From: Candidatus Poseidoniaceae archaeon
GTDB taxonomy: Archaea > Thermoplasmatota > Poseidoniia > Poseidoniales > Poseidoniaceae
DNA length: 64,000 bases
Assembly: GCA_949372875.1 (NCBI GenBank)
Contig: CASIAW010000001.1
Span: 372,001 to 436,000, forward strand
Direction of reading: 5' to 3'
Under the pieces are notes generated by a model. It did no database searches. It worked only from the letters and a program-made list of their open reading frames with translations, and was not told the origin of the DNA. Position 1 is the stretch's first letter, and the number at the start of each line of letters is the position of its first letter. Positions 1 through 64,000 of this stretch are shown one piece after another. A program made the translations under genes and the position numbers.

Positions 1-1334
1 CTCGTAAAGGGTTCAAAGAACCCGTTAACAATAAGCCCCATTGCTTCATCTTCGGTAAAGCCACGGCTCATGAGATAGAACAACTGGTCACTCGAGACTT
101 TTGAAACACTAGCTTCATGCTCTAAATCAGAGGTCGAATTACCGATTTCCATGGTAGGATATGTGTCGGAACGTGAATCCTCGTCCAATATGAGTGCATC
201 ACAAACAACTTTCGAGCGGCATCCGGTTGACTTCGGAGTTACTTGTAACAGCCCGCGGTAGGAAGAGCGTCCGCCATTCTTGGAGATTGATTTCGAGAGA
301 ATGTTTGAGGTCGTGTTCGATGCGAGGTGGTGGACTTTAGCACCTGTATCTTGATGCTGGCCTTCGCCTGCATAAGCCACGGAGATGACCTCAGCGTGCG
401 CCCCTTCACCCTTGAGGAGGACCGAAGGATATTTCATCGTCAATTTCGAACCGATGTTTCCATCGACCCATTCGATTGTCGCATTCTTGTGAGCAACTGC
501 TCTTTTTGTGACGAGATTGTAGACATTGCTCGACCAATTTTGGACAGTAGAATAGCGAATCTTAGCACCTTCCATTGCAATGAGTTCCACAACTGCTGAA
601 TGCAGCGAGTCCGTAGAATAACTCGGAGCAGTGCATCCTTCGACGTAGTGAACAGTACTACCTTCATCAGCGATGATGAGCGTTCGCTCAAATTGCCCCA
701 TATTCTTTGCGTTGATACGGAAATAGGCTTGAACGGGCATCTCGACACTAACGCCTTTCGGTATGTAGAGGAAAGAGCCACCAGACCATACTGCGGTATT
801 GAGGGCTGAGAATTTGTTGTCACTGTAAGGTATGACAGTTCCGAAATATTTTTTGATGATCTCCGGATACTCCTTCAACCCAGAATCCATATCCAAGAAG
901 ATGACGCCTTGCTCTTCCAAGTCTTCTCGAATTGAGTGATACACTGCCTCGGATTCATATTGCGCTGTAACCCCGCCAAGCCACTTCTGCTCTGCTTCGG
1001 GAATTCCAAGTCGGTCGAACGTGTTTTTAATGTCGTCAGGAACATCATCCCAAGAGTTCTCTGTTTTGTTTGAGGAGCGAAGGAAGTAGGTTATACTTTC
1101 AAAATCAATCATATTGAGGAGTGAGCAATTGCCCCATTCGGGCATGACGCGCTCAGCGAAGTGGCGGTAGGCCTTGACACGGATGTCAGTCATCCATTCA
1201 GGTTCGTTCTTGAGTTCCGAAATGTCTCGTACAACTTGCTCTGAAAGACCTTTATCAAATCGGATGGTTGAATTTTCAGGGTCGTGGAAACCGTAGCGAT
1301 AATCGCCAATAATTTCTTGTGATTCTTCGGTCAT
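1..1334 (-). CDS. sufB: Fe-S cluster assembly protein SufB (C-terminus cut by window edge)
   Basis: SufB is the scaffold subunit of the SUF complex, on which Fe-S clusters are built with the ATPase SufC. The reading frame is open from an ATG at 1334 down to base 1 with no stop, giving 444 codons, so the gene continues outside the window. The N-terminal part has the SufB hallmarks: an early segment with [14 protein letters not shown], then [21 protein letters not shown] and the segment with HYVEGCTAP, the Cys-containing strand of the SufB beta-helix core. The C-terminal part carries [20 protein letters not shown], typical of the helical end of SufB/SufD proteins. It lies 9 bases after sufC on the same strand, so the two are probably one transcript. 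No sufD is visible; it may lie beyond the edge. Confidence 0.95.
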
Positions 1335-1343
1335 ATTTTCACC

Positions 1344-2087
1344 TCATGCAGTTACGTCAAGCCAGTCGTATCCTTGATCTTCGAGACGGAGGGCGAGTTC
1401 TGGGCCACCTGTTCGGATAATTACTCCGTCGATCATAGCGTGGACAAAGTCTGGCTTAACAAGGTCCAGTAGCCGTTGATAGTGAGTAATAATCAAGCAT
1501 GCTGAATCTTGAGCCACTTGGTTAATGCCTTGAGCCACGATTCGAAGTGCGTCGATATCTAAGCCAGAGTCAGTCTCATCGAGTAAAGCAAGGTTTGGTT
1601 GAAGCAAGAGCATCTGCAAGATTTCCAAACGTTTCTTTTCACCACCACTGAAACCGTCGTTTACATAACGTGAAAGGAAACTCTTGTCCATAGATAATTG
1701 CTCCATTGCAGCAGTTAATTCTTTTCGGAATTCTCGACCCTTTGGAGGATTTTCACGAACAGAGGAAACAGATTTTTTGAGGAATGTTCCGACTTGAACT
1801 CCGGGGATTGATGCTGGATACTGGAAGGAGAGAAACATGCCAGCACGGGCGCGTTCAAACACAGCGAGTTCTTCCAAAGGTTGACCTTGATAAAAGATAC
1901 TCCCTTGCGTAATTTCGTAGGCGGGGTGGCCCATGACTACATTAGCCAAAGTCGACTTCCCAGCACCGTTTCGCCCCATAATCGCATGGATTTCACCACG
2001 GTTGATTGTGAGGTTAACACCCTTGAGAATCGGTGTACCTTCGACATTGACATGGAGGTTTTCAACTCGTAAGATCTCGTCTGCCAT
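1344..2087 (-). CDS. sufC: Fe-S cluster assembly ATPase SufC
   Basis: ABC-type ATPase that energises the SufB scaffold in the cytoplasm. From the chosen start the protein is 247 residues, the usual SufC length. Walker A GRNGAGKST lies at about 38-46, the signature FSGGEKKR at 146-153 and Walker B LALLDETDSGLD at about 166-177; the Asp-Glu-Thr-Asp-Ser form is characteristic of SufC rather than of transporter ATPases. An in-frame ATG exists 24 bases further upstream, but the start at 2087 has a GGTGAG ribosome-binding sequence just before it and gives the family-typical N-terminus. It is the first gene of the sufC-sufB unit and is divergent from the NifU-like gene, so Fe-S assembly genes face each other across one control region. 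Confidence 0.96.
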   Translation of the reverse strand: MADEILRVENLHVNVEGTPILKGVNLTINRGEIHAIMGRNGAGKSTLANVVMGHPAYEITQGSIFYQGQPLEELAVFERARAGMFLSFQYPASIPGVQVGTFLKKSVSSVRENPPKGREFRKELTAAMEQLSMDKSFLSRYVNDGFSGGEKKRLEILQMLLLQPNLALLDETDSGLDIDALRIVAQGINQVAQDSACLIITHYQRLLDLVKPDFVHAMIDGVIIRTGGPELALRLEDQGYDWLDVTA

Positions 2088-2212
2088 CACGCTCACCCAT
2101 ATACCCCTCACGATACTCCTTTATCAAGTGGTGTAATCAAGCCCAATACCGTTAACAGCGAGGATACCGGTCGGATACTAGGATTGAAGAAGATGAGGCA
2201 TGAGGATGAGTC
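2088..2212. promoter_or_regulatory. Divergent control region between sufC and NifU-like gene
   Basis: This 125-base stretch must hold the promoters for both Fe-S units. It contains a GTTAAC palindrome near 2151 and two GGATAC copies 11 bases apart (2162-2167 and 2173-2178), followed by a partial third copy (GGATTG, 2181). A one-helical-turn spacing suits an operator, but no regulator is identified and the repeats are short. A GAGGATGAG ribosome-binding sequence precedes the ATG at 2213. I see no clear TATA box on either strand. Confidence 0.35.
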
Positions 2213-2674
2213 ATGTCCGACGACGACCTTGTTGCCAAATATGCTGCGGAAGCAAAGGCAGCAATGTCATCGGAGGCAAAACGGAGAATCGATGAATTAA
2301 CCGACCCTGTTGAAGAGGAACGTCTCCGGTCGACCTCGCTTCTCAATTTTATTGGAACTGGGGATTTTATTCCTGCCTTATTATCGAGGCTAGGTGAGGT
2401 CAGAGCTGCTCTGGATGGCCATGGCGGCGGCATTGCTGTATCTGCACTGGATTGGGGCAAAGATACTGCTGCTTCTGAACTCGATTTGGTGCTTGACTTG
2501 ACCGGCGCTTGTTTATCGTGCGGAGCAGCACCTGGAACTCTTGAAGGGGTAAAGACCGATTTAGAAGCGGATGATGAAATATGTCGCATCCGGTTTTCAT
2601 CCGCATTACTCGATACATTCGATGAACTGGGTAGGGAATTTATTCTTGCTCATGGTGCAGTCGAATTTGTCTGA
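2213..2674 (+). CDS. NifU-like Fe-S scaffold/carrier protein
   Basis: Small cytoplasmic protein of 153 residues. The C-terminal half resembles the NifU C-terminal (Nfu) domain: a hydrophobic strand, then TGACLSCGAAPGTLEGV with the CxxC pair at Cys100 and Cys103, which in the family binds a bridging 4Fe-4S cluster. The N-terminal ~60 residues are acidic and helical and are not recognised. Its position divergent from sufC-sufB supports a role in holding or delivering new clusters. The first part of the Nfu domain is unusual (a Gly-rich GHGGGIAVSALDW segment instead of the common start), so it is a diverged member. The start ATG has a good GAGGATGAG sequence upstream. Confidence 0.8.
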   Translation: MSDDDLVAKYAAEAKAAMSSEAKRRIDELTDPVEEERLRSTSLLNFIGTGDFIPALLSRLGEVRAALDGHGGGIAVSALDWGKDTAASELDLVLDLTGACLSCGAAPGTLEGVKTDLEADDEICRIRFSSALLDTFDELGREFILAHGAVEFV

Positions 2675-2688
2675 GTTCGATTCTACCA

Positions 2689-4995
2689 ATGGATGGTTTG
2701 AAAGAGACGGATGCTGGGGTTGATTGTATGGGAGCATGGACTGATGGCCGGCGAGATGACCCAGTCCCCTGTCGAGAAGTCGACAAAGGCTTGTTCGAAA
2801 TCACCTCGAGAGATGGACGAGCAAGGTTAGGCCGACTCCATACAGAGCATGGCATACTCGAGACTCCAGCCTTGTTACCCGTCATTAATCCAAATATTCG
2901 CACTATTGAACCGCGTGAAATGTGGGATAGATATGGAATCGGGGCGCTCATTACAAATTCATACATCATTTGGAAACACGATGCTCTCAAAGAAGTTGCC
3001 ACCACGCAAGGTGTTCACGCTTTACTTGATTATCCGGGAGTCGTAATGACGGACTCGGGAACCTTTCAAGCGTATATTTACGGTGATGTTGAAGTAGGTG
3101 TCGAAGAAATCGTTGAATTCCAGAAAAGTATTGGCGTTGACATTGCAACCATGCTTGATGTGTTTTCGCGACCCGACATGAGTGAAGAACAGGTCGCTCA
3201 ATGTGTTCAAGAAACGATTGAACGAGCACCTGCAAGTGTGGCATCTTCTGGGACAACAATGCTTAACGGACCAATTCAAGGCGGGCTATTCAAACACCTG
3301 CGTACACAATCTGCTCAAGGCATGGCTGAATTTGACTTCGCCGTTCATCCAATCGGAGGAATCGTCCCGGTAATGGAACGTCATCTCTACAAAGACTATG
3401 CGAAAATAATGCTTGCGTCTCTCCCTCACCTCCCTCCAAACCGCCCCGTGCATATGTTTGGCTGTGGCCACCCAATGCTCTTCCCAATGTCGATTGCGTT
3501 AGGTGCCGATTTGTTCGACTCTGCCGCTTATGCTCTGTTTGCCCGAGATGGGCGATTACTAACACCTTGGGGTACACAGAAAATTGAATCTCTTGTTGAA
3601 TGGCCTGAACGAATGCCATGTGTATCGACGTCAACACCTGCTGAAGTTCGCGCTTTAGGTAAAAACGAGAGAACAGTACTCCTCGCCCGCTACAACCTCG
3701 AAGTGACATTGGCAGAACTCGCTCGATGTAAACAGGCTATTCGGGATGGCACTATTTGGCGATTAGCTGAACGAAGGAGCCATCAACATCCTGCATTGCG
3801 TGAGGCTTTCTTGTGGCTTTCCACAAGCCCTCACAATAAAAAACTCGACCTGCAGTTTTTGGATGAACTCATCCTCAGTGACCGAGATGCTGCCCGTGAT
3901 CGGGACCGCAATGCTGGAAAGTGGGAATCATCATGGAACTGGATTGTTGAATCGCAAGAATCTCCACGGAAGGGTGGTGAGCCGTGGGGTGGAGAAGACA
4001 CGCATGTGCGACCTCATATCAACGCCGCAAAAACAGCGCTGAAGCAGCATTGGACACCACATCATCGCGAAGGAAAGGGTTCAGGTGAAGTGTTGGTTGC
4101 TTACGGCACCTCAGGGCCTTGGCGGGAACGTTTGAGTGATCTTATGGCCCGACTTGAACATCATTCTCCAGGCTTAGAAGTGATGATTCAAACACCAATT
4201 GGGCTCTTGCCCTACTCACTAGAAGATCTCAACCCCTTCACCCACATAGATGGGCCTCTATGGCTCTGGCGACGCAGACCAAATCCAATGGAAGTGAGAA
4301 AAGAACTCGTTCAGTATGGCATGGGTGACCGTCGAATTATTTTGGTCGATATGCTTGGAGATGGAATACAAGCCAGAGCACTTCATGCATTGAGCGAGGC
4401 AGGTGTGTTCGGAGTTACCAATCAAGATGGCATTCAAACTCAACCGTTGGAAAAAGAACAACGCGACGACGCGAAAAAGCGTCTACAGCGCCGACATGTT
4501 GCTGATAAAATGGTCTTGTTGCTCAACATGAAGAAAGAAGATGTGGATTTGCTTCTAGAGGACTCAACATTTGTCGTCAATCGATTAGGTCGAGTGAAAA
4601 ATGCAATTATGTCCAACGGCACTCACATTGTCAGCCCACGACTCACCGACGGAGGATTATCGCTTACCGATGGAGGTGCGGAGGAAATTCATGCAACCCG
4701 TGATATTGCAATGCCGCAAGACTTTGAGAAAACCAGCTTGGAAAGTCATCTATTCAAGGGTCCGGCTTGGGTTGTTGTGAACGATGATGCAGAACCCTTT
4801 GTCCGACAAGGTAGAAATGTATTTCACGGCTTTATTCTCGGATGTGACAGTTGGATTTCACCAGGTGACAGTTGCTTAATTGTCAATCAAAAAGGTGAAC
4901 TTATTGGCCATGGAATATCTCAGTGCACGCCAAAAGATATGCAATACTTCAAGAAAGGTGTTGCTGTCAAAACTCGTGGCGGTAAAAAGCAGTAA
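2689..4995 (+). CDS. tgtA: Archaeosine tRNA-guanine transglycosylase (arcTGT), zinc-site variant
   Basis: Exchanges guanine 15 in the tRNA D-loop for preQ0, the first step to archaeosine. The catalytic barrel is clear: MTDSGTFQ with Asp122, GPIQGGLF, HPIGGIVPVM and LFDSAAYALFARDG with Asp277, the two Asp positions used by the family. The C-terminal ~80 residues form a PUA RNA-binding domain (EPFVRQGRNVFHGFI, then PGDSCLIVN, ending VAVKTRGG). The region between is longer than usual; 768 residues compares with about 580 in the Pyrococcus enzyme. The family zinc site (Cys-x-Cys-x2-Cys and a later His) is not conserved: the segment reads PCVSTSTP at 310-317 with one Cys, and the His position is Tyr335. 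A second in-frame ATG at 2773 is a possible start. It begins 15 bases after the NifU-like gene. Confidence 0.93.
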   Translation: MDGLKETDAGVDCMGAWTDGRRDDPVPCREVDKGLFEITSRDGRARLGRLHTEHGILETPALLPVINPNIRTIEPREMWDRYGIGALITNSYIIWKHDALKEVATTQGVHALLDYPGVVMTDSGTFQAYIYGDVEVGVEEIVEFQKSIGVDIATMLDVFSRPDMSEEQVAQCVQETIERAPASVASSGTTMLNGPIQGGLFKHLRTQSAQGMAEFDFAVHPIGGIVPVMERHLYKDYAKIMLASLPHLPPNRPVHMFGCGHPMLFPMSIALGADLFDSAAYALFARDGRLLTPWGTQKIESLVEWPERMPCVSTSTPAEVRALGKNERTVLLARYNLEVTLAELARCKQAIRDGTIWRLAERRSHQHPALREAFLWLSTSPHNKKLDLQFLDELILSDRDAARDRDRNAGKWESSWNWIVESQESPRKGGEPWGGEDTHVRPHINAAKTALKQHWTPHHREGKGSGEVLVAYGTSGPWRERLSDLMARLEHHSPGLEVMIQTPIGLLPYSLEDLNPFTHIDGPLWLWRRRPNPMEVRKELVQYGMGDRRIILVDMLGDGIQARALHALSEAGVFGVTNQDGIQTQPLEKEQRDDAKKRLQRRHVADKMVLLLNMKKEDVDLLLEDSTFVVNRLGRVKNAIMSNGTHIVSPRLTDGGLSLTDGGAEEIHATRDIAMPQDFEKTSLESHLFKGPAWVVVNDDAEPFVRQGRNVFHGFILGCDSWISPGDSCLIVNQKGELIGHGISQCTPKDMQYFKKGVAVKTRGGKKQ

Positions 4996-5071
4996 CACAT
5001 CCGTGTTTGACAAGAAACCGTGGTGTACTTCAAAGAGCGTCTCATATCTCTCTTAACTGAGGGGGCGAGTT

Positions 5072-6082
5072 TTGCAAGACGACCTTATCATCAAAACCAC
5101 AGATTTGACCAAATCATACGGTCCACATGTGGCATTGAGTAAACTCAACCTTTCAGTCCCGAAAGGCGCAACTGGGCTACTTGGACCGAACGGTGCGGGA
5201 AAATCCACTTTCTTGAAAACGATACTCGGTTTAGTTCAAACAACTGAAGGAGAAGGCACTGTCCTTGGTTTAGACATTCGAACACAAGGTGATGAAATAC
5301 GTTCTCGGATTGGTTATATGCCCGAATATGATTCCTTGAATCCAGACATGGAGGCAATTCACCAAGTACGATATTCTGGTGAATTGCTCGGGATGAACCC
5401 CACTATTGCGCTTGCACGAGCGCATGAAACATTACAGTATGTAGGGTTAGGAGAACAACGCTATCGAAATATTGGTAGTTATTCGACAGGAATGAAGCAA
5501 GCGACAAAACTCGCATGTGCACTCATTCATGACCCTGAGTTAATCATTGCAGATGAACCATCAAATGGACTGGATATTTCAGCCAGAAACTACATGATTG
5601 AAACACTCACCAACACGGTCAAAACTGGAAATCGTTCAGTTTTGATGGCTTCGCACCTCATGGATGATGTTGAACGAGTCTGTGACAATTTCATACTTCT
5701 GCACAAAGGTAAACTCGCAGCTCAAGGACGTATTGAAGACTTGAAAGCCTTTGACAGAGAAATTGAGATACATGTTTGGGGAGGTGCATCTCGCTTAGAA
5801 GATGCAATGACGGCAAAGGGCATGAGTGTTCGAAGAGAGGGAAGAGTCATGAGAATTCTTCACGAACAAGAGGATACAACCACACATATTTTGCAATGTG
5901 CTGCGGATGTCGGTGCACAAATTCGAAGAATGCATGAGTATGAAGCGTCATTGGAAGATTTATTTCTCTCTATAATGGAAAATTTAGGATACGAAGTCAA
6001 ATCCAGTGAAGATTTACTCGCTTCACCTGTTCAAGCCCGTAAAGTCGATGCTCCAGAACACATGGGTGGTGGTTCATCATGA
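5072..6082 (+). CDS. ABC transporter ATP-binding protein (first of two in operon)
   Basis: Nucleotide-binding subunit of an ABC-2-type exporter, 336 residues. Walker A GPNGAGKST lies near 42-50, the signature is YSTGMKQ in place of the classic LSGGQ, Walker B is LIIADEPSNGLD and the H-loop is MASH. A C-terminal ~110-residue extension with predicted regulatory character follows the ATPase fold, as in many drug- or polysaccharide-type ABC-2 ATPases. The start is probably TTG at 5072, preceded by GAGGGGG; no better ATG exists before the conserved N-terminus. It opens a five-gene operon: its stop overlaps the start of the next gene by four bases (ATGA). The substrate is unknown. Confidence 0.9.
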   Translation: MQDDLIIKTTDLTKSYGPHVALSKLNLSVPKGATGLLGPNGAGKSTFLKTILGLVQTTEGEGTVLGLDIRTQGDEIRSRIGYMPEYDSLNPDMEAIHQVRYSGELLGMNPTIALARAHETLQYVGLGEQRYRNIGSYSTGMKQATKLACALIHDPELIIADEPSNGLDISARNYMIETLTNTVKTGNRSVLMASHLMDDVERVCDNFILLHKGKLAAQGRIEDLKAFDREIEIHVWGGASRLEDAMTAKGMSVRREGRVMRILHEQEDTTTHILQCAADVGAQIRRMHEYEASLEDLFLSIMENLGYEVKSSEDLLASPVQARKVDAPEHMGGGSS

Positions 6083-7119
6083 GCGAATTGGGTGAAGTTC
6101 CTAAGCCAATGCCCGTTGAATTCGCTGCTGAAGCCCCAGTGACTGGTAAGGTCCGCCTCGATGCGGCTTGGGGCTCGACTGAAGGTGATGAGGACCTCAC
6201 GGCGGCATCAACTACAGTCGGTAAATCTGATGGACAGATCTTCAAACAACAATACAAACAATGGAATGGAGAACTCAATCCTCGTTGGATGCGTAATTGG
6301 GCCATTCTTCGACATCATTTACTCGGGATCTTCAAAAAGGGCCATCGACCGTGGGGGATACCAATTCGATTGTATCTACTCGTCGTCTTTGTAGCCTCTC
6401 TTTCCGATGTTGGCATGACGTTGGTCTCGGGACTCATCGGTGATTCTGGACTGCATTCGGTTTGGGGCGTAAGCCGAGATAACCTCTATGCACATGTACT
6501 CGGATTCTTTCCACGAAACATGCTCTATTACCCTGTAGTCGCAGCGTTATTGGTTGGAGGTGTTATTTCCGAAGACCGGCAGCACGGAACTTCTGCACTC
6601 TATTTTTCTCGACCAATCACTCGTTTTGATTATGTGGCAATGAAATTTATTTCTGTCGCTATGATTCAAGGCATCCTCATTTTAGTCACCTTAGCCCTCT
6701 ATTACTTCGCTGAAATCGCCACAATGGGCCGTGGTTGGGCATGGATTATTGATACATTTCCACTCTTCCTAGCCACCGTATTTAGTGCACTACTCCTCAT
6801 ATTCACATACACCAGCATAGGACTCTCTCTTTCGAGTGTATCCAATGGTAAATTCTTCCCAGGTATTGCGTTGCTGTCCATCATTCTTGGAACGAAAGTA
6901 TTGGCGTTCATTTCCTCCAACCTCTTTGATCGTGAGATTCTTTACTTGCTATCGCCGTATGATTGTTTAGCCCATGTCGGCCAAGCAATTATTGGTACTC
7001 AACCAACCTATGACCAGTATTCATGGACATGGTCATTGGCTTCACTTGTAGCAATGAACGGTATTGCGTTGTATGTATTGAGCACACGAGTATCATCAAT
7101 GGAGGTGACTCGAGAATGA
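6079..7119 (+). CDS. ABC-2 type transporter permease
   Basis: Membrane subunit, 346 residues, with a ~95-residue N-terminal cytoplasmic part and about six hydrophobic segments. The stretch with GGVISEDRQHGTSALYFSRP followed by ITRFDYVAMK matches the ABC-2 permease pattern in which an acidic residue and GT precede a Pro-Ile-Xaa-Arg motif and a Lys before a membrane helix. It overlaps the upstream ATPase gene and the downstream ATPase gene by four bases each, so translation of the three is coupled. It most likely pairs with one or both operon ATPases to form the pore. The long charged N-terminus is not recognised. Confidence 0.85.
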   Translation: MSELGEVPKPMPVEFAAEAPVTGKVRLDAAWGSTEGDEDLTAASTTVGKSDGQIFKQQYKQWNGELNPRWMRNWAILRHHLLGIFKKGHRPWGIPIRLYLLVVFVASLSDVGMTLVSGLIGDSGLHSVWGVSRDNLYAHVLGFFPRNMLYYPVVAALLVGGVISEDRQHGTSALYFSRPITRFDYVAMKFISVAMIQGILILVTLALYYFAEIATMGRGWAWIIDTFPLFLATVFSALLLIFTYTSIGLSLSSVSNGKFFPGIALLSIILGTKVLAFISSNLFDREILYLLSPYDCLAHVGQAIIGTQPTYDQYSWTWSLASLVAMNGIALYVLSTRVSSMEVTRE

Positions 7120-8108
7120 TTCCGGATTTTGACCAACAGGGCAAAGCCGAAACAAAGGAGTGGGCACCCGAGGCAAACGCACCAGCAATTCTCTTGGAGA
7201 ATGTCTCGAAAAGTTACGGTAGGATTTTTGCTTTATCCAACATCACTTTAGCTTTGAACGGTGGTGTCACTGGGGTGTTAGGGATGAATGGAGCAGGGAA
7301 ATCTACACTGTTCAATATCCTCATGGGTAAACTCAAAGTGAGCCAAGGAACCGTCAAACTGTTCGGCACAGATCCATGGAAAAATCCTGCACCTTATGCC
7401 CGAATCGGCTTTGTCCCCGAGCATGAAAAGATGTATGATTGGATGACAGGTCATGAATTTGTGTCAACATTTGCCCGATTAAATGGTCTGACACGTGATG
7501 AAGCGAAAATTGAAGCGGACCGTGTATTGGAATTCGTTGGCTTAACCGATGTCGTTCACAAAAAAATCGGACAGTACTCAAAGGGTATGCGGCAAAGAGT
7601 GAAAATCGCCCATGCTTTAGTGAATGACCCCGAATTGATTATCCTTGACGAACCACTTCAGGGATGTGACCCCTTAGCCCGTACCACGATTATGAATGTC
7701 ATCCGTGAACTTGGAAGAATGGGACGAACGGTTCTTGTGAGCAGCCACATTTTACAAGAAATCGAACGAATTACTGAACAAATTGTGATTCTACATCAAG
7801 GCCGGCTACTTGCCTTAGGAAATCTACATTCGATTCGTGAACGGCTGGATAAGATACCTCACCGTATTTCGATTCAAACGGACTCACCTAAGCAACTAGC
7901 AAAAGACCTCATCGATATCGATGAAGTGTTTGGAATCTCTTTCCCTGACGGTCAAAATCTTTCGATTCAAACCCACAACCTCGGTGCGATTCATTCGAAA
8001 CTGCCGGGCATAATCGTAGAGAATAATCACAAGGTGAACGCTATTGACAATCCTGATGATGACCTTGCTTCAATACTTGGATACTTAACTTCTGGAGGAA
8101 GAGTCTAA
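7116..8108 (+). CDS. ABC transporter ATP-binding protein (second of two in operon)
   Basis: Second nucleotide-binding subunit, 330 residues from the chosen start. Walker A is GMNGAGKST, the signature YSKGMRQR, Walker B LIILDEPLQGCDPLA and the H-loop SSH. The ATG at 7116 is preceded by a near-perfect GGAGGTGA ribosome-binding site and overlaps the previous stop as ATGA; this decides it over a longer reading frame beginning at 7023 inside the permease gene. The sequence is clearly related to the first ATPase but not a recent copy. Two different ATPases beside two different permeases suggest either a heteromeric exporter or two exporters working on one process. Confidence 0.92.
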   Translation: MIPDFDQQGKAETKEWAPEANAPAILLENVSKSYGRIFALSNITLALNGGVTGVLGMNGAGKSTLFNILMGKLKVSQGTVKLFGTDPWKNPAPYARIGFVPEHEKMYDWMTGHEFVSTFARLNGLTRDEAKIEADRVLEFVGLTDVVHKKIGQYSKGMRQRVKIAHALVNDPELIILDEPLQGCDPLARTTIMNVIRELGRMGRTVLVSSHILQEIERITEQIVILHQGRLLALGNLHSIRERLDKIPHRISIQTDSPKQLAKDLIDIDEVFGISFPDGQNLSIQTHNLGAIHSKLPGIIVENNHKVNAIDNPDDDLASILGYLTSGGRV

Positions 8109-9424
8109 TGGCGACAAAACCAGATACAAGATTTCAATCCCTCGATCGTAAAGCCTCGGCAATTGTCGAATTTACACTCCGTCAATACCGAACTAAAAAA
8201 TCGACTTGGGTTGTGTTAGGTGTTGGATTCACCGCTCTCGCCCTCATCTTCCTGATTTACATTGATGTAATGGCCTCAGAATTTGAAGCAATCGACAATG
8301 ATGGAGATTCCACAGATTATGATAACGATGGATATCCAAAAGGCCAAGAGTTGCGGCTGGGAACTGACCCGTGGGATGATGAGTCTCACCCGGGACTCTT
8401 CGACCCTCCTGTTGAACCAGACCCCGCCTCGATGTACATTAACGAAGATGGTTTTGACTGGGATGTGACCTCGGAATTAGGTACGCAATCTACTGGAATT
8501 GACGACGATGGAGATTGCTTAGAATCAAACAAAACTGCATCGCAAAAAGACACAAATGATAACGGTGTCCCATGTGATGTTGTCGTCGAATTTTATCGAA
8601 TGCAAGATGGACAAATCTACTCGAACATTGAATCGGATTCGGGTGTTGACGAAGACCCTGATGAAGATGCCTATGCCAAAGAAGCCATTCACCTTGCATT
8701 TGTTCTTTCCATCGGTAAACTTGGATTTGTGCTCCTTCTCGGGATATTCTTGCCTCTGTTTATGGCAACCGGGTTAATTCGAGATGAGATGAATTCGGGC
8801 ACGATGCACTTCATGCTCGCTAAACCCATTTCTCGCAGTGAAGTCTTCTTGTATCGCACATTGGGATATCTCGGTGTTGTGTGGCCTTACGTCATATTCC
8901 TCGGGATTCTCGGTGCACTCGTATCGGGATTTGTTGGACCAAGCGACGGCTTCTTCAGATTTGCAGACCTCGGTGTTTGGTTGGCCATTGTTTTCGCCAC
9001 AATGATGGCAACGCTTGTCTACGGGATGCTGTTTAACGCTCTTGGAGTCTTATGGAAATATGGAATCATACTTGCAATACCCTTTGCCGCATGGGAACTC
9101 GGGATGGCATTGCTTTCTATGGGAGTCCCAGATTCGACCTTGCTGAGATTCTCGGTCATTGGTTGGGCGCTGATGATTGTTGATGCAGCAGCAATGATTG
9201 TCTGGCCAAACCTCGACTTATTCATCCTCATGGGCAATTGGGGCGGTAGTGATGATTTCAATTATCTCCAAGGTTCCGAACCGCTCAACTTCTTTTCATC
9301 CAAACCAGGGCTTGGTTTATCTGCATTTACTGCGCTGATTATTTCGACACTTGTCTTGCTGTTCCAAGCGGCTCTTTCATGGTTCATCGGTGGAGCGCTA
9401 TTCAAGAGTAAGGAGATACAGTAA
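8108..9424 (+). CDS. ABC-2 permease with acidic Ca-binding-like extracellular insert
   Basis: 438-residue membrane protein. One membrane helix at about 36-57 is followed by an insert of roughly 140 residues, then about five helices. The segment LIRDEMNSGTMHFMLAKPIS is the ABC-2 permease motif. The insert (bases ~8281-8690) is rich in Asp-Xaa-Asp repeats: DNDGDSTDYDNDG, DDDGDCLESN and DTNDNGVPCD. These resemble thrombospondin type 3 or EF-hand-like calcium loops and place the insert on the outer face. One Cys lies in each of the last two loops, so a disulfide is possible. The start ATG shares one base with the previous stop (TAATG) and a GGAGGAAGAG sequence lies before it. Confidence 0.85.
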   Translation: MATKPDTRFQSLDRKASAIVEFTLRQYRTKKSTWVVLGVGFTALALIFLIYIDVMASEFEAIDNDGDSTDYDNDGYPKGQELRLGTDPWDDESHPGLFDPPVEPDPASMYINEDGFDWDVTSELGTQSTGIDDDGDCLESNKTASQKDTNDNGVPCDVVVEFYRMQDGQIYSNIESDSGVDEDPDEDAYAKEAIHLAFVLSIGKLGFVLLLGIFLPLFMATGLIRDEMNSGTMHFMLAKPISRSEVFLYRTLGYLGVVWPYVIFLGILGALVSGFVGPSDGFFRFADLGVWLAIVFATMMATLVYGMLFNALGVLWKYGIILAIPFAAWELGMALLSMGVPDSTLLRFSVIGWALMIVDAAAMIVWPNLDLFILMGNWGGSDDFNYLQGSEPLNFFSSKPGLGLSAFTALIISTLVLLFQAALSWFIGGALFKSKEIQ

Positions 9425-10626
9425 TGCCAGATATGAAATCATTTTCAGGCGACCTTTCCAAAATGTGGTCTCTACAAGACCGTCCACCGCTCAATCATCT
9501 CACATGGGATTGGTGGTGGTGGCTGGTCATGCTTGATGACCCAGATGGCCGTCCAAGTGGCCGCCAATTGATGGTCTTATGGTCAACTAAAGATAACGCT
9601 CTGGTTGACGTAAACGGCATGCCATGGATGCCTGCAGGGAGGCCTGGATTTGATGAAGAAAAAGGAATGGCACTTGATGGAATGGTGTGCGCATGGTGGT
9701 TTGATGGAAAACAAATGCATGAACCGGTTATCCAGCAGATTTGCCGAATCATAGCACTCCCTGACACACATTCAAAATGGCCGAACCAATCAAATCAAAC
9801 TGGAAAAGGCGGAGGGGCGGTCGTCCCTCTACTCGAAAAAGACCTGTCAATGGGTTTGAAGAGTGACCTCAGTTCATTTTGGATTCAATTATCAACCGAT
9901 GAAGAAGCAACTCATCCAAAGGTCCCGAAAAAATTCGATCTTGAACTCACACCCTGGAACTCCGCCTTGTCGACGGCCCGTCAAGCAAGCGCAACTTATG
10001 CTGCTGGAATGGGATATGATATTCTACGATTACATGGAACTCGAGTCAAAGGCCTACTTGATGAGGAAGAGGTGAATGGCACTGCATATTTCCAGAAAGT
10101 CTGCGTCCAGGCCCCTTCTGTCCCTTGGTATTGGGGAATGCTCCATCTCAACGATGGTTCATACATCGATTGGTTCTTGCCGCATTTGTCGTTTACAGTC
10201 AGTGCGCGAGATAACCGTCCATGGAAGCGAAGAGATACCGGCCATCTTGGCCTTTCGCAAGGTGGACTTTTCCATGACCCTGTGAACAATCGAAGCGAAC
10301 GTTTCACGAATGTTCTTGTTCGAAAACTATCATCAACTCTTACCGAGGGAGAACACGGACAAACTCCGGGTGCGCCTCTTCCAATATTTGAGATTAAAAT
10401 GTGGAATGGAAGAACCAAAATTGAGCTTCGCGTGCAGGCGATTGAACGAGCCCATTGGACCTTTAACCAACCAACTCGAGGCGGGATTAAATCTCATCTT
10501 ACGTACAATGAATATCCGTTGAGGATGGAACACCTTCGTATTCAAGATGAGTTTGGCATTCGTAAAGAATCAGATTATGAATGGGCTCGAGGAAATGCAG
10601 AACATTCATGGGGACTACTGCATTGA
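9424..10626 (+). CDS. Probable CrtC/AttH-like lipocalin-fold protein, last gene of ABC operon
   Basis: 400 residues without a signal peptide or membrane helix. The N-terminus has LTWDWWWWLVMLDDPDGR, similar to the EWWYF...DG start of the hydroxyneurosporene-synthase (CrtC)/AttH family. The middle segment GTAYFQKVCVQAPSVPWYWG followed by a DGS strand, and the C-terminal AEHSWGLLH, also fit that two-lipocalin fold. Members hydrate or bind isoprenoid and other hydrophobic substrates. The assignment rests on spaced Trp/Gly patterns and is moderate. The start overlaps the previous stop by one base (TAATG), so it is made together with the exporter and may bind or process its substrate; that role is inference. 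Confidence 0.5.
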   Translation: MPDMKSFSGDLSKMWSLQDRPPLNHLTWDWWWWLVMLDDPDGRPSGRQLMVLWSTKDNALVDVNGMPWMPAGRPGFDEEKGMALDGMVCAWWFDGKQMHEPVIQQICRIIALPDTHSKWPNQSNQTGKGGGAVVPLLEKDLSMGLKSDLSSFWIQLSTDEEATHPKVPKKFDLELTPWNSALSTARQASATYAAGMGYDILRLHGTRVKGLLDEEEVNGTAYFQKVCVQAPSVPWYWGMLHLNDGSYIDWFLPHLSFTVSARDNRPWKRRDTGHLGLSQGGLFHDPVNNRSERFTNVLVRKLSSTLTEGEHGQTPGAPLPIFEIKMWNGRTKIELRVQAIERAHWTFNQPTRGGIKSHLTYNEYPLRMEHLRIQDEFGIRKESDYEWARGNAEHSWGLLH

Positions 10627-10722
10627 GTTTTCGATGAAAACATATTTTTTGTGCATTAAGATGATGCGCAGTGCAAGGTATTATGTGCGTGGAGTGCTAG
10701 AGAAGGTAGAGGAGAGATTGCA

Positions 10723-11763
10723 ATGAGCGAAGAATCCGATGCCGCTGTCGACACAAAACCCGATGTTGAAACCACGAATGAGGCGAAACAGAAGGCTGAA
10801 CAAGCACGCCTAGCAAAGACATTCCGTTTAATCAAAGGTGAAGAAGTCCTGCTAACAAAACGCCCAAGCGGTTTTGCATTTTTAGGGATGTATTTACTCG
10901 GGATTTTGGTCTTAGCAATACATTTCATCTTTGCTGACGCCAACATCCTAACAAACGATGACTCGAGTGGATTTATGGTCATCTTGGCAACTCTGATTGA
11001 ATTAACTGGTGGAGAAGACTGGCCATTTGGATTTGTGTTTGTTATGCTCTTCATCACTTGGATGAACCGTTTAGTCAATGTTTCTACCTCGGGCCGGTGG
11101 GTCACCATCGGATTACTCATCATTACATTGACACCAATCGTCCTACAACTTGACGATGTGTTGGAAACCCTCACCTTCTGGATGGATGAACCTATTGGGG
11201 ATTTTATCCCTCTTGACGAATATAACTACACAATGTTTGGACTAGGCTTTGTTGGAATCTACATGGCTTTGACGTTCTATTATCAACGAAGCTTCCACTA
11301 TGCAGTAACCAGTGACGCTGTAATTTTTGAGCACAGTTTCTTACTGTCCCGCTCACATCGCCGGATTTTATTCGATCGCATATCGGAAGTTATGGTTGAG
11401 CGCTCACCTGTTGGCACGATTCTCGGTTTTGCTACCGTCACAATTCTCACCGATTCAGGAGTTGGAATCGTCGAAGAAAGCACGGGACCTGGACTCGCTG
11501 GAGCAATCCCCGGCACCTCTGAAAAAGCAGGAGATTCGACTGTTGAAAAAGCAGGCAAAGGGATACTCCGTTCCGTGATTGGCTTGCTCACGTATCAACG
11601 TACAATTCGAACCGTCCGTGCTGATCCAAAACACTGCATGTATAACATTCGGAACTGGGAAAGTGCGAAGGCACTTCTCAACGAAAAGCACAAGGACCAC
11701 AGCCAATCGAACCTTCTTCGAGATTTGAAAGACACTATTGTTGCGCAAAATGAAGAAGACTGA
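10723..11763 (+). CDS. Membrane protein with bacterial PH (bPH2/YdbS-like) domain
   Basis: 346 residues. The first ~40 are charged and alanine-rich, then come four or five membrane helices between about 50 and 190. The soluble part begins YYQRSFHYAVTSDAVIFEHS and continues with RRILFDRISEVMVERSPVG, the pattern of the bPH2 (DUF304) domain, a pleckstrin-homology fold found in membrane proteins. A ~45-residue Gly/Ala-rich insertion (GPGLAGAIPGTSEKAG region) splits the domain. Function is not known; bPH2 proteins are linked to membrane homeostasis in bacteria. A GAGGAGAG ribosome-binding sequence precedes the ATG. It follows the ABC operon after 96 bases and may have its own promoter. Confidence 0.65.
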   Translation: MSEESDAAVDTKPDVETTNEAKQKAEQARLAKTFRLIKGEEVLLTKRPSGFAFLGMYLLGILVLAIHFIFADANILTNDDSSGFMVILATLIELTGGEDWPFGFVFVMLFITWMNRLVNVSTSGRWVTIGLLIITLTPIVLQLDDVLETLTFWMDEPIGDFIPLDEYNYTMFGLGFVGIYMALTFYYQRSFHYAVTSDAVIFEHSFLLSRSHRRILFDRISEVMVERSPVGTILGFATVTILTDSGVGIVEESTGPGLAGAIPGTSEKAGDSTVEKAGKGILRSVIGLLTYQRTIRTVRADPKHCMYNIRNWESAKALLNEKHKDHSQSNLLRDLKDTIVAQNEED

Positions 11764-11828
11764 TTGCTAAACACTCAAACGAGTGTTTCAAAAACTGTTT
11801 ACCACCGCGTAGAATATGAGGCGATATT

Positions 11829-12350
11829 ATGAGCAATGAAGAAATACTCCAAGGTCCAATAGAAAAACTCCGGAATGGCGACTTAGACGGAGCCATTGCG
11901 GACCTCGATAGTTTGATGGGTGTCCACAAAACCAATGCAGAAGTTCACCACATGTTTGCAGAATTTTCGAACATGAAAAATGCTGAGGCTCAAGATGACG
12001 TCATCCCAGGTGGGAAAATTATGATGGCTTACAAAAAAGCAATGCAACTTGATGAAGAAAACATGGAATACATTGGAGACTTCGCGACATTTGCTCTTGA
12101 ATGCCGACGTATCCCTGTTGCTGTAAAGGAATTCCAACGCTATGCACGCCGACTTGAACTGGAAGATATTCCGGTAGACGAAGTTCTTTTTACTGCGAGC
12201 AGAAACATTGTTGATGCCATTGAAGTCATGGACCCATCGAAGCAAAACCCTATGGTTCAACCATGGTTAAAGCAAGCGCTCATATGGTCTGTTGGTGGAT
12301 TAGGGTATTCACCAGAACAAGCTGTTGAAATGCTTCAACGTGAAGATTGA
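11829..12350 (+). CDS. TPR-like helical protein
   Basis: 173-residue soluble protein made of helical pairs. The spacing of small and aromatic residues in LRNGDLDGAIADLDSLM and in the MMAYKKAMQLDEENMEYIGD segment resembles tetratricopeptide repeats, with two or three repeat units. TPR proteins act as protein-binding scaffolds; the partner here is unknown. It lies 9 bases before truA on the same strand and is probably co-transcribed with it. No membrane segment or metal motif is present. The function remains unassigned. Confidence 0.55.
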   Translation: MSNEEILQGPIEKLRNGDLDGAIADLDSLMGVHKTNAEVHHMFAEFSNMKNAEAQDDVIPGGKIMMAYKKAMQLDEENMEYIGDFATFALECRRIPVAVKEFQRYARRLELEDIPVDEVLFTASRNIVDAIEVMDPSKQNPMVQPWLKQALIWSVGGLGYSPEQAVEMLQRED

Positions 12351-12359
12351 GGTGAACGT

Positions 12360-13280
12360 ATGACGGACCAGAGCGTTCGTCTTGGTTTTCGTATAGGTTA
12401 CCTTGGTGATGAGTATCACGGTAGCCAAATTCAACCTGATGTAAAAACAGTCCAAGGTGAATTGATTCGTGTATTTCGCAGCCTCAAATGGCTCGATACG
12501 TCAACTTCTGAACATAACTTGGTCTTGTCCAGCAGAACTGATGCTGGCGTTCACGTACGCCTCAACGGAGGTACAGTTCGCATCGAACGTGAATTGTGGG
12601 ACGCCTTGACTCCAAGAAAGATGATTCGAGCATTAGATGACCGATTGCCAAAAGATATTGCATTTCTTGATGTTGTCGAAGTCGGTGAAGAATGGAATCC
12701 CAGAATGGCAAATCACCGAGTGTATCGTTATCGGCTGGAGGGAATAGAGTTTTGGAAATATCCTGGTGAACAATTCAGTGAATGGCTTCAAATGTTTGAA
12801 GGAACCTATGATGCAACGAATTTCGCTCGGCTCGAGGAAGGAAAAAACCCAATGCGAACAATTCTTTCGTGCACTCCTTGGATTGTCAATGGTCGAACAA
12901 TTGGATTTGAGATCATTGGAGAAGCGTTTCTGTGGAACCAAGTTCGCCGAACAGCGATGGCAATTCATCGAATGTCAATTGGAGAATTGGACCCCGAGGC
13001 TGTGCTTCGAGCCATTGAACACCCTGAAATCGAACATGACTTTGGGGTTGCTCCTCCAGATTGGTTGATTCTTTGGGGTGTTGATTGGGACATCTTGCCT
13101 TTACCTAAAACGAGGGATGAACCCAGACACCTTACTCCACCACCTCGTGGCCCCGCCGTCGAGAGAACAATGCGGAAAAGATGGAGAGAAGGTGCTCGAC
13201 ACGAACTGAAAAACCTCTTGTACCAAGAATGGTCAGAAATCGGTGAATTACCGGTTGTTAAGCACGACACAATCAGTTGA
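12360..13280 (+). CDS. truA: tRNA pseudouridine synthase A
   Basis: Converts uridines 38-40 of the tRNA anticodon arm to pseudouridine. The catalytic motif SSRTDAGVHV carries the nucleophile Asp61, and the segment with RVYRYRL and the later EAFLWNQVRRTAMAI are conserved TruA blocks. At 306 residues it is longer than the usual ~270: the last ~50 residues are Pro- and Arg-rich (PRHLTPPPRGPAVERTMRKR) and may give extra RNA contact. The ATG is preceded by GAGGTGAACGT, a good ribosome-binding site. Its 3' end overlaps that of the convergent ribK gene by eight bases. Confidence 0.93.
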   Translation: MTDQSVRLGFRIGYLGDEYHGSQIQPDVKTVQGELIRVFRSLKWLDTSTSEHNLVLSSRTDAGVHVRLNGGTVRIERELWDALTPRKMIRALDDRLPKDIAFLDVVEVGEEWNPRMANHRVYRYRLEGIEFWKYPGEQFSEWLQMFEGTYDATNFARLEEGKNPMRTILSCTPWIVNGRTIGFEIIGEAFLWNQVRRTAMAIHRMSIGELDPEAVLRAIEHPEIEHDFGVAPPDWLILWGVDWDILPLPKTRDEPRHLTPPPRGPAVERTMRKRWREGARHELKNLLYQEWSEIGELPVVKHDTIS

Positions 13281-13740
13281 CAACAACCTGAACAATGTCG
13301 TTGTCTTCCAGTGAGAGTTTCTCGCGTAAGAAAGCGCATGCAATGACTTCCACGACGTCCGTGTGTCGTGTGAGGTCTGGAATTAAAAGAGCGCAATCAA
13401 TGGTAGAATCGCCGGATTCAAGTCGAGCGGAAAAAGCAGTAGCGCCGCCAAATGAGACGCCATCTCGCAAAAATCCTCGAATTCGGAACGCTTCATGCAT
13501 AGAAACATCGATTTCTGAGGCAGCAGAACGGTGCTCATCAGATGCATCCAATGTGTCGATTCCGGATTTTTTTCGCAGAGCAATATAGTTCACCAAGTCT
13601 TGACCCTGAATTGTTAGGTTCAGTGTACCTGGCCAGGCAGTACCACCAAGCAGCATTTTGAATTGCTCTTGGTAATGTGGTTGTGCCATGAAAATATGCG
13701 CACGACCTAGCCCACTACTCACTGTTCCTGTTAGTCGCAT
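13273..13740 (-). CDS. ribK: CTP-dependent riboflavin kinase (archaeal RibK)
   Basis: Makes FMN from riboflavin with CTP as phosphate donor, the archaeal replacement for the ATP-dependent enzyme. The 155-residue length fits the family without the extra HTH domain. Family marks are the N-terminal LTGTVSSGLGRAHIFM glycine-rich strand, YQEQFKMLLG, and WPGTLNLTI (about 36-44), close to the PGTLN motif of the Methanocaldococcus enzyme. The C-terminal ends with the LSLEDNDIVQVVV strand. It is convergent with truA. Assignment rests on motif recognition and is fairly secure. Confidence 0.85.
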   Translation of the reverse strand: MRLTGTVSSGLGRAHIFMAQPHYQEQFKMLLGGTAWPGTLNLTIQGQDLVNYIALRKKSGIDTLDASDEHRSAASEIDVSMHEAFRIRGFLRDGVSFGGATAFSARLESGDSTIDCALLIPDLTRHTDVVEVIACAFLREKLSLEDNDIVQVVVN

Positions 13741-13853
13741 GCCAATCCCAACGGCAACCCCTTTTTGAGTGCATGGTTGAAGAGGTGTGATTTCATGAAT
13801 TTAAGAGCGAAAGAACTTGAATGGAGAACTACTGCGTTGAGTTGGGGAGACAT

Positions 13854-15035
13854 ATGCCGGGTGACATGACGTGGATGAAAAGTCGATTTGATGAACTATC
13901 CGAGAAATCTCTACTCTGGGAGCCTCCTACGCTTGAAAGTCCAAACCAGCCTCGCTGCCACATGGATGGAAAGCCTACAATCATGCTATCTGCCAATAAT
14001 TACCTCAACCTTACAACCCACCCTAAAGTCAAACAGGCTATGCTTGATGCTACCATGAAATATGGTGCTGGAAGCGGAAGTGTTCGTGCTATTGCCGGAA
14101 CAATGGATATTCATCTTGAGGCGGAAAAGAAAGTGGCAGAGTTCAAAGGAGTTGAAGCCTCTCTGATTTATTCTGCTGGCTATACGGTCAATGTTGGGCT
14201 CATACCAACACTGGTTACTGGGGCTCAAGACGTGATCATCAGCGACTCTCTCAATCATGGCTCAATCATCGACGGTGTTCGATTAACGAAAGCCAGTCGA
14301 GGAGTCTATGCCCACAATGACATGGGTGAATTGGAGGCAGTTCTTAAGGCGCATGAAAGTGCTGAACGTAAACTGATTATCACAGATGGTGTGTTTTCAA
14401 TGGATGGGGATATTGCTCCTCTTGATGAAGTAACGAAACTCGCCGAAGAGTATGGCGCCATGGTCTATGTTGATGATTGCCATGGCGAAGGAGTCCTCGG
14501 CGAGAAAGGCGCAGGAATCGTCGACCATTTCAACCTCCAAGGCAAGGTGGATTTTGAAACAGGTTCTTTTTCGAAAGCACTCGGAGTTCAGGGTGGCATT
14601 CTTGCTGGAACCGAAATGACGCGTAATCATGCATTGAATCATTCTCGTTCATGGCTACTCTCTGGCTCTCAACCGCCAGGCGTGGCTGCCGCACAAAAAG
14701 CTGCTATCGAAGTTTTGATGGACGAACCTGAACACCATGCCCGCCTCTGGGAGAATACCAATTACTTCCGCAAAGAGTTGCAATCGCTCGGTTTTGACAC
14801 TGGAGATTCGGTCACCCCGATCATTCCGGTCATGTGCGGTGACTCAAGCGTCGCTAAAGCAATGACAAAGTCACTTGGTGATGAAGGAGTGATGGCCGGA
14901 GCAATCGTATTTCCAATGGTGGCTCGTGACAAAGCCCGAATACGTACACAAATGTCCGCTGGCCTTCAGCGTGATGATTTAGATGAAGTTCTTCGATTGT
15001 TCGAAAAAGTTGGACCAACCCTCGGCCTTATCTGA
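13854..15035 (+). CDS. Alpha-oxoamine synthase family PLP enzyme (glycine C-acetyltransferase-like)
   Basis: Fold-type I PLP enzyme joining an acyl-CoA to an amino acid with decarboxylation or the reverse (2-amino-3-ketobutyrate CoA ligase, 8-amino-7-oxononanoate synthase, serine palmitoyltransferase). Evidence: ANNYLNLTTHPKV, YGAGSGSVRAIAGTMDIH, DDCHGEGVLGEKGAG and GSFSKALGVQGG, whose Lys should bind PLP. The sequence looks closest to the glycine C-acetyltransferase (Kbl) branch, but no threonine dehydrogenase or biotin gene is nearby to settle it. An earlier in-frame ATG lies at 13821; the start at 13854 is preferred because GGGGAGAC lies just before it. From there the protein has 393 residues, near the usual length. 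It is followed at once by a convergent membrane protein gene. Confidence 0.85.
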   Translation: MPGDMTWMKSRFDELSEKSLLWEPPTLESPNQPRCHMDGKPTIMLSANNYLNLTTHPKVKQAMLDATMKYGAGSGSVRAIAGTMDIHLEAEKKVAEFKGVEASLIYSAGYTVNVGLIPTLVTGAQDVIISDSLNHGSIIDGVRLTKASRGVYAHNDMGELEAVLKAHESAERKLIITDGVFSMDGDIAPLDEVTKLAEEYGAMVYVDDCHGEGVLGEKGAGIVDHFNLQGKVDFETGSFSKALGVQGGILAGTEMTRNHALNHSRSWLLSGSQPPGVAAAQKAAIEVLMDEPEHHARLWENTNYFRKELQSLGFDTGDSVTPIIPVMCGDSSVAKAMTKSLGDEGVMAGAIVFPMVARDKARIRTQMSAGLQRDDLDEVLRLFEKVGPTLGLI

Positions 15036-15036
15036 T

Positions 15037-15648
15037 TTACTCAGATTCAAGAGCGTTCACGACCGACAGTAATTCTTCATCACCATCGGTAATTTCTTCA
15101 ATTGCACTTGAATCTTGATGGAGCGGTAAATCCATTGCTTCAAACGGATTGATATCGTCCTCCAATAGGCAGAGAAGACGCCAGCGAGGAGCCCATGAAA
15201 GGTGAACATACAGAGGTCCAGGAAGTAAAAGTAAGAGCCAAATAAGTTCAGATGGTAGAACAAATATTTCAGTTAGCGAGATGGTGAGTAAACCAAATCC
15301 AACAAAAGGCATAGGGTAGAGGATGATACGAGGTGGCGTCACTGGGAATCTTTTGCTAATACTGACAATAATCAGAGAGACCATACCGAGAAGTAAACAC
15401 GCCACCATGATGAGAGCCGAATGGAAAATCCAGTTGGTAAGCCAACTCTCTGACTCTTGAGCAAATCGATAGGGGAGCAGTAACGCAAGAGAGACGAGGA
15501 AGCCATAAAAAGCGGAAATGTTCGAAGGATGCGACAACCAAAGTGGCAATTTGGTAAATCTTCGCGAGAGAGATGTCCCCAGCAATGTTTCACGGTCTTT
15601 TTGGCCAAGGGCTTCAAGTTGCCCTTGCCATCGCGATGAAGATTCCAT
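15037..15648 (-). CDS. Hypothetical membrane protein, four predicted helices
   Basis: 203 residues with about four hydrophobic segments (roughly 45-62, 72-95, 108-125 and 130-148) and an acidic C-terminal tail of ~45 residues containing AIEEITDGDEELLSVV. The N-terminus is cytoplasmic-like and basic. I do not recognise a family. It ends two bases from the convergent synthase gene and lies 57 bases downstream of another minus-strand membrane protein gene whose acidic tail is similar in style, so the pair probably forms one unit. Confidence 0.6.
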   Translation of the reverse strand: MESSSRWQGQLEALGQKDRETLLGTSLSRRFTKLPLWLSHPSNISAFYGFLVSLALLLPYRFAQESESWLTNWIFHSALIMVACLLLGMVSLIIVSISKRFPVTPPRIILYPMPFVGFGLLTISLTEIFVLPSELIWLLLLLPGPLYVHLSWAPRWRLLCLLEDDINPFEAMDLPLHQDSSAIEEITDGDEELLSVVNALESE

Positions 15649-15705
15649 GTTCTGCGGTAGCGGTAGAGGCTTTCAAGGTAAAGGATTGAAACCGAACAAC
15701 ATCGG

Positions 15706-16356
15706 CTATTCTCTGCGTAACTTGCTGAATATCCCTTCTGGTTCAATCTCTATTGATTCTTGCTCTTCAAGCCACGAGCGCTGCAAAAGTCCCGAGTCTG
15801 ATGCTTCACGCTCTCGTGCAGATTCAATTGAATCTTCATCGCCGTTAACTGCATCACGTAATGCAATGGCTTGGTTAATTAAAATGACATAACGCTTCAA
15901 TGCTGGATGAGTTTGAGGTAATGAACTGAAATGTCCGAGAACTGCGTAGGTGTCATCGTCACGAATCAAAAGTGTACCTCCCATCAATTCATCAACCGTT
16001 AATCGAACTCTACCTTTACCAACATCACCCCAATTTCCGTCAGAAAATTGAACCATCACTACTGCCTCTCCAAGTTCCAAATCCCCCATAAATGGGTGAT
16101 TCAAATTAACTGCCAAAGGGACTCGAAGCAAGGGGGAATTTTGATAAATCACAACACCCCCAAAACAACCCAAAATGATGGCAATCAGTACGAACAAAAA
16201 ACCATTTTCAAAAGACATTAGAGCGAACACGCCTCCGACGATAAACAACTCATAGACGAGCAGTATTACGAGAAAACGATACATAAAAGGCCGAGCGATT
16301 TGCAGAGAAATAAATCGTCGCATTTCAACCGACAACTCACCCCGTTGCTCGACCAT
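15706..16356 (-). CDS. Hypothetical membrane protein, two N-terminal helices
   Basis: 216 residues. Two adjacent membrane helices (about 25-70, with a short Gly-Gly break) are followed by a soluble beta-rich part starting LRVPLAVNLNHPFMGDLELG and ending in an acidic Ser/Glu-rich tail. No catalytic motif or known domain is recognised. It is divergent from the DUF835 gene at 16411, with only 54 bases between, so the two share a control region that includes a run of nine A bases at 16401-16409. Confidence 0.6.
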   Translation of the reverse strand: MVEQRGELSVEMRRFISLQIARPFMYRFLVILLVYELFIVGGVFALMSFENGFLFVLIAIILGCFGGVVIYQNSPLLRVPLAVNLNHPFMGDLELGEAVVMVQFSDGNWGDVGKGRVRLTVDELMGGTLLIRDDDTYAVLGHFSSLPQTHPALKRYVILINQAIALRDAVNGDEDSIESAREREASDSGLLQRSWLEEQESIEIEPEGIFSKLRRE

Positions 16357-16410
16357 AATTGACCATCGCCTTGCTGTCTTTGAACTTCACGGTGCGAAGT
16401 AAAAAAAAAT

Positions 16411-18549
16411 TTGAGATTCAACGGCTTGAAGATACAACCGAAAAAATACGCATTCTCTGTTCATTCGAGCCGCACCTTTCAAGAAGTGGCCCGTAAGCAT
16501 CACCCCGTAGGGGTGAGTGAATTGGTAGAACTACCGCAAGGAGATGTGACAGAAGTTCGACGAGGCGGACCCGAATCTTTGCGATTACTTTCGATGGATA
16601 TGGCGCGACTAGGAAGCACCGGTTACATTCGAATTGAGCGACGTCCTAAGGAACAAATGCCAAGAATTGGCCACATCGCTTTTCTCGATGGAAAACCAAT
16701 GTTTGCACTGCACGAAGCAGATGCAATTTCGATGTCTCTTGAAGCATTACTCGATATCGAGAATGACGCTTCACTACTCGACGCACTACTCGCGATACAC
16801 GAATTATCTTTACCTGATGCAACACAAGTACTCAGCCTTTATCCAGAAGCCCACTTCCGGGTTGAAGAAGAATCAGAACAACCTCTTGAAAACCATCAAT
16901 GGTGGTCAAAGACCAACATGAAAAGTCGCTCGTGGCGTCGAGAAGAACGCTTACCTGAACTTGAGGTCGTCGTTGAGGCACCTGAAGCGATTCGGCAACG
17001 CAGCAAAGCGCTTATGCAGCGGTATGATGGAATTGAAAAGATGATGCGCCCCGGCGATGCATACTTTTTGGATTCGGTGGATCCAGCCCCTCTTTTTGAC
17101 CTTGCTGGAAACTTAGCAGTCCATGGTCGCCCCTTACTCGTTTTAGCACGGCATGACATTGAAGCACTCAATGTAGAGCACAACATTCCAATTGCTTCAA
17201 GTTCATGGCTCTCCCAAAATGGAGACCAGCGCTCAACTGACCCCGCATTAGAAAATATTCGCCGAAGAATCGATGCTTTCCTTTGGGAAAACCTTCGAGC
17301 AGTCGTAGTTCTTGAAGGAGTCGAATATCTCGCAAGTCTACACGGTGATGAATTGGTGGTTAACTTCCTCCGGGACATCGTCGATGGTGTGCGGCTTGAA
17401 GACCATCTCTTCCTCGCTACTGGCGACTTCCATGCATTCCCTCTTACAACCAGACAACACCTGTCTCGCTACATGACAGATCTTGAACCAGCCGTTCTTG
17501 AGCATTGGAACCTCGAACCAGACCTGATACTTGACCATCCACTGTGCGCCCCAGCAAGTGAAGAAGAGATTCAATGGATTAAACAGCAATTGCAACAAGC
17601 AATTTCTTCGCCATCTTCTGAGGGCATACCACCTCAAAGCACCGTCTTTGGGACAATGGAGGGAGGACATGAATCTCTTGATTCTGAAGACATAATCGCC
17701 GCTACAGAAACGCTCGGAACTGTTGCACGTGAATGGATTCGACCAACTCAGAACCCATCACCACCCTCTCATGAGGTGAGAGAAACCAAACCTCTCGCTG
17801 AGAATGTTGTATCCAATGATATACCGGATAGTGAACTCCAACACGAGCAGCAGGTGGATGACCCTGCCTCAAGAATGAATGATGGACGAGAAACTTTCGA
17901 GAACCCGGCTTCCGAAGCTCCACCGACATCAGAAACCGGAGAAAAAGACTCAGCTATAGTTCCGGACACATCAACGCCTCAAGCCATCACTTCTCCAGAG
18001 AAAATCATCGCACCTCGGCCTGCTCAACGTGTCCGTCGTCGTAAGAAAAATGCCACAGCAAAATCCCACCCACGTCATCAACAGTCACTACATGCTGCTG
18101 CGGTACTTGCTGTTGAAGCAAAGGAACTGAGTGAGATTCAAATCGATTACTCAACCCCTGGAAGCACGTTTGCAAATTCACTTGCAACATATGCTGAACG
18201 TCAGGATTTAGCGGTGGAAAAAATGCGTGCTCATTCTTCACCGCACGGTGACTCGTCGCTGAATAATGCTTCAATCCAACTCAAAAATATTCAAGATATT
18301 GAAGAAGCAAAAGTACCTCTGCGAAAGGGTTCAATTGAATCGGTCAAAGGTAGAAGACCAGTAAATACCGAGACATCACTCACCCCACTTAACGCCAGAC
18401 CCGGTGCTTCTAGATCGGTGAGTTCAAACGTACCTACACGAGAATCTGCTTCTCGAAAACAATCTGAACCTTCTCTTGAAAACAAACTTAGCATTTGGGA
18501 GAGAGAAGATCGAGAGCGTTTAAGAAAAGAACTGGAGGGTGCAAAGTGA
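16411..18549 (+). CDS. DUF835 protein with PATAN-like N-terminus and long disordered tail
   Basis: 712 residues in three parts. Residues ~50-150 resemble the PATAN/DUF4388-type sensor-adaptor fold (STGYIRIERR..., GHIAFLDGKPMFALHEADA). Residues ~190-390 match DUF835, an archaeal domain related to degenerate RecA/KaiC folds: GDAYFLDSVDPAPLFDLAG, then a Walker-B-like strand AVVVLEGVEYLASLHGDELV and HLFLATGDFHAF. The rest is a Ser/Pro/Glu-rich, probably disordered tail with one basic patch (RPAQRVRRRKK). The first codon is TTG at 16411; a GTG at 16513 (beginning VSELVELPQGD) is a good alternative start and removes a poorly conserved leader. The stop overlaps the next ATG (TGATG), so it is translated together with the DnaA-like protein. 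Confidence 0.7.
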   Translation: MRFNGLKIQPKKYAFSVHSSRTFQEVARKHHPVGVSELVELPQGDVTEVRRGGPESLRLLSMDMARLGSTGYIRIERRPKEQMPRIGHIAFLDGKPMFALHEADAISMSLEALLDIENDASLLDALLAIHELSLPDATQVLSLYPEAHFRVEEESEQPLENHQWWSKTNMKSRSWRREERLPELEVVVEAPEAIRQRSKALMQRYDGIEKMMRPGDAYFLDSVDPAPLFDLAGNLAVHGRPLLVLARHDIEALNVEHNIPIASSSWLSQNGDQRSTDPALENIRRRIDAFLWENLRAVVVLEGVEYLASLHGDELVVNFLRDIVDGVRLEDHLFLATGDFHAFPLTTRQHLSRYMTDLEPAVLEHWNLEPDLILDHPLCAPASEEEIQWIKQQLQQAISSPSSEGIPPQSTVFGTMEGGHESLDSEDIIAATETLGTVAREWIRPTQNPSPPSHEVRETKPLAENVVSNDIPDSELQHEQQVDDPASRMNDGRETFENPASEAPPTSETGEKDSAIVPDTSTPQAITSPEKIIAPRPAQRVRRRKKNATAKSHPRHQQSLHAAAVLAVEAKELSEIQIDYSTPGSTFANSLATYAERQDLAVEKMRAHSSPHGDSSLNNASIQLKNIQDIEEAKVPLRKGSIESVKGRRPVNTETSLTPLNARPGASRSVSSNVPTRESASRKQSEPSLENKLSIWEREDRERLRKELEGAK

Positions 18550-20579
18550 TGAATGCTCGCAGAGAGAACTTAGCCCTCGCTCTTGAGTTGGCAAAGCAAA
18601 GACTGAAAGAGTCGGGTTCTGCAATACAGAGAACTCAGCAGTCTTCAAGTGATGAAAAGCCACTTCCAAAATCAAAAATGAATCGTTTACTTGGCAAAGA
18701 TATCCAAGACCAGCGCCCAAGAACCCTACTTCAGAGAACTGGTGTTGTTCAACGCCCTACATTCGATTTGGTAGCAGATAAGGTGTTGGGCAAAGAAAGC
18801 AAACGAAGAAAACCAAGTTTGGATTTGAATTCAAATGGCGACTCGCTCTCGGACATAGCTGCACGACGAATTCGTTCATTGCGTGAACGCACCTATGAGC
18901 AAATTGAACAAACGAACGATGAGGACGAAGACGGTTTTTTGGGAATGGAAGACGATGGAAGGCCTGTATGGGAGCGTATTCTTGATGAACAACGTGGACG
19001 GGTAAGTCAACCGTTAGCTCCTGAATTCGCTCCCGTAGACTCCACATCTCCCTATCATCATGAGGTCATTCTACCAAATGAAGGGAATTGGCCGCTAAGA
19101 CTACGTCCAGAGATACGATTAAGTTTCAAACAATGGTTCACGACAGAAGAAAATTACCGTGCGACACAAGCTGCAGAAGCAATTGTTGATTCACCTGGTG
19201 GACCACTGAATCCAATGCTGTTTATTGGTCCATCTGAGACGGGACGTTCACACCTTCTTCATGCGGTTGCGCAAGCAGTTCTCAGACGCCAAGAAGGAAC
19301 TGTTCACTTACTTTCAGCAGCCGACTTTTCTGGAATGAATCATTTACCTGAAGGGTGGCAAGACACTTTGGTTAATGCACGCTTATTGGCAATTGATGAC
19401 ATTCATGAATGTGCAGACAATGCAGACCTCGCTCACGAACTTGGAACAATGCTTGATTACGCCCTCAACATGGGTGTTCATGTTTTGCTCACATCAAACT
19501 CACATCCGGAAATATGGCCGACATCACGGCTATGGGAATTAACACGACACGCTGCATCTGTGAACATGGAGCCTCCAAAACAAGCAAGTATGATCCTCTA
19601 CGCACGTAGTTTAGCACAAAAAAGGAGTTTTCTGTTTAATGACGGGCAATTAGCGAGTATTGTATTACAGGGAGAAATTGGTTGGAGGGCGACAAAAGCG
19701 AACTTCGATTTGGTTGCTCTCGCTTTGCAATCGGGTGAAGAAATACTCGACAGTGAAGATGTCACATCGATACTATCCAACCAGTCCCAAGATTATGCAA
19801 CAACCGACATTGCGGAACGTGAAAAGGTCGAAGACATCGCTAACAGATTGATTTCAACTGCAGTTGATACTGTTTACAGCGACACCGTACACGGAGGTAT
19901 CGAACTCTATTCCAAGCTGCCAGAAATTGGAGATGACAACTACCAACCCCCTGACATTGATGTTGAATCATTAAAAAATGAGTTGGATGAGCGTCATGCA
20001 GCACACCTCAAACAAGCATTAGAAGACACGGCACCAGCAGCAGCCTCAGTCCTCGCTCTGCATGAGCGTGAAGAACATCTCATCACCCGTAAGGGTCACA
20101 TTGAAGAGCGCGACTATGGGATTGCTGCAGACTTACTTACAGAGTTAGATGAAGCATTTGATTCACAAATTAATGCGTTTGAAAAAGACTTGCGTGAAAG
20201 TTCATTGCAACTTGCTAGCATTGAACACAAGTTGGTGAACCTTTACCAAAGAACCCCTGATGCTTCGATGGACGAACTGATTTCTATTGCTGATGAACTA
20301 CGTTCGATGGAGGCAAGCCTCACCGAGTTTGACCCTGAGCGTGAGCCCTGGCCAGAATTGGAGGCAGACATAACACCCAAGAAGGGACGAAGAAAGGTCG
20401 GTCGTCGTAAATCAAATCCGAACAAAGTATTGGAAAGTCATGAACCTGAAGGTGAATGGAATATCGATGATCAAAGTGTCGATATGTTGGACTTACTCGA
20501 ATCGGAAAAGGTGAGTCGTACGATTAAATTGGGCCGAATGAATCAGATTCCAACGCTTGTCACGGGTGAAGAAGAATGA
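18549..20579 (+). CDS. DnaA-like AAA+ protein with degenerate Walker A
   Basis: 676 residues. The core (about 190-400) follows the DnaA/Hda pattern: FKQWFTTEENYRATQAAEAI, then LNPMLFIGPSETGRSHLLHA at 220-239, which parallels the DnaA YNPLF...GKTHLLHA block; Walker B LLAIDDIH at 279-286; and a sensor 1 strand VLLTSN at 312-317. The Walker A Lys is replaced by Arg233, so ATP binding or hydrolysis may be altered. The N-terminal ~190 residues are basic and disordered. After the AAA+ lid come long coiled-coil segments (about 480-610) and a basic then acidic tail. No DnaA domain IV DNA-binding helix motif is seen. The ATG at 18549 has GGAGGGTG before it and overlaps the DUF835 stop. It could be a DnaA paralogue used as a scaffold, not an initiator. 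Confidence 0.6.
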   Translation: MNARRENLALALELAKQRLKESGSAIQRTQQSSSDEKPLPKSKMNRLLGKDIQDQRPRTLLQRTGVVQRPTFDLVADKVLGKESKRRKPSLDLNSNGDSLSDIAARRIRSLRERTYEQIEQTNDEDEDGFLGMEDDGRPVWERILDEQRGRVSQPLAPEFAPVDSTSPYHHEVILPNEGNWPLRLRPEIRLSFKQWFTTEENYRATQAAEAIVDSPGGPLNPMLFIGPSETGRSHLLHAVAQAVLRRQEGTVHLLSAADFSGMNHLPEGWQDTLVNARLLAIDDIHECADNADLAHELGTMLDYALNMGVHVLLTSNSHPEIWPTSRLWELTRHAASVNMEPPKQASMILYARSLAQKRSFLFNDGQLASIVLQGEIGWRATKANFDLVALALQSGEEILDSEDVTSILSNQSQDYATTDIAEREKVEDIANRLISTAVDTVYSDTVHGGIELYSKLPEIGDDNYQPPDIDVESLKNELDERHAAHLKQALEDTAPAAASVLALHEREEHLITRKGHIEERDYGIAADLLTELDEAFDSQINAFEKDLRESSLQLASIEHKLVNLYQRTPDASMDELISIADELRSMEASLTEFDPEREPWPELEADITPKKGRRKVGRRKSNPNKVLESHEPEGEWNIDDQSVDMLDLLESEKVSRTIKLGRMNQIPTLVTGEEE

Positions 20580-21034
20580 GAGCGCCATGGTGGATGAAGG
20601 GCGTTGGCTTTTCGTGCCAAGAAAATTGTGGAAGATGTTGTGACGAACCAGGGGGAATTGTCTACCTCTCGGTCAATGATGCAGAGAGGATTGCGCAATG
20701 GCATGATATGAGTGTCGAGGATTGGCTTGAGCGTGATTGTCGCCAAACGCTCGACGGACGATATATTTTGAACAGCCGACCGGTTGATGATGTCTGTATT
20801 TATCTTGACCAGAACAAACAATGCTCAATCTATTCTGTTCGGCCTCAACAATGTGCTGCATTCCCATGGTGGAGTGAGAATTTAGCAACTGAACGGGCTT
20901 GGAACAAAGTAAAAGACGAGTGCCCCGGACTCACTGCCGATGATGCAATCCTCATTGATGGAGAAACGATTCGAATCCAAGTTTTTGCTGACCGTCAATC
21001 TACCAAAGGGTTCCGTTCTTGGCCTCCTTCGTAA
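20576..21034 (+). CDS. YkgJ-family cysteine cluster protein
   Basis: 152-residue protein with the CxxxCxxCC cluster at Cys14, Cys18, Cys21 and Cys22 and later Cys residues in DDVCIYLDQNKQCSIYSVRP followed by QQCAAFP, the full YkgJ (UPF0153) pattern. The family is thought to bind zinc or an Fe-S cluster; substrates are unknown. Its ATG overlaps the stop of the DnaA-like gene (ATGA), so it is the third gene of that operon. A methionine at residue 7 is a possible alternative start. The motif identification is secure, the function is not. Confidence 0.8.
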   Translation: MRAPWWMKGVGFSCQENCGRCCDEPGGIVYLSVNDAERIAQWHDMSVEDWLERDCRQTLDGRYILNSRPVDDVCIYLDQNKQCSIYSVRPQQCAAFPWWSENLATERAWNKVKDECPGLTADDAILIDGETIRIQVFADRQSTKGFRSWPPS

Positions 21035-21045
21035 CCAAAAAATGC

Positions 21046-21072
21046 CGTAAAATTTGTCGTAAAAAACAAATT
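21046..21072 (+). promoter_or_regulatory. AT-rich inverted and direct repeats upstream of citrate synthase
   Basis: Seven-base arms AATTTGT (21051-21057) and ACAAATT (21066-21072) form an inverted repeat with an eight-base loop. Two CGTAAAA copies (21046-21052 and 21058-21064) lie 12 bases apart and interleave with it. It is 17 bases after the YkgJ stop and 78 bases before the preferred citrate synthase start. It may be an operator for the citrate synthase gene or a terminator for the operon before it; the sequence alone does not decide. Confidence 0.35.
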
Positions 21073-21149
21073 ATCGTTCTGTCTTGAGTGATTATAGAAG
21101 AGCCGTCTTTATACGAAAGAGGTATGTGGAGGAAATCGACGGGGATACG

Positions 21150-22316
21150 ATGACAAAGAACGAGGTGCTTTTGGAAGTTACAGAAAAGCATCTGAACACG
21201 GGTCTCCGGGGCGTTCCTGTCGGGACATGTCGCACCTCTTTTGTCACACCTTCGGAGGGTGTGCATTACTGCGGTTATCCGATTGCTGAATTAGCATCTT
21301 TTGAACCTGAAGACATCGTTTATTTACTCTTCAACAAAGAACTACCAAATGCTGAACAATCCGCAATGATTCGACAAGACCTTGCTGCTCGTGCATCTGT
21401 TCCGGGCGATTTAGAACCAGTTCTCAAAGCCCTTCCGAAATTCGGACACCCAATGGACTGGATGAGTGTTGGAATCCACACACTTGGAATGATGGAAACT
21501 ACTGGAAATTGGAATGAAGATGCTCTCAACCTTATTGCAAGGATGCCACGTTTGATGGGACTTATTTTTAGAATACGTGAGGGAAGGGAAGAGAATATCC
21601 CCGCCGATGATACTTCGCTCTCAATGGTAGACCGATTTATCAAAACCCTCGACTTAGAAGATGCAGACAGTGAAAAAATGAAGAGCGTCATATCCACCTA
21701 CCTCGTTCTTCACATGGACCACGGAGGCGGTAACCTCTCCACCTTCACTGGCAAAGCGATTGCATCGAGTAAAGCTACGGTCTATTCAGCAATGGCTGGA
21801 GCAATGAATGCATTGTCAGGACCACTGCATGGACGCGCAAATCAATCTTGCTTGGAATTCGTATTGAAAGTCGGCACCAGCGACCCTGCAGAAGTCGAAG
21901 CCTTTGTTCGTGCAGAATTAGCAGCGAATCGTCCAATTTTTGGATTTGGCCATGCTGTGCTACGTTCTGAAGACCCTCGAGCAACCGTTCAATTCGAGTT
22001 GGGTTCCAAAATCTGTCCAGAAGATGAAAACTTCAAGATTGTTACAACCCTTCGCGAAGTCGCTCCCCGTGTCTTAGCAGAGAATCCAAAAATCAGTAAT
22101 CCAAATGCGAATGTGGACATTGCAAGTGGCGCACTGCTCTTCCATGCTGGATTGACTGACCCTACCTATTACACCACCTTCTTTGGATGGGCACGTGTAG
22201 CAGGAATTGGTGCACAAATTGTCGATGAAAGGACTGTGTTCCGTGGTGGAAAAGGAATTCCAATTTACCGGCCGAAATACATGGCTGAAGCTCAAACATT
22301 ACGGCATGTTGAATGA
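21150..22316 (+). CDS. gltA: Citrate synthase
   Basis: Condenses oxaloacetate with acetyl-CoA at the entry to the TCA cycle, in the cytoplasm. Family evidence: FTPSEG...YCGYPIAELASFEPE near the N-terminus, LHMDHGGGNLSTFTGK with the first active-site His, GPLHGRANQ with the second, GFGHAVLRSEDPRA with the Arg/His CoA and citrate contacts, and NPNANVDIASGALL with the catalytic Asp. From the chosen ATG it has 388 residues, a normal archaeal/bacterial short citrate synthase. A TTG at 21084 would extend it by 22 residues with a poor N-terminus, so 21150 is preferred. The convergent phosphodiesterase gene ends two bases after its stop. Confidence 0.93.
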   Translation: MTKNEVLLEVTEKHLNTGLRGVPVGTCRTSFVTPSEGVHYCGYPIAELASFEPEDIVYLLFNKELPNAEQSAMIRQDLAARASVPGDLEPVLKALPKFGHPMDWMSVGIHTLGMMETTGNWNEDALNLIARMPRLMGLIFRIREGREENIPADDTSLSMVDRFIKTLDLEDADSEKMKSVISTYLVLHMDHGGGNLSTFTGKAIASSKATVYSAMAGAMNALSGPLHGRANQSCLEFVLKVGTSDPAEVEAFVRAELAANRPIFGFGHAVLRSEDPRATVQFELGSKICPEDENFKIVTTLREVAPRVLAENPKISNPNANVDIASGALLFHAGLTDPTYYTTFFGWARVAGIGAQIVDERTVFRGGKGIPIYRPKYMAEAQTLRHVE

Positions 22317-22318
22317 GC

Positions 22319-23467
22319 TCATTCAAGAACTGGGCGTGAAGTTTTTCCGGAACCTCGATGGCCAATCAACCGAATTGATTCCCAAGGCGGAGATGCTGCA
22401 GTAGACTTTTCTCGAATAGAGGAGACTGATTGTTCCCACTTCCATTTCTTGCGCCACATCCCAATCAATTCTGTTCTACGTGAAGCGTCGCATTCCGACC
22501 AAGGAGTAGTTTCGGACTGAAGTTCGCGAAGAACCGCCTCATGGTTTTCTTCTGTTGCTTGGTTCAAAGTGTGTTGTTGTGCTGCATCAAGAGGGCGAGT
22601 CGCTGGCTGAGTCCAACGGGCATGACCTGATGGTAACCAGGTCCTGTTCGGATCTGAGCAATCGGTTAACCCTGTTAACCCAGCGGAGAGTAAATCATGT
22701 TCAACATCAAGACTCGTAGGCCATACATAGATTGGGAAACCACGTTGCTGAGCACTCAATCGTTTCGCTTTGGCTCCATGTAAGCCACCAGCATAACCCA
22801 GAGGGATGTGACTTCTTGGTGGCAGAAAGTATTCTATTGCGCAAGGTGACATTGAAGCACCAGAGCGACGATGAGTTCGTATCAAGCGAGCAATAGAAGT
22901 GGTGAAAAATTCAGCACTCGCTCGCAGTCTTTTGGTATAGTGATTCCCGAAAGGTGGGACATATGGGACTAATTCAGCCCAAGGTCGTTCACTCTTTGCA
23001 GATTGAATTGAAGATTTCATGCCTCTGTGAAATGAATAATACACAGTGTTCCCTGATGGTACCTCAAATTCTTTCAACAGAGATTCTGTCTTCCTCATCA
23101 TTGACGCTACATGAGCAGTGTGTTTCTTTTTCCCAAAGAAACCGCCTCCATGCAAAGCACGTGGGTGCGGGCGCTTGAATTCAATACAACCCATCTTGCC
23201 CTTATTTGCCCATTCCGAATGAATGGCAGAATCTTCCAGCATTTCACGAAATGAAACAAAGCCAAGTGAGGTTAATTCCTCCAGCGTATGGTTTTCTGTC
23301 CATGAAAAGGAGTGTGGCATCTTGTGTTCAGGCACGGATATTGTGGAATCGTGATGAATGATAAGCTCTTCATCTTGCGTCAACCGAACATCGAATTCAA
23401 TGCCGTCATTATGTTGAATTGCATGGCGTAAACTCTCGAGGGTATTCTCTGGTGCCTGTTGCCACAT
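22319..23467 (-). CDS. Glycerophosphodiester phosphodiesterase-like protein with HRG motif at C-terminus
   Basis: Members hydrolyse glycerophosphodiesters to glycerol-3-phosphate and an alcohol on a TIM barrel. The N-terminus begins APENTLESLRHAIQHNDGIE, the part that normally follows strand 1, then EFDVRLTQD (Glu24, Asp26), HHD (His38-39) and IEFKRP (Glu96, Lys98). The barrel's last strand is at GLTGLTDCSD. The first-strand motif with the catalytic His-Arg, normally at the very start, is missing there. It appears instead at residues 366-382 as IRLIGHRGSGK, ending at VLE and a stop. An in-frame TAG sits directly before the ATG, so no N-terminal HRG was overlooked. Between barrel end and HRG lies a ~85-residue helical linker. 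All key residues are present in permuted order, so it may be active. Two-base gap to the citrate synthase stop. Confidence 0.75.
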   Translation of the reverse strand: MWQQAPENTLESLRHAIQHNDGIEFDVRLTQDEELIIHHDSTISVPEHKMPHSFSWTENHTLEELTSLGFVSFREMLEDSAIHSEWANKGKMGCIEFKRPHPRALHGGGFFGKKKHTAHVASMMRKTESLLKEFEVPSGNTVYYSFHRGMKSSIQSAKSERPWAELVPYVPPFGNHYTKRLRASAEFFTTSIARLIRTHRRSGASMSPCAIEYFLPPRSHIPLGYAGGLHGAKAKRLSAQQRGFPIYVWPTSLDVEHDLLSAGLTGLTDCSDPNRTWLPSGHARWTQPATRPLDAAQQHTLNQATEENHEAVLRELQSETTPWSECDASRRTELIGMWRKKWKWEQSVSSIREKSTAASPPWESIRLIGHRGSGKTSRPVLE

Positions 23468-23582
23468 CTACGCCACCAAACGAGCCTATGGAGGGGTCCC
23501 TTCTAAGCACTGCCGTTTAGAGCATGGGATTTCACTTGATAGAACAGAAGTAGCCTCACACTGGTTTCTGAATCATACTGCC

Positions 23583-23590
23583 TTATATGG
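23583..23590 (+). promoter_or_regulatory. TATA-like box of PAP2 gene
   Basis: TTATATGG lies 22-29 bases before the ATG at 23612. With the usual archaeal TATA-to-start distance, transcription would begin at or next to the ATG, giving a leaderless mRNA. No ribosome-binding sequence is seen before that ATG, which agrees. Confidence 0.4.
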
Positions 23591-23611
23591 ACATTCTTTA
23601 CGCCTTCAATT

Positions 23612-25045
23612 ATGGACCCATACCAAATCATGATGGGCCTCATCTTACTTCTAACTCCCTTCATATGCTGGTTTTTTACCTTCCACAACCCCTCAATGCG
23701 GACACCTTTCAAAAAATGGTTACAAGTTATTCACAACCAGCGGTATTATCTCCACGCAATGGGATACATTGTCATCATCAGGTGGAAATCACTTACCGAT
23801 AAATTGAATGAACCAATCAAACTTAAAACCGGTCATTGGACTGAAATGGTTTACTCCCTCGAGGGTAACTTTACGCTGCATGTTCAAGAGTTCTTCCTCA
23901 ATGATTCGCTCACGGCTTTCCTCAACTTCCACTACTTGTTCATTTATCTGTTCTTAATTTATGTCACGACAGTATATTTCGCTTACACTGGTGACCGTGA
24001 CATGACTGACAAAGTGACAATGAATTATTTACTCATTTATGCACTTGCTGTACCGTACTACCTTTTCTTCAATGTCGAAGTCACTTCTTCCTGGATTCCT
24101 GGGATGGAATCATTGCTTTACCATGAAGGATGGTATAGCGTCTTCTATGCGACACATGACCCATTGGATAACGCTGTTCCATCTCTCCATGTTGCCATCC
24201 CATTTGGAATTCTTTTGTTGAATTATTTGCATGTAAAAGAAAAAGGAGGTACCATGAAAGAATGGCGGCATTATCGCTATCACATCTTCATTCTCCTCAA
24301 CACTATCCTGTTCATATTCACCATTCTGTATCTCGGTATTCACTGGTTCATTGACATTCCATTGGGAATGATTATTGGGGGCATTGGGGCACTGTTCATC
24401 CACCACCTTCAACCACGATTACGCAACGATCATGGCAGTTTTTTCAAAGGCTTTACAACCAAGAAAATTCGTCAACACTTACTGGTTGAAGGAATTATTA
24501 CGTTGCTTTTGTTGACGACTATTCTTATGGCAGTACAAGTTCAAACGGAAACAGTTGACGAACGAGTTTCTTTCCAACTCGGGCCAGATGACTCACGATT
24601 TGAAATCATCCAAAAGTTTGACCCGGGCAAACAAGTACATTCGAACGTAACGAACCTTCATGATTCAATAACGATGGAAATCGTTGTAATTATGGTTGAT
24701 TTGGCCCCACCTATTATGGAGAATGGTTCGATTGATTGGAACATTGCTCGTGAACTTGGAGAGGTCTATACCGTTGAACCAGAGTCAACCATTCAACTGG
24801 TGATAGACTCTCCCATGGTATTCCATTACATCATGATGCACAACCCGAGTTCTGCTGATACTGGTGATGTAATTCAGGTGCGAATCTTGAATGATTATCA
24901 TGAAGACCTGATGGGTCAAGCAATATTCCTCTCTCTTGCTTCACTTTGGATGACTGGTTTTGTCATTAATCGAATACGACGGTTGAAAAAATATAACCGG
25001 AATTTCTACGACTCAACACCATCTCATCTTTGGGAACAAGAATGA
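23612..25045 (+). CDS. PAP2-superfamily membrane phosphatase/phosphotransferase
   Basis: 477-residue membrane protein with an N-terminal helix, five or six helices to about residue 270, and a C-terminal extracellular domain (~305-445) followed by a last helix. The phosphatase signature is present: NAVPSLHVAIPFGILL (second motif with catalytic His) and LGIHWFIDIPLGMIIGG (third motif with His and Asp). The layout resembles the AUR1/inositol phosphoceramide synthase-like branch of PAP2 rather than soluble acid phosphatases. Substrate is probably a lipid-linked phosphate on the outer side. The extra domain (with DDSRFEIIQKFDPGKQV) is not recognised. It is followed 21 bases later by tatC. Confidence 0.8.
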   Translation: MDPYQIMMGLILLLTPFICWFFTFHNPSMRTPFKKWLQVIHNQRYYLHAMGYIVIIRWKSLTDKLNEPIKLKTGHWTEMVYSLEGNFTLHVQEFFLNDSLTAFLNFHYLFIYLFLIYVTTVYFAYTGDRDMTDKVTMNYLLIYALAVPYYLFFNVEVTSSWIPGMESLLYHEGWYSVFYATHDPLDNAVPSLHVAIPFGILLLNYLHVKEKGGTMKEWRHYRYHIFILLNTILFIFTILYLGIHWFIDIPLGMIIGGIGALFIHHLQPRLRNDHGSFFKGFTTKKIRQHLLVEGIITLLLLTTILMAVQVQTETVDERVSFQLGPDDSRFEIIQKFDPGKQVHSNVTNLHDSITMEIVVIMVDLAPPIMENGSIDWNIARELGEVYTVEPESTIQLVIDSPMVFHYIMMHNPSSADTGDVIQVRILNDYHEDLMGQAIFLSLASLWMTGFVINRIRRLKKYNRNFYDSTPSHLWEQE

Positions 25046-25066
25046 CGTGGGTGAGGAGTGTGTGTT

Positions 25067-25903
25067 ATGAGGGTCAGCCCTCTGCATACATCAATGGCCG
25101 AAGCAGAAAGGTTGGTCAATGCTGTTGACGAACTGTTTGATTCTCCTGGTGGCGAAATCATCGCTGCCTTTCGGACATACCTGCGAAATCGAGTAAAGAT
25201 GTTAGCAGTTGTATTTGTAATAGGATTCATGGCTACGTTCCCATTAACCAAGAATTTCATATCCTGGCTCATTGATCCGAACCGATTGCCAGAGAATGTC
25301 GACATTATCGTCATCACTCCAGTTGAATTCATTTTGCTGCAGGTGAGGCTTGCAGCACATGTTGGGTTGATCTGTATGGTCATTGTTTTCTTGGCTGAAG
25401 GTAGTTGGAGAGCGAGTAAGAGTATGGCTGTACGCCAGAGACTTCGGGAATTGAAAGTACAATCTCCTCGGCCGAACAGAACGCTCATTGTAACGCTGTT
25501 CTTTGCAGTTCTAATGGCAACCTGTGGGGTCTATTATGCATGGAATTGGCTCATTCCAATGCTTCTCGAGTATTTGACGACCGATGCACAATCTGCTGGA
25601 CTATCGACTGAATGGAGGCTGACGAGTTATACTGGATTCATTGCTAATCTAGCGGTTGCATCAGCCATTGGATTCCAAGCACCTTTGGCTACATTACTTA
25701 TTCTTCGGACCGAAATTGTGTCAAGAGCAACAGTTCGCTCATACCGCCGACACATTTGGTTCTGTGCGTTTTTGTTGGGAGCATTTCTCTCTCCACCAGA
25801 CCCGCTTTCATTGTTTTTGGTAGCAATGCCCGTGATTTTGCTTTTTGAAATTGCACTCATTCTTGATTCATTCACACGTCAAGAGACGCCAATGAATCCT
25901 TGA
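25067..25903 (+). CDS. tatC: Twin-arginine translocase subunit TatC
   Basis: Core receptor of the Tat pathway, which exports folded proteins across the membrane. About six membrane helices are visible. Conserved TatC features: TPVEFILLQVRLA after the first extracellular loop (the family TPxE motif), GVYYAWNWLIPMLLEYL, the Tyr-rich YTGFIANLAVASAIGFQAPL segment, and GAFLSPPDPLSLFLVAMP, where PPDP matches the family PpDp motif. The chosen ATG follows GGTGAGGAG by nine bases; a GTG at 25058 is an alternative. No TatA/TatE gene is seen in the window. The last 32 bases overlap the 3' end of the convergent PHP gene. Confidence 0.88.
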   Translation: MRVSPLHTSMAEAERLVNAVDELFDSPGGEIIAAFRTYLRNRVKMLAVVFVIGFMATFPLTKNFISWLIDPNRLPENVDIIVITPVEFILLQVRLAAHVGLICMVIVFLAEGSWRASKSMAVRQRLRELKVQSPRPNRTLIVTLFFAVLMATCGVYYAWNWLIPMLLEYLTTDAQSAGLSTEWRLTSYTGFIANLAVASAIGFQAPLATLLILRTEIVSRATVRSYRRHIWFCAFLLGAFLSPPDPLSLFLVAMPVILLFEIALILDSFTRQETPMNP

Positions 25904-26771
25904 ACTGCAAAGGAAGCGTGGCAGTGGGTACCGCCATTCGGCCTGGGCTTTGATTATACATCATTCCATGAAAGTCTGAACCGCATGTTACTTGGAGACC
26001 GGCATCTTTGGCGGCAGACCATAATTGATAGCGATATATGTCTGGATGACTCCGATGAAAACATTCGATTGCATCAACTCCTGAATCACGGCAAAAGCGT
26101 ACGAGATCATCCGTATCGATACAGTAGTACAACGGGTGTGCGAGTGAAGTGATGCCGCCCGCAGCATGAACCGCCTCACATGCTTCGACAATACTGGGTT
26201 TTGTCCGAGTAATGTGGACGGGCTTACCATCTCCAATCCATTTGTCAAATGCTTCTTGACGCGTATCAACATAACCTAATTTCATCATTTCATCTGCTAA
26301 GTGAGGACGTCCTACAGAATCTCCTGCCCGAGCGAGTACGGCGTCAATATCAATGGGCATGCCAAGCTCACCCAATTTCTCAACCATTGAAATCATTCTC
26401 GGAATTCTTCCATCACCGAGAGGTGCTAGCCAATCTTTGAAATGCTTATGTTGCTCACTTTGAAAGTCAATGCTTGGAAAGTATGCTAACAAATGCCATG
26501 AATCTGATGCACGCTCTCTTTGGTGAAGTTCCATGATGCTTTGATTTGCTTCAAGACCTGGCATGCATGTTAGTTCAACACCAGGGATGAACACGATGTC
26601 CTGTGCTTCAGCAGCCGTCTTGGCGGATTGCCACCCGGAGATTGTGTCATGGTCCGTCAGAGACCAAAACTGAACATTCGAATCCGACATCATCTTCGCA
26701 ACCTCTTCGACAGAGTGTTGCCCGTCACTGTTTGTAGAGTGGCTGTGAAGGTCGAACAGTTCAGTCCACAT
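25872..26771 (-). CDS. PHP-domain phosphoesterase
   Basis: 299-residue soluble enzyme of the polymerase-and-histidinol-phosphatase fold. Metal motifs in order: DLHSHSTNSDG, TDHDT, GVELTCM, GRPHLADE, LAHPLYYC and GSDFHGM; all expected His/Asp/Glu ligands are present. The layout, with an insertion between GVELT and GRPHL, resembles the TrpH/RNase AM group, which hydrolyses nucleoside 3',5'-bisphosphates or short RNA 5' ends. The exact substrate is not shown by sequence. The start ATG at 26771 gives a family-typical N-terminus with the first metal motif at residue 8. Confidence 0.88.
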   Translation of the reverse strand: MWTELFDLHSHSTNSDGQHSVEEVAKMMSDSNVQFWSLTDHDTISGWQSAKTAAEAQDIVFIPGVELTCMPGLEANQSIMELHQRERASDSWHLLAYFPSIDFQSEQHKHFKDWLAPLGDGRIPRMISMVEKLGELGMPIDIDAVLARAGDSVGRPHLADEMMKLGYVDTRQEAFDKWIGDGKPVHITRTKPSIVEACEAVHAAGGITSLAHPLYYCIDTDDLVRFCRDSGVDAIECFHRSHPDIYRYQLWSAAKDAGLQVTCGSDFHGMMYNQSPGRMAVPTATLPLQFKDSLASLDV

Positions 26772-26815
26772 GTGTTAGGCCAAGAGACCAACCTCTATTG
26801 AAGTATGGAAATCAA

Positions 26816-27652
26816 TCAAAACAAATCATCGAGGTTGGGGAGTGAGGGTAGAGAAGAGGAGGCTACTGATTCAGTATCACTTTCCGTGAACAAATCATCC
26901 AAATTCGGCATGGAGGGGATCTCTTCAATTATATGTGGTTGGACTTGGGGTTGGTCTATAGGAGGAAGAGGTACGTGAGCAACGCCCGAAGTCTGAAACT
27001 CGTGAGTTGATTGCTGCCATGGCAGTTCAGGAGTACTCGATACTACTGCTTGTCCAGGTAATGGGATATTTTCGACTTTGATACGTTCAAAACTTTCTTG
27101 AGATGCACTTGATGATTTGAAAACTTCACGGAATTGTTCAGTCTGAGCGTGAGGCGCAGGGTTGTTTTGAACTGCATCAGCTGCATATTGGCCAGATATA
27201 CCCGTCGAAAGAGCAGCCATAGCAGAACGAATCTCGACGGTGTTAACTTCCTCTCGTGAGCCAACAATTGAAGCGATAATAGCATCGGAATTCACTGCAG
27301 ACTCATGAACTTCAAAACCAAATTGGTCGGTATTGGTTACTGCTGCGTTAACTTTCGTAGGAAGAGACTCCATTGCAGCGAATTGTTCCTCGACTGAGAG
27401 TGTTTCGATCATCTTCATTTCTTCACGTTGCCGGGATGCTAAAAACGAGATGAGAAAAAAGATACTACCAATCAAAAGAAGGAGTATTTCCTCAGTCCCA
27501 AAACCCTTTGAAAGGCCAATATTGAGAAGAAAACTGATTCCCGACAAAGAACATGAAATCACTCCGAGTATGAGTGACGCAGTTGCAATTCGTGGTGCTT
27601 TAGGGTCCATTGTATCAATTCCTAAATTCAAGCGACCTCTAAGTGTATTCAT
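26816..27652 (-). CDS. Membrane protein with repeated PNLDDLF tail motif
   Basis: 278 residues. Two membrane helices (about 20-45 and 54-70) are followed by ~200 residues of polar, Ser/Gln/Pro-rich, probably disordered cytoplasmic sequence. The tail holds two copies of PNLDDLF: one in EEIPSMPNLDDLFTESDTE and one as the very last residues (SLPNLDDLF). Repeated short acidic-aromatic motifs at a free C-terminus often act as peptide ligands; no partner is known here. The ATG overlaps the folD stop (ATGA), so it is translated with folD. An internal ATG at 27610 (MDPKAPRI) is an alternative start. Family not recognised. Confidence 0.6.
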   Translation of the reverse strand: MNTLRGRLNLGIDTMDPKAPRIATASLILGVISCSLSGISFLLNIGLSKGFGTEEILLLLIGSIFFLISFLASRQREEMKMIETLSVEEQFAAMESLPTKVNAAVTNTDQFGFEVHESAVNSDAIIASIVGSREEVNTVEIRSAMAALSTGISGQYAADAVQNNPAPHAQTEQFREVFKSSSASQESFERIKVENIPLPGQAVVSSTPELPWQQSTHEFQTSGVAHVPLPPIDQPQVQPHIIEEIPSMPNLDDLFTESDTESVASSSLPSLPNLDDLF

Positions 27653-28527
27653 TCAGCGTTCGATTGTTCGGCTGCTCGAACCGTGTTTTCCATTAGCATG
27701 GCAATTGTCATAGGGCCAACACCACCAGGCACAGGAGAAAGCCAAGAGGCTTTGTTCGCCACATCGGGGTGAACGTCGCCAGCAAGACGCCATCCCCGTT
27801 CACGACTGCTGTCGTCAACGCGATTGATGCCGACATCAACAACCACTGCACCCTGTTTAATCCAGTCTTCAGTAACCATTTCCGGACGGCCGACTGCAGC
27901 AATTACGATGTCAGCATTTGCACATAGTTTCGCGGTGTCTTTGGTTCTTGAATGAGCAACAGTAACGGTTGAATCTACACCCTTAGCGCCAAGCAAAAGG
28001 GATTGAGGCATTCCGACAATTCGAGAACGACCGAGGATGATCGCAGTTTTTCCCTCCGTTTCAATTCCAGCCCAAGAGAGCATCCTCATGACTCCACTTG
28101 GGGTGCAAGGAAGCATGCCATCCATCCGTCCTTGGACCAAACGGCCAAGGTTTTGAGGATGGAATCCGTCGACGTCTTTTTCTGGATGTATCAAATCTGT
28201 AAGCGCTTCTTCGTCCATGTGGGAAGGAAGAGGAGATTGAACGAGAATGCCGTGAAGCCCATGCTGTTGGTTCAGTGAGAGAATCACGTCGCGAACACTC
28301 TCCTCACTTGACTCTGTGGTAAGTTCGATGTGCGTACTCTTGATACCGAGACGTTCACATGCCTTCACTTTCGATTTCACATACACGTGACTTGCGGGGT
28401 CATCACCAACGATGACGACTGCTAAATGTGGCTCAACCCCGTTTTCTTTACAGGAAGATATCCGTGAGAGTAGTTGCTTCTCCACTTCAGCAGCACACGC
28501 TTTACCATCCAATCGTTGGGCCACCAT
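27649..28527 (-). CDS. folD: Methylenetetrahydrofolate dehydrogenase/cyclohydrolase FolD
   Basis: Bifunctional enzyme interconverting methylene-, methenyl- and formyl-tetrahydrofolate with NADP. 292 residues from the chosen ATG, the normal length. Evidence: VGDDPASHVYVKSKVKACE with the catalytic Tyr and Lys, GILVQSPLPSHMDE, KDVDGFHPQNLG, PCTPSGVMRML, the Rossmann motif LGRSRIVGMP, and SPVPGGVGPMTIAML near the end. A longer open frame runs back into the tRNA-Thr gene but codes for tRNA sequence and is rejected. It lies 143 bases after the tRNA on the same strand and overlaps the next membrane protein gene by four bases. FolD is common in bacteria and scattered in archaea. Confidence 0.95.
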   Translation of the reverse strand: MVAQRLDGKACAAEVEKQLLSRISSCKENGVEPHLAVVIVGDDPASHVYVKSKVKACERLGIKSTHIELTTESSEESVRDVILSLNQQHGLHGILVQSPLPSHMDEEALTDLIHPEKDVDGFHPQNLGRLVQGRMDGMLPCTPSGVMRMLSWAGIETEGKTAIILGRSRIVGMPQSLLLGAKGVDSTVTVAHSRTKDTAKLCANADIVIAAVGRPEMVTEDWIKQGAVVVDVGINRVDDSSRERGWRLAGDVHPDVANKASWLSPVPGGVGPMTIAMLMENTVRAAEQSNAE

Positions 28528-28670
28528 GCCCTTCCCATTGAATCCTTGACTTTGAGCATTCGCTTTGCGAGGTATGGCCTCCAAGTCTATATCAAAACCT
28601 GGTGCATTGGCAAACCTTCGTTGCTCTCCACGGAGGTGACCGAAATAGCCGCTTGAAAGCGACTCTGGTA

Positions 28671-28746
28671 TGGAGCCTGCGGAGGGACTCGAACCCCCGA
28701 CCTTCGGATTACAAATCCGATGCACTACCAGCTATGCTACACAGGC
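28671..28746 (-). tRNA. tRNA-Thr (UGU) with encoded CCA
   Basis: The minus strand folds as a cloverleaf: acceptor GCCTGTG pairs with CGCAGGC (one G-U), D-stem GCAT with GTGC, anticodon stem TCGGA with TCCGA around the loop TTTGTAA (anticodon TGT), and T-stem GGGGG with CCCTC around TTCGAGT. The discriminator is U, usual for archaeal threonine tRNA. CCA is encoded at 28671-28673; the mature body is 28674-28746. No intron is seen. Confidence 0.95.
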
Positions 28747-28872
28747 GCTAAACTGCCCGAGACACTTACCCTTGATGAATGAAACGGATAGAAAAGAAGG
28801 ATAAAGAGGTATTCAAAAAGTATTTTTTTGAACGAATCGAAGAGACAAGTCAAAGAACGAAGCCGCATTCGG

Positions 28873-30165
28873 ATGTCTATGGAACCGAATGCTGGTGCGG
28901 GACTACTCAACCCATATGCTCAGACAAAGGTGGGCAATGATACCATCTTTGGATGGTGGGCACGCTATCAGGAAGCGGTCAAGCAAGGTGCCGATGCAGT
29001 CAATGGAACGATTGGCGCATTGCTTGAAGACGATGGTTCCCTTGCGATTAACCAAGTTGTGGATGAAGCGATTCGTGTAGCACCGGCGGTAGAAATTGCC
29101 GCTTATGCACCTTTGAAAGGTCTTCCAGCGTTCCTGGATTTATCCAAAACACTCGCAATGGGTGAGCACAGAGAAGCACTCGAAGAACTCGGTATGTCCA
29201 TGACGGCCACAGCAACTCCAGGTGGTTCAGGTGCACTTTATCTCGCAGCAGCAAACTTTGCGAACCGAGGTGACAAGGTTTTGCTTCGAGATCGGCATTG
29301 GGGTCCCTACAAAGGATTTCTTTCGGGATGCGGACTTGAATATGCAACCTATCCGTTACTCCCTTCGGCAGAAGAGGCAAAACACGCCTTTGTCGACATA
29401 AAGAATTTCAAAGACGAACTCTCAGCACTTTGTAGTTCACAAGACAAAGTCATGATTTGGTTAAACGACCCTGCGCACAATCCCACGGGAGTTTCATTGA
29501 CGGCTGACGGCCGCATGGCGTTCCTTGAATCCGTCATGGAAAGTGCTTCGACAAACGAACATGTAGGGCACACACTCCTCATCGATGCTGCTTACCACCT
29601 GTATGCCGAAGAGCCGCATGGATGGGCTGAAACAATTCGTGAAGCGATTGAAGAAGGATGGCCATGGCCAGAAAACCTCTTACTAACATTTGCAATGAGT
29701 CTATCAAAGTCCCATACTGTCTATGGATTACGCACTGGCGCTCTGGTGAGTATTCATCCCGATGCTGAAGTTATTGAAAAAATTGAAACTGTTATGGGTG
29801 TAACTGGAAGACAAACCTGGTCCGCAGCACCAAGAGTTGCTCAATACACAATCAGTAAAATGCACTCCTCAAAAGAAGGCGGAGAAGCGTGGGGTAAAGA
29901 ACGAGACCGTTTGAAGAACCTCCTTGTGACACGTCGAAACCGTCTGAAAGAAAGTTGTGCGAAGCATGGAGTGCCGTTGAATCCAACGCATGACGGCTTC
30001 TTTGCTTGGCTTGAGCACGACGATCCTGAATCTGTTGCGGAAAAGTGTGCTCAAGAAAATGTATTCCTCGTCCCGTTAACAGGTGGTGTTCGAATCGGAC
30101 TGTGCGCAGTTCCATTAGCACAAATTCCTCGTGTAGCAGAAGCCTTAGCACAAGCTCTCAAATGA
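28873..30165 (+). CDS. Class I aminotransferase (aspartate/aromatic type)
   Basis: PLP-dependent aminotransferase moving amino groups between an amino acid and a 2-oxoacid. Seen: PLKGLPAFLDLSKTLAMG (the AspC/TyrB-type N-terminal region), TPGGSGALYLAAANFANRGD, WLNDPAHNPTG, DAAYHLYAEE, SLSKSHTVYGLRTGAL containing the PLP Lys, and VRIGLCAVP with the carboxylate-binding Arg. These fit the aspartate/tyrosine group, though the substrate is not fixed. Starts considered: TTG at 28828 and ATG at 28873 or 28879; 28873 gives 430 residues with a natural N-terminus. No ribosome-binding sequence is clear, so the message may be leaderless or short-leadered. A small zinc-ribbon gene follows after nine bases. 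Confidence 0.88.
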   Translation: MSMEPNAGAGLLNPYAQTKVGNDTIFGWWARYQEAVKQGADAVNGTIGALLEDDGSLAINQVVDEAIRVAPAVEIAAYAPLKGLPAFLDLSKTLAMGEHREALEELGMSMTATATPGGSGALYLAAANFANRGDKVLLRDRHWGPYKGFLSGCGLEYATYPLLPSAEEAKHAFVDIKNFKDELSALCSSQDKVMIWLNDPAHNPTGVSLTADGRMAFLESVMESASTNEHVGHTLLIDAAYHLYAEEPHGWAETIREAIEEGWPWPENLLLTFAMSLSKSHTVYGLRTGALVSIHPDAEVIEKIETVMGVTGRQTWSAAPRVAQYTISKMHSSKEGGEAWGKERDRLKNLLVTRRNRLKESCAKHGVPLNPTHDGFFAWLEHDDPESVAEKCAQENVFLVPLTGGVRIGLCAVPLAQIPRVAEALAQALK

Positions 30166-30174
30166 GGAGATAAC

Positions 30175-30549
30175 ATGCAAAAAGTACGTGAAAATTTCCT
30201 CATTGCGAGTGTGATTTGCATTACTGCAGGTGCGTTTTTCAGTGTTGCAAACATCATGTCCTTGGCAGGAACGATTGGTCTGAGTGGTGTAGTTTTATTC
30301 ATTCTTGGAATGAGCATCAAGACAAACCAAGGTTTGACTCCAGAAGAAATCTCCAATTGGACACCGGAGTCGACGCAGTTACCCGATGCTGGACGCGTCA
30401 TGTATCGAGTCGACGTCACGTTGGATGAGCCGAAAAAATGTACTGTCCTCTGTGGTCCATGCGGGCATTTAGAAGCATTAGATTCAGACCGTCCTTCTGA
30501 ATACATCTGTCCTGCCTGTTCTGTCAAACTCTGGGACGAAGAAGAATAG
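30175..30549 (+). CDS. Small membrane protein with C-terminal zinc ribbon
   Basis: 124 residues: two short membrane helices at about 8-25 and 30-48, then a soluble part ending in a two-CxxC zinc ribbon (LCGPCGH and ICPACSVKLW). The ribbon would lie in the cytoplasm. It follows the aminotransferase by nine bases with GAGGAGATAAC before the ATG, so both are probably one transcript. I do not recognise the family. Confidence 0.6.
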   Translation: MQKVRENFLIASVICITAGAFFSVANIMSLAGTIGLSGVVLFILGMSIKTNQGLTPEEISNWTPESTQLPDAGRVMYRVDVTLDEPKKCTVLCGPCGHLEALDSDRPSEYICPACSVKLWDEEE

Positions 30550-30616
30550 TTGAAAAGGCATCTGAGCCACACTCACCCTCCATAGAATTGAAGGGCATGA
30601 ATCGTTACGAACAAAC

Positions 30617-32101
30617 ATGGACGCAGACTCTTTGCTCAACCCTGAGCGTAGAATGTTACGAGTTTTACAGTCTAAAGAGAATCATGAATGGACCCTTGCT
30701 GAGATTTTGAACACGTGTGAATGGCAAGACCAAGCCGTGGCCGTTGGTGCTGGACATGGACTTACAAATGCCGGATTCGTTTCGACAACGGAAACCAGTT
30801 CTGAAGTGATTCGTCTGGCTGAAGAGGGTGTTAAGGCCAAGCAGAACGGACTTCTTGAAGCACGTCTTTGGAAGTGGATTTCAGAATCGGAGTCACCAAA
30901 CATGGGAAGTTTACAAACGCAGTTTGATCGCCATGAAGCAGGCCCCGGTGTAGGGTTATTGAAGCGACTCGGTGTTCTACTTGAGGGCGGTGTATTCAAT
31001 TCAGAGAACCCCTCATCTGTAACGGTCGAAATTGATGCGAGGAGTGCTTTTCTGAACTCTTTACCTTCTGGACCTGACTCGCTTGACAGTTCATTACTCG
31101 AACATTTCAAATCACGAAGAGGGTTGATTGAATCTGTCATCTCGACAACACGAACTTGGAGCATCACATCTCAAGGTAAAGCAGTTGAACCACAATCATT
31201 GGTTGAAAAACAATCCATTACCGAAATCACGACTGAATTGCTCCAATCAGAGGCTTGGAAAGATGCTGATTTCAGACCTTTTGATGTGACGCTTGAATCA
31301 ACAACTCCTCGGACCGGTCGTAGCCACCCAATGCAGGCATTAATTGAGCGTGTGCGTAGTATATTTTTGGAAATGGGCTTTTCCGAACTGGTAGATGACT
31401 ATGTTCAAACTGCTGGATGGAATATGGATGCTCTGTTCATTCCCCAAGACCACCCTGCTCGAGAAATGCAAGACACCTTCTATCTTGAAAATCCAAAATC
31501 CATCGATATTCCAGAGAACCTCACCGATGCTTGGGGTGCAATACACGAGCATGGTGGAGAAACTGGATCGGTTGGCTGGGGCGGTTCTTTTTCAGCTGAA
31601 ACTTCGAAAAAAGGTTTGTTACGGACACATACAACCGTCAACACAATCCAATACTTAGCGGAAAATCCTACTGAGGCATGTCGGGTCTTTTCCGTTGACA
31701 GGGTGTTTCGAAAGGAAGCAATTGACCGGACCCATTTACCAGAGTTCCACCAAATTGAAGGGATTATCATGGAGGAAGGGGCAAACTTGCAGATGCTTGT
31801 TGCAACGCTCAAAACCTTCTACGCAAAGATGGGCTATCCTGAGGTTCGGGTACGGCCTGCATATTTCCCTTACACTGAACCAAGTCTTGAAATTGAAGTC
31901 AAATGGCGAGGGAAGTGGCTTGAACTGGGCGGAGCAGGAATATTCCGCCCTGAAGTTACAGAACCACTCGGAATCTCTTCTCCAGTCTTAGCATGGGGCA
32001 TGGGTCTTGAAAGATTGGCAATGCTGGTCCTTGGACTAGATGACATCCGACAACTCTACATTTCGGATTTAGAATGGCTTCGTAACCAACCGATTCTTTG
32101 A
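30617..32101 (+). CDS. pheS: Phenylalanyl-tRNA synthetase alpha subunit
   Basis: Catalytic subunit of the heterotetrameric class II enzyme. 494 residues, the archaeal/eukaryotic size, with an N-terminal winged-helix part (PERRMLRVLQSKENHEWTLA) for tRNA contact. Class II motifs: RSHPMQALIERVRSIFLEMG with motif 1, FSVDRVFRKEAIDRTHLPEF (motif 2), and GMGLERLAMLVLGLDD (motif 3). The pheT beta subunit is not in this window. The next gene is a helicase in the same direction, 137 bases on. Confidence 0.96.
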   Translation: MDADSLLNPERRMLRVLQSKENHEWTLAEILNTCEWQDQAVAVGAGHGLTNAGFVSTTETSSEVIRLAEEGVKAKQNGLLEARLWKWISESESPNMGSLQTQFDRHEAGPGVGLLKRLGVLLEGGVFNSENPSSVTVEIDARSAFLNSLPSGPDSLDSSLLEHFKSRRGLIESVISTTRTWSITSQGKAVEPQSLVEKQSITEITTELLQSEAWKDADFRPFDVTLESTTPRTGRSHPMQALIERVRSIFLEMGFSELVDDYVQTAGWNMDALFIPQDHPAREMQDTFYLENPKSIDIPENLTDAWGAIHEHGGETGSVGWGGSFSAETSKKGLLRTHTTVNTIQYLAENPTEACRVFSVDRVFRKEAIDRTHLPEFHQIEGIIMEEGANLQMLVATLKTFYAKMGYPEVRVRPAYFPYTEPSLEIEVKWRGKWLELGGAGIFRPEVTEPLGISSPVLAWGMGLERLAMLVLGLDDIRQLYISDLEWLRNQPIL

Positions 32102-32186
32102 ACGGCGTTCGAACCCAAACTCGAGACTAGCCAATACGCTCGTCTTTCCTCAATCGAGTATTTAGGCAAAGAGAATTGAGGTGTGC

Positions 32187-32217
32187 TTGTAGTCAACTGC
32201 ATTTCTTTGTAGTCGAC
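32187..32217 (+). repeat. Two TTGTAGTCRAC direct repeats 20 bases apart
   Basis: TTGTAGTCAAC (32187-32197) and TTGTAGTCGAC (32207-32217) are 10-of-11 identical, start exactly 20 bases apart, and end 21 bases before the DEAD helicase ATG at 32239. Two helical turns between copies is the usual spacing of an operator for a dimeric regulator. They could also be a cis element in the mRNA leader. No regulator is known. Confidence 0.4.
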
Positions 32218-32238
32218 ACACAATGGAACCGGATTTCG

Positions 32239-33597
32239 ATGTCAGACTTTCAATCACTTGGCCTTTCAAACACCTTACTTCGCGCTGTTGAAGCAGAGGG
32301 TTACACCACTCCAACGCCCGTTCAACAACAATCCATTCCTCCTTTGCTTGAAGGGCGCGATGTGTTGGGAGTTGCTCAAACGGGAACGGGTAAAACAGCA
32401 GCCTTTGCATTGCCAGTACTACAAATAATGAATCGTAAAAAACCTCAAGGTAAGCGATTCATACGAGCATTGATTCTCTCTCCTACTCGAGAATTGGCCG
32501 CTCAAATTGATGAGCGCTTTGCTGCATACAGCGAGCATATGGACCTTCGACACAAAGTTATTTTTGGAGGAGTCAATCAAAATCCTCAAGTTCGAGCATT
32601 GCAAAAAGGGTTGGACATCTTGGTGGCTACTCCGGGACGATTGTTAGATTTAATTGGCCAAGGACATATTGACATCACTCAAGTTGAATTTTTCGTACTT
32701 GATGAAGCAGACAGAATGCTCGACATGGGGTTCATTCGAGACATTGAAAAAGTTATCAAACTCTTGCCGAAGAAACGCCAGAATTTACTGTTCAGTGCTA
32801 CGATGCCAAAATCGATTGCCAAACTCGCTGGAACGTTTCTCAACAATGCCATTATGGTCGATGTAAGTCCAAAAGAAATGACGGTTGATCGAATCGAACA
32901 GAAAATTATGTTTTTGAGAAAGGCTGACAAGCGGCGTTTGTTGGTCCAACTCATCAAGGATGAACGAGTCAAGTGTGGTATTGTATTTACTCGCACAAAG
33001 CATGGAGCGAACAGACTAGTCAAACAACTGGATCAGAGTAATATTTCTGCTGCGGCCATCCATGGAAATAAAAGTCAAGGTGCACGTACCAAAGCTCTCG
33101 CTGGATTCAAAAACGGAAGTATCCCTATCCTTGTGGCGACTGATATTGCAAGCCGTGGTATCGACGTGGATGGAATCACTCACGTTTTTAATTACGATTT
33201 ACCAAATGAACCTGAAAGTTATGTCCACAGAATCGGTCGAACTGCTCGTGCAGGAAGAAGTGGTATTGCATATGCATTTTGCGATGATACTGAAAGCGGA
33301 TACCTTGTAGGTATTCAACAATTGATTGGCAAAGAGATTCCCGTCAACAGTGACCACCCATTCCATTTTATCGGTGCGATTCCTAAACCGGGTCAAAAAC
33401 CAGGTAAGATTAAAGAGAAGTCTGGGGCGAAAAAGCGACCGAGGAACAACAATCGAAATCAGCAATCACGTGGTAATTCAAACAGAAACTCACGCCCTCA
33501 AAACAACGAAGACAGAGGTGGAAGACCGAAGAATACCCACTCACGAAGAAATCGCGATTCAAGAGGCAATCGTGGCGGAAACAATTCTGACCAGTGA
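32239..33597 (+). CDS. DEAD-box RNA helicase
   Basis: ATP-dependent RNA helicase, 452 residues. Motifs in order: Q motif TPVQQQSIPPL, motif I AQTGTGKT, motif Ia PTRELAAQ, GG, TPGRLLD, motif II DEAD, motif III SAT, motif IV FTRTKHGANRL, motif V ATDIASRGIDV and motif VI HRIGRTARAGR. The C-terminal ~80 residues are basic and Asn/Arg/Gly-rich (repeated NRN, SRGN, RGGN), the kind of disordered tail that promotes RNA binding. The layout is of the RhlE/cold-shock type. The ATG at 32239 gives a standard start MSDFQSLGLS; a longer frame from 32176 would cover the leader repeats and is less likely. Confidence 0.95.
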   Translation: MSDFQSLGLSNTLLRAVEAEGYTTPTPVQQQSIPPLLEGRDVLGVAQTGTGKTAAFALPVLQIMNRKKPQGKRFIRALILSPTRELAAQIDERFAAYSEHMDLRHKVIFGGVNQNPQVRALQKGLDILVATPGRLLDLIGQGHIDITQVEFFVLDEADRMLDMGFIRDIEKVIKLLPKKRQNLLFSATMPKSIAKLAGTFLNNAIMVDVSPKEMTVDRIEQKIMFLRKADKRRLLVQLIKDERVKCGIVFTRTKHGANRLVKQLDQSNISAAAIHGNKSQGARTKALAGFKNGSIPILVATDIASRGIDVDGITHVFNYDLPNEPESYVHRIGRTARAGRSGIAYAFCDDTESGYLVGIQQLIGKEIPVNSDHPFHFIGAIPKPGQKPGKIKEKSGAKKRPRNNNRNQQSRGNSNRNSRPQNNEDRGGRPKNTHSRRNRDSRGNRGGNNSDQ

Positions 33598-33987
33598 TTA
33601 AAGGTCATTGCTCGGTAATCTGCCATATGCGTTAATGGTGGTTTCGCCTTCATTGATGTAAGCTTTGAATAAGAAATACCAGCCAATGAGGGGGAGAATC
33701 CCCATCAGCATGAACCATCCCGATTCCCCAACATCATGAAGTCTACGAACACTAACAGCAAGAAGTGGTATGAAGAAAAGTAGACTCACAATCAACGAGA
33801 GTACCAATGAAATAATATCGCCCCATTCTCCAAATAAAGAACCAACATAGAGAAGAATAGCGTTAATGATGGTCGAAAATAAGAGGCTAAAAAAGAAGAA
33901 AAAGCCAAACTCAGAACGTGAGGAACGACCGCTGAAATCGAAATACTTCTGTTGAAAACAAATTTCGATGGCTGCGGAAGGCTTCAT
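33598..33987 (-). CDS. DUF805 membrane protein
   Basis: From the ATG at 33987 the protein has 129 residues, the usual DUF805 size. It starts MKPSAAIEICFQQKYFDFSG and has the family pattern FSGRSSRSEFGFFFFFSLLF, then RRLHDVGESGWFM and a final FKAYINEGETTINAYG. Three or four membrane helices. A longer frame upstream to 34116 adds 43 poorly conserved residues. Function unknown in the family. It ends next to the convergent helicase gene with no gap. Confidence 0.8.
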   Translation of the reverse strand: MKPSAAIEICFQQKYFDFSGRSSRSEFGFFFFFSLLFSTIINAILLYVGSLFGEWGDIISLVLSLIVSLLFFIPLLAVSVRRLHDVGESGWFMLMGILPLIGWYFLFKAYINEGETTINAYGRLPSNDL

Positions 33988-34143
33988 TATATTCGTTGGA
34001 CGAACTTGTGAAGACTTCACGGGGAATTGAGACAAATAGCCTGAACCTCTCGCCATGGCTACGCCTAACAAACGAGGTATTTTTACTTGACTCGATGGAG
34101 ATGCAAAGCAACTCATTTGAGAGATTCAATGGTGTAAATCGCT

Positions 34144-34404
34144 TCACTTGTTGGTGACTATCAGTCCGTTTCCGTCTTTATAGGAGCCGGTTGCGATCAT
34201 GATGATATCAATGAGTGCCCATATACCGCATCCACCAAGAGTGATGAGTTTCAAAATCCCCGTACCCATTTTACCAGTGTAAAAGTGGTCAACTCCCAGA
34301 CTTCCGAGTAAAACTGCCAGAAGCAGGGTTGTAACCCAGTCCTTATCTGACGCCATTGGCATTCCTTGTGCGGGCATTCCTTGTTGCATTCCTTGTGGTT
34401 GCAT
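34144..34404 (-). CDS. TM2-domain membrane protein
   Basis: 86 residues: a Met/Gln/Pro/Gly-rich N-terminus (MQPQGMQQGMPAQ) followed by two membrane helices with the TM2 pattern LLGSLGVDHFYTGKMGTGILKL and a Trp-Asp-like turn IWALIDIIMI. TM2 proteins are small and of unknown function. The start ATG at 34404 follows GGTGAC; a GTG six bases upstream is possible. It is on the same strand as the DUF805 gene, 156 bases before it. Confidence 0.8.
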   Translation of the reverse strand: MQPQGMQQGMPAQGMPMASDKDWVTTLLLAVLLGSLGVDHFYTGKMGTGILKLITLGGCGIWALIDIIMIATGSYKDGNGLIVTNK

Positions 34405-34480
34405 AGTCACCCTAATGGTGCTGGCATTATAGTCGTTATGCAGGCAAAAAGGACATTAACCGTGAATAGGAGCGGTAATC

Positions 34481-34882
34481 ATGAGGCCCTTTAAGATGAA
34501 TTCAGCCTCAATCACCGCCGCTGTTACTGGTGGAGCATTGGCAGTATCTGCGATTTTACCGCATGGTGGAGTTGACGGTCTGAAACTTTGCCCTTGGTAT
34601 CACTTATCTGGGCACCCATGCCCTTTTTGCGGGATGACACGAGCCTTTGTTGCAATGACGCATTTTGACATACAGGCTGCAATGGATTTCAATCCAGGTT
34701 CACCCTTGATTTATGGTGCGTTTGTCTACATGCTTTGGGCTTCCATATCGGCTCTTCGTAAGCGTGAAGAAGTGATTCCACCTCCAAATAAAGTCGTTTA
34801 CAACAGTTGGATCACCCTCACTGTAGGTATTTTTGCATGGCTCTTCTATCAACGAGTTCTCCTGCTTCTTTTCTTCTCGTAG
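34481..34882 (+). CDS. DUF2752 membrane protein
   Basis: 133 residues with about three membrane helices. The conserved family segment is clear: LCPWYHLSGHPCPFCGMTRA followed by a NPGSP turn after the next helix, matching the DUF2752 CP...G..CPxCGxTRA pattern with its two Cys. Function unknown. A GGAG ribosome-binding sequence precedes the ATG. Divergent from the TM2 gene and convergent with the SDR gene. Confidence 0.82.
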   Translation: MRPFKMNSASITAAVTGGALAVSAILPHGGVDGLKLCPWYHLSGHPCPFCGMTRAFVAMTHFDIQAAMDFNPGSPLIYGAFVYMLWASISALRKREEVIPPPNKVVYNSWITLTVGIFAWLFYQRVLLLLFFS

Positions 34883-34963
34883 GTTTGAAACAGGTTGGCC
34901 TGTAGTTTGAGAACAGGAGACGCAGCGGTATATTGGAATATCCAGAATTGAATTGTTAATACT

Positions 34964-35872
34964 TCAAATTACAAATTGAATACCCGTAGCCTTCTCAGTA
35001 AGTTCCCACAGTCGGCGGGCAACGTCCTCATCTGCTGCACGTTCAGTGATGTTGGCTTTACCAGTCCAGCCTCTTGCCTCAAGAGCACCCACAGGACCCC
35101 AGTATCGATGTATGAGCGCATCGGATTCAGTGGCTGCATAAAGTGTTGGAGCCGCTCCTTTAACAGGTGCTATTCCCAACAGTGGATTCAGGATTCGCGC
35201 TATCGAGTGCCGTTGCAAATCAGTAGCAGAATAACCGGGATGACTACCGAGCGATTCGATATGGGAACCTGCTGCTTTGAGGCGGCGGTCAAGTTCGAGA
35301 GCAAACAGAAGATTTGCCAGTTTGCTTTGACTGTACATTCTCCACTTGTTGTACTTTTTATTCACGCCGTTGATGTCTTCAAAGTCTATTTGACCCGACC
35401 AGTGAGCGATACTCGACAGCGTGACAATACGAGGTGCTTTGGCAACAGCAAGGAGCGGCATCAGTAGTGAAGTGAGAGCAAAGTGGCCAAAGTGGTTTGT
35501 ACCTATCTGTAATTCAAACCCATCTTTTGTAACCGACTTTGGCGGAATCATGACACCGGCGTTGTTGATCAGAATATCGAGATGTTTGTGAGATTTCTTC
35601 ATTTGGTTCGCAAAAAGTTCGATGCTGGCAAGGTCTGCAAGATCAAGAATTTGTACGGTGATGTTCGCATTTGGAGAGGTCTTGAGCATCCTTGACTTTG
35701 CGGATTCTGCTTTCTCTTCATTACGACATGCAAGAATAACATGTGCACCTTTGTCTGCCAAAGTGAGCGCCATATGGTAACCGATTCCGGTGTTTGAACC
35801 AGTCACAACTGCAATCTTTCCGCTTTGGTCTTGGGTGTGCTCAGCCTTCCATCGAATACTTATTTTTTTCAT
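34964..35872 (-). CDS. Short-chain dehydrogenase/reductase (retinol dehydrogenase-like)
   Basis: NAD(P)-dependent oxidoreductase of 302 residues from the ATG at 35872. Cofactor motif TGSNTGIG, ACRNEEKAE (an Arg after strand 2 that favours NADP), DLADLASIE, NNAGVM, the catalytic Ser in TLSSIAHWSG, and YSQSKLANLLFALEL with catalytic Tyr and Lys. The long form with N-terminal KKISIRWKAEHTQDQSGK resembles the eukaryotic retinol dehydrogenase/WWOX-like group. Substrate unknown. An earlier in-frame start at 35899 adds nine residues. The TspO gene is divergent, 82 bases away. Confidence 0.88.
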   Translation of the reverse strand: MKKISIRWKAEHTQDQSGKIAVVTGSNTGIGYHMALTLADKGAHVILACRNEEKAESAKSRMLKTSPNANITVQILDLADLASIELFANQMKKSHKHLDILINNAGVMIPPKSVTKDGFELQIGTNHFGHFALTSLLMPLLAVAKAPRIVTLSSIAHWSGQIDFEDINGVNKKYNKWRMYSQSKLANLLFALELDRRLKAAGSHIESLGSHPGYSATDLQRHSIARILNPLLGIAPVKGAAPTLYAATESDALIHRYWGPVGALEARGWTGKANITERAADEDVARRLWELTEKATGIQFVI

Positions 35873-35954
35873 AATTGTCTCGACTCCGTGTACACTCATT
35901 TGTCGGGCTATGTTTGAATGGTAAACTATTGGTTGGTAAACCCTTGTCTCAAAA

Positions 35955-36398
35955 TTGTCACACGGAAGAACAAGTTCTTATAAAAATGGTATCGAACGCA
36001 CTACTAGGGCGTTGGGATTGGCATTTGATTCAGAGTATGAGCCTTTCTTTCAACCACCTGGCTGGGTCGTTGGCCCTATTTGGGCAGTGCTCTACACGTG
36101 CTTAGCGGTGAGTTTCACCACAGTATTGGATAGACGAGAAGAGTTGAACGCCTTCTCGTTCATTGTCGCTTCGTTTCTCATTCAACTGGCGCTCAACTTA
36201 GCATGGCCAGCCGTCTTCAATTCAGAGCGCTATCTGCTCTCCTTGGTTATGCTTGTCTTCATGATTGGGTTTACGCTTATCTATGCCTATTTAACCTACA
36301 AAGCAGCTCCACTTGCCTCGTATCTTGTCTGGCCATATTTAGCATGGATCTCCTTTGCAGCAGCAATCAATACCGCTTACTATCTCGAAGCACGATAG
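35955..36398 (+). CDS. TspO/MBR family membrane protein
   Basis: Outer-membrane/mitochondrial translocator protein homologue; members bind tetrapyrroles and steroids. 147 residues with five membrane helices. Family marks: EPFFQPPGWVVGPIWAVLYT, QLALNLAWPAVFNSE and a final helix VWPYLAWISFAAAIN. The start is uncertain: TTG at 35955 gives an unusual polar leader, and a TTG at 36012 near GLAFDSEYEP is a good alternative. It is divergent from an SDR gene. Confidence 0.82.
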   Translation: MSHGRTSSYKNGIERTTRALGLAFDSEYEPFFQPPGWVVGPIWAVLYTCLAVSFTTVLDRREELNAFSFIVASFLIQLALNLAWPAVFNSERYLLSLVMLVFMIGFTLIYAYLTYKAAPLASYLVWPYLAWISFAAAINTAYYLEAR

Positions 36399-36626
36399 TT
36401 TCCTCCAGCTTATTCAGTGAATCCATATTTCAAATCGAATAGGTTCAATCAAAATTGCTTACTCATGCGATTTCGATTTCATCCGTTTTAACAATTTAAC
36501 GCACTTTCGTTTCTATCAAACAACCTGAGTATCTTGTAAGACTGTAGACCAAATTTGGTATGTATGAAATGTTGGCTCAGCATTCTTTTTTGGTGAATAA
36601 TGTTCTCGGAGATAATTTTGGCTGGG

Positions 36627-36634
36627 AATATAAT
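36627..36634 (+). promoter_or_regulatory. TATA-like box of surface protein gene
   Basis: AATATAAT lies 28-35 bases before the ATG at 36662. This distance puts the transcription start close to the ATG, a leaderless arrangement, and supports choosing 36662 over the longer frame that begins at 36560. Confidence 0.35.
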
Positions 36635-36661
36635 CAAGTAACAGATAACGGTAGCAATTTC

Positions 36662-37609
36662 ATGCGTAGCAGAATGATCCTACTTTTTTTGATTGTTTTC
36701 GCACTCTCAGCGCCCTTACTTGAAAATTCATCTGGACAATCAGTAGTTGCTGCAGTTGATTTGGAATGTAATCCTGTTGGCAGTAGTTCAGTTGACATTG
36801 ATGTCAAGCCGGGTTCTACTTTGACAGGCTACACAATCTGCACGGTGAGCAATCCAACCGTTCATGTTGAAAAAATTACCATCGATGTGCAAGCGGATGG
36901 ATTATCTGTTGCCGCACCTGGCTCAATTACAGTTGCTGCAGGCGGTGAAGAAGAGTTTCAAGTTAACGTCAGGGCGGAGTCGAGGATGTCCACACAAGCG
37001 AGAACATTGACTGTAACCGCAACAGTGCAAGAGATAAGCGGATTACCTCCGCCAAACATTGCGGAGTCAACATCGAATAATATCATCAATATTGTACAAT
37101 TTGCAGAATTTAATGTCGAGATGAGATCACCCATTGTCGAGCTAAGGACAGGTAATAATTACGAACTGGAATTCAGGTTGTTCAATACCGGAAACGGAAT
37201 GGACAAATTCAATGTGAGGCTTGATTATACACCGATAAGCGGCGCAGATTTTTCCTTACCACTAAGCAAAATACAAGTCGATTCAATGCCAACGCCTGAA
37301 TTGTTTAGGGTAACAGTGTATAGTCCAAATGATGGCTCGGACTGGCCATTAGATTCGAGTGGCAGGCATATTTTAGAAATGAATGTAGATGTAGTAATTG
37401 AAAGTGAATTAGGTTGTCAAAACGGGAATTGTCTGACGACAACAATGAATCAAAAGGTAATATTTTTCCAAAATGAATCCGCGCTCGGTAGTTCTACATC
37501 AGATTTCATATCAAATGTAATGGATTACAAAATCGTTCTGTTTGGTGGAATTGGAATAGTCGTTCTAGTTCCAATCATACTTATTGTCACATTGCGAAAA
37601 AAGAATTGA
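36662..37609 (+). CDS. Secreted membrane-anchored protein with Ig-like repeats
   Basis: 315 residues from the chosen start. A signal peptide (MRSRMILLFLIVFALSAPLL) is followed by a beta-rich ectodomain with two CARDB/Ig-like units: one around TGYTICTVSNPTVHVEKITI and one around YELEFRLFNTGNGMDKFNVR. The last 30 residues are a membrane helix ending in RKKN. This places the protein outside the cell with a short cytoplasmic tail, the common design of surface proteins in this window. The four Cys in the ectodomain (two near 36765-36845, two in GCQNGNC) may form disulfides. No enzyme domain is seen. Confidence 0.75.
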   Translation: MRSRMILLFLIVFALSAPLLENSSGQSVVAAVDLECNPVGSSSVDIDVKPGSTLTGYTICTVSNPTVHVEKITIDVQADGLSVAAPGSITVAAGGEEEFQVNVRAESRMSTQARTLTVTATVQEISGLPPPNIAESTSNNIINIVQFAEFNVEMRSPIVELRTGNNYELEFRLFNTGNGMDKFNVRLDYTPISGADFSLPLSKIQVDSMPTPELFRVTVYSPNDGSDWPLDSSGRHILEMNVDVVIESELGCQNGNCLTTTMNQKVIFFQNESALGSSTSDFISNVMDYKIVLFGGIGIVVLVPIILIVTLRKKN

Positions 37610-37676
37610 CATGAAATGAAATGCTTGTGTTTTGTCCCCTCTTCGGAGAAAAGCTAGCCCTTTCTCTATTCCTCTG

Positions 37677-38075
37677 TCACAGTTGAACTACGTTTGGATT
37701 AAGATTCCACATGGGTTCATTAGCGGTGGCATCAGCATGAAAAGGGAGAACATCTTGAAGCACTTTTGGAATGTCGACACACCATAAGTTCTCGAACAAG
37801 GGAGATTCAGGCGTGCCGATTTTGTCGGTTAATTTCCTCCACATTTTGATAATGCCTTGGGACTTTTGTCGCTCGTATTGGAACATCAGGGCTGTCGTTT
37901 GGATGAGCGCTTGAATCCCAAGAACGTATCGCTGCTCAACTTCTCTTACCTTGAGTGACTTCCAGACCTCTTCCCAGTCTTCATGAGCGTGCCAGTAGTG
38001 TCCTGTATTGAACTTGGTAATGCCGTCATCAAGCCACCTTTGCTCTTGTTGAGAAAGTGGGCAATCATTCTCCAT
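37677..38075 (-). CDS. DUF309 family protein
   Basis: 132 residues, helical. The family core is clear: GHYWHAHEDWEEVWKSL followed by RYVLGIQALIQTTALMFQYE, matching the DUF309 pattern with the His-Glu pair. Function unknown; a metal site has been suggested for the His/Glu residues. Starts considered: TTG at 38102 and ATG at 38075; the ATG with AGGGAAG upstream is preferred. Confidence 0.8.
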   Translation of the reverse strand: MENDCPLSQQEQRWLDDGITKFNTGHYWHAHEDWEEVWKSLKVREVEQRYVLGIQALIQTTALMFQYERQKSQGIIKMWRKLTDKIGTPESPLFENLWCVDIPKVLQDVLPFHADATANEPMWNLNPNVVQL

Positions 38076-38239
38076 GTTTGTCGCTTCCCTTATTTGACTC
38101 AAGTTACGCTCCCTACATACTTTTGTCGGTGAAGGTTTGTCTTGTCCAGTTTGTCATCAGACGTAAATCAACGGTGCACAAAATACGCTCTGCTTCTTGT
38201 GCGTCCAAACCTTACGGGGTTCAGACTCTTTGAGCAGGG

Positions 38240-38315
38240 TGGTGGACGTTGTGGGATTTGAACCCACGACATCTTGGTTGCAAACCAAGCACTCTTCCAA
38301 CTGAGCTAAACGCCC
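38240..38315 (-). tRNA. tRNA-Ala (UGC) with encoded CCA
   Basis: The minus strand folds as a cloverleaf: acceptor GGGCGTT with AACGTCC, including the G3-U70 pair that marks alanine tRNA; D-stem GCTC with GAGT; anticodon stem CTTGG with CCAAG around loop TTTGCAA (anticodon TGC); T-stem GTGGG with CCCAC. Discriminator A. CCA is encoded at 38240-38242; the body is 38243-38315. No intron. Confidence 0.96.
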
Positions 38316-38372
38316 CTGTATTCACGGCGTTGAGTCAATCCTTTTTGAGTCTTCACCTTGACGAGACTCAAA

Positions 38373-39674
38373 TCAAACTGCATCAATCGTTGCATCACGA
38401 TCTGGACCAACACCAACACTGGTGCACGGAACGCCAACAATTGCTTCGACTTTCTTGATGTATTGTTGTGCTGCAGAGGGAAGTGAACCATAGCCTTGGC
38501 CTTCATCATTTGCCCTCTTAGCAATACTCAACCATTCATCAAGAGTGTGCGATGGGAAGCCTGGCATAGAGACATAAACTGGCTTGCAGCGTTCTAATGC
38601 AGTTGCACTTGCAGGCATTTCCAGAATCTCTTTTCCATCTAATTCGTAAGCAACACAGATTTTGATTTCATCAAGACCGCCGAGAACGTCGAGCTTCGTA
38701 AGTGCAAGTCCGGTAAAACCGTTGATTCGATTGGCATGGCGCATGACAACTGCATCAAACCAGCCACAACGCCGTTTTCGGCCAGTGGTTGTTCCAAATT
38801 CATGGCCAACAGTTCCAAGATGTTCACCTACATCGTCTTCAAGCTCAGTAGGCATTGCGCCGTGACCGACACGTGTGATGTAGGCTTTTGTGATTCCAAT
38901 GACGTCCTCAATATGACCGGGGTGAACTCCTGCTCCATGAGAAGCATTTCCCCGAGAGGTCACAGAAGAAGTGACGTAAGGAAATGTGCCTTGATCAATA
39001 TCCAAAAGGCAACCCTGCGCACCCTCCAAAATGACATGCTCTCCAAGTTTTAATGCATTATCAAGCATGAGACCTGTGTTCTTGATCGAAGTCGAGTAAG
39101 CATTCCAAATCCAGTGGATATCCTCTTGGAGGCCTGATGCGGTGATGTGCTCATCGCTACCAGCAGCAGCAAGTGTAGCGTTCATCCGAGCACTTGTCGA
39201 GTCCATCCAGTCAGCATCATCCATAATTTCAGCGATATCGCCAAATCGCAAACCGATTCGATTGATTTTATCCGCATATGTTGGTCCGATTCCTCGGCCA
39301 GTGGTTCCTATTTTTTTATCCAGACCATCCATGTAGCAGTGGAAGGGCAAGATGATGTGGGCTCGTTCACTGACATAGAGACGCTCTCCACGAGGGTCTT
39401 CTCCCGTTGTGTCTTGCCAACCGGTCAATTCTTTGTTGAGAACCCATGGATCAATGACCATACCGTCTCCGAGAACAAGATTGCATTCTTTTCGAGTGAT
39501 TCCCGAAGGTAAAAGATGGAACTTGAGAACTTGATCTCCGAGAACAACCGTATGACCTGCATTGTTGCCGCCTTGAAAGCGTGCAACCCATGTGGCTTGC
39601 TCTGCAATTCGATCGACAAGTTTCCCTTTTCCTTCATCTCCCCACTGGGAACCTAGAACTACTGTGGCTGGCAC
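38373..39674 (-). CDS. purA: Adenylosuccinate synthetase
   Basis: Joins IMP and aspartate with GTP in AMP synthesis. 433 residues, the standard length. N-terminal VVLGSQWGDEGKGKLVDRI contains the catalytic Asp and GTP loop; then FQGGNNAGHTVV with the catalytic His, TTGRGIGPTYADK, GAQGCLLDIDQGTFPYVTSS and TGRKRRCGWFDAV are all conserved. The start codon is GTG at 39674 with GAGGAG seven bases before it. tRNA-Ala lies 57 bases downstream on the same strand. Confidence 0.97.
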   Translation of the reverse strand: MPATVVLGSQWGDEGKGKLVDRIAEQATWVARFQGGNNAGHTVVLGDQVLKFHLLPSGITRKECNLVLGDGMVIDPWVLNKELTGWQDTTGEDPRGERLYVSERAHIILPFHCYMDGLDKKIGTTGRGIGPTYADKINRIGLRFGDIAEIMDDADWMDSTSARMNATLAAAGSDEHITASGLQEDIHWIWNAYSTSIKNTGLMLDNALKLGEHVILEGAQGCLLDIDQGTFPYVTSSVTSRGNASHGAGVHPGHIEDVIGITKAYITRVGHGAMPTELEDDVGEHLGTVGHEFGTTTGRKRRCGWFDAVVMRHANRINGFTGLALTKLDVLGGLDEIKICVAYELDGKEILEMPASATALERCKPVYVSMPGFPSHTLDEWLSIAKRANDEGQGYGSLPSAAQQYIKKVEAIVGVPCTSVGVGPDRDATIDAV

Positions 39675-39842
39675 TTTGCTCTCCTCGATACGATGTCTTT
39701 GCGTACCGTCTTTGAACTATCCGTTTACGCATTGAGGGTATTTCGAAGGTTTCACAGAGTTCAAAACAGCCATTCTATGCTAAAAAAACAACCCTTTATA
39801 TCCAGTAGTTCAGTTTTCCTGTTTGTAGCCAACCGGAGACAC

Positions 39843-39881
39843 CACAGTGTAAAACCGCTTTACGCAGTTTCAGCCACTGTG
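39843..39881 (+). promoter_or_regulatory. Inverted repeats upstream of the TFB promoter
   Basis: CACAGTG (39843-39849) is matched by CACTGTG (39875-39881), a perfect seven-base dyad with centres about 32 bases apart. Inside it GTAAA (39849-39853) pairs with TTTAC (39859-39863) as a shorter dyad. The block ends 17 bases before the TATA box of tfb, where archaeal activators bind. It may mediate control of the general transcription factor gene; no binding protein is known. Confidence 0.35.
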
Positions 39882-39898
39882 AGCATACCTTAAATGGA

Positions 39899-39906
39899 TT
39901 TATATA
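39899..39906 (+). promoter_or_regulatory. TATA box of tfb gene
   Basis: TTTATATA, a strong archaeal TATA box, lies 37-44 bases before the tfb ATG. The predicted transcription start near 39928 leaves a short leader with GAGGTTAAC as ribosome-binding sequence before the ATG at 39943. Confidence 0.6.
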
Positions 39907-39942
39907 CACCGGTTGCAAACTATGTAACAAGAGGTTAACAAG

Positions 39943-40956
39943 ATGAAAGTATATTCAGAAGACAATGCTGGCGAAGAGCCAAACCGCAAACAGAAGCCCG
40001 ACGCTAACCAAAGTGGGAGCGGCGTAATTCGAAGAACGCTCGAGGGGCACACACGTCCATGCGACGAATGTAACGCAATCGACTGGCAGATGGATGATTC
40101 ACGTGGAGAAATAACGTGTAACAGCTGTGGCCTCGTCGTCGAAGAGAATGTCATCGACCCAGGAGCAGAGTGGACCAACAGAGATCGCAGTCAAGACCGC
40201 TCTCGAGTCGGCCAACCACTCACATACACACTCGCTGACAAAGGTCTAAACACGACAATCGATGTAAGAGATTTGAATTCAGGAAGTGCTGGTCGACACG
40301 GCATTTCTTCTCGCTCTCGTCGTGAATGGCGTCGAAGGCGAGTTGTCGACGAGCGTTCCAAAACCCGCAAGAGTCGCGAGAGAAACTTGGTTCGTGCTAA
40401 CCAATTCATCCGTGACCATTCTGGCCTCCCCAAGCCCCTGCAAGAAGAGACTGCACGCCTTTACCGACGTTTGTCAGGTGAAGGGTTCGTAACAGGCCGC
40501 TCTATTGCTGGAGTTACTGCTGCATGCACATACCTTGTGGCACGCCAAGAAAATCTCCCACGTCAAATCGTAGAGATATCTGAATCCTTTGATGTCAAGG
40601 AAAAGGAACTCTCAAGACTGATACGTCAAGTCTCACGAAAGCTGAATCTGCACAAGATTTCTTCCCCAGACCAATACTTTGACAAGTTCATCTCGGATTT
40701 ACAGTTACAACCTGCAATCTACACACAAATCGATCACCTATGGTCGGTCATCAAACCGCATGAAGAATTGTGGCAAGGAAAGAAACCAATGGGCGTGGCC
40801 GCTGCACTCATCTACAAAGTGAGCAATGAGACCACTTCACCTCGAACACAGTCCGAAGTGTGCAAAGTCGCCAATGTTTCAGAAGTCACCCTTCGTGGGC
40901 TTTTACGACTTATCGAAGGTCTGCTAGGCCAACTCGGTGAAGTTTCCAAACAGTGA
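39943..40956 (+). CDS. tfb: Transcription initiation factor B (TFB)
   Basis: Recruits RNA polymerase to TATA-bound TBP. 337 residues. N-terminal zinc ribbon with CDEC (Cys40, Cys43) and CNSCG (Cys59, Cys62); then the B-finger/linker region (GAEWTNRDRSQDRSRVGQPL); then two cyclin folds, the first around ETARLYRRLSGEGFVTGRS and the second around FISDLQLQPAIYTQIDHLWS. The B-reader region contains an Arg-rich segment (SRSRREWRRRRVVDERSKTR), more basic than usual. MGII-type genomes carry several TFBs; whether this is the main one cannot be told here. Confidence 0.96.
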   Translation: MKVYSEDNAGEEPNRKQKPDANQSGSGVIRRTLEGHTRPCDECNAIDWQMDDSRGEITCNSCGLVVEENVIDPGAEWTNRDRSQDRSRVGQPLTYTLADKGLNTTIDVRDLNSGSAGRHGISSRSRREWRRRRVVDERSKTRKSRERNLVRANQFIRDHSGLPKPLQEETARLYRRLSGEGFVTGRSIAGVTAACTYLVARQENLPRQIVEISESFDVKEKELSRLIRQVSRKLNLHKISSPDQYFDKFISDLQLQPAIYTQIDHLWSVIKPHEELWQGKKPMGVAAALIYKVSNETTSPRTQSEVCKVANVSEVTLRGLLRLIEGLLGQLGEVSKQ

Positions 40957-41011
40957 AGAGCACCTCGAACAAAGGCGAAACTTGAAAGATTAACTCTCAC
41001 ACCGTCACTCC

Positions 41012-41290
41012 ATGGGATTCAAAGCGAAGGCTCGCAAACACAAGGGCAACCCCGACGACAGCTCGGAAGGAAAGAAGAAACTATCCGTTATTGTTGGAGA
41101 CATCCCGTGTGGTATCAAGTCCTGTGATGGGTTTGCCGACAAGAGTCTCGGTGGACGCTCTCTCTCAATCGATAACGCAATTGACGTATGGGGCAGCAGT
41201 GGATACGAAGAACGCAAGGGTCGGGTTCGTGTTTGCAAAGGTTGCTACCGAAAGTGGAAGAAAGACAATAAATCTGAAGACACGTATTGA
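41012..41290 (+). CDS. Small basic Cys-containing protein downstream of tfb
   Basis: 92 residues, strongly basic at both ends (MGFKAKARKHKG and CYRKWKKDNKSEDTY). Four Cys are placed as PCGIKSC and CKGC, spaced like a CxxxxC...CxxC zinc knuckle. Between them is VWGSSGYEERKGRVRV. The composition suggests a small nucleic acid-binding protein. It lies 55 bases after tfb in the same direction. Family not recognised. Confidence 0.55.
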   Translation: MGFKAKARKHKGNPDDSSEGKKKLSVIVGDIPCGIKSCDGFADKSLGGRSLSIDNAIDVWGSSGYEERKGRVRVCKGCYRKWKKDNKSEDTY

Positions 41291-41361
41291 TTTGCTTCAC
41301 TTTCAGTTTAACTGAGGGGTGTGAGTAAAGAAAGTATACCGACGGCTCTGCTTTCGTATGT

Positions 41362-41979
41362 ATGAACAATAGAGTTGTTATTCGAAGTTTGGTGACTGGA
41401 GAGGGTTGCCTCGTCGCAATGGACGATGGAGCAATTGTGTGGAGGCCGACACACGGAACACGAAGTCAATTGAAACTCGATGCTATCGCAACCGTATTAC
41501 TTGCAATTAAAGGACCTACTGAGCAATATGATATCGCTGCTGTAGGAGACGCATCTGGTGGAATCACTCTACTCTCTCTACCACGATTAGAAGTCATGGA
41601 GAAATTTTCTGTCGATGGGGGTATAATCCGCTCAATCACTGCAGTTCCAGGTTCATTTGGAAAGTATGTTGCAGCAACCCAAAATGGAAGTGTCTGGGTC
41701 ATTGGAACAGAAGTGCCTGCTCGAGCAATACACCTGTTCACACATTCCGGGCCAATAACGAGCCTTAGGCTTGTAGAGGATTCAATCATTATACAAAGTG
41801 CTTGGAACCGCCGAACTTATGACTGGACTGGAACCACAACCAATGATTTCAACGGCACTCAACAGTTTGAAGTCAAAGCCAATCAACGTGCGAATAGAAG
41901 ATCACGAATTCTCGAATCTGAACAACTGAGGAACAAGAAGAACCAGCCACTCATGCTTGATTTACCAGTTTTAGGCTAA
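41362..41979 (+). CDS. WD40-like repeat protein, short
   Basis: 205 residues, beta-rich. Segments such as DIAAVGDASGGITLLSLPRL, KYVAATQNGSVWVIGTE and SGPITSLRLVEDSIIIQSAWN look like WD40/beta-propeller blades. Only about three or four blades fit, too few to close a propeller alone, so it may pair with itself or be a remnant. The tail is basic (NQRANRRSRILESEQLRN). It overlaps the 3' end of the convergent metallo-beta-lactamase-fold gene by four bases. Function unknown. Confidence 0.5.
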   Translation: MNNRVVIRSLVTGEGCLVAMDDGAIVWRPTHGTRSQLKLDAIATVLLAIKGPTEQYDIAAVGDASGGITLLSLPRLEVMEKFSVDGGIIRSITAVPGSFGKYVAATQNGSVWVIGTEVPARAIHLFTHSGPITSLRLVEDSIIIQSAWNRRTYDWTGTTTNDFNGTQQFEVKANQRANRRSRILESEQLRNKKNQPLMLDLPVLG

Positions 41980-42740
41980 ACACTTTCGATTTCCTTCAAT
42001 GGCCACGGCGGGTGTGGAGTATACCACAATGCGGTCTGTGCCGGCTTTGGCATGGATTTGGAAACTTTACCGTCATTCAACAGACATACCTCGAAGAACT
42101 CAATATGTTGAGTAAGAACTTTTCGTACGTGTTTGGCACCTTTGATTGCGGGTCCCTGGAGAGGGATAAGAGATTTCGAATTGAGACTACGGACTCGTTT
42201 GAGACTTTCAAGAACATCAGGTAAACAGCCTCCCGGAAGGTCCCAACGTGTTGGGCGGTCTGCACGGGGAAGCAGGGTCCCGACAATCATCATTTTTTGT
42301 TCAGGAATCCAGTAGCCCATACCATCAAGTGAATGGCCGGGAAGAGCAAGACATTCAACTTGACCATTCCCGAGGGCAAAGACGTCCCCTCCCTCCACAG
42401 GATGTGTATGTAAGGGAGGCATATCAGAATCAAACCGATTCGCCCAAGTCGTGAAGAAATCACCTGTCTCGAGAGCTGCTTGGCCTTGTGGGTGGACATG
42501 AACACTGCAGTTAGCAAAAGATTCCGACAGGTGTTTCGCACCACCAGAGCATGGATATCGTTTACTCGTGAGGAGAATCCGGTCAAGACTGCTGCCCTCC
42601 TCAAGAATACCTTTGATTCTTTCAACTTGAAGACCTTGATACCAAGAAGTGCCTGCATCAATCAGAAGATTACCTACCGTACCTTCGATGACTACCAAAT
42701 TAGCATCATGGTGAATGGCCGGCAAGCGTAATACTCGCAT
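41976..42740 (-). CDS. Metallo-beta-lactamase-fold protein lacking the metal-binding motif
   Basis: 254 residues with the MBL fold order: NLLIDAGTSWYQ, a segment ILLTSKRYPCSGGAKHL at the place of the usual THxHxDHxGG, ECLALPGHSLDGMGYWI, then MMIVGTLLPR. The four metal ligands of the first motif are replaced (Ser, Arg, Pro, Cys), the later Asp of VGD is Thr and the last His is absent. Only His136 in PGHS is kept. It is thus a probable pseudoenzyme. An in-frame ATG at 42773 adds 11 residues; 42740 gives the family-like N-terminus MRVLRLPAIHHDANLVVIEG. Related proteins are hydroxyacylglutathione hydrolase-like enzymes. Confidence 0.7.
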   Translation of the reverse strand: MRVLRLPAIHHDANLVVIEGTVGNLLIDAGTSWYQGLQVERIKGILEEGSSLDRILLTSKRYPCSGGAKHLSESFANCSVHVHPQGQAALETGDFFTTWANRFDSDMPPLHTHPVEGGDVFALGNGQVECLALPGHSLDGMGYWIPEQKMMIVGTLLPRADRPTRWDLPGGCLPDVLESLKRVRSLNSKSLIPLQGPAIKGAKHVRKVLTQHIEFFEVCLLNDGKVSKSMPKPAQTALWYTPHPPWPLKEIESV

Positions 42741-42839
42741 AACCACGCCTATGGCTCGTACTCCTTGAACCATGCTCTCTGTTTGAAAGTAAACAGCAAT
42801 CGTGGAAGCATACCGCCATTTTATTTCATTCGGTTGCGA

Positions 42840-42847
42840 TTAAATAG
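42840..42847 (+). promoter_or_regulatory. TATA-like box of L40e gene
   Basis: TTAAATAG lies 21-28 bases before the L40e ATG at 42868, suggesting a leaderless or very short leader transcript. No ribosome-binding sequence directly precedes that ATG. Confidence 0.35.
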
Positions 42848-42867
42848 GGGGAGTGAGTCGCTAAGCC

Positions 42868-43017
42868 ATGGCACGATTCCCCGAAGCAGAGGAGCGCTTA
42901 CTTCGCGTAAAGATTTGCATGAAGTGCAACGCTCGTAATGCATGGAGAGCAGCGCGCTGTAGAAAGTGTGGTTACAAGGGTCTAAGACCCAAGAACATGG
43001 AACGCAAGGGTGCATGA
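42868..43017 (+). CDS. rpl40e: Ribosomal protein L40e
   Basis: 49-residue zinc-ribbon protein of the large ribosomal subunit. It opens with [20 protein letters not shown] and has two CxxC pairs (ICMKC, RCRKCG), a central [11 protein letters not shown], and ends [12 protein letters not shown]. This matches archaeal L40e nearly residue for residue. It is short enough to be missed by length filters. It is the only plus-strand gene between two convergent-oriented neighbours and probably has its own promoter. Confidence 0.95.
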
Positions 43018-43046
43018 TACACCCTTCACTTTCGGTTTTTACTAAC

Positions 43047-44048
43047 TCATTCAATACCGAGTATTGGCATTATGATCGCCATTGGGTCCCCCAACAACAT
43101 CATTGGTATGATTGCGGGGAAGAGAAAGACAAGCAGTGGAAGTTTTTGACTCACCCAGACTTGTTCGACGTTCGCTTCTTCCAGTTCTGAAAGTGCAGCA
43201 ATAAGTTGCTCCTTCGTAGGTGTTTTCCGAGGTGCCCTCTTTCGGTGGTACACCTCTAACGAGCCATTCGGCTTTTCCACAAGAGTCGTGAGAAGCCATA
43301 CATGCCGATGAATGACTTCATTCCGAGGTAATTTACTTGCATGCCATGCCAAGAAGAGGTCATTGAAACTTCGAACATGTCCCCTCGAAATATTCAAGAA
43401 AAGCAGGATGAATGGGATTGCCAAGAATGTAAGTCCACCCCACATCAGAAGAGAAAAGGCTGGAGGCAATGCGAAAAGTGCCTCAGTAGTCGCTGTGGAG
43501 AACGTGAGTGGCATTGTTGACCAGTTGGGAATAAGAATCGCAACCCACATCAAAGCCTTTGCATCAGCACCTCCGTGAAGCATTCGCAGACGCCAAGCAA
43601 TATCAATCAAAATGATGATTGGAAGAACCGCAAATGTTGACCACCATAAAGCGCCCAATCCCGACACATCGCCTAAGAGCACATCAATCGGATTCACAGA
43701 CTGATATTCCACTGCACCGAAAATGAGGCCGCAAAGACTTACCAGATACCAAAGAACAACACTTTGATCTATTCGTGAACCACCAAGGAAGTCGGATAAA
43801 GTTGGACGCCCAATAACCGCACCGCTTGCATAAGCAATTGCTGCCGAGGCAGTGAGTAGTATTGTCCAATCTGCTCCTTGATACATTAAATCCAAAGCCC
43901 AAAGGAAAAGTGCTGGCTTAACCCAGACCAGCCAGTGTTCGTTTTTGACTCGTCGTTCTTTGTGGTCCATCCAAGCAGCCCACCCCATCCCAAGGAAGAG
44001 AACAGAAATTCTTGTCCAACCCAAGATTTCCGTTTCTGAGAGGCTCAT
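43047..44048 (-). CDS. Archaeal prepilin peptidase (FlaK/PibD-like, A24 family)
   Basis: Aspartic membrane protease that removes signal peptides of archaellins and type IV pilins. 333 residues with about eight helices. The two catalytic Asp regions are visible: WMDHKERRVKNEHW (Asp28, in the usual D-x-K/R-x-R position) and LHGGADAKALMW (Asp162, the GGADxK motif). The C-terminal ~110 residues extend beyond the normal catalytic core, with a soluble part (RKRAPRKTPTKEQLIAALSE) and a final membrane segment. No pilin gene is next to it. Confidence 0.85.
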   Translation of the reverse strand: MSLSETEILGWTRISVLFLGMGWAAWMDHKERRVKNEHWLVWVKPALFLWALDLMYQGADWTILLTASAAIAYASGAVIGRPTLSDFLGGSRIDQSVVLWYLVSLCGLIFGAVEYQSVNPIDVLLGDVSGLGALWWSTFAVLPIIILIDIAWRLRMLHGGADAKALMWVAILIPNWSTMPLTFSTATTEALFALPPAFSLLMWGGLTFLAIPFILLFLNISRGHVRSFNDLFLAWHASKLPRNEVIHRHVWLLTTLVEKPNGSLEVYHRKRAPRKTPTKEQLIAALSELEEANVEQVWVSQKLPLLVFLFPAIIPMMLLGDPMAIIMPILGIE

Positions 44049-44122
44049 AACCTTCGGATGGCGGCAATGAACTTAAAGACGGCCTCCACGCAGGTCTCTA
44101 TACGACCAATGAGGCAGTAAAC

Positions 44123-44389
44123 ATGGATATCGAAAGCCGTCTTCTCCAAGTAGCCTCCGTCATCAATCAAATTGATGACCCAAAAGTACCTCGTAACATT
44201 CGCCGTCAAGCAAAAGAAACTTGTGAACAGTGGCTGTTAAACAAAGCTAAGAAACTGGATGTTCGCATTGCAATGTCACAATCAAAGTTGGAGGAACTTT
44301 ACGAAGATCCAAACATTCCACCAGAATTTGGCACTTTAATCTTGATGATTAATACCGAACTCGAAAAGATTCTCATCGAAGTTCTTTGA
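44123..44389 (+). CDS. UPF0147 family protein
   Basis: 88-residue helical protein. The family core is clear: DDPKVPRNIRRQAKET and LYEDPNIPPEFGTLILMINTELE, as in archaeal UPF0147 proteins such as those of Pyrococcus and Thermoplasma. Function unknown, but the family is widely kept in archaea. It ends one base from the convergent AI-2E-type permease gene. Confidence 0.9.
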   Translation: MDIESRLLQVASVINQIDDPKVPRNIRRQAKETCEQWLLNKAKKLDVRIAMSQSKLEELYEDPNIPPEFGTLILMINTELEKILIEVL

Positions 44390-44390
44390 G

Positions 44391-45815
44391 TTATTCTTCT
44401 TCGAGAATTCCAATAAATTCACTGAGAATTGGACGCATTGCTTTGTCCAGTTTCCCTTCTGAAAGCATCGAAGTAATTTCTGCTGCAACCGTGTGCTTCG
44501 AACGAAGAGAATCAGCTGCTGTGAGAATAATATCAATTTGGTCATCGGAAACCTTGTTCTTACGAAGAACTCGTTGAGAAGCGATTCGTCCTGCTATGAG
44601 TTTGATTTGATGATCGGAGTAACCAAGCAGAACCTGTAATTGATTGAGGGACTGACTTTCAAAGTTGGAAATTTTACCGTCTCGAATTGCATCATCCCAG
44701 GCTTCATCGATTGAGGGTGCACGCTCAGACATGAGAATCGCAAAGGGCTGGGTTGCTTCAATATTTTCGAGTATAATCTTGATGATTACCGCAAATGGAA
44801 CTGCAAGGATCATTCCAAGAATACCCCAGCCTGCAAATGAGATTGCAGTAACCAAGAGTAGCAAGACTGGAGAAAGGTCGAGTGCTCGACCAGCCCATTT
44901 CGTTTCGATAATCTGTCCCCAGATTTGCTGGTTGGTAAGGAGTAAAAGAACCAAAAGAATAAGCAGATTCGGTTCAAGTAAAATTAGTCCAAGAATAATA
45001 GGGGGCATTGTTGCGATAAGTGAACCAATGTATGGGACATAATTGAACAAGAAAGTAATCAGGGCCCAAGTGAACCATAGATCGATGCCAAAGGCGAACA
45101 TGATCACTCCGGCACATGCAGCTGTACCAGCACCGACACCGGTTTTTACAATGATGTAGGTGTTGACACTTGCCTCAATTTTTGTTCGCATCACCTGTAC
45201 CTTCTGACTGCCGCCATCTGGCCAAGCCCGTTCAATACGACCGGGCAATAAACTCGCTTCAAAAATAATGAAGATGAGGAAAAACATCACAGTAATGCTT
45301 GTAGTGATGAAACTACCAACATTTGCTAACATGCCCATTGCAGCGTCTGAAAGTTTTTGTTCGTCTTCCAAAACCCCCATTGCAGCAAGGTCTTCAACCA
45401 ACGTGGTGTTCGAAGTTTCAGAACCCTCTTCAAAAGCCATTCCAATAAGTGGAGATTCTTTCAGATCGCTCCAACGTTCTTCCAGTTGAGTATTGTAGAG
45501 GTCCATTTTTTCTTCATCTTCGACTAAATCATTGGCTTGCTGGTAGGCTACAAAAGATGCTCCTGATACAAGAAGGAGTGTTAAAAGTACCATCGTCAGA
45601 TATGAGAGTATCAGGGGAAACCCATTGGTTGAAAGATAGTCTGAACCAGGTTTGAGAACAAAGTAAATCCCCAGTGCGATGAAAAAAGGTTGCAGAACAC
45701 CTTTCAGCACAATCAGCCAAACAACCATCAAAGTAATGAGAATAGAAATGTGAGCAAAAGTTGAAACTCGACGATTAAATCTTCCAGAATCCCATGCAGG
45801 TGAGGCTACTTCCAT
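44391..45815 (-). CDS. AI-2E/PerM-family transporter
   Basis: 474 residues with about eight membrane helices in the two blocks typical of the family: an N-terminal pair (LITLMVVWLIVLKGVLQPFF and LILSYLTMVLLTLLLVSG) separated by a long extracellular loop, then the conserved SLIATMPPIILGLILL and the DLSPVLLLLVTAISFAGWG region with GMILAVPFAVIIKIILENIE. The C-terminal ~130 residues are cytoplasmic and acidic-basic mixed, longer than usual. Members export or take up small molecules; substrate unknown. Confidence 0.82.
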   Translation of the reverse strand: MEVASPAWDSGRFNRRVSTFAHISILITLMVVWLIVLKGVLQPFFIALGIYFVLKPGSDYLSTNGFPLILSYLTMVLLTLLLVSGASFVAYQQANDLVEDEEKMDLYNTQLEERWSDLKESPLIGMAFEEGSETSNTTLVEDLAAMGVLEDEQKLSDAAMGMLANVGSFITTSITVMFFLIFIIFEASLLPGRIERAWPDGGSQKVQVMRTKIEASVNTYIIVKTGVGAGTAACAGVIMFAFGIDLWFTWALITFLFNYVPYIGSLIATMPPIILGLILLEPNLLILLVLLLLTNQQIWGQIIETKWAGRALDLSPVLLLLVTAISFAGWGILGMILAVPFAVIIKIILENIEATQPFAILMSERAPSIDEAWDDAIRDGKISNFESQSLNQLQVLLGYSDHQIKLIAGRIASQRVLRKNKVSDDQIDIILTAADSLRSKHTVAAEITSMLSEGKLDKAMRPILSEFIGILEEE

Positions 45816-45854
45816 AATACGGGGGTATAGTTCGACCTCTTGAGTGTTTAGGGG

Positions 45855-47219
45855 TCACTCTTCTGCAAATGTGGAATGTGAATCCTCATCAGGTAATATT
45901 GGTAATCGCAAGGCTAACAAAGCGGAAAAGAACATCATGACCCCACACAAATGGAATGCCGTATGATAATCAAATGGCCAACCTCGTGAAACAGTCAATG
46001 TCCATACCAAACCGCCAGTAAGTGGGCCAAGGATTCGTGCAAAGGCTCCAAGTGATTCTTGAGCACCCATAACCACGCCCAATTCATAACCGTTCGATTT
46101 AGCTATACGAGTCAAAAAAGAGGAAGATGATGGTTGGAAAATACCATTCCCCACCGAAATGAGAAATGCCACAAGTAGAATTTGAATCCAGGCATTGTCT
46201 GCCTGTGTGTATGGCACTAAGGTCAAACCGATTCCAGCAACAACACATGCAAATGGTAACAGTCGACGGGAGCCAAATCGTCGGGTGAGCGGGCCAATAA
46301 GCAAAGCTTGTGTAAAGATGCCACTAATACCAATCATTGCAAAAATCCGGCCATTGTCTGCTTCTGAAAAGGCTAGGCCACCCTTGGATGGGTCCATTTC
46401 CGTGTAGAGTATGAAAACAGCATGCATAATGGTAAATCCAAACGTAAACAACATTGAAACCCAAATGATGAGCGACACATTTTGTGATTTAAGCATTGAT
46501 ACGGAATTCTTCATCATCTGTGCCATCCGTGGAAGCCAAGATTGTGAGTCGGACTCTGCACGATTTTCGAGCGGGAGAGATTCTGGCAGTGAACGGTAGG
46601 CCACAGCCAAAGAAAACAGAGAAAGAAGACTGGCTACGGCACAAGGGAGTAAGTAGGGATGAGAATCAAAAATGGTATCTTTAAACAAATCCCATCGGGC
46701 TGCAGGATCGGATAATTCTCCTCCGATAAAAGGTCCAAAAGTAAATCCAAGGCCGAAGGCAGCTCCGATTAGACCCATTCGAGTGGCGAGTTGTTGGGGG
46801 GAACTCACATCGCCGATGTAAGCACGAGCGACTGCTAAATTACCGTTGAAAACACCTGCGAGAAATCTCGCAGAGAGTGCGAGCATCAACGAGTTGGCAA
46901 GTCCGAACATGGTGAAGAAAACCGTGTTTCCTACCAAGCCAACCATCAAAACAGGTCGACGCCCAATTCGATCTGACAACGCACCCCAAAGTGGTGAAAA
47001 GAGAAATTGTGCAGCTGAGTAAGAGGTCATGAGCAACCCAACCCAAAGACCGATATTGGCCACTTGGTTTTCAGGAGTTAAGTCTTCAACCAGGTAAGTC
47101 AAGAATGGAATGACAATTCCAAAACCAATCATATCGATCATTGTCACTAAAAATAAGACGAGCAGGGCACCTCGGCCTGCATCTTGAACACGTGATTGTA
47201 GTTCAAGATTTTCTGACAT
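45855..47219 (-). CDS. Major facilitator superfamily transporter (TetA-like)
   Basis: 454 residues with about 12 membrane helices. MFS motif A is seen in WGALSDRIGRRPVLMVGL after helix 2, and motif-like LAVARAYIGDVSSPQQLATRMG after helix 4; GIVIPFLTYLVEDLTP near the N-terminus is TetA-like. A drug or metabolite/H+ antiporter is likely, without a defined substrate. The start ATG at 47219 has GGTGGG before it; a longer upstream frame adds 42 unlike residues. It follows lonB by 70 bases on the same strand, possibly in one transcript. Confidence 0.9.
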   Translation of the reverse strand: MSENLELQSRVQDAGRGALLVLFLVTMIDMIGFGIVIPFLTYLVEDLTPENQVANIGLWVGLLMTSYSAAQFLFSPLWGALSDRIGRRPVLMVGLVGNTVFFTMFGLANSLMLALSARFLAGVFNGNLAVARAYIGDVSSPQQLATRMGLIGAAFGLGFTFGPFIGGELSDPAARWDLFKDTIFDSHPYLLPCAVASLLSLFSLAVAYRSLPESLPLENRAESDSQSWLPRMAQMMKNSVSMLKSQNVSLIIWVSMLFTFGFTIMHAVFILYTEMDPSKGGLAFSEADNGRIFAMIGISGIFTQALLIGPLTRRFGSRRLLPFACVVAGIGLTLVPYTQADNAWIQILLVAFLISVGNGIFQPSSSSFLTRIAKSNGYELGVVMGAQESLGAFARILGPLTGGLVWTLTVSRGWPFDYHTAFHLCGVMMFFSALLALRLPILPDEDSHSTFAEE

Positions 47220-47289
47220 TATCCCACCAAGTCTGTTTACATGAACGAGAGAACACTGATATGAATGGCAGTTCATCCAAGAAGCGAGT

Positions 47290-49356
47290 TCAAGCAGAAG
47301 TTGTCTTGCTTGGAAGTGGAGTAAGACGGTCAATGACCGAACCAAGACGTTCGACTAAGCCAGCCTTTGCAGCGTGCTTGATAAGAGCGAATTCCATGAC
47401 TTCATCGAGAGTATCAACTGGAACCACTTCAACCATCTTCTCATACTTTTCATCCAAGAGAACATCCTGCATGTTAGCACGAGGAACAACAATTGTTTTG
47501 ATTCCAGAGCGTGCAGCCGCTTCAATTTTGGCAGTGACTCCACCGATAGGCAAGACTTCTCCACGAACGGAGAGCGAGCCGGTCATGGCGAGATCTTGAC
47601 GGATTGGTATATTTTCAAGTGCGGAAATGATTGCAGTGGCAATGGTAATCGAAGCCGAATCGCCATCCACTCCATGTGTATCCACGAATTGAATGTGGAT
47701 GTCATAGTCGGAGATATCTTTGCCAGTCAATTTTTTGATAACAGCACTCACATTCGTTACGCTTTCCTTCGCAAGGTCAGAGAGTCCACCTGTAGCGTGG
47801 ATTTTGCCGCCACCACCAAGGGATGGGGTAACAAGAGCCTCAACAGGTAACATGATTCCACTGAAATCGGAAAGACCGGAATTTGCACCGAGAACTGCAA
47901 GACCGTTCACACGACCAACTCGTTCACCAGAGTTGACAATCATAGCGTAGTCCTGGCGACGTTCAATCATACGGTCTGCGACTTGTTGCTCGAGAGGCTT
48001 TGCTATGTTACGTGCGCCCAGAACGTGCGCTGCAGTAGCAACCGCAGCACCTTCTTCCATAGCCAAATCTCCTGCGATACGAACTAGACCACCGAGTTCA
48101 CGCAGTCGGAGAGAAAGTTTGCCACGACGACCTGCACGACGTTGAGCTTCACGAAGAATGATTGCGACAGCAGACTTATCGAAATGTGGAATCTCACGAG
48201 AAGTCCCCATATCTCGTCGGACTTCCTGAGCGATGAAGCGAATCAATCGACGACGGTTACGGGCAGTATCAGGCATTTCCGAATTGACATACACTTCATA
48301 CCCGTATCCACGAATACGACTACGAAGTGCTGGATGCATGCCTTGGATTGCATCAAGATTACCTGCAGCAATCAATATGAAATCGCAGGGTACAGGTTCA
48401 GTCTTGGTAAGCGCACCAGAAGAGCGCTCAGAGCGTCCGGAAATAGGGAAGGCTCGCTCTTGCATTGCAGTGAGAAGGGCTTGTTGTTCTTCAAGACGCA
48501 ACAAATTGACTTCATCGATGTAAAGAACCCCTTTGTGAGCACGGTGTATGGCGCCAGGTTCTACACGGTCGTGAGCAGGTGTTTCCATACCACCGGATTG
48601 GAATGGGTCGTGCCGAACGTCTCCGAGTAAGGAGCCGGAAAGTGTAGCAGTAGCATCAACAAATGGAGGCATTTCCTTAGCGTCATGCTTCACCAGGACT
48701 TTCGGGATACGGCTCTCATCGCCGGAACCTAAGCGTCCACGGATGAACATGTAGCCGAACATCAAAAGGAATCCACCGAACAGGAGTGTAAGGATGTCTC
48801 CGGATTGAATGGTAGCGATAACAAGGAGGAAACCAACCGCAGCAAACGCAATCAAGAGCATCTTTTGAGAGCGCTCTCGTTGTGTTCTCATAGACTCCTT
48901 TTGTAACTTGACAATTCGGTCTCCACGCCCTGCTGGTACGGAGCGAACTCGTGGTTCGTTCTCATCATCTTCGTTAGGATATACGAGCAAGTCTTCGAGC
49001 GAGTCTTTTGGAAGTAAATCAGTCATTGAGCGTGCAAGCATGGACTTGCCAGTACCTGGATCACCAATCATCAACATGTGGCGGCGTTGTTCGGCCGCCT
49101 TTTTGATGACGACAGAACCGGCTTCTTGTCCGATGACTTGGTCAACAAGACGGTCAGGAATCGGCACATCATCTGTCGAAGTGAAATCGACAGTCTGTAT
49201 CCATTCATCAACGCTTAGAGCAACAATGTCGTCTGAGTCTGGACCGGGCTCAGGAGCCCATACAGTTACTTCTTCTACAGCATCGAAAACATCGTCTAAA
49301 ACGGGTTTTTCGACCTCGTCGGAGGACAAGTCGTTGGTTGTATCTGTGTCGCTCAT
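47290..49356 (-). CDS. lonB: Archaeal membrane-anchored Lon protease (LonB)
   Basis: ATP-dependent protease with its active sites in the cytoplasm. 688 residues. AAA+ part: [10 protein letters not shown] (98-107, Walker A), [20 protein letters not shown] (Walker B and sensor), [11 protein letters not shown]. Two membrane helices (about 165-205) inserted in the AAA+ module mark the archaeal LonB type. The proteolytic part shows [17 protein letters not shown] with catalytic Ser and [21 protein letters not shown] with catalytic Lys. The ~60-residue acidic N-terminus is extra. The gene is followed by an MFS transporter. Confidence 0.96.
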
Positions 49357-49435
49357 ATTATACCCTCGCGTTGCTCCCCTTTATGGGTTTACAATTCAAC
49401 CATGTATGAACATGTGTAATTCCCATCGAAGGAAA

Positions 49436-52400
49436 TCACAGTGTTCCGTCAAGATATTGCTGTCCATAATAGGCCCATTGCTCAGCCGTCCATCCAGCAG
49501 GAAGGCCGCCAGGAGGCAGTGGTGGACCAGCAATTTGTTGAGCTGGTGCAGGTGCTGCTGGTTGGTGAACTGGGGCAATTGCCACAGGTTGTTGGAAGAG
49601 GTTTTGAGCCCCACCATACATTGAGTTCGCCACTGAATCATGAGCTGGGACCATGTTAGGACTCCAGCCAGTATCGTTCCAAGCGTCGTGTTCAACAGCG
49701 GACTTGCCTCTGCGTCGGGTGATCATCAGGGTAAGTAAGACACCAATGAGGACAACACTACCAATGATTCCTACCAATTGCATGTCGATATCAATGGAAC
49801 TTGTGTCGACATTCGAATCTGATTGAGCGTCACTAACACACGTAGCCCGAGGGTCGTCACATGCTAGAGTAAGTTCAGCATCGACTTCAACGAGTTTTGC
49901 TTCAAGTAAGGTCTTTGCAGCGCCTTCCATCGAAGATGCAATCTGAGTCTCAACTTCCAGCTTTTCGTCTTCTAAATCAGTAATGTAATCGGTAAACATT
50001 GTATCATCCATATCTGCAATTGCTGGCATGTCCTCAGTAATTTCCCACTTCATTGTAGTCATGGTCTTGAATTCTGAAGTTCCATCGTTTGCAAGAATGG
50101 AGAGTTCATAGTAGTCCATGTATTGCGAACCATCGGCTCGAGCAAGTCCTTCAGTGATGACTGAAGGAACGAGGAGTTCTGTAGTCCATCCAACATTCGA
50201 TTTGGAGATGTCAAGGTCGTATTGCATAAGACCATCACAGGTGCCTGTAAGGTCGCTACAAATGTTCCATCTTGCGGAGATGTAAGTGAAGGTCGGTGCA
50301 TCATCCGTTAGCATCATGGTGACGGTTGGAGTTTGGCCAATGTACGTGTCAGCAAGAGATACGAACATGTAGCCGGTTCCATCATCAATCTGTGTAAGAA
50401 GGAATGGATATGCATCAAATACTTCCACCTGCATAACGTAGGTGTCCGAGATTTTGCCATCTTCTACAATAATAGATACGGTTTGAGCACCAGTTTCCTC
50501 AAAGGAAAGGGTGAGGGTGCCATCCAAGACGCTGTATCGTGCAGCACCTGGTTCAGAAGAAGAAACTCGAACAAAGGTGGTGGTTGTGTCATCAATGTCG
50601 ACAATTCGGCTGTCCAAGTCAACCACGAATTGGGTATTTCGCTTAAGAGTAAGGGATGCAAGGTCATCGAATGGAATAATCCGAGGTGCATCGTTCACAG
50701 GATCAATGTTGATTGTTAATGTTGCCTCAGAGGTCTTGACACCATCACTAGCTCGAAGTGTAAGGACGGTTTGGCCGTTGACATCATCGTCCACAGTTTC
50801 AAATCCGATTGTATTACCGACGAGTGTAGCAGTGATGATATCTTCATTGGAGTTGCCCATCAATTTGAGCGTAAGATGTGAATTATCTGGCATATCGGCT
50901 CCGTTATCGTCTGTGTCTGAAAGGAATGGCAAGAGTGCAAGAACGCCGGAGCCACCTTCAGTAACGGATTGAGTTGGCAGACCATTCCAGCGAGGTTGTC
51001 CATTTTCAGTGACGAGGAAATTAAGAGTTCCGTAGGGTAGTTGGCCTGCTTGCGAATAGTCGCTACCATCATCCATGGAAATTTCTATACCTTGAGGTCC
51101 GAGAGGACACCCGTTGGTTTCAGACCACTGGAATTTAACTTCGATTTCTTTTTCAACCGCATGCCAAGCCACGAAAGATTCATCAGAAGAGGTGATGATC
51201 AAGTCTTGCAGTGGAGTTTCGGGATCGCTGATGTACCCATCCATGGAAACTCGAGTGAGTGTGTCACACATGACGGAGATTGCTGGATCAGGAGTAATGG
51301 TTGGAGCACCGTTAGCAAGTTCAAACCCAGATGAACCTGTAATAACTTTCCAGTCACCGGTTTGACCGCGAGAATCAACAGCCTGTGTTCGGACATCATA
51401 CCATCCAGCGGACATTGCCGATGTAGGGGTGACGACGTATTCTCTACCTTGATTATTGGTCGTTGGGTAGACTACATCCTGGCCACCAGAAACAACAGAA
51501 CTGAACCATTGGTTTTGACCAGTCGGTGAAACTTCTACGTTGAAAGTCGTCGTGTTCACGTCGTCAACGAAATCAGAAACACCGGGGGTGTTTTCCGATT
51601 TAGCGAGGACAATTGCGTGAGAGTTGCGGTCTATGGTTTGTTCACCAGTCACCTGAGGAGACTTGGTAATGGGTGGGCGGTCGTGCATAAACTCAAATGT
51701 AGCTACGTTATTGGATGAACTTGAATCACCGGTAAGTCCGGTGATTTGAGCACCGAGAACTTTCTTCAATACGCTAATATCGAAATTGGTTGTGTCAACT
51801 GTTGCTGTCAGCGTCAACGAATTGGAGCCTGACACAGGTAGAGCAGAGAGAACACTGGTATCGATAACGGTTTGAGTATTACCGTCAAGGTGATAGAATT
51901 CGATGTTCCCTCCATCGGTATAATCGAGATCTCCGAGATTTTTGACGGTTGCCTCGAGTGTGATGGTGTCTCCACGAACGTATCCGGCAGAACTTGCAGG
52001 GTTACTTACAGCGAAACTGGTGATGCCAATGTCGACTTTTGGACCCATGTTCGAATCACTTGCCGAAACAACGCCACGATTTGTGGTATGGTCTCCATCA
52101 AGCAGTGCTCCAACTGTGAGGAAGTTGTCAGCAGCAGTTTGGCCGCTGGCAGCAGCTCGAACTGTCGAAATTGGCTTCGACCAAGATTTGGTAACTGAAT
52201 TACCAGAGGTGAGTGTGACAGATTCAAAGCCAGTGCCTGCAGGGTTTAGCAACCAATCCTGGAAAACGTGGTGAGGATGAGGGTTCGGGCTGCCGCTGTA
52301 TGTTTCTGGGGAAGTAGCTTCGGTCACTGCTGCATAGATATACACGGTTTTGGAACCAGAACCTGTGTAGGTTGCAGTTATGTCAATATCCATGTTGTTT

Positions 52401-52903
52401 CCGTTTTGTGACTGTACGACTCTCATAGAGTAGTCGTTTGTATTGCCCATATCGCCGCCGGCCTCATACAAACTCGTGACATCTCTGTTGCTTGTGTAAT
52501 ATGTGGTATCGGACACGGGGGCGTCACCGTATACAGCAGTCGGGTAGTAAGAGGGGCTGATATGGGATCTTCTGTTGATTGGTGCATCAGCCGGCCATCC
52601 TGTCGTTGCGGACTCCCAGAATGAGATGTAAGTAAAATCTTCAGACTGGCTACCGCCTCCACCGTTTGTTCCGTAAACGGTGTGAAGGTTAGCAGACATA
52701 GAATGGCATGGTCCACACCAATGTGCTCCAACATATTCAGTAAAAACAGGGTGACCGGGACTTGTTGCCTCCATTTGCACCGATTCATCTGCGAGTTCAT
52801 TCATGGTATTGTTGTCTTCTGCTACCAGTCCGCTAAAGGAAGCCGAGATACTCAAAAGCATCAATGCTACCAGTGAAAATGCATACATACGCGTGGTCTT
52901 CAT
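49436..52903 (-). CDS. Giant surface protein with N-terminal thioredoxin-like domain
   Basis: 1155 residues. A signal peptide (MKTTRMYAFSLVALMLLSIS) is followed by a thioredoxin-like domain whose EYVGAHWCGPCHSMSANLH contains CxxC at Cys63 and Cys66 and a later YYPTAVYGD, similar to outer-surface thioredoxin folds. Then come Ig-like and CARDB-like units (e.g. SAGYVRGDTITLEATVKNLG) and a cadherin-like unit with DDDVNGQTVLTLRASDG and INIDPVNDAP. A coiled-coil precedes the single C-terminal helix near residue 1045. The cytoplasmic tail is Pro/Ala-rich and ends LPAGWTAEQWAYYGQQYL. The ectodomain lies outside the cell, so an extracellular disulfide role is likely but not shown. Confidence 0.8.
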   Translation of the reverse strand: MKTTRMYAFSLVALMLLSISASFSGLVAEDNNTMNELADESVQMEATSPGHPVFTEYVGAHWCGPCHSMSANLHTVYGTNGGGGSQSEDFTYISFWESATTGWPADAPINRRSHISPSYYPTAVYGDAPVSDTTYYTSNRDVTSLYEAGGDMGNTNDYSMRVVQSQNGNNMDIDITATYTGSGSKTVYIYAAVTEATSPETYSGSPNPHPHHVFQDWLLNPAGTGFESVTLTSGNSVTKSWSKPISTVRAAASGQTAADNFLTVGALLDGDHTTNRGVVSASDSNMGPKVDIGITSFAVSNPASSAGYVRGDTITLEATVKNLGDLDYTDGGNIEFYHLDGNTQTVIDTSVLSALPVSGSNSLTLTATVDTTNFDISVLKKVLGAQITGLTGDSSSSNNVATFEFMHDRPPITKSPQVTGEQTIDRNSHAIVLAKSENTPGVSDFVDDVNTTTFNVEVSPTGQNQWFSSVVSGGQDVVYPTTNNQGREYVVTPTSAMSAGWYDVRTQAVDSRGQTGDWKVITGSSGFELANGAPTITPDPAISVMCDTLTRVSMDGYISDPETPLQDLIITSSDESFVAWHAVEKEIEVKFQWSETNGCPLGPQGIEISMDDGSDYSQAGQLPYGTLNFLVTENGQPRWNGLPTQSVTEGGSGVLALLPFLSDTDDNGADMPDNSHLTLKLMGNSNEDIITATLVGNTIGFETVDDDVNGQTVLTLRASDGVKTSEATLTINIDPVNDAPRIIPFDDLASLTLKRNTQFVVDLDSRIVDIDDTTTTFVRVSSSEPGAARYSVLDGTLTLSFEETGAQTVSIIVEDGKISDTYVMQVEVFDAYPFLLTQIDDGTGYMFVSLADTYIGQTPTVTMMLTDDAPTFTYISARWNICSDLTGTCDGLMQYDLDISKSNVGWTTELLVPSVITEGLARADGSQYMDYYELSILANDGTSEFKTMTTMKWEITEDMPAIADMDDTMFTDYITDLEDEKLEVETQIASSMEGAAKTLLEAKLVEVDAELTLACDDPRATCVSDAQSDSNVDTSSIDIDMQLVGIIGSVVLIGVLLTLMITRRRGKSAVEHDAWNDTGWSPNMVPAHDSVANSMYGGAQNLFQQPVAIAPVHQPAAPAPAQQIAGPPLPPGGLPAGWTAEQWAYYGQQYLDGTL

Positions 52904-53080
52904 AGGCCTTGGTTAATTACATAGTATTTGAAACTGTGCAGCAATCGAGCTTTTTCAAGGCAAAGAGTATTTAGACTTCAATAGAATTTAGTCTTATCAA
53001 GCATAGAATCTACCTCTGTTCGAGAACAGTTGGAAAGAACCAACGGCAAGATTTAGACCAAAGAAAGTCTGGGCGGAGTT

Positions 53081-53869
53081 ATGAACCCGCCTGCATGGTT
53101 TGCTTTCGTCGAAAAAGACGGTAAAATTCACATTGTCGAGATGGTGTCTGGCGTACGTAAAATCAAGGGGTTAGGCGTAATAGACGCCCTCGAAACTTTT
53201 TCTAAAATTGAATACGGTGAAGAAGTCTTGGTGGGGCAGAAGGTTCTAACTCGGGTGCCAATGCGATTACCGGAGATGACCAAGGGCATGCTCCGTCGTG
53301 CTCAGACGATCAGTTCCAAAGATGCTGGATTCATCACTTCACGACTTGGCATCGGTCCTAATGACCGCATTCTTGAAGCAGGTATAGGGAGTGGCGGACT
53401 TTCGATGTATATTGCCAGGATATTGGGTAATTCTGGAGTACACGTCACCGTTGAGCCGCGAAATGAACATGCTGAGGTAGCATTGGAGAATTTGAGACGA
53501 GCCCGTGAAGCATGGACAGAGTTTCCAACACACCATCATGTCGAGGGTGCGATTGAAGATGTCGTTGATACCATTCGAAGTATTTCCGCAACTTTTGATG
53601 GAATTATTCTTGATTTACCAGAACATCCAAGTGCCATCAATGCCGTTGCTTCACTTCTTGATATTGGTGGAAGAATGATATGCTACTGCCCAGTTACAAG
53701 CCAGCTTGAATCAGCATGGATTGCTTGTGAGCAGTCTGGTTTTGAAATTGAATGGGCCGGAGAACTCATTGAACGACAGTGGGGTAAGGCATCAAAAGGA
53801 GGCGTTCGACCCGTTAACGGACCCTTCGGTCACACAGCTTTCTTACTCGTTGCGTATAGAAGAAACTAA
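53081..53869 (+). CDS. trmI: tRNA (adenine-N1)-methyltransferase, TrmI-like
   Basis: SAM-dependent methyltransferase making m1A57/58 in the tRNA T-loop. 262 residues, the usual length. RRAQTISSKDAGFITSRLGI leads into motif I ILEAGIGSGGLSMYIA, then VEPRNEHAEVALENLRRARE, motif IV FDGIILDLPEHPSA and YCPVTSQLESAW, as in archaeal TrmI. It lies between two giant surface protein genes; its 3' end is one base from the convergent 1714-residue gene. It is a probable housekeeping gene stranded among surface genes. Confidence 0.88.
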   Translation: MNPPAWFAFVEKDGKIHIVEMVSGVRKIKGLGVIDALETFSKIEYGEEVLVGQKVLTRVPMRLPEMTKGMLRRAQTISSKDAGFITSRLGIGPNDRILEAGIGSGGLSMYIARILGNSGVHVTVEPRNEHAEVALENLRRAREAWTEFPTHHHVEGAIEDVVDTIRSISATFDGIILDLPEHPSAINAVASLLDIGGRMICYCPVTSQLESAWIACEQSGFEIEWAGELIERQWGKASKGGVRPVNGPFGHTAFLLVAYRRN

Positions 53870-53870
53870 T

Positions 53871-56800
53871 TCATTCTACAACACGAATCATTGTCGAGCA
53901 TTGAGGGCAAGTAAATCGGAACGGAGGTTCGCTTCCTCTTGGAACACCTAACCTCGCATCACAAGAAGGACACGACACTTTGCCATCTTCCATACGACAC
54001 TCATTGTATCCAAGAGGTGTTTCTTTTTCTTCGACTTGTTCTTCAATGACTTCTTCTTCGACCACGAGGTCTTCAGATTTCTTGTCGCGGCGCAAATACA
54101 AGATACCAACCAGAAGGAGAGAGAAGCCCCAACCCCCAATCATGGCATTCAGCGAATCTGATTGACTTAATTCCATTCCAAGAGGAAGGCGGACACCGTT
54201 GGGTGGAAGAGCGGGACCTTCAATTTCAACAGCGAGTTCTTCAGAGACGTCCGACGAAGTCGTATCGCCAATCTGATAAGCAGCACGGAGTTGAAGAGCA
54301 GCTGTTTCTGAAGTGGAAACCAAAGATAACAATGTCAACGAGTATTCAACTGTTGAACCTGGAGTGAGCAAGATTTCGTTGGTCGAACTATTATCTGAAT
54401 AACGTAGCCACTCCGTTGCTAACAGACCATCTCCGATTCCTTCGACAGACAAGAGGCCGGTGACTTGAGCATTCGCAAGGTTCGTTACAGAGACCATCAC
54501 TGTAGAGCCACCTGATGAAGGCACTGAGAGAGAAGATTCGGAAAAAGTAATCTGAAGAACTCCGGAAGTTCCCCACACTGGCTCTACAGTATAGATTTCG
54601 CTGCTCGTGGTGCTAAATGAAGTCCTTGAAGAACTGGTGACACGGAACACTAATTCTTTGAATCCTGCTTCAGCATTTTCAGAGAGAATACACGACCAAG
54701 GTAGTGCAGAGGATGATTCTCCTGCCTCAAGCGTTAGAACAATTGAGACTCCGCAGTCCATACCAACCGTGCTCAAGAGAAGTTGATCAGAACCAGTCCC
54801 AGTGTTGGTCACGACGACAGTTCCATGAATTACCCCAGAAGGTTCGGCGGAGTCGTCATCCGAAAGAACCAGGAGATCAGCACCTGCGACGAATGATTCT
54901 ACAGAAACATTCAGGTGAGATGTGATAGAGTCATCGCTTGAAGAACGTGTGGTAAGAGTAACTTCAAAACCACTACTTGGCGAACCTTGAGCAGTTTCTC
55001 GTACGCTCAATGTCACCGTTGTAGATTCACCCGATGAGAGCAGAAGTGAGGTGGAAGATAATTCAAAGTCAAACCAATCCGATGCACCATTATCTGCAAG
55101 GCTGACGTAAAGAGTATCCGTTGTTGTACCGAGGTTTGTCACATCAAATGAATACACTGCGTTAGTACTTGGTCCTGCGACAATACTGCTTCCAGTCGAA
55201 CTCATGAGGACTGCAATTCGTTCTTGGATTTGCAAAGAAAGAGAAACTTCGACGGATACTTCCGAATTTCCGTAAGCAAAGGTCACAGCATGTGTACCGG
55301 AGATGGATGAGGTTGCTATCTCAAGAGATATGTTCAATTCAACACTCTCTCCAACGAGAAGTTCGACCGAGGCATGGCTGAGTGCAGCCTCTGCTTCGGC
55401 GGGCAAGCCGAGGAGACTTGCTACCAAGGAAAGATCCGATGTGCCGGTGTTTTCGAGTGTAAAGGTGGTGAGAATTGTTTCACCAGGACGCACGAGAATC
55501 CTGCCATCAAGTGGTCCAGTAAGAGTCGCTGCACTCACACCGAGAACTTCGATTTCAACCATCGAATCAACGGTTTCTCCGCCATACGAAACTGAAAATA
55601 ATTGCATCATCATTCCGGATTCTCCATTATCAGCATCGGTTGAAAGTGACCAAACGCCTGCCTCACCAGCATGAACAGTGACGCCTGATGCCGATTCCAA
55701 GATTGTCGACAATCCATTTGTAGAATCAACATCGAGATAGAATGTAACAGACTCACTACCGTTATTTTGAACCCGCATTTCATAATTAATCGGTGTTCCT
55801 GGTGTAAGCTGAAGGTTACCGAGAGGAGCTATTACTGAAAAAGAAACTCGCTCATCAACATCGATATTGAACTCAAAGGCAGGTGTTGTGTGTTGTTCTG
55901 AACCAGATGTCCCGATTCCAGTAAGTTGAAGCGAACACGATTCTGATTTGATGGCTTCACTGTGAACGGAAACTTGGAAATCAACATCAATAACATCATC
56001 GGGCGCAACAGAGGGCGATGATGCCGTGATGAGAGAAGCATTACATGGCCCGTCAATCACAATAAGCGACCAATCATAGTCAACAACAGCGTTACCTAAA
56101 TTCGTGATTTGAAGGGAGGTATCAGTCGATTGACCAGGGATAAATAGAGCATTTTGGTCGAGGAATACCACACTCATATTATGTTCTTCATCAACATAAA
56201 CAACGAGCATTGTCGAAGAGGAAACATTTCCACCCGTTGAAGCGCTAAAGAGTCTAAATCCGTAATAATCCGGTGCTGCATTGCTTGGCACAGATATGTG
56301 GAGTGATGCAGACTGAGAAGAGCCTGCAGGCATATTAGCAAATTCATCATCCATCCATTGGACATTCCAACCGGTAGGGATACCTCCACCAAGGCCTCGT
56401 GCGGAGGACATCACCATGCTTGTTAACGTGGTATTCGACACTTGCCAAGGGTATGCAATGTGTGAAGTTTCGTTGAATACAGTGGCAGCCGCTGCTTGTT
56501 GGAGTTCAAGTTTAAGGGTAGCATTGAGCGAAACAGTGTCGTTTGAACCAACAGGTGAATCACCAGTCATTGTCGCATAAAGTACACATGCTGCAAGATA
56601 ACTACCTGCCAAAGAGGGATGGCTACCATCAGCATTGTAAAGTTCATAGAACGTATTTCCTGAAAGTGTTGCATTTAATCCTGAAGCGACTACACTGTCG
56701 TGAATGTGTGCGAAGGCAAGACCAACCGGAGCCATCCAAACAGTATTTCCATCATTCGTCATGTTGCTCTGATAATCGATATATCCCGATTCAAGGCGTT

Positions 56801-59015
56801 CCTGCATCACTGTAAAGTTCGGATAGAGCGTTGGATTCATAGCGTCTCCATTTCTTCGGCCCCACGTCATCAACAAGATAGATTCTCCACCTTCATCGGT
56901 TATTGCACCTGCCAAATCTACTGCACCGTCTTTACTCGCAATCCAGTCTGCATTCGTCCGGTAGAAGCCAGGAACTTGACTTTGATCTTGAAGGACAACA
57001 TAATCCCAATCTATGTTTGGGTCTCGTAATGTCGTGTTTGAAAGGTGACCTGTTGAGTTCACATCACTCCAATGCCCAGACAGTTTTTTGCCGCCACCGG
57101 TGAGAGCATCGACATTTGAAATGCCTATGGACTCAAGGAGACTGTTCAACGAATTGAACGATGTGTAACTGTTTCCAAACATCAAAACGTTCGAGATGAT
57201 GGTTGTGTTATTGCCGCCTGAGCCGCTGCCATTGCCACCCGTGTTGTTGCCACCTGCGCTATTGCTGGAGAACATGTACTCAAGATTGCCATTGGTGTCG
57301 TCATAATAGGTCACGTGCAGGTTGTCATTGGAATCAATCGCTAATGAGGAATAAGGGCCGACATTATCTGTGCTGTCGAGTGTGACCGGTGTGCTCCAAG
57401 AAAAGCCATCGTAGGTCATATACTCAAGATTGCCATTGGTGTAGTCACGATAGGTCACGTGCAGGTGATCATTGGAATCAATCGCTAATGAGGACATGTC
57501 GCCGACATCATCTGTGCTGTCGAGCGAGGCCGAGGTGCTCCATGAAGAGCCGTCATAGATCTTGTATTCAAGATTGCCATTAGTATAATCATAATATGTC
57601 ACGTATAGATTATCATTGGAATCAATCGCTAATGAGGAATCATAGCCGACGTCATCTGTTCTGTCGAGTGTGAGAGGTGAACTCCAGGAAGAGCCATCAT
57701 AGGTCACATACTCAAGATTGTCATTGACTTCGTCTAGATAGGTCACGTGCAGGTTGTCATTGGAATCAATCGCTAATGAGGAATATTGGCCGACGTTCCA
57801 TCCGTTGTCGAGTGTGACCGGTGTGCTCCAAGAAAAGCCATCATAGGTCATATACTCAAGATTGCCATTGGTGTTGTCAAGATAAGTCACGTGCAGGTGA
57901 TCATTGGAATCAATCGCTAATGAGGACATGGCGCCGACGTCATCTGTGCTGTCGAGTGAGACCGGTGTGCTCCATGAAGAGCCGTCATAGGTCGTGTACT
58001 CAAGATTGTCATATGTGAGGTCATAATAGGTCACGTGCAGGTTGTCATTGGAATCAATCGCTAATGAGGAATCATAACCTTCGTGATTTGTGCTGTCGAG
58101 CGAGACCGGTGTGCTCCAAGAAGAGCCATCATAGGTCATATACTCAAGATTGAAAGTCATGTAGTGAAGATAGGTCACGTGCAGGTGATCATTGGAATCA
58201 ATCGCTAATGAGGAATGTTGGCCGACGTCACCTGCGCTGTCGAGTGAGACCGGGGAGCTCCATACTTGAGAGATATTCCCACCAGTTCCATTTCCACCTG
58301 TTCCGTTTCCACCAGTACCGTTACCACTGCCGTTTCCACCGGTGTTGTTGCCTGTATTGTTACCGGTATTGTTCCCAGTGTTGTTGCCGGTGTTATTTCC
58401 AGAATTGTTGCTTGAGCCATTGGTGTAGTTCGCCCACCAAGCAGCCAAATCAGGTTCATATTCGACATCCAAAAGTAGGGTATCTTCTACGGAACCGAGG
58501 TTTTCCACATTGATTGAAAAGGTGGAATTTGTACCAGAATCCATTGCCGTCAATGCCCCGCCCATGGACGAAAGGTCCAGAGACGGTTGATATGAGGGGC
58601 TTACCGAAACGTAAACTGTGATTGAACTGCTTATGTTTTGGTCCGGTTCGGTAACGACGATGTCAAAAGAGCCGCTGTCAGATGGAATTGCACCCTCTGT
58701 CAATCGGACAATGATTGTCGTGTTTTTCGACCATGTAGGGAATACATTCTGAACGACATCCTCACTCGGAGTAATATCCCAAACTGATGACAGGCCGGTT
58801 GTGTCGACTGAAATATTGTATGTTTCAATCGCAGAAGCGTTGTTTTCTATGTTCAGTGTAATATTACCAGAGTCCCCCTCAATAAGCATGAGGTGTGATG
58901 TATCTGTTGACAACAGAATACTTTGGTGTGCGCTGACATTCATTGCAAGGGGAGACATGCTTGCAAACAGCAATACCAGTACGAAGGCGACGGCACGAAT
59001 TGGGCGAGACGACAT
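53871..59015 (-). CDS. Giant membrane-anchored surface protein: propeller, SGNH hydrolase, zinc ribbon tail
   Basis: 1714 residues. Signal peptide, then an Ig-like/CARDB unit, then a low-complexity Asn/Gly/Thr linker (bases 58274-58410), seven 48-residue repeats ending NLEYMTYDG (57265-58272), and an SGNH/GDSL-like hydrolase with FGNSYTSFN (catalytic Ser) and DGSHPSLAGS (Asp-His). Several more Ig-like domains follow; then one membrane helix (MIGGWGFSLLLVGILYLR), an acidic cytoplasmic stretch, and a zinc ribbon with CPSC and CPQC near the end. The seven repeats fit a seven-bladed beta-propeller. The zinc ribbon would be cytoplasmic, so it could carry a signal or bind nucleic acid or protein. 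The hydrolase may act on glycans or esters outside the cell. Function is inferred only from domains. Confidence 0.8.
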   Translation of the reverse strand: MSSRPIRAVAFVLVLLFASMSPLAMNVSAHQSILLSTDTSHLMLIEGDSGNITLNIENNASAIETYNISVDTTGLSSVWDITPSEDVVQNVFPTWSKNTTIIVRLTEGAIPSDSGSFDIVVTEPDQNISSSITVYVSVSPSYQPSLDLSSMGGALTAMDSGTNSTFSINVENLGSVEDTLLLDVEYEPDLAAWWANYTNGSSNNSGNNTGNNTGNNTGNNTGNNTGGNGSGNGTGGNGTGGNGTGGNISQVWSSPVSLDSAGDVGQHSSLAIDSNDHLHVTYLHYMTFNLEYMTYDGSSWSTPVSLDSTNHEGYDSSLAIDSNDNLHVTYYDLTYDNLEYTTYDGSSWSTPVSLDSTDDVGAMSSLAIDSNDHLHVTYLDNTNGNLEYMTYDGFSWSTPVTLDNGWNVGQYSSLAIDSNDNLHVTYLDEVNDNLEYVTYDGSSWSSPLTLDRTDDVGYDSSLAIDSNDNLYVTYYDYTNGNLEYKIYDGSSWSTSASLDSTDDVGDMSSLAIDSNDHLHVTYRDYTNGNLEYMTYDGFSWSTPVTLDSTDNVGPYSSLAIDSNDNLHVTYYDDTNGNLEYMFSSNSAGGNNTGGNGSGSGGNNTTIISNVLMFGNSYTSFNSLNSLLESIGISNVDALTGGGKKLSGHWSDVNSTGHLSNTTLRDPNIDWDYVVLQDQSQVPGFYRTNADWIASKDGAVDLAGAITDEGGESILLMTWGRRNGDAMNPTLYPNFTVMQERLESGYIDYQSNMTNDGNTVWMAPVGLAFAHIHDSVVASGLNATLSGNTFYELYNADGSHPSLAGSYLAACVLYATMTGDSPVGSNDTVSLNATLKLELQQAAAATVFNETSHIAYPWQVSNTTLTSMVMSSARGLGGGIPTGWNVQWMDDEFANMPAGSSQSASLHISVPSNAAPDYYGFRLFSASTGGNVSSSTMLVVYVDEEHNMSVVFLDQNALFIPGQSTDTSLQITNLGNAVVDYDWSLIVIDGPCNASLITASSPSVAPDDVIDVDFQVSVHSEAIKSESCSLQLTGIGTSGSEQHTTPAFEFNIDVDERVSFSVIAPLGNLQLTPGTPINYEMRVQNNGSESVTFYLDVDSTNGLSTILESASGVTVHAGEAGVWSLSTDADNGESGMMMQLFSVSYGGETVDSMVEIEVLGVSAATLTGPLDGRILVRPGETILTTFTLENTGTSDLSLVASLLGLPAEAEAALSHASVELLVGESVELNISLEIATSSISGTHAVTFAYGNSEVSVEVSLSLQIQERIAVLMSSTGSSIVAGPSTNAVYSFDVTNLGTTTDTLYVSLADNGASDWFDFELSSTSLLLSSGESTTVTLSVRETAQGSPSSGFEVTLTTRSSSDDSITSHLNVSVESFVAGADLLVLSDDDSAEPSGVIHGTVVVTNTGTGSDQLLLSTVGMDCGVSIVLTLEAGESSSALPWSCILSENAEAGFKELVFRVTSSSRTSFSTTSSEIYTVEPVWGTSGVLQITFSESSLSVPSSGGSTVMVSVTNLANAQVTGLLSVEGIGDGLLATEWLRYSDNSSTNEILLTPGSTVEYSLTLLSLVSTSETAALQLRAAYQIGDTTSSDVSEELAVEIEGPALPPNGVRLPLGMELSQSDSLNAMIGGWGFSLLLVGILYLRRDKKSEDLVVEEEVIEEQVEEKETPLGYNECRMEDGKVSCPSCDARLGVPRGSEPPFRFTCPQCSTMIRVVE
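57265..58272 (-). repeat. Seven tandem 144-bp repeats coding for propeller blades
   Basis: Seven in-frame units of 144 bases (48 residues) each. Marker sequence GTCACGT on the plus strand recurs at 57310, 57454, 57598, 57742, 57886, 58030 and 58174, exactly 144 bases apart. Units carry the pattern SSLAIDSNDHLHVTY followed by a variable loop and NLEYMTYDG. Copies are closely similar at the DNA level, so recent duplication or gene conversion is likely. Seven units match a closed seven-bladed propeller. Confidence 0.85.
58274..58410 (-). repeat. Low-complexity Asn/Gly/Thr coding repeat (linker)
   Basis: Short in-frame repeats of NNTG and GGNGT coding units, about 45 residues of N, G, T and S. 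It separates the first Ig-like unit from the propeller blades. Flexible and probably glycosylated Asn/Thr-rich linkers are common in surface proteins. Such DNA repeats are prone to length change by slippage. Confidence 0.75.
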
Positions 59016-59087
59016 AAGACCAAGTCAAGCCACCGATACATACCACTTGAGTGAATCGGCCCTACGGGCCGTCTAAAGTTGGCTTTT

Positions 59088-60326
59088 TCAGCTCCTTAGG
59101 GAATTGATTCGTTCTTGCTCAATCCGCTCCCAGGGGAACGTTCCATCATCACCAGGAAGTCGGCCAAAATGGCCACCTGAAGCAGTTGATGAATAAATCG
59201 GCTTGAGGAGATCAAGGTCTCGAGCAATAGCACCTGGCCTAAAGTCAAAGGTTGATTTAACTCTCAGTGCCAAATCCCTTTCAGAAACTTCTGAAGTGCC
59301 AAAGGTCTCCACACGAACACTTACAGGTTGAGCAATACCAATGACATATGCCAATTGAATTTCACAACGACTAGCCAATCCAGCTGCAACAACGTGCTTG
59401 GCAGCCCAGCGTGAAGCATATGCTGCTGAACGGTCGACTTTCGAGGGATCCTTTCCGGAAAAAGCACCGCCGCCGTGACGCCCCATGCCACCATAGGTAT
59501 CGACTATGATTTTTCGGCCAGTCAATCCTGCATCTGCATATGGACCTCCTGGGTCTGCAAATCTCCCTGTTCCGTTGACTACAAGCGTGTAGTCTTCTTT
59601 ACGAAGTTCTGCAGGGATGACATGTTCAACAACGTGTTGTTTGATTTGTTGGTTGACATATTCGAGTTCTTGTTCTTCAGAACCATCGAACTGATCTTTG
59701 AGGTCTTTATCATGTTGAATAGCAATAATGACTGTGTGTACTCGAGAGACTGCACCATTCTCGTCATACTCAACAGTCACTTGTGATTTACCATCAGGCC
59801 GAGCCCATGGAAGAATACCTTGCTCTCGAACTGCCGTGAGTCTGCGAGTGAGTCGCTGAGACAGTGCCGCTGCAAGTGGAAAATAACGCCCTGTAAGTCC
59901 TGAGTAGCCTTCTGTCTCAGTGCATGCATAACCGAACATCAAACCTTGGTCACCCGCTCCTTGAGACAAGAGGTCTTGGTTTACGCCTTGAGCAATGTAA
60001 GAAGATTGCGTGGTTATGTGGACTTGGACTTCGGTAAATTCACTTGAAGTAGCATCCATTCCAATGGAATGAGCAGTGTATCCGACTCCAGCTGCTGCTT
60101 GACGAGCAACGGTTTCGTAATCTGGGGCAGACCCACTCAAAGAGACTTCACCAGCAAGAACAATGAGTCCCATTTCTTCCTTCCCTTTGACGCATGTTTC
60201 GACTGCTACACGAGCATTTGGGTCAACAGCAAGACAAGCATCGACAATAGCATCAGAAATGGTATCGCACAATTTGTCGGGATGGCCGCGGGTTACAGAT
60301 TCGGATGAAAATAAGTCACCAGTCAT
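59088..60326 (-). CDS. metK: S-adenosylmethionine synthetase, bacterial/eukaryotic type
   Basis: Makes S-adenosylmethionine from methionine and ATP. 412 residues. FSSESVTRGHPDKLCDTISD, GAGDQGLMFGYACTETEGY, GGPYADAGLTGRKIIVDTYG and GGGAFSGKDPSKVDRSAAYA are the signature blocks of the bacterial/eukaryotic MAT family. Most archaea use a very different MAT (pfam01941), which lacks these blocks. So this is probably a horizontally acquired or retained bacterial-type gene. All ATP- and methionine-binding residues in these motifs are present. Confidence 0.96.
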   Translation of the reverse strand: MTGDLFSSESVTRGHPDKLCDTISDAIVDACLAVDPNARVAVETCVKGKEEMGLIVLAGEVSLSGSAPDYETVARQAAAGVGYTAHSIGMDATSSEFTEVQVHITTQSSYIAQGVNQDLLSQGAGDQGLMFGYACTETEGYSGLTGRYFPLAAALSQRLTRRLTAVREQGILPWARPDGKSQVTVEYDENGAVSRVHTVIIAIQHDKDLKDQFDGSEEQELEYVNQQIKQHVVEHVIPAELRKEDYTLVVNGTGRFADPGGPYADAGLTGRKIIVDTYGGMGRHGGGAFSGKDPSKVDRSAAYASRWAAKHVVAAGLASRCEIQLAYVIGIAQPVSVRVETFGTSEVSERDLALRVKSTFDFRPGAIARDLDLLKPIYSSTASGGHFGRLPGDDGTFPWERIEQERINSLRS

Positions 60327-60485
60327 GAGTTTGGCGCCAATCCCCGCCTATATGAATAAACCGCTTAATCGCTAGGCCAATAATTCCCAAAAGGAATAAA
60401 AGTTCATAAAATAGCCAACTGGGGAAAGTGAAATGGATGGAGTTGGAACGAATGGTTGATGTTCTCTCCCCTTCCCCCCAGTATC

Positions 60486-61892
60486 ATGAGCACTTGGGTA
60501 CCTACCGCATACCGCACCCACACATTGGGTGAAATACAATCGAATGGATCAAACTTAGTCGGCCAAGAAGTCACCGTCTCGGGATTTATGGAAGCCAACC
60601 GAGGTAAAGGAGCGATATGCTTTGTTGACCTCCGTGATGGAACAGGAACAACACAAGTATTTCTCAAAGCAGATAATGTTGGCGAAGAAGCATTGGACAT
60701 GATTCAACGAATGACTCGTGAATCAACCCTCCAATTCACTGGAACTGTTTCAGAAAAACGGCCTCCAAAAGTCAAGGAAGGTGAACCCGTCCCTGCTCCG
60801 GCATACGAAGTGGTTGCTACGTCCGTGAACCTCATCGCAAGGGCGGTGGCTCCCTTGCCCCTCGGAATAACTGACACGGTGAATGTGGCTCTCGACACAC
60901 GGCTCGACAATCGCTTCCTTGATTTGCGTCGCTCTCACGTCAATGCAATGTTCCACCTTCGTGGAAAAATATTGCAATATGGCCGAGAAGCATTGATTGG
61001 CGAAGGTTTCTTTGAAACGCATACTCCGAAGATTGTGGCAACTGCAACTGAAGGTGGAACTGATCTGTTTCCAATGATGTATTTTGATACGCCTGCCTTC
61101 CTGAATCAGTCTCCTCAGTTATACAAGCAATTGTGCATGTCTGGAGGGCTCGAACGAGTCTTCGAAGTAGGCCCCGCATTCCGCGCTGAAAAGCACGATA
61201 CGTATCGACACCTGAATGAATTTATTTCCTTTGATATCGAGTGTTCTTGGGCAAATGATGATGACGTCATGGGTGTTTTAGAGCGCATGATCCATCACAT
61301 GTGGAAATCAGTTTCTGAAGACCCTGAATCACAAGCTTTTATCGCTTCGATAAACGCATATCGAGCAACTCAGGATGAAGAACCAATCGAAGTCCTTGTT
61401 CCAGAATTGCCCTTCCCACGACTGTCGTATTGTGATGCAATCGAAACCATTCAACGAAAGGGTGGAAAAATCGAATGGGGCGATGATATTGACGCTGAGA
61501 ACTCAGACCTTTTGGCTGAAGACTTACCTCAATTCTACTTCCTCCCACGTTGGCCAATGGAACTCAAGCCATTCTACATCCATCACGTTGAAGGTGAGGA
61601 TGGAAGTACTGGAAAACAACTCAGTCGAGGGTTTGATCTTAACTTTGGAAGAGATGAACTAACTTCTGGTGGACAACGTGAACACAGAATTGATGTCCTT
61701 ATTGAAAATCTCAAAGATATGGACCTCGACCCTGAAGAATTCGAATTCTACGTTGCCGGTTTCCGCCATGGAGTCCCTCCGCATGCTGGATGGGGTCTCG
61801 GTGTTGAGAGAATCTTGATGAAGCTCACTGGTTCAAAGAACGTTCGAGAAACAGTCTTGTTCCCACGTGACCGTCGTCGTGTAAGCCCTTGA
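60486..61892 (+). CDS. aspS: Aspartyl-tRNA synthetase, archaeal type
   Basis: Class IIb synthetase, 468 residues. N-terminal OB fold for the anticodon ([20 protein letters not shown]), then motif 1 region ([20 protein letters not shown]), [20 protein letters not shown], motif 2 [18 protein letters not shown] and motif 3 [15 protein letters not shown] near the end. The layout without a bacterial insertion domain is archaeal/eukaryotic. An in-frame ATG at 60456 adds ten residues; 60486 ([12 protein letters not shown]) gives the family-typical N-terminus. Whether it charges tRNA-Asn as well cannot be told. Confidence 0.95.
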
Positions 61893-61944
61893 ACCAAAAA
61901 AGGACGTAGGAGAGTTCAAGAACTCCTCTCTTTTGAGATGATTC

Positions 61945-62628
61945 ATGCATGAAATTGTCTATTTTGAATCGCCTGGCTTTGCCGAAGTATCTCGCTTTTG
62001 TCTTGAATTATCAGGACTTGAATGGAAAAACACGGTCGTTGACTGGGATGGCTACATGCAACTGAAAGAAAAAGGAGATTTACCTTGGGGGTATTTGCCA
62101 ATCATTCGCTCACCAGACGGGATTGTTGCGGAATCAAACGCCCTTCTTCGATACACTGGTGCACTCGCCGGACTTGAACCTGAAGACCTCTTCATTCGAG
62201 CCAAAGTCGATGAGTTAGTCGAAGTGATTAACGGATGGAGAGAAGCGTTCATCCCAACATTTTCCATTGAAGACCTTGATGAAAAAATTGCAGCACGCCA
62301 AGCACTGTTTGTCGAAGACGGAAAAATGGATAGAGCGCTCAAAGCAATCTCGCATGTCTTTGAACAGTCGACTACGGGCTGGTTAGCAAACACAGAGTCA
62401 ATGTCGATAGCCGACATCAAAGCCTTCATGGACACGTTCATGATGTTCTCTGGACAATTTGATGGAGTCACAGCTGATATGTTGGCAAACTACCCATCGC
62501 TTCTTGCATTCCACGAAAAAATGTCGAATGAACCAAAGGTAAAGAAATACTACGACAATGATGACAAAGCCCGATGGGTGTTTCGCCCTGACGCTTTCTT
62601 AGACATTGGAGACTCACAGCATATCTGA
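61945..62628 (+). CDS. Glutathione S-transferase-like protein
   Basis: 227 residues. The N-terminal thioredoxin-like part has YFESPGFAEVSRFCLELSG, a hydrophobic strand, GYLPIIRSPDGIVAESNALL with the cis-Pro (LPII) and the Glu-Ser glutathione-contact pair, followed by the all-helical C-terminal part (DLFIRAKVDELVEVINGWRE). The Cys/Ser/Tyr for thiol activation is not certain; Ser8 (ESPG) is a candidate. GST in an archaeon is unusual. It overlaps the 3' end of the convergent glutathione peroxidase gene by 15 bases. Confidence 0.75.
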   Translation: MHEIVYFESPGFAEVSRFCLELSGLEWKNTVVDWDGYMQLKEKGDLPWGYLPIIRSPDGIVAESNALLRYTGALAGLEPEDLFIRAKVDELVEVINGWREAFIPTFSIEDLDEKIAARQALFVEDGKMDRALKAISHVFEQSTTGWLANTESMSIADIKAFMDTFMMFSGQFDGVTADMLANYPSLLAFHEKMSNEPKVKKYYDNDDKARWVFRPDAFLDIGDSQHI

Positions 62629-63069
62629 TGGCAAATCTCGTGAAGAATATCGAGAGACTGAACCGTCTTGCGTGATGAGGAATTTCTCAAAATTCCACCG
62701 AATATCTCCCGTATGACCATCCGAACCAGTTGCTTGACTTAGTGCAGAAAAGAGCGGGTGCTGATGTTCACCTTTCACCTCGAGTTTCGCCATTAAAGGA
62801 AAGGTTACATTGTATTGAGAGGATGTGAATTCACAAATCTCCTCATGGCTACCAGGCTCTTGTGCACCGAATTGGTTGCACGGAAAACCGACGACAGTCA
62901 CGCTGCTTGCAGTTGACATTTCTTGCAAATCAGCATACTGTTTGGTAAAGCCACATGCACTCGCTACATTCACGACAACCCAATGTTCAGAATTGGAGTC
63001 TCCGAGTTCTCGAAGAGTCGTTGATTCGCCGTTCATTTTTTCAAATTCGATATCCAGTGGATTACTCAT
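62614..63069 (-). CDS. Glutathione peroxidase-family protein
   Basis: Thiol peroxidase reducing hydroperoxides with glutathione or thioredoxin. 151 residues, near the usual length. WVVVNVASACGFTKQYADLQ carries the peroxidatic Cys39; VVGFPCNQFGAQEPGSHEEI has the Gln-containing loop; IRWNFEKFLITQDG contains the catalytic Trp and Asn. A resolving Cys is present at the FPCN position, as in thioredoxin-using members. Convergent with the GST-like gene, so a redox pair is suggested. Confidence 0.9.
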   Translation of the reverse strand: MSNPLDIEFEKMNGESTTLRELGDSNSEHWVVVNVASACGFTKQYADLQEMSTASSVTVVGFPCNQFGAQEPGSHEEICEFTSSQYNVTFPLMAKLEVKGEHQHPLFSALSQATGSDGHTGDIRWNFEKFLITQDGSVSRYSSRDLPSDML

Positions 63070-63155
63070 GTTAACCTCTCTCAGTCACCTCGACTTAAGT
63101 GTTCTAGTATCAACCAAAGAGTAAGGGTGATACCTGTTGCTCTACAGCGTTTACC

Positions 63156-63902
63156 ATGGCAGTCGACCGTATGCAGTGGGGAGCTGAAGAATGGCAGCAT
63201 GCTGATTTGTATATGCCAGATGACACCTCTCCATTCGAAAATCAAGTCGGCATACCATGTATCATGCTCATCCATGGAGGATTTTGGAAGAAATCATGGA
63301 CAAGTGAACTCATGAAGCCAATTGCAGAAGATCTTGCTGAAGCGGGTGTTGCAGCCTGGAACATCGAATTCAAAGGATGGAGTGAAGGAGATGAAGGTGT
63401 GTGGATGGATACTCTTTCGGATGTCTTACGTGCTTGGGGGCAACTCGCTCTTCTACCGGGGATTGATATCACGCGCTCAATGATTATGGGTCATTCTGCG
63501 GGAGGGCAACTTGCACTTCTTCTAGCAGCAACAGCAGAACGAAAACCCTGGCTTGTTATTGCTCAGTCACCAATTACCGATTTAATCAGTGCGGATGGAG
63601 CCAAACTTTCGGATGAAGGGGACGCTGTTCGCAAATGGATTGGATGTGCACCAGAAGAGAACCCAGCGTTGTGGGAAAAACTCAATCCCATTAGCCACCC
63701 TCCTGTTGCCCCAGTCTTACTTATTCACGGTGAAAGAGATGAAGATGTCCCAAAAGAGCAATCCGATACATATGCCCGAGTTATGAGCGCAAAAGGAATA
63801 GAAGTGCAAAAACTCTGGTTACCCGGTGATCATTATTCGATTATTGACGTTGCATCAGATGATTGGTTAGTCGAACTTGATGCCATTCTCGACTGGCTTT
63901 GA
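63156..63902 (+). CDS. Alpha/beta-hydrolase, probable esterase
   Basis: 248-residue cytoplasmic hydrolase. LIHGGFW (oxyanion HGG), MGHSAGGQLALLLA with nucleophile Ser114, LLIHGERDEDVP with the acid Asp and LPGDHYSIIDV with catalytic His give a full triad. The HGG and the GHSAGG form are typical of the hormone-sensitive lipase/carboxylesterase and kynurenine formamidase-like groups; the substrate is not known. The next gene, cut by the window end, begins 41 bases later. Confidence 0.88.
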   Translation: MAVDRMQWGAEEWQHADLYMPDDTSPFENQVGIPCIMLIHGGFWKKSWTSELMKPIAEDLAEAGVAAWNIEFKGWSEGDEGVWMDTLSDVLRAWGQLALLPGIDITRSMIMGHSAGGQLALLLAATAERKPWLVIAQSPITDLISADGAKLSDEGDAVRKWIGCAPEENPALWEKLNPISHPPVAPVLLIHGERDEDVPKEQSDTYARVMSAKGIEVQKLWLPGDHYSIIDVASDDWLVELDAILDWL

Positions 63903-63942
63903 CAAACGAAAGACCCTTTGAGGAGTACCCTCTGGCCTCATC

Positions 63943-64000
63943 ATGGACCTCCTTGGCAACGACTATCCTTACTCTACGAACGCTCTTGTCGGAAAGCATG
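63943..64000 (+). CDS. Start of a gene cut by the window end, possibly gamma-glutamyltranspeptidase
   Basis: Only 19 codons are visible: MDLLGNDYPYSTNALVGKH. An AGGAG stretch lies upstream at 63920-63926. The segment DYPYSTNALVGKH resembles the start of gamma-glutamyltranspeptidases (typically YPY-S-R-VV-arg-Gly-MVATSQ), and the nearby GST and peroxidase genes would fit. The fragment is too short for a firm call. Confidence 0.25.
   Translation, partial: MDLLGNDYPYSTNALVGKH

Follow-up and report, generated by a model that had tools for sequence, protein, structure and literature searches.

A stretch of 64,000 nucleotides (the window; positions 372001–436000 of contig C1 in the 2.16-Mb genome G000) was found to encode, in three co-directional open reading frames (ORFs), a DUF835 protein (gene A), a DnaA-type AAA+ protein (gene B), and a small CxxCxxCC protein (gene C). 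The pairing of A with B is deep and very probably functional, and the parts most likely work together as a control system, as the same parts are fused in one protein in related archaea. Our preferred reading, held tentatively and at a little under an even chance, is that A and B each form half of a single signal-controlled AAA+ machine. In such a machine, A would sense a condition via two domains, the N-terminal one and the KaiC-derived DUF835, and B would be the DnaA-type AAA+ subunit. A would contact B and control either its ATP-dependent assembly or its nucleotide state, and the output would lie on DNA or the chromosome. Hda-like control, a scaffold, and mere neighborhood were weighed as well and rank below this signal-controlled machine.

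The gene boundaries were established from the ORF coordinates and from comparison with homologues. Gene A had been read from a TTG codon at 16411, but its homologues begin at an MVELPxG motif, and the start is therefore most likely the TTG at 16522, which gives a protein of 675 aa (16522–18549, plus strand). Gene B (18549–20579, plus strand, 676 aa) follows directly, with the TGA of A (18547–18549) and the ATG of B (18549–18551) having one base in common (TGATG). Gene C (20576–21034, plus strand, 152 aa) overlaps B by 4 nt, where the TGA of B and the ATG of C form ATGA (20576–20579). Both overlaps by which the first-pass annotation had joined the three genes are thus present. The named relatives used for comparison were Poseidoniales and Thalassarchaeaceae metagenome-assembled genomes, including the MG-II chromosome CM001443.1. 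The stop codon of A and the start codon of B overlap by 4 nt in all 11 of these loci, with the start of B placed by alignment in two of them (L076 and L077). As the genome holds only two places that match DUF835, one of which adjoins its single Bac_DnaA place, and as the overlap recurs in 11/11 relatives, the adjacency of A and B goes beyond chance. Gene C matches the YkgJ-type family PF03692 at 41.9 bits (Pfam cut-off 23) and may supply a metal centre. It was seen in nine of the 11 named loci, on the strand of A and B in six and on the opposite strand in three. C is therefore a peripheral and not a central member, and its earlier description as an equal partner was too strong.

DnaA is characteristic of bacteria; replication in archaea is taken to start with Orc1/Cdc6. 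B is nevertheless, as judged from profiles and predicted fold, a DnaA-family AAA+ protein with a DnaA/Hda-type core. Its AAA+ core plus lid spans about residues 190–412, within which Pfam Bac_DnaA matches residues 191–321 at 44.8 bits (cut-off 23). The same profile matches 13 of 13 relatives of B (E up to 1). A profile built from 12 of the relatives was searched against the Protein Data Bank and returned five DnaA chains first (E 8e-18 to 3.6e-10), followed by an EccCb chain (1.8e-4). When the core of the AlphaFold model was ranked by fold, nine DnaA/Hda entries came first (Z 16.1–13.5), ahead of clamp loaders (13.0) and an archaeal ORC2 (11.9), and Foldseek also placed DnaA/Hda closest. Only in this core is the model reliable, with block means mostly of 70–83 around residues 222–410 against an overall mean of 54.7. 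The DnaA domain III pattern noticed at the outset is genuine, and the core was not assigned to an ordinary AAA+ family.

The likeness to bacterial DnaA covers domain III, that is, the AAA+ core with its lid, the Bac_DnaA profile, an SHLLHA-type Walker A region, and the IDD of Walker B. The best fold in the Protein Data Bank is the basal unwinding system 8btg (Z 16.1). B differs from bacterial DnaA in its disordered and coiled-coil parts, in an arginine within Walker A, and in the domain IV helix–turn–helix (Bac_DnaA_C), which was found neither in B nor anywhere else in its genome. It is by definition not a DnaA, since it is without domain IV and misses by far both NCBIfam equivalog cut-offs, scoring 53.4 bits against TIGR00362 for DnaA (cut-off 343.9) and 46 bits against TIGR03420 for Hda (cut-off 194.8). 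Such a core, true to the DnaA type in sequence and fold, could suggest that B functions in place of DnaA at an archaeal origin, but we regard this as very improbable. Bac_DnaA_C was absent from 23/23 archaeal genomes and present in 10 bacterial control genomes, and many relatives that are at least 90% complete are without B. The host has Orc1/Cdc6, as had been presumed; TIGR02928 exceeds its cut-off at two places in the genome, neither of them at B. B resembles Orc1/Cdc6 in having a related AAA+ fold (Aeropyrum pernix ORC2), which ranks below all nine DnaA/Hda entries.

Closer in build is Hda, the inactivator of DnaA, which likewise combines a DnaA-type core and lid with the loss of domain IV, and whose structure 3sc3 is among the closest folds (Z 15.5). 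B could accordingly be a replication regulator whose target is the sliding clamp or the host initiator Orc1/Cdc6, and A would report the state of the cell; Orc1/Cdc6 was indeed present in 11/11 genomes searched. This reading is unlikely in our view. B has 676 aa, whereas Hda is a compact single domain; it is archaeal, has a DUF835 partner, and lies under the Hda cut-off. To our knowledge, the known partners of Hda are bacterial. Moreover, 50 of 63 sister-family genomes have no B, and the one of these searched for Orc1/Cdc6 (G149) has it nonetheless.

In gene A, two globular domains were predicted, with pLDDT values mostly of 73–93. The N-terminal, sensor-like domain occupies about residues 1–110 (counted from 16522; block means 73–90). 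It had been called PATAN-like; the domain itself is real and recurs in fused proteins of other archaea, but its resemblance to DUF4388/PATAN is weak (12.6 bits against a Pfam cut-off of 25). The second domain (about residues 160–340, from 16522; pLDDT mostly about 90) is the DUF835 that had been proposed for the partner of B, matching Pfam at 35.1 bits (cut-off 33.1) and in 12/12 relatives of A. By fold it comes closest to FlaH (Z 13.8, residues 164–325) and KaiC (Z 12.7, residues 164–332). The rest of the protein is a long disordered tail, which includes a conserved stretch of basic residues, and a C-terminal helix. In the portion of PMC5847659 consulted, DUF835 is tabulated as an inactivated KaiC-like (iKaiC) domain that occurs in combination with REC and PAS domains. 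A is like these archaeal signaling proteins in its KaiC/FlaH-like second domain and differs from them in being coupled to a DnaA-type AAA+ ATPase, an arrangement absent from that portion of the paper. The genome has just one more DUF835 gene (contig C1 near 133 kb; L160:4628–5539, minus strand), which encodes about 300 aa, has no DnaA match alongside, and occurs in relatives too.

We next examined how the genes are distributed within the order. In its own family, B was detected in 138 of 145 genomes, covering 11/11 genera. An order-wide sample of 125 genomes contained B in 74, namely 61/62 from its own family and 13/63 from the sister family, the latter count including one weak match (G320). 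A was matched in 74/125 genomes, of which at least two (G181 from the sister family and G036 from the own family) represent only the DUF835 part of a paralogue, and C was matched in 72/125. The same 12/63 sister-family genomes carry B, C, and an A that includes its N-terminal part. This co-occurrence reflects joint gain or loss, and was given moderate weight because one deletion can remove adjacent genes. Among 20 fetched loci from 10 genera, single-sequence search recognized A beside B in 16. Of the remaining four, three come from one divergent genus and one is a contig that ends inside B. The conservation of the gene neighborhood across relatives, which had been suggested as a check on the pairing, is thereby borne out. 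Synteny alone is weak evidence, because the whole order of KBL, two short genes, A, B, C, and citrate synthase recurs across the family. It could therefore be argued that the genes are neighbors by inheritance only, with a stable gene order and unrelated jobs for A, B, and C. We consider this improbable, as DUF835 and DnaA are fused or close together in four other families (f8, f18, f20, and f33) and the N-terminal domain of A itself recurs in the fusions.

These fused forms are the strongest evidence for the pairing. A sample of 145 genomes from the phylum was searched for strong Bac_DnaA matches (over 100 bits), and several families, with 16 genomes in all, had them. The DnaA core and DUF835 share one frame in three genomes, which belong to two families, in proteins of 977 aa (L145:8054–10987, minus strand), 867 aa (L143:4264–6867, minus strand), and 864 aa (L146:6173–8767, plus strand). 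In the L145 protein, the profile of the A-type N-terminal domain matches residues 5–129, Bac_DnaA matches 493–649 at 193 bits, and DUF835 matches 841–973 at 93 bits. The N-terminal profile scored 27.8 bits in L145, 20.2 bits in L146, and a weak 0.9 bits in L143. Profile–profile comparison of the N-terminal domain of A with that of the fused proteins gave a probability of 96.6 (E 4.9e-10) over 109 columns, by which the two are judged homologous. Going by these N-terminal, Bac_DnaA, and DUF835 matches, all three globular domains of the A–B pair share one chain elsewhere. The order of the domains differs, being sensor–DnaA–DUF835 in the fused proteins and sensor–DUF835 plus DnaA in the split genes, and the split is therefore not a simple break of the fusion. 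In two further loci the domains lie on neighboring genes: a DUF835 protein is encoded 75 nt from a DnaA protein in L131, and L135 has a DnaA protein, a KaiC ATPase, and then a 7TM–DUF835 protein in one gene run. DUF835 was thus in frame with, or within 2 kb of, strong DnaA in 5/16 genomes, compared with 0.17 expected for random places; none lay within 2 kb in the other 11, in the contigs covered, several of which are short. In families f11 and f28, the DUF835 relatives closest to the type seen in L131 had no DnaA match beside them in a profile search.

Nine of the strong DnaA proteins were scanned with Pfam and none contained Bac_DnaA_C, which was detected in the one bacterial DnaA scanned alongside. 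For the L139 protein this absence holds among the matches listed, which cover 25 of 29 families, and its genome has no Bac_DnaA_C. Bacterial contamination was considered as a source of the Thermoplasmatota DnaA cores and judged unlikely, for the contigs jointly and not for each separately, because DUF835 and Rad51-type genes are on the same frames or contigs and Bac_DnaA_C is absent.

The surroundings of the fused genes suggest where the output may lie. A gene matching Pfam Rad51 is directly beside all three, overlapping by 4 nt in L143, separated by 24 nt in L145, and abutting in L146; we take these neighbors to be of RadB type from their size and family. In family f11, a DUF835 gene other than those nearest to the L131 type lies about 8 kb from the DnaA gene in two genomes, and the one of these scanned (L151:8140–11859, plus strand) has DUF835 on one chain with a HerA-type (DUF87) domain. 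Because of these Rad51/RadB-type and HerA-type associations, a DNA-related output is suggested for the system; in the window's own lineage, neither Rad51 nor HerA links were found. DUF835 frames similar to that of L151 are present in L150, L152, and L153.

The active site of B was compared over 66 alignment rows, in which the window and some genomes were entered twice. At the Walker A lysine position, 37 rows have Arg, 26 Lys, two Cys, and one Gly, and B of the window has Arg (residue 233). Walker B has D at its two aspartate positions in 60/66 and 63/66 rows, Arg 327 is kept in 57/66, and the sensor II arginine in 43/66. The handling of nucleotide has therefore drifted within the order. Because the Walker A lysine is mostly arginine in the window's genus, B may bind nucleotide with little turnover there, and would act as a regulated assembly and not as a motor. 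Escherichia coli Hda likewise departs from the canonical sequence at the Walker A lysine.

A lost lysine in many rows also fits a structural scaffold or spatial organizer, in which a degenerate ATPase core, coiled coils, and disorder would place other machines. This had been the first suggestion for the locus. In B, a disordered N-terminal region and a C-terminal coiled coil with a conserved tail flank the core, 321 of 676 residues have pLDDT below 50, and long helices lie between residues 472 and 592. The nearest fold of the DUF835 domain, FlaH, belongs to the archaellum. Other archaeal DnaA-like proteins, however, keep a canonical-looking Walker A and an arginine-rich box VII (both by eye), and the fusions and the Rad51 and HerA associations point to a signal-controlled, DNA-related ATPase, so that we find the scaffold claim weaker than stated and doubt that it is correct. 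A link to the archaellum was pursued and is not supported, as archaellin (PF01917; 77/125 order genomes) shows no association with B in the sister family, where it is present in 6/13 B-positive and 12/50 B-negative genomes (Fisher p 0.17). PF04659 was matched in 0/125 order genomes and is uninformative for these archaella.

In a tree of AAA+ cores, Poseidoniales B formed one clade (support 100/100) on a long branch, its sister without firm placement, and the other archaeal DnaA-like proteins sat among bacterial DnaA rows. Constraining B to join all Thermoplasmatota rows gave an AU p of 0.07, and to join the three fused rows 0.069; on this tree, the idea that B descends from the remaining archaeal DnaA-like proteins is neither supported nor rejected at the 5% level. 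Judged by architecture, it is plausible that the archaeal forms all share one origin; the sequences do not show this. In the DUF835 tree, a weak branch (53/77) set A, the fused DUF835 domains, and one additional set apart from the rest, a grouping that is suggestive only.

The domain families themselves are known, and their combination is without description in the literature searched, in agreement with the initial impression that no system with this gene set had been described. That search, which covered some sources in part and did not extend to the 2017 mBio survey of KaiC-like ATPases, returned no description of an inactivated KaiC with DnaA and, judged by titles and the openings of abstracts, none of an archaeal DnaA. 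DnaA, KaiC, and DUF835 are absent from the main-text portions consulted of PMC6461757, PMC6336850, and PMC9723583, DnaA and DUF835 are absent from PMC6393860, and no paper on DUF2226 was found in the literature searched. The A–B pair ties a conserved DnaA-type ATPase to a KaiC-like signaling domain in one of the most abundant groups of planktonic archaea, joining two ATPase families, the initiator AAA+ proteins and the clock-type KaiC, in one system. It is possible, although we are less confident of this than of the A–B machine itself, that Thermoplasmatota use a DnaA family that is without the DNA-binding domain together with fused or co-operonic KaiC-derived sensors, so that a signal from the environment or the cell cycle is passed to an assembly of DnaA type that acts on the chromosome. 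If true, this would give the DnaA fold an additional role, next to initiation (DnaA) and the shutting off of initiation (Hda). The fused versions offer a single protein in which KaiC-like control of such an assembly could be tested.

Several other architectures were seen during these searches. The DnaA-type protein of L135 (8451–11953, minus strand) has an Fn3-like N-terminal part, and the gene run in which it lies is possibly a membrane-bound version of the system. Five bacterial proteins (L088, L093, L103, L109, and L125), four from records of Gemmatimonadota type and one from an unclassified record, carry two or more DnaA-type stretches, with no Bac_DnaA_C among the matches listed. Frames of 1213–1407 aa in L130, L133, and L134 have a full-strength DnaA core and, by eye, a coiled coil, and L130 shows weak C-terminal zinc-ribbon matches. 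In the window, two short proteins divergent from A (15037–15648 and 15706–16356, both minus strand) have no Pfam match over cut-off; they look membrane-bound by eye and are kept beside the operon in most of the fetched genera.

Follow-up and report, generated by a model that had tools for sequence, protein, structure and literature searches.

The gene at positions 22319–23467 of the window (the whole 64,000-nucleotide stretch of DNA that was analyzed) encodes a protein that we consider, with a probability of roughly 0.93, to be a natural circular permutant of glycerophosphodiester phosphodiesterase (GDPD). This circular permutation, already claimed in the initial annotation, is borne out by a profile alignment in permuted order, a rotation test, conservation among relatives, selection on both ends of the protein, and AlphaFold models of 2 members.

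The catalytic HRG motif is located at the C-terminal end of the protein

The gene, recognized by Pfam family PF03009 and by its orthologues, is on the minus strand and extends from an ATG at 23465–23467 to a TGA at 22319–22321; the coordinates, frame, and residue numbers given in the initial annotation, with APENTLESL as residues 5–13, proved correct. The 382-residue product begins with MWQQAPENTLESLRHAIQHNDGIEFDVRLTQDEELIIHHD and finishes with PPWESIRLIGHRGSGKTSRPVLE. Its N-terminus (residues 1–13, MWQQAPENTLESL, 23429–23467) corresponds to the end of the β1-α1 loop and the start of helix 1 and lacks strand 1, and the reading frame terminates with the former strand 1 and the catalytic HRG (RLIGHRGSGKTSRPVLE, then the stop codon). 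The moved strand 1 spans residues 366–372 (RLIGHRG, 22352–22372), of which H370, R371, and G372 occupy 22352–22360. The ten residues that remain C-terminal to the HRG (373–382, SGKTSRPVLE, 22322–22351) are interpreted as the opening portion of what was once the β1-α1 loop; SRPV is mostly missing from the second Poseidoniales family. An in-frame TAG (23468–23470) stands immediately 5′ of the ATG, and the short frame upstream, which reads ARLVA between 2 stop codons, contains no HRG, in agreement with what had been noted before.

The Pfam GDPD profile matches residues 4–77 of the protein at profile positions 7–70 with 54.6 bits (curated cut-off 23.6). Because this match starts only at profile position 7, profile position 1 (the HRG) is missing at the N-terminus. 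The HRG motif is present and invariant, yet C-terminal, and in place of the canonical PF03009 order, in which the HRG strand is N-terminal in the domain, the order is β2...β8-linker-β1. We thus name the protein a permuted variant rather than an ordinary PF03009 member. As the Pfam match spans only the first fifth of the protein, annotation may mistake the gene for a fragment without the catalytic HRG.

The other GDPD motifs were located on the same strand. Strand 2 carries the metal-site motif E24-F-D26 (23390–23398) and is followed by the insert motif H39-D40 with the insert's catalytic histidine (23348–23353), so that both the ExD and the HD of PF03009 are found. E96-x-K98 in barrel strand 3 (23174–23182) aligns to the EIK motif of canonical GDPDs, W249 in strand 7 (22721–22723) lies in YVWP, the counterpart of VWTVN, and D269 in strand 8 (22661–22663) lies in GLTGLTD, the counterpart of DGIITD according to the model and the profile alignment. 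None of E24, D26, H39, D40, E96, K98, W249, D269, H370, and R371 varies among 35 diverse members. The linker that joins strand 8 to the relocated strand 1 (residues about 274–361, 22385–22648) matches no Pfam family and is modelled as helices (295–302, 309–319, 328–342, and 348–354 in the AlphaFold model). An internal HRG at residue 147 (SFHRGM) was considered as the real motif and rejected, as it is present in only 11/78 relatives.

Rotating the C-terminal columns improves the alignment to canonical GDPDs

To compare the 2 orders, a profile of the permuted family built from 35 sequences was aligned with hhalign, unguided, to 29 canonical GDPDs of Thermoplasmatota. The alignment came in separate pieces: query 4–149 on template 17–156, query 240–272 on template 223–257, and query 365–375 on template 6–17, the last being the segment with the moved strand. 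When the C-terminal columns were rotated to the front, the score rose from 125.7 to 149.0 and query pieces 365–375 and 4–149 fused (template 6–156). Sixty shuffled tails treated in the same way gave a mean of 126.3 and a maximum of 134.7, a gain of at most 9 versus 23 for the real tail. The score stayed on a plateau wherever the cut was placed between about 150 and 360, and it dropped at 370, where the HRG itself no longer comes to the front. The same elements are therefore found in rotated order, and the rotation itself supports that order.

Single-sequence tests were less decisive. On the rotated window protein, the Pfam match begins at profile position 1 with a gain of just 4 to 6 bits, and scores against a purpose-built HMM rose after rotation by about 8 to 10 bits in the second family and by about 2 to 6 bits in the window's family; in the latter, the real tail was at times equalled by the best shuffled one. 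A clear separation required the profile–profile test.

Structure predictions model the C-terminal piece as a confident strand

AlphaFold with the family alignment modelled the window protein with a pLDDT of 91.4 and a pTM of 0.91, and a second-family member that is 37% identical was modelled with values of 90.6 and 0.89. The model of the window protein has strands at residues 22–29, 35–37, 92–97, 141–145, 163–165, 207–210, 246–251, 265–268, and 367–369. In this model, strand 35–37 belongs to the GDPD insert and the remaining eight would form the barrel, with 367–369 as strand 1; from strand assignment, confidence, and homology, this strand would pair with strands 22–29 and 265–268. The last strand of the second-family model is 334–337, and the C-terminal piece is a confident strand in both models, which represent 2 distant members. 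The prediction that the initial annotation had called for thus models the C-terminal HRG strand as part of the fold. GDPD crystal structures ranked first in Foldseek searches with both models, at target-normalised TM-scores of only about 0.5–0.7 (0.66–0.69 against 1o1z). Such values are expected when a permuted, enlarged protein is aligned sequentially, and they do not amount to proof. AlphaFold and Foldseek together thus predict a GDPD-type TIM-barrel fold.

The permuted order is conserved throughout Poseidoniales

Of 40 relatives, 37 match. A genome scan returned 115 relatives, and the best 80 of these 115 are in records of Poseidoniales, Poseidoniaceae, Poseidonia, or unclassified Euryarchaeota. 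Besides the MG-II chromosome CM001443.1, the permuted gene was recovered from MAGs assembled independently and from isolates such as AG-333-I22. Viral relatives were searched for and none was found. In a survey of 293 sampled Thermoplasmatota genomes (82 Poseidoniales and 211 others, counts from the results table), the permuted type was present in 79/82 Poseidoniales genomes of 2 families (42/43 in the window's family and 37/39 in the second) and in none of the 211 others, where matches were confined to model positions 2–77. Since several of the Poseidoniales matches run off contig ends or end prematurely (e.g., in genome G026), the C-terminal HRG was verified separately in 78 distinct complete proteins. 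All 78 carry HRGxG at the C-terminus, within the last 8–18 residues, which is far more than chance would give, and all 78 have an ATG, GTG, or TTG 1–6 codons ahead of the conserved W/Y that precedes PENT, which leaves no room for strand 1 in front. The homologue search suggested in the initial annotation thus found the same order in every complete relative, and its assignment to MGII was right.

The source genome has a single copy of the permuted gene and no second GDPD was detected in it; in the sampled genomes of the window's family, likewise, no GDPD other than the permuted one was detected. Some second-family genomes have a second, short GDPD-like protein. Many genomes of this family encode a canonical-order GDPD-like protein of about 195 aa with GHRLG replacing HRG (loci L141 in G026, L142 in G036, L143 in G025, L144 in G027, and L140 in G264), which lacks the half with VWTVN and TD, ends in a conserved RVGRHR...W segment, and is possibly a half-barrel or repurposed relative. 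Two genomes of one second-family genus hold a full canonical GDPD (L138 in G039:C11 and L139 in G302:C51); G302 has both the canonical and the permuted form, and G039 shows the canonical one only.

Among ten close homologues, dN/dS was 0.02 for residues 1–12, 0.04 for residues 362–382, the block that includes the tail, and 0.36 for the linker end (346–361). These ratios are rough because synonymous sites are near saturation, whereas the contrast in dN (0.05 versus 0.39) is independent of it. Strong purifying selection acts on the C-terminus as far as the stop codon.

The gene adjoins a convergent citrate synthase gene in both families, and PAP2 and TatC genes accompany it chiefly within the window's family, where their arrangement is constant. 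We assign no function on the basis of these neighbors. In the window, the divergent PAP2 neighbor (23612–25045, plus strand) encodes 477 aa with a PAP2 phosphatase domain. In most of the window's family this gene has stayed next to that of the permuted GDPD, which may reflect a link to lipid metabolism.

Proposed catalysis and origin of the permuted enzyme

In Staphylococcus aureus LpgD, a reaction in two steps was delineated with mutants of His51, Glu78, and His93: the 2-hydroxyl is activated by His51 together with Mn, His93 serves as general acid, and the reaction passes through a cyclic phosphate (PMC10404611). By motif and spacing, these residues correspond to H370, E24, and H39 of the window protein, all invariant, and the metal-site Glu and the insert His are 15 residues apart in both proteins. 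Because of this match, we predict that the permuted enzyme is active as a metal-dependent phosphodiesterase. E24 and D26 would hold the divalent metal, H370 together with the metal would activate the attacking hydroxyl, H39 would act as general acid, and glycerophosphodiesters would be hydrolysed as by GlpQ and LpgD. Since the LpgD H51A mutant retains significant activity (PMC10404611), the moved histidine is expected to accelerate the reaction without being strictly essential for it. The predicted role is phospholipid recycling in Marine Group II archaea, with glycerophosphodiesters of scavenged lipids as a substrate guessed from knowledge of the family.

The chain would have been cut in the β1-α1 loop, on the active-site face, and the linker, about 90 residues long, would bridge the original ends. 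Strand 1, which bears the catalytic HRG, would be synthesised last and would close the barrel by fitting between strands 8 and 2. Such an arrangement is geometrically easy in a TIM barrel: helix 8 ends on the bottom face close to where strand 1 begins, so that a linker can be accommodated there while the chain is cut in a top loop. Both families share the linker tryptophans W323 and W344 and the PW...RxIGHRG approach. Given these common linker features and the citrate synthase neighbor, the simplest account is that the permutation arose once, before the 2 sampled Poseidoniales families diverged, and was then kept. Permutation by duplication would predict intermediates, and no duplicated form with HRG at both ends was present among the 78 complete relatives. 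The P-x-E repeat (RPVLE/APEN), read in the initial annotation as the scar of such a duplication, did not hold up, as it occurs in the tail of only 4/78 relatives.

One catalytic histidine of the permuted protein is near the N-terminus and the other is thirteen residues from the C-terminus. It is conceivable, if improbable, that the permutation is itself functional, with the conserved tail SGKTSRPV gating the active site or delaying activity until translation is complete, or with chains that swap the strand and so share active sites; this idea draws on the late synthesis of the catalytic histidine and on the placement of the two termini at the mouth of the active site.

Alternative explanations

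Relatives bear most directly on the idea that the gene is an ordinary GDPD broken by frameshift, misassembly, or truncation, with a C-terminal HRG that is coincidental or comes from an overlapping gene. The stop codon directly 5′ of the ATG and the slightly strand-1-like ARLVA upstream would fit such a history, but the order shared by 78/78 complete relatives refutes it, a conserved upstream HRG does not exist in any frame (the 9 matches among 82 sequences are scattered), purifying selection extends up to the stop, and the gene is also present on an independent chromosome assembly. A frameshift that restores an N-terminal HRG, against which the initial annotation had cautioned, was not found, and we give this reading almost no credence. 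A P-loop remnant deserves equally little credence. GHRGSGKT matches the Walker A pattern GxxxxGK[ST] to the letter in the window sequence, but the lysine is D or V in 3/78 relatives while HRGxG is invariant, the chain stops there and leaves an NTPase fold no space, and the profile alignment identifies the segment as GDPD strand 1.

Two further readings are each unlikely. The protein might be conserved for its GDPD fold yet have lost catalysis or been repurposed, with a phosphodiester-binding or regulatory role, as its divergent body (Pfam scores of 54.6 bits for the window protein and 24.9 for a distant relative) and its distance from any curated NCBIfam equivalog cut-off would allow. The invariance of E24, D26, H39, E96, K98, H370, and R371 in 35 members would be unexpected for a dead enzyme. 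Slightly less probable still is a domain swap in which the moved strand completes the barrel of a neighboring subunit, so that active sites are common to 2 chains. The long helical linker could span to another chain and single-chain prediction is compatible with this, but the C-terminal strand is positioned with high confidence in the single-chain models, and the linker varies in length, some relatives having a shorter one (open frames of 343–367 aa), so no swap is demanded.

Comparison with known systems

Canonical GDPDs of the GDPD/GlpQ/UgpQ type (PF03009), such as Thermotoga TM1621 (1o1z), Bacillus subtilis GlpQ (5t91), and S. aureus LpgD (8ghh), have the same TIM barrel and, following strand 2, the same hairpin insert; the HRG, ExD, HD, ExK, W, and TD motifs are common to both forms. 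They differ from the permuted protein in that its HRG strand 1 is C-terminal and a linker of about 90 residues connects strands 8 and 1; overall identity is low, about 9–20% in Foldseek alignments.

A further comparison is with the canonical GDPDs of other Thermoplasmatota and of sister group f3 (L145–L148), probably MGIII of the same class. They belong to the same family and phylum, are about 230–250 aa long, and have the HRG first, aligning from profile position 1. No citrate synthase match was found within the stretches examined near these genes. In the f3 proteins L147 and L148, a long β1-α1 loop (HRGRTSRKSADNTL) resembles the permuted tail (HRGSGKTSRPVL) followed by ENTL, and by this sequence likeness it may hint at a loop that preceded the permutation.

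A full-text search of open-access papers for a permuted GDPD returned nothing relevant. To our knowledge, there is no other natural permutant in the GDPD family, and permutant enzymes that are fixed across an order and replace the normal form are uncommon. The permutation indicates that the GDPD barrel tolerates a cut beside its catalytic histidine, it can, on the simplest account, be dated to before the divergence of 2 Poseidoniales families, and it offers a test case for the survival of such rearrangements. Natural circular permutants among TIM barrels are also represented by the GH70 glucansucrases, which are permuted relative to the GH13 α-amylases (PMC11046441). As in the permuted GDPD, the catalytic motifs are kept in GH70, although the families are unrelated and the cut differs: the GH70 barrel begins at the counterpart of helix 3, whereas the permuted GDPD is cut in the β1-α1 loop and only a single strand has moved.
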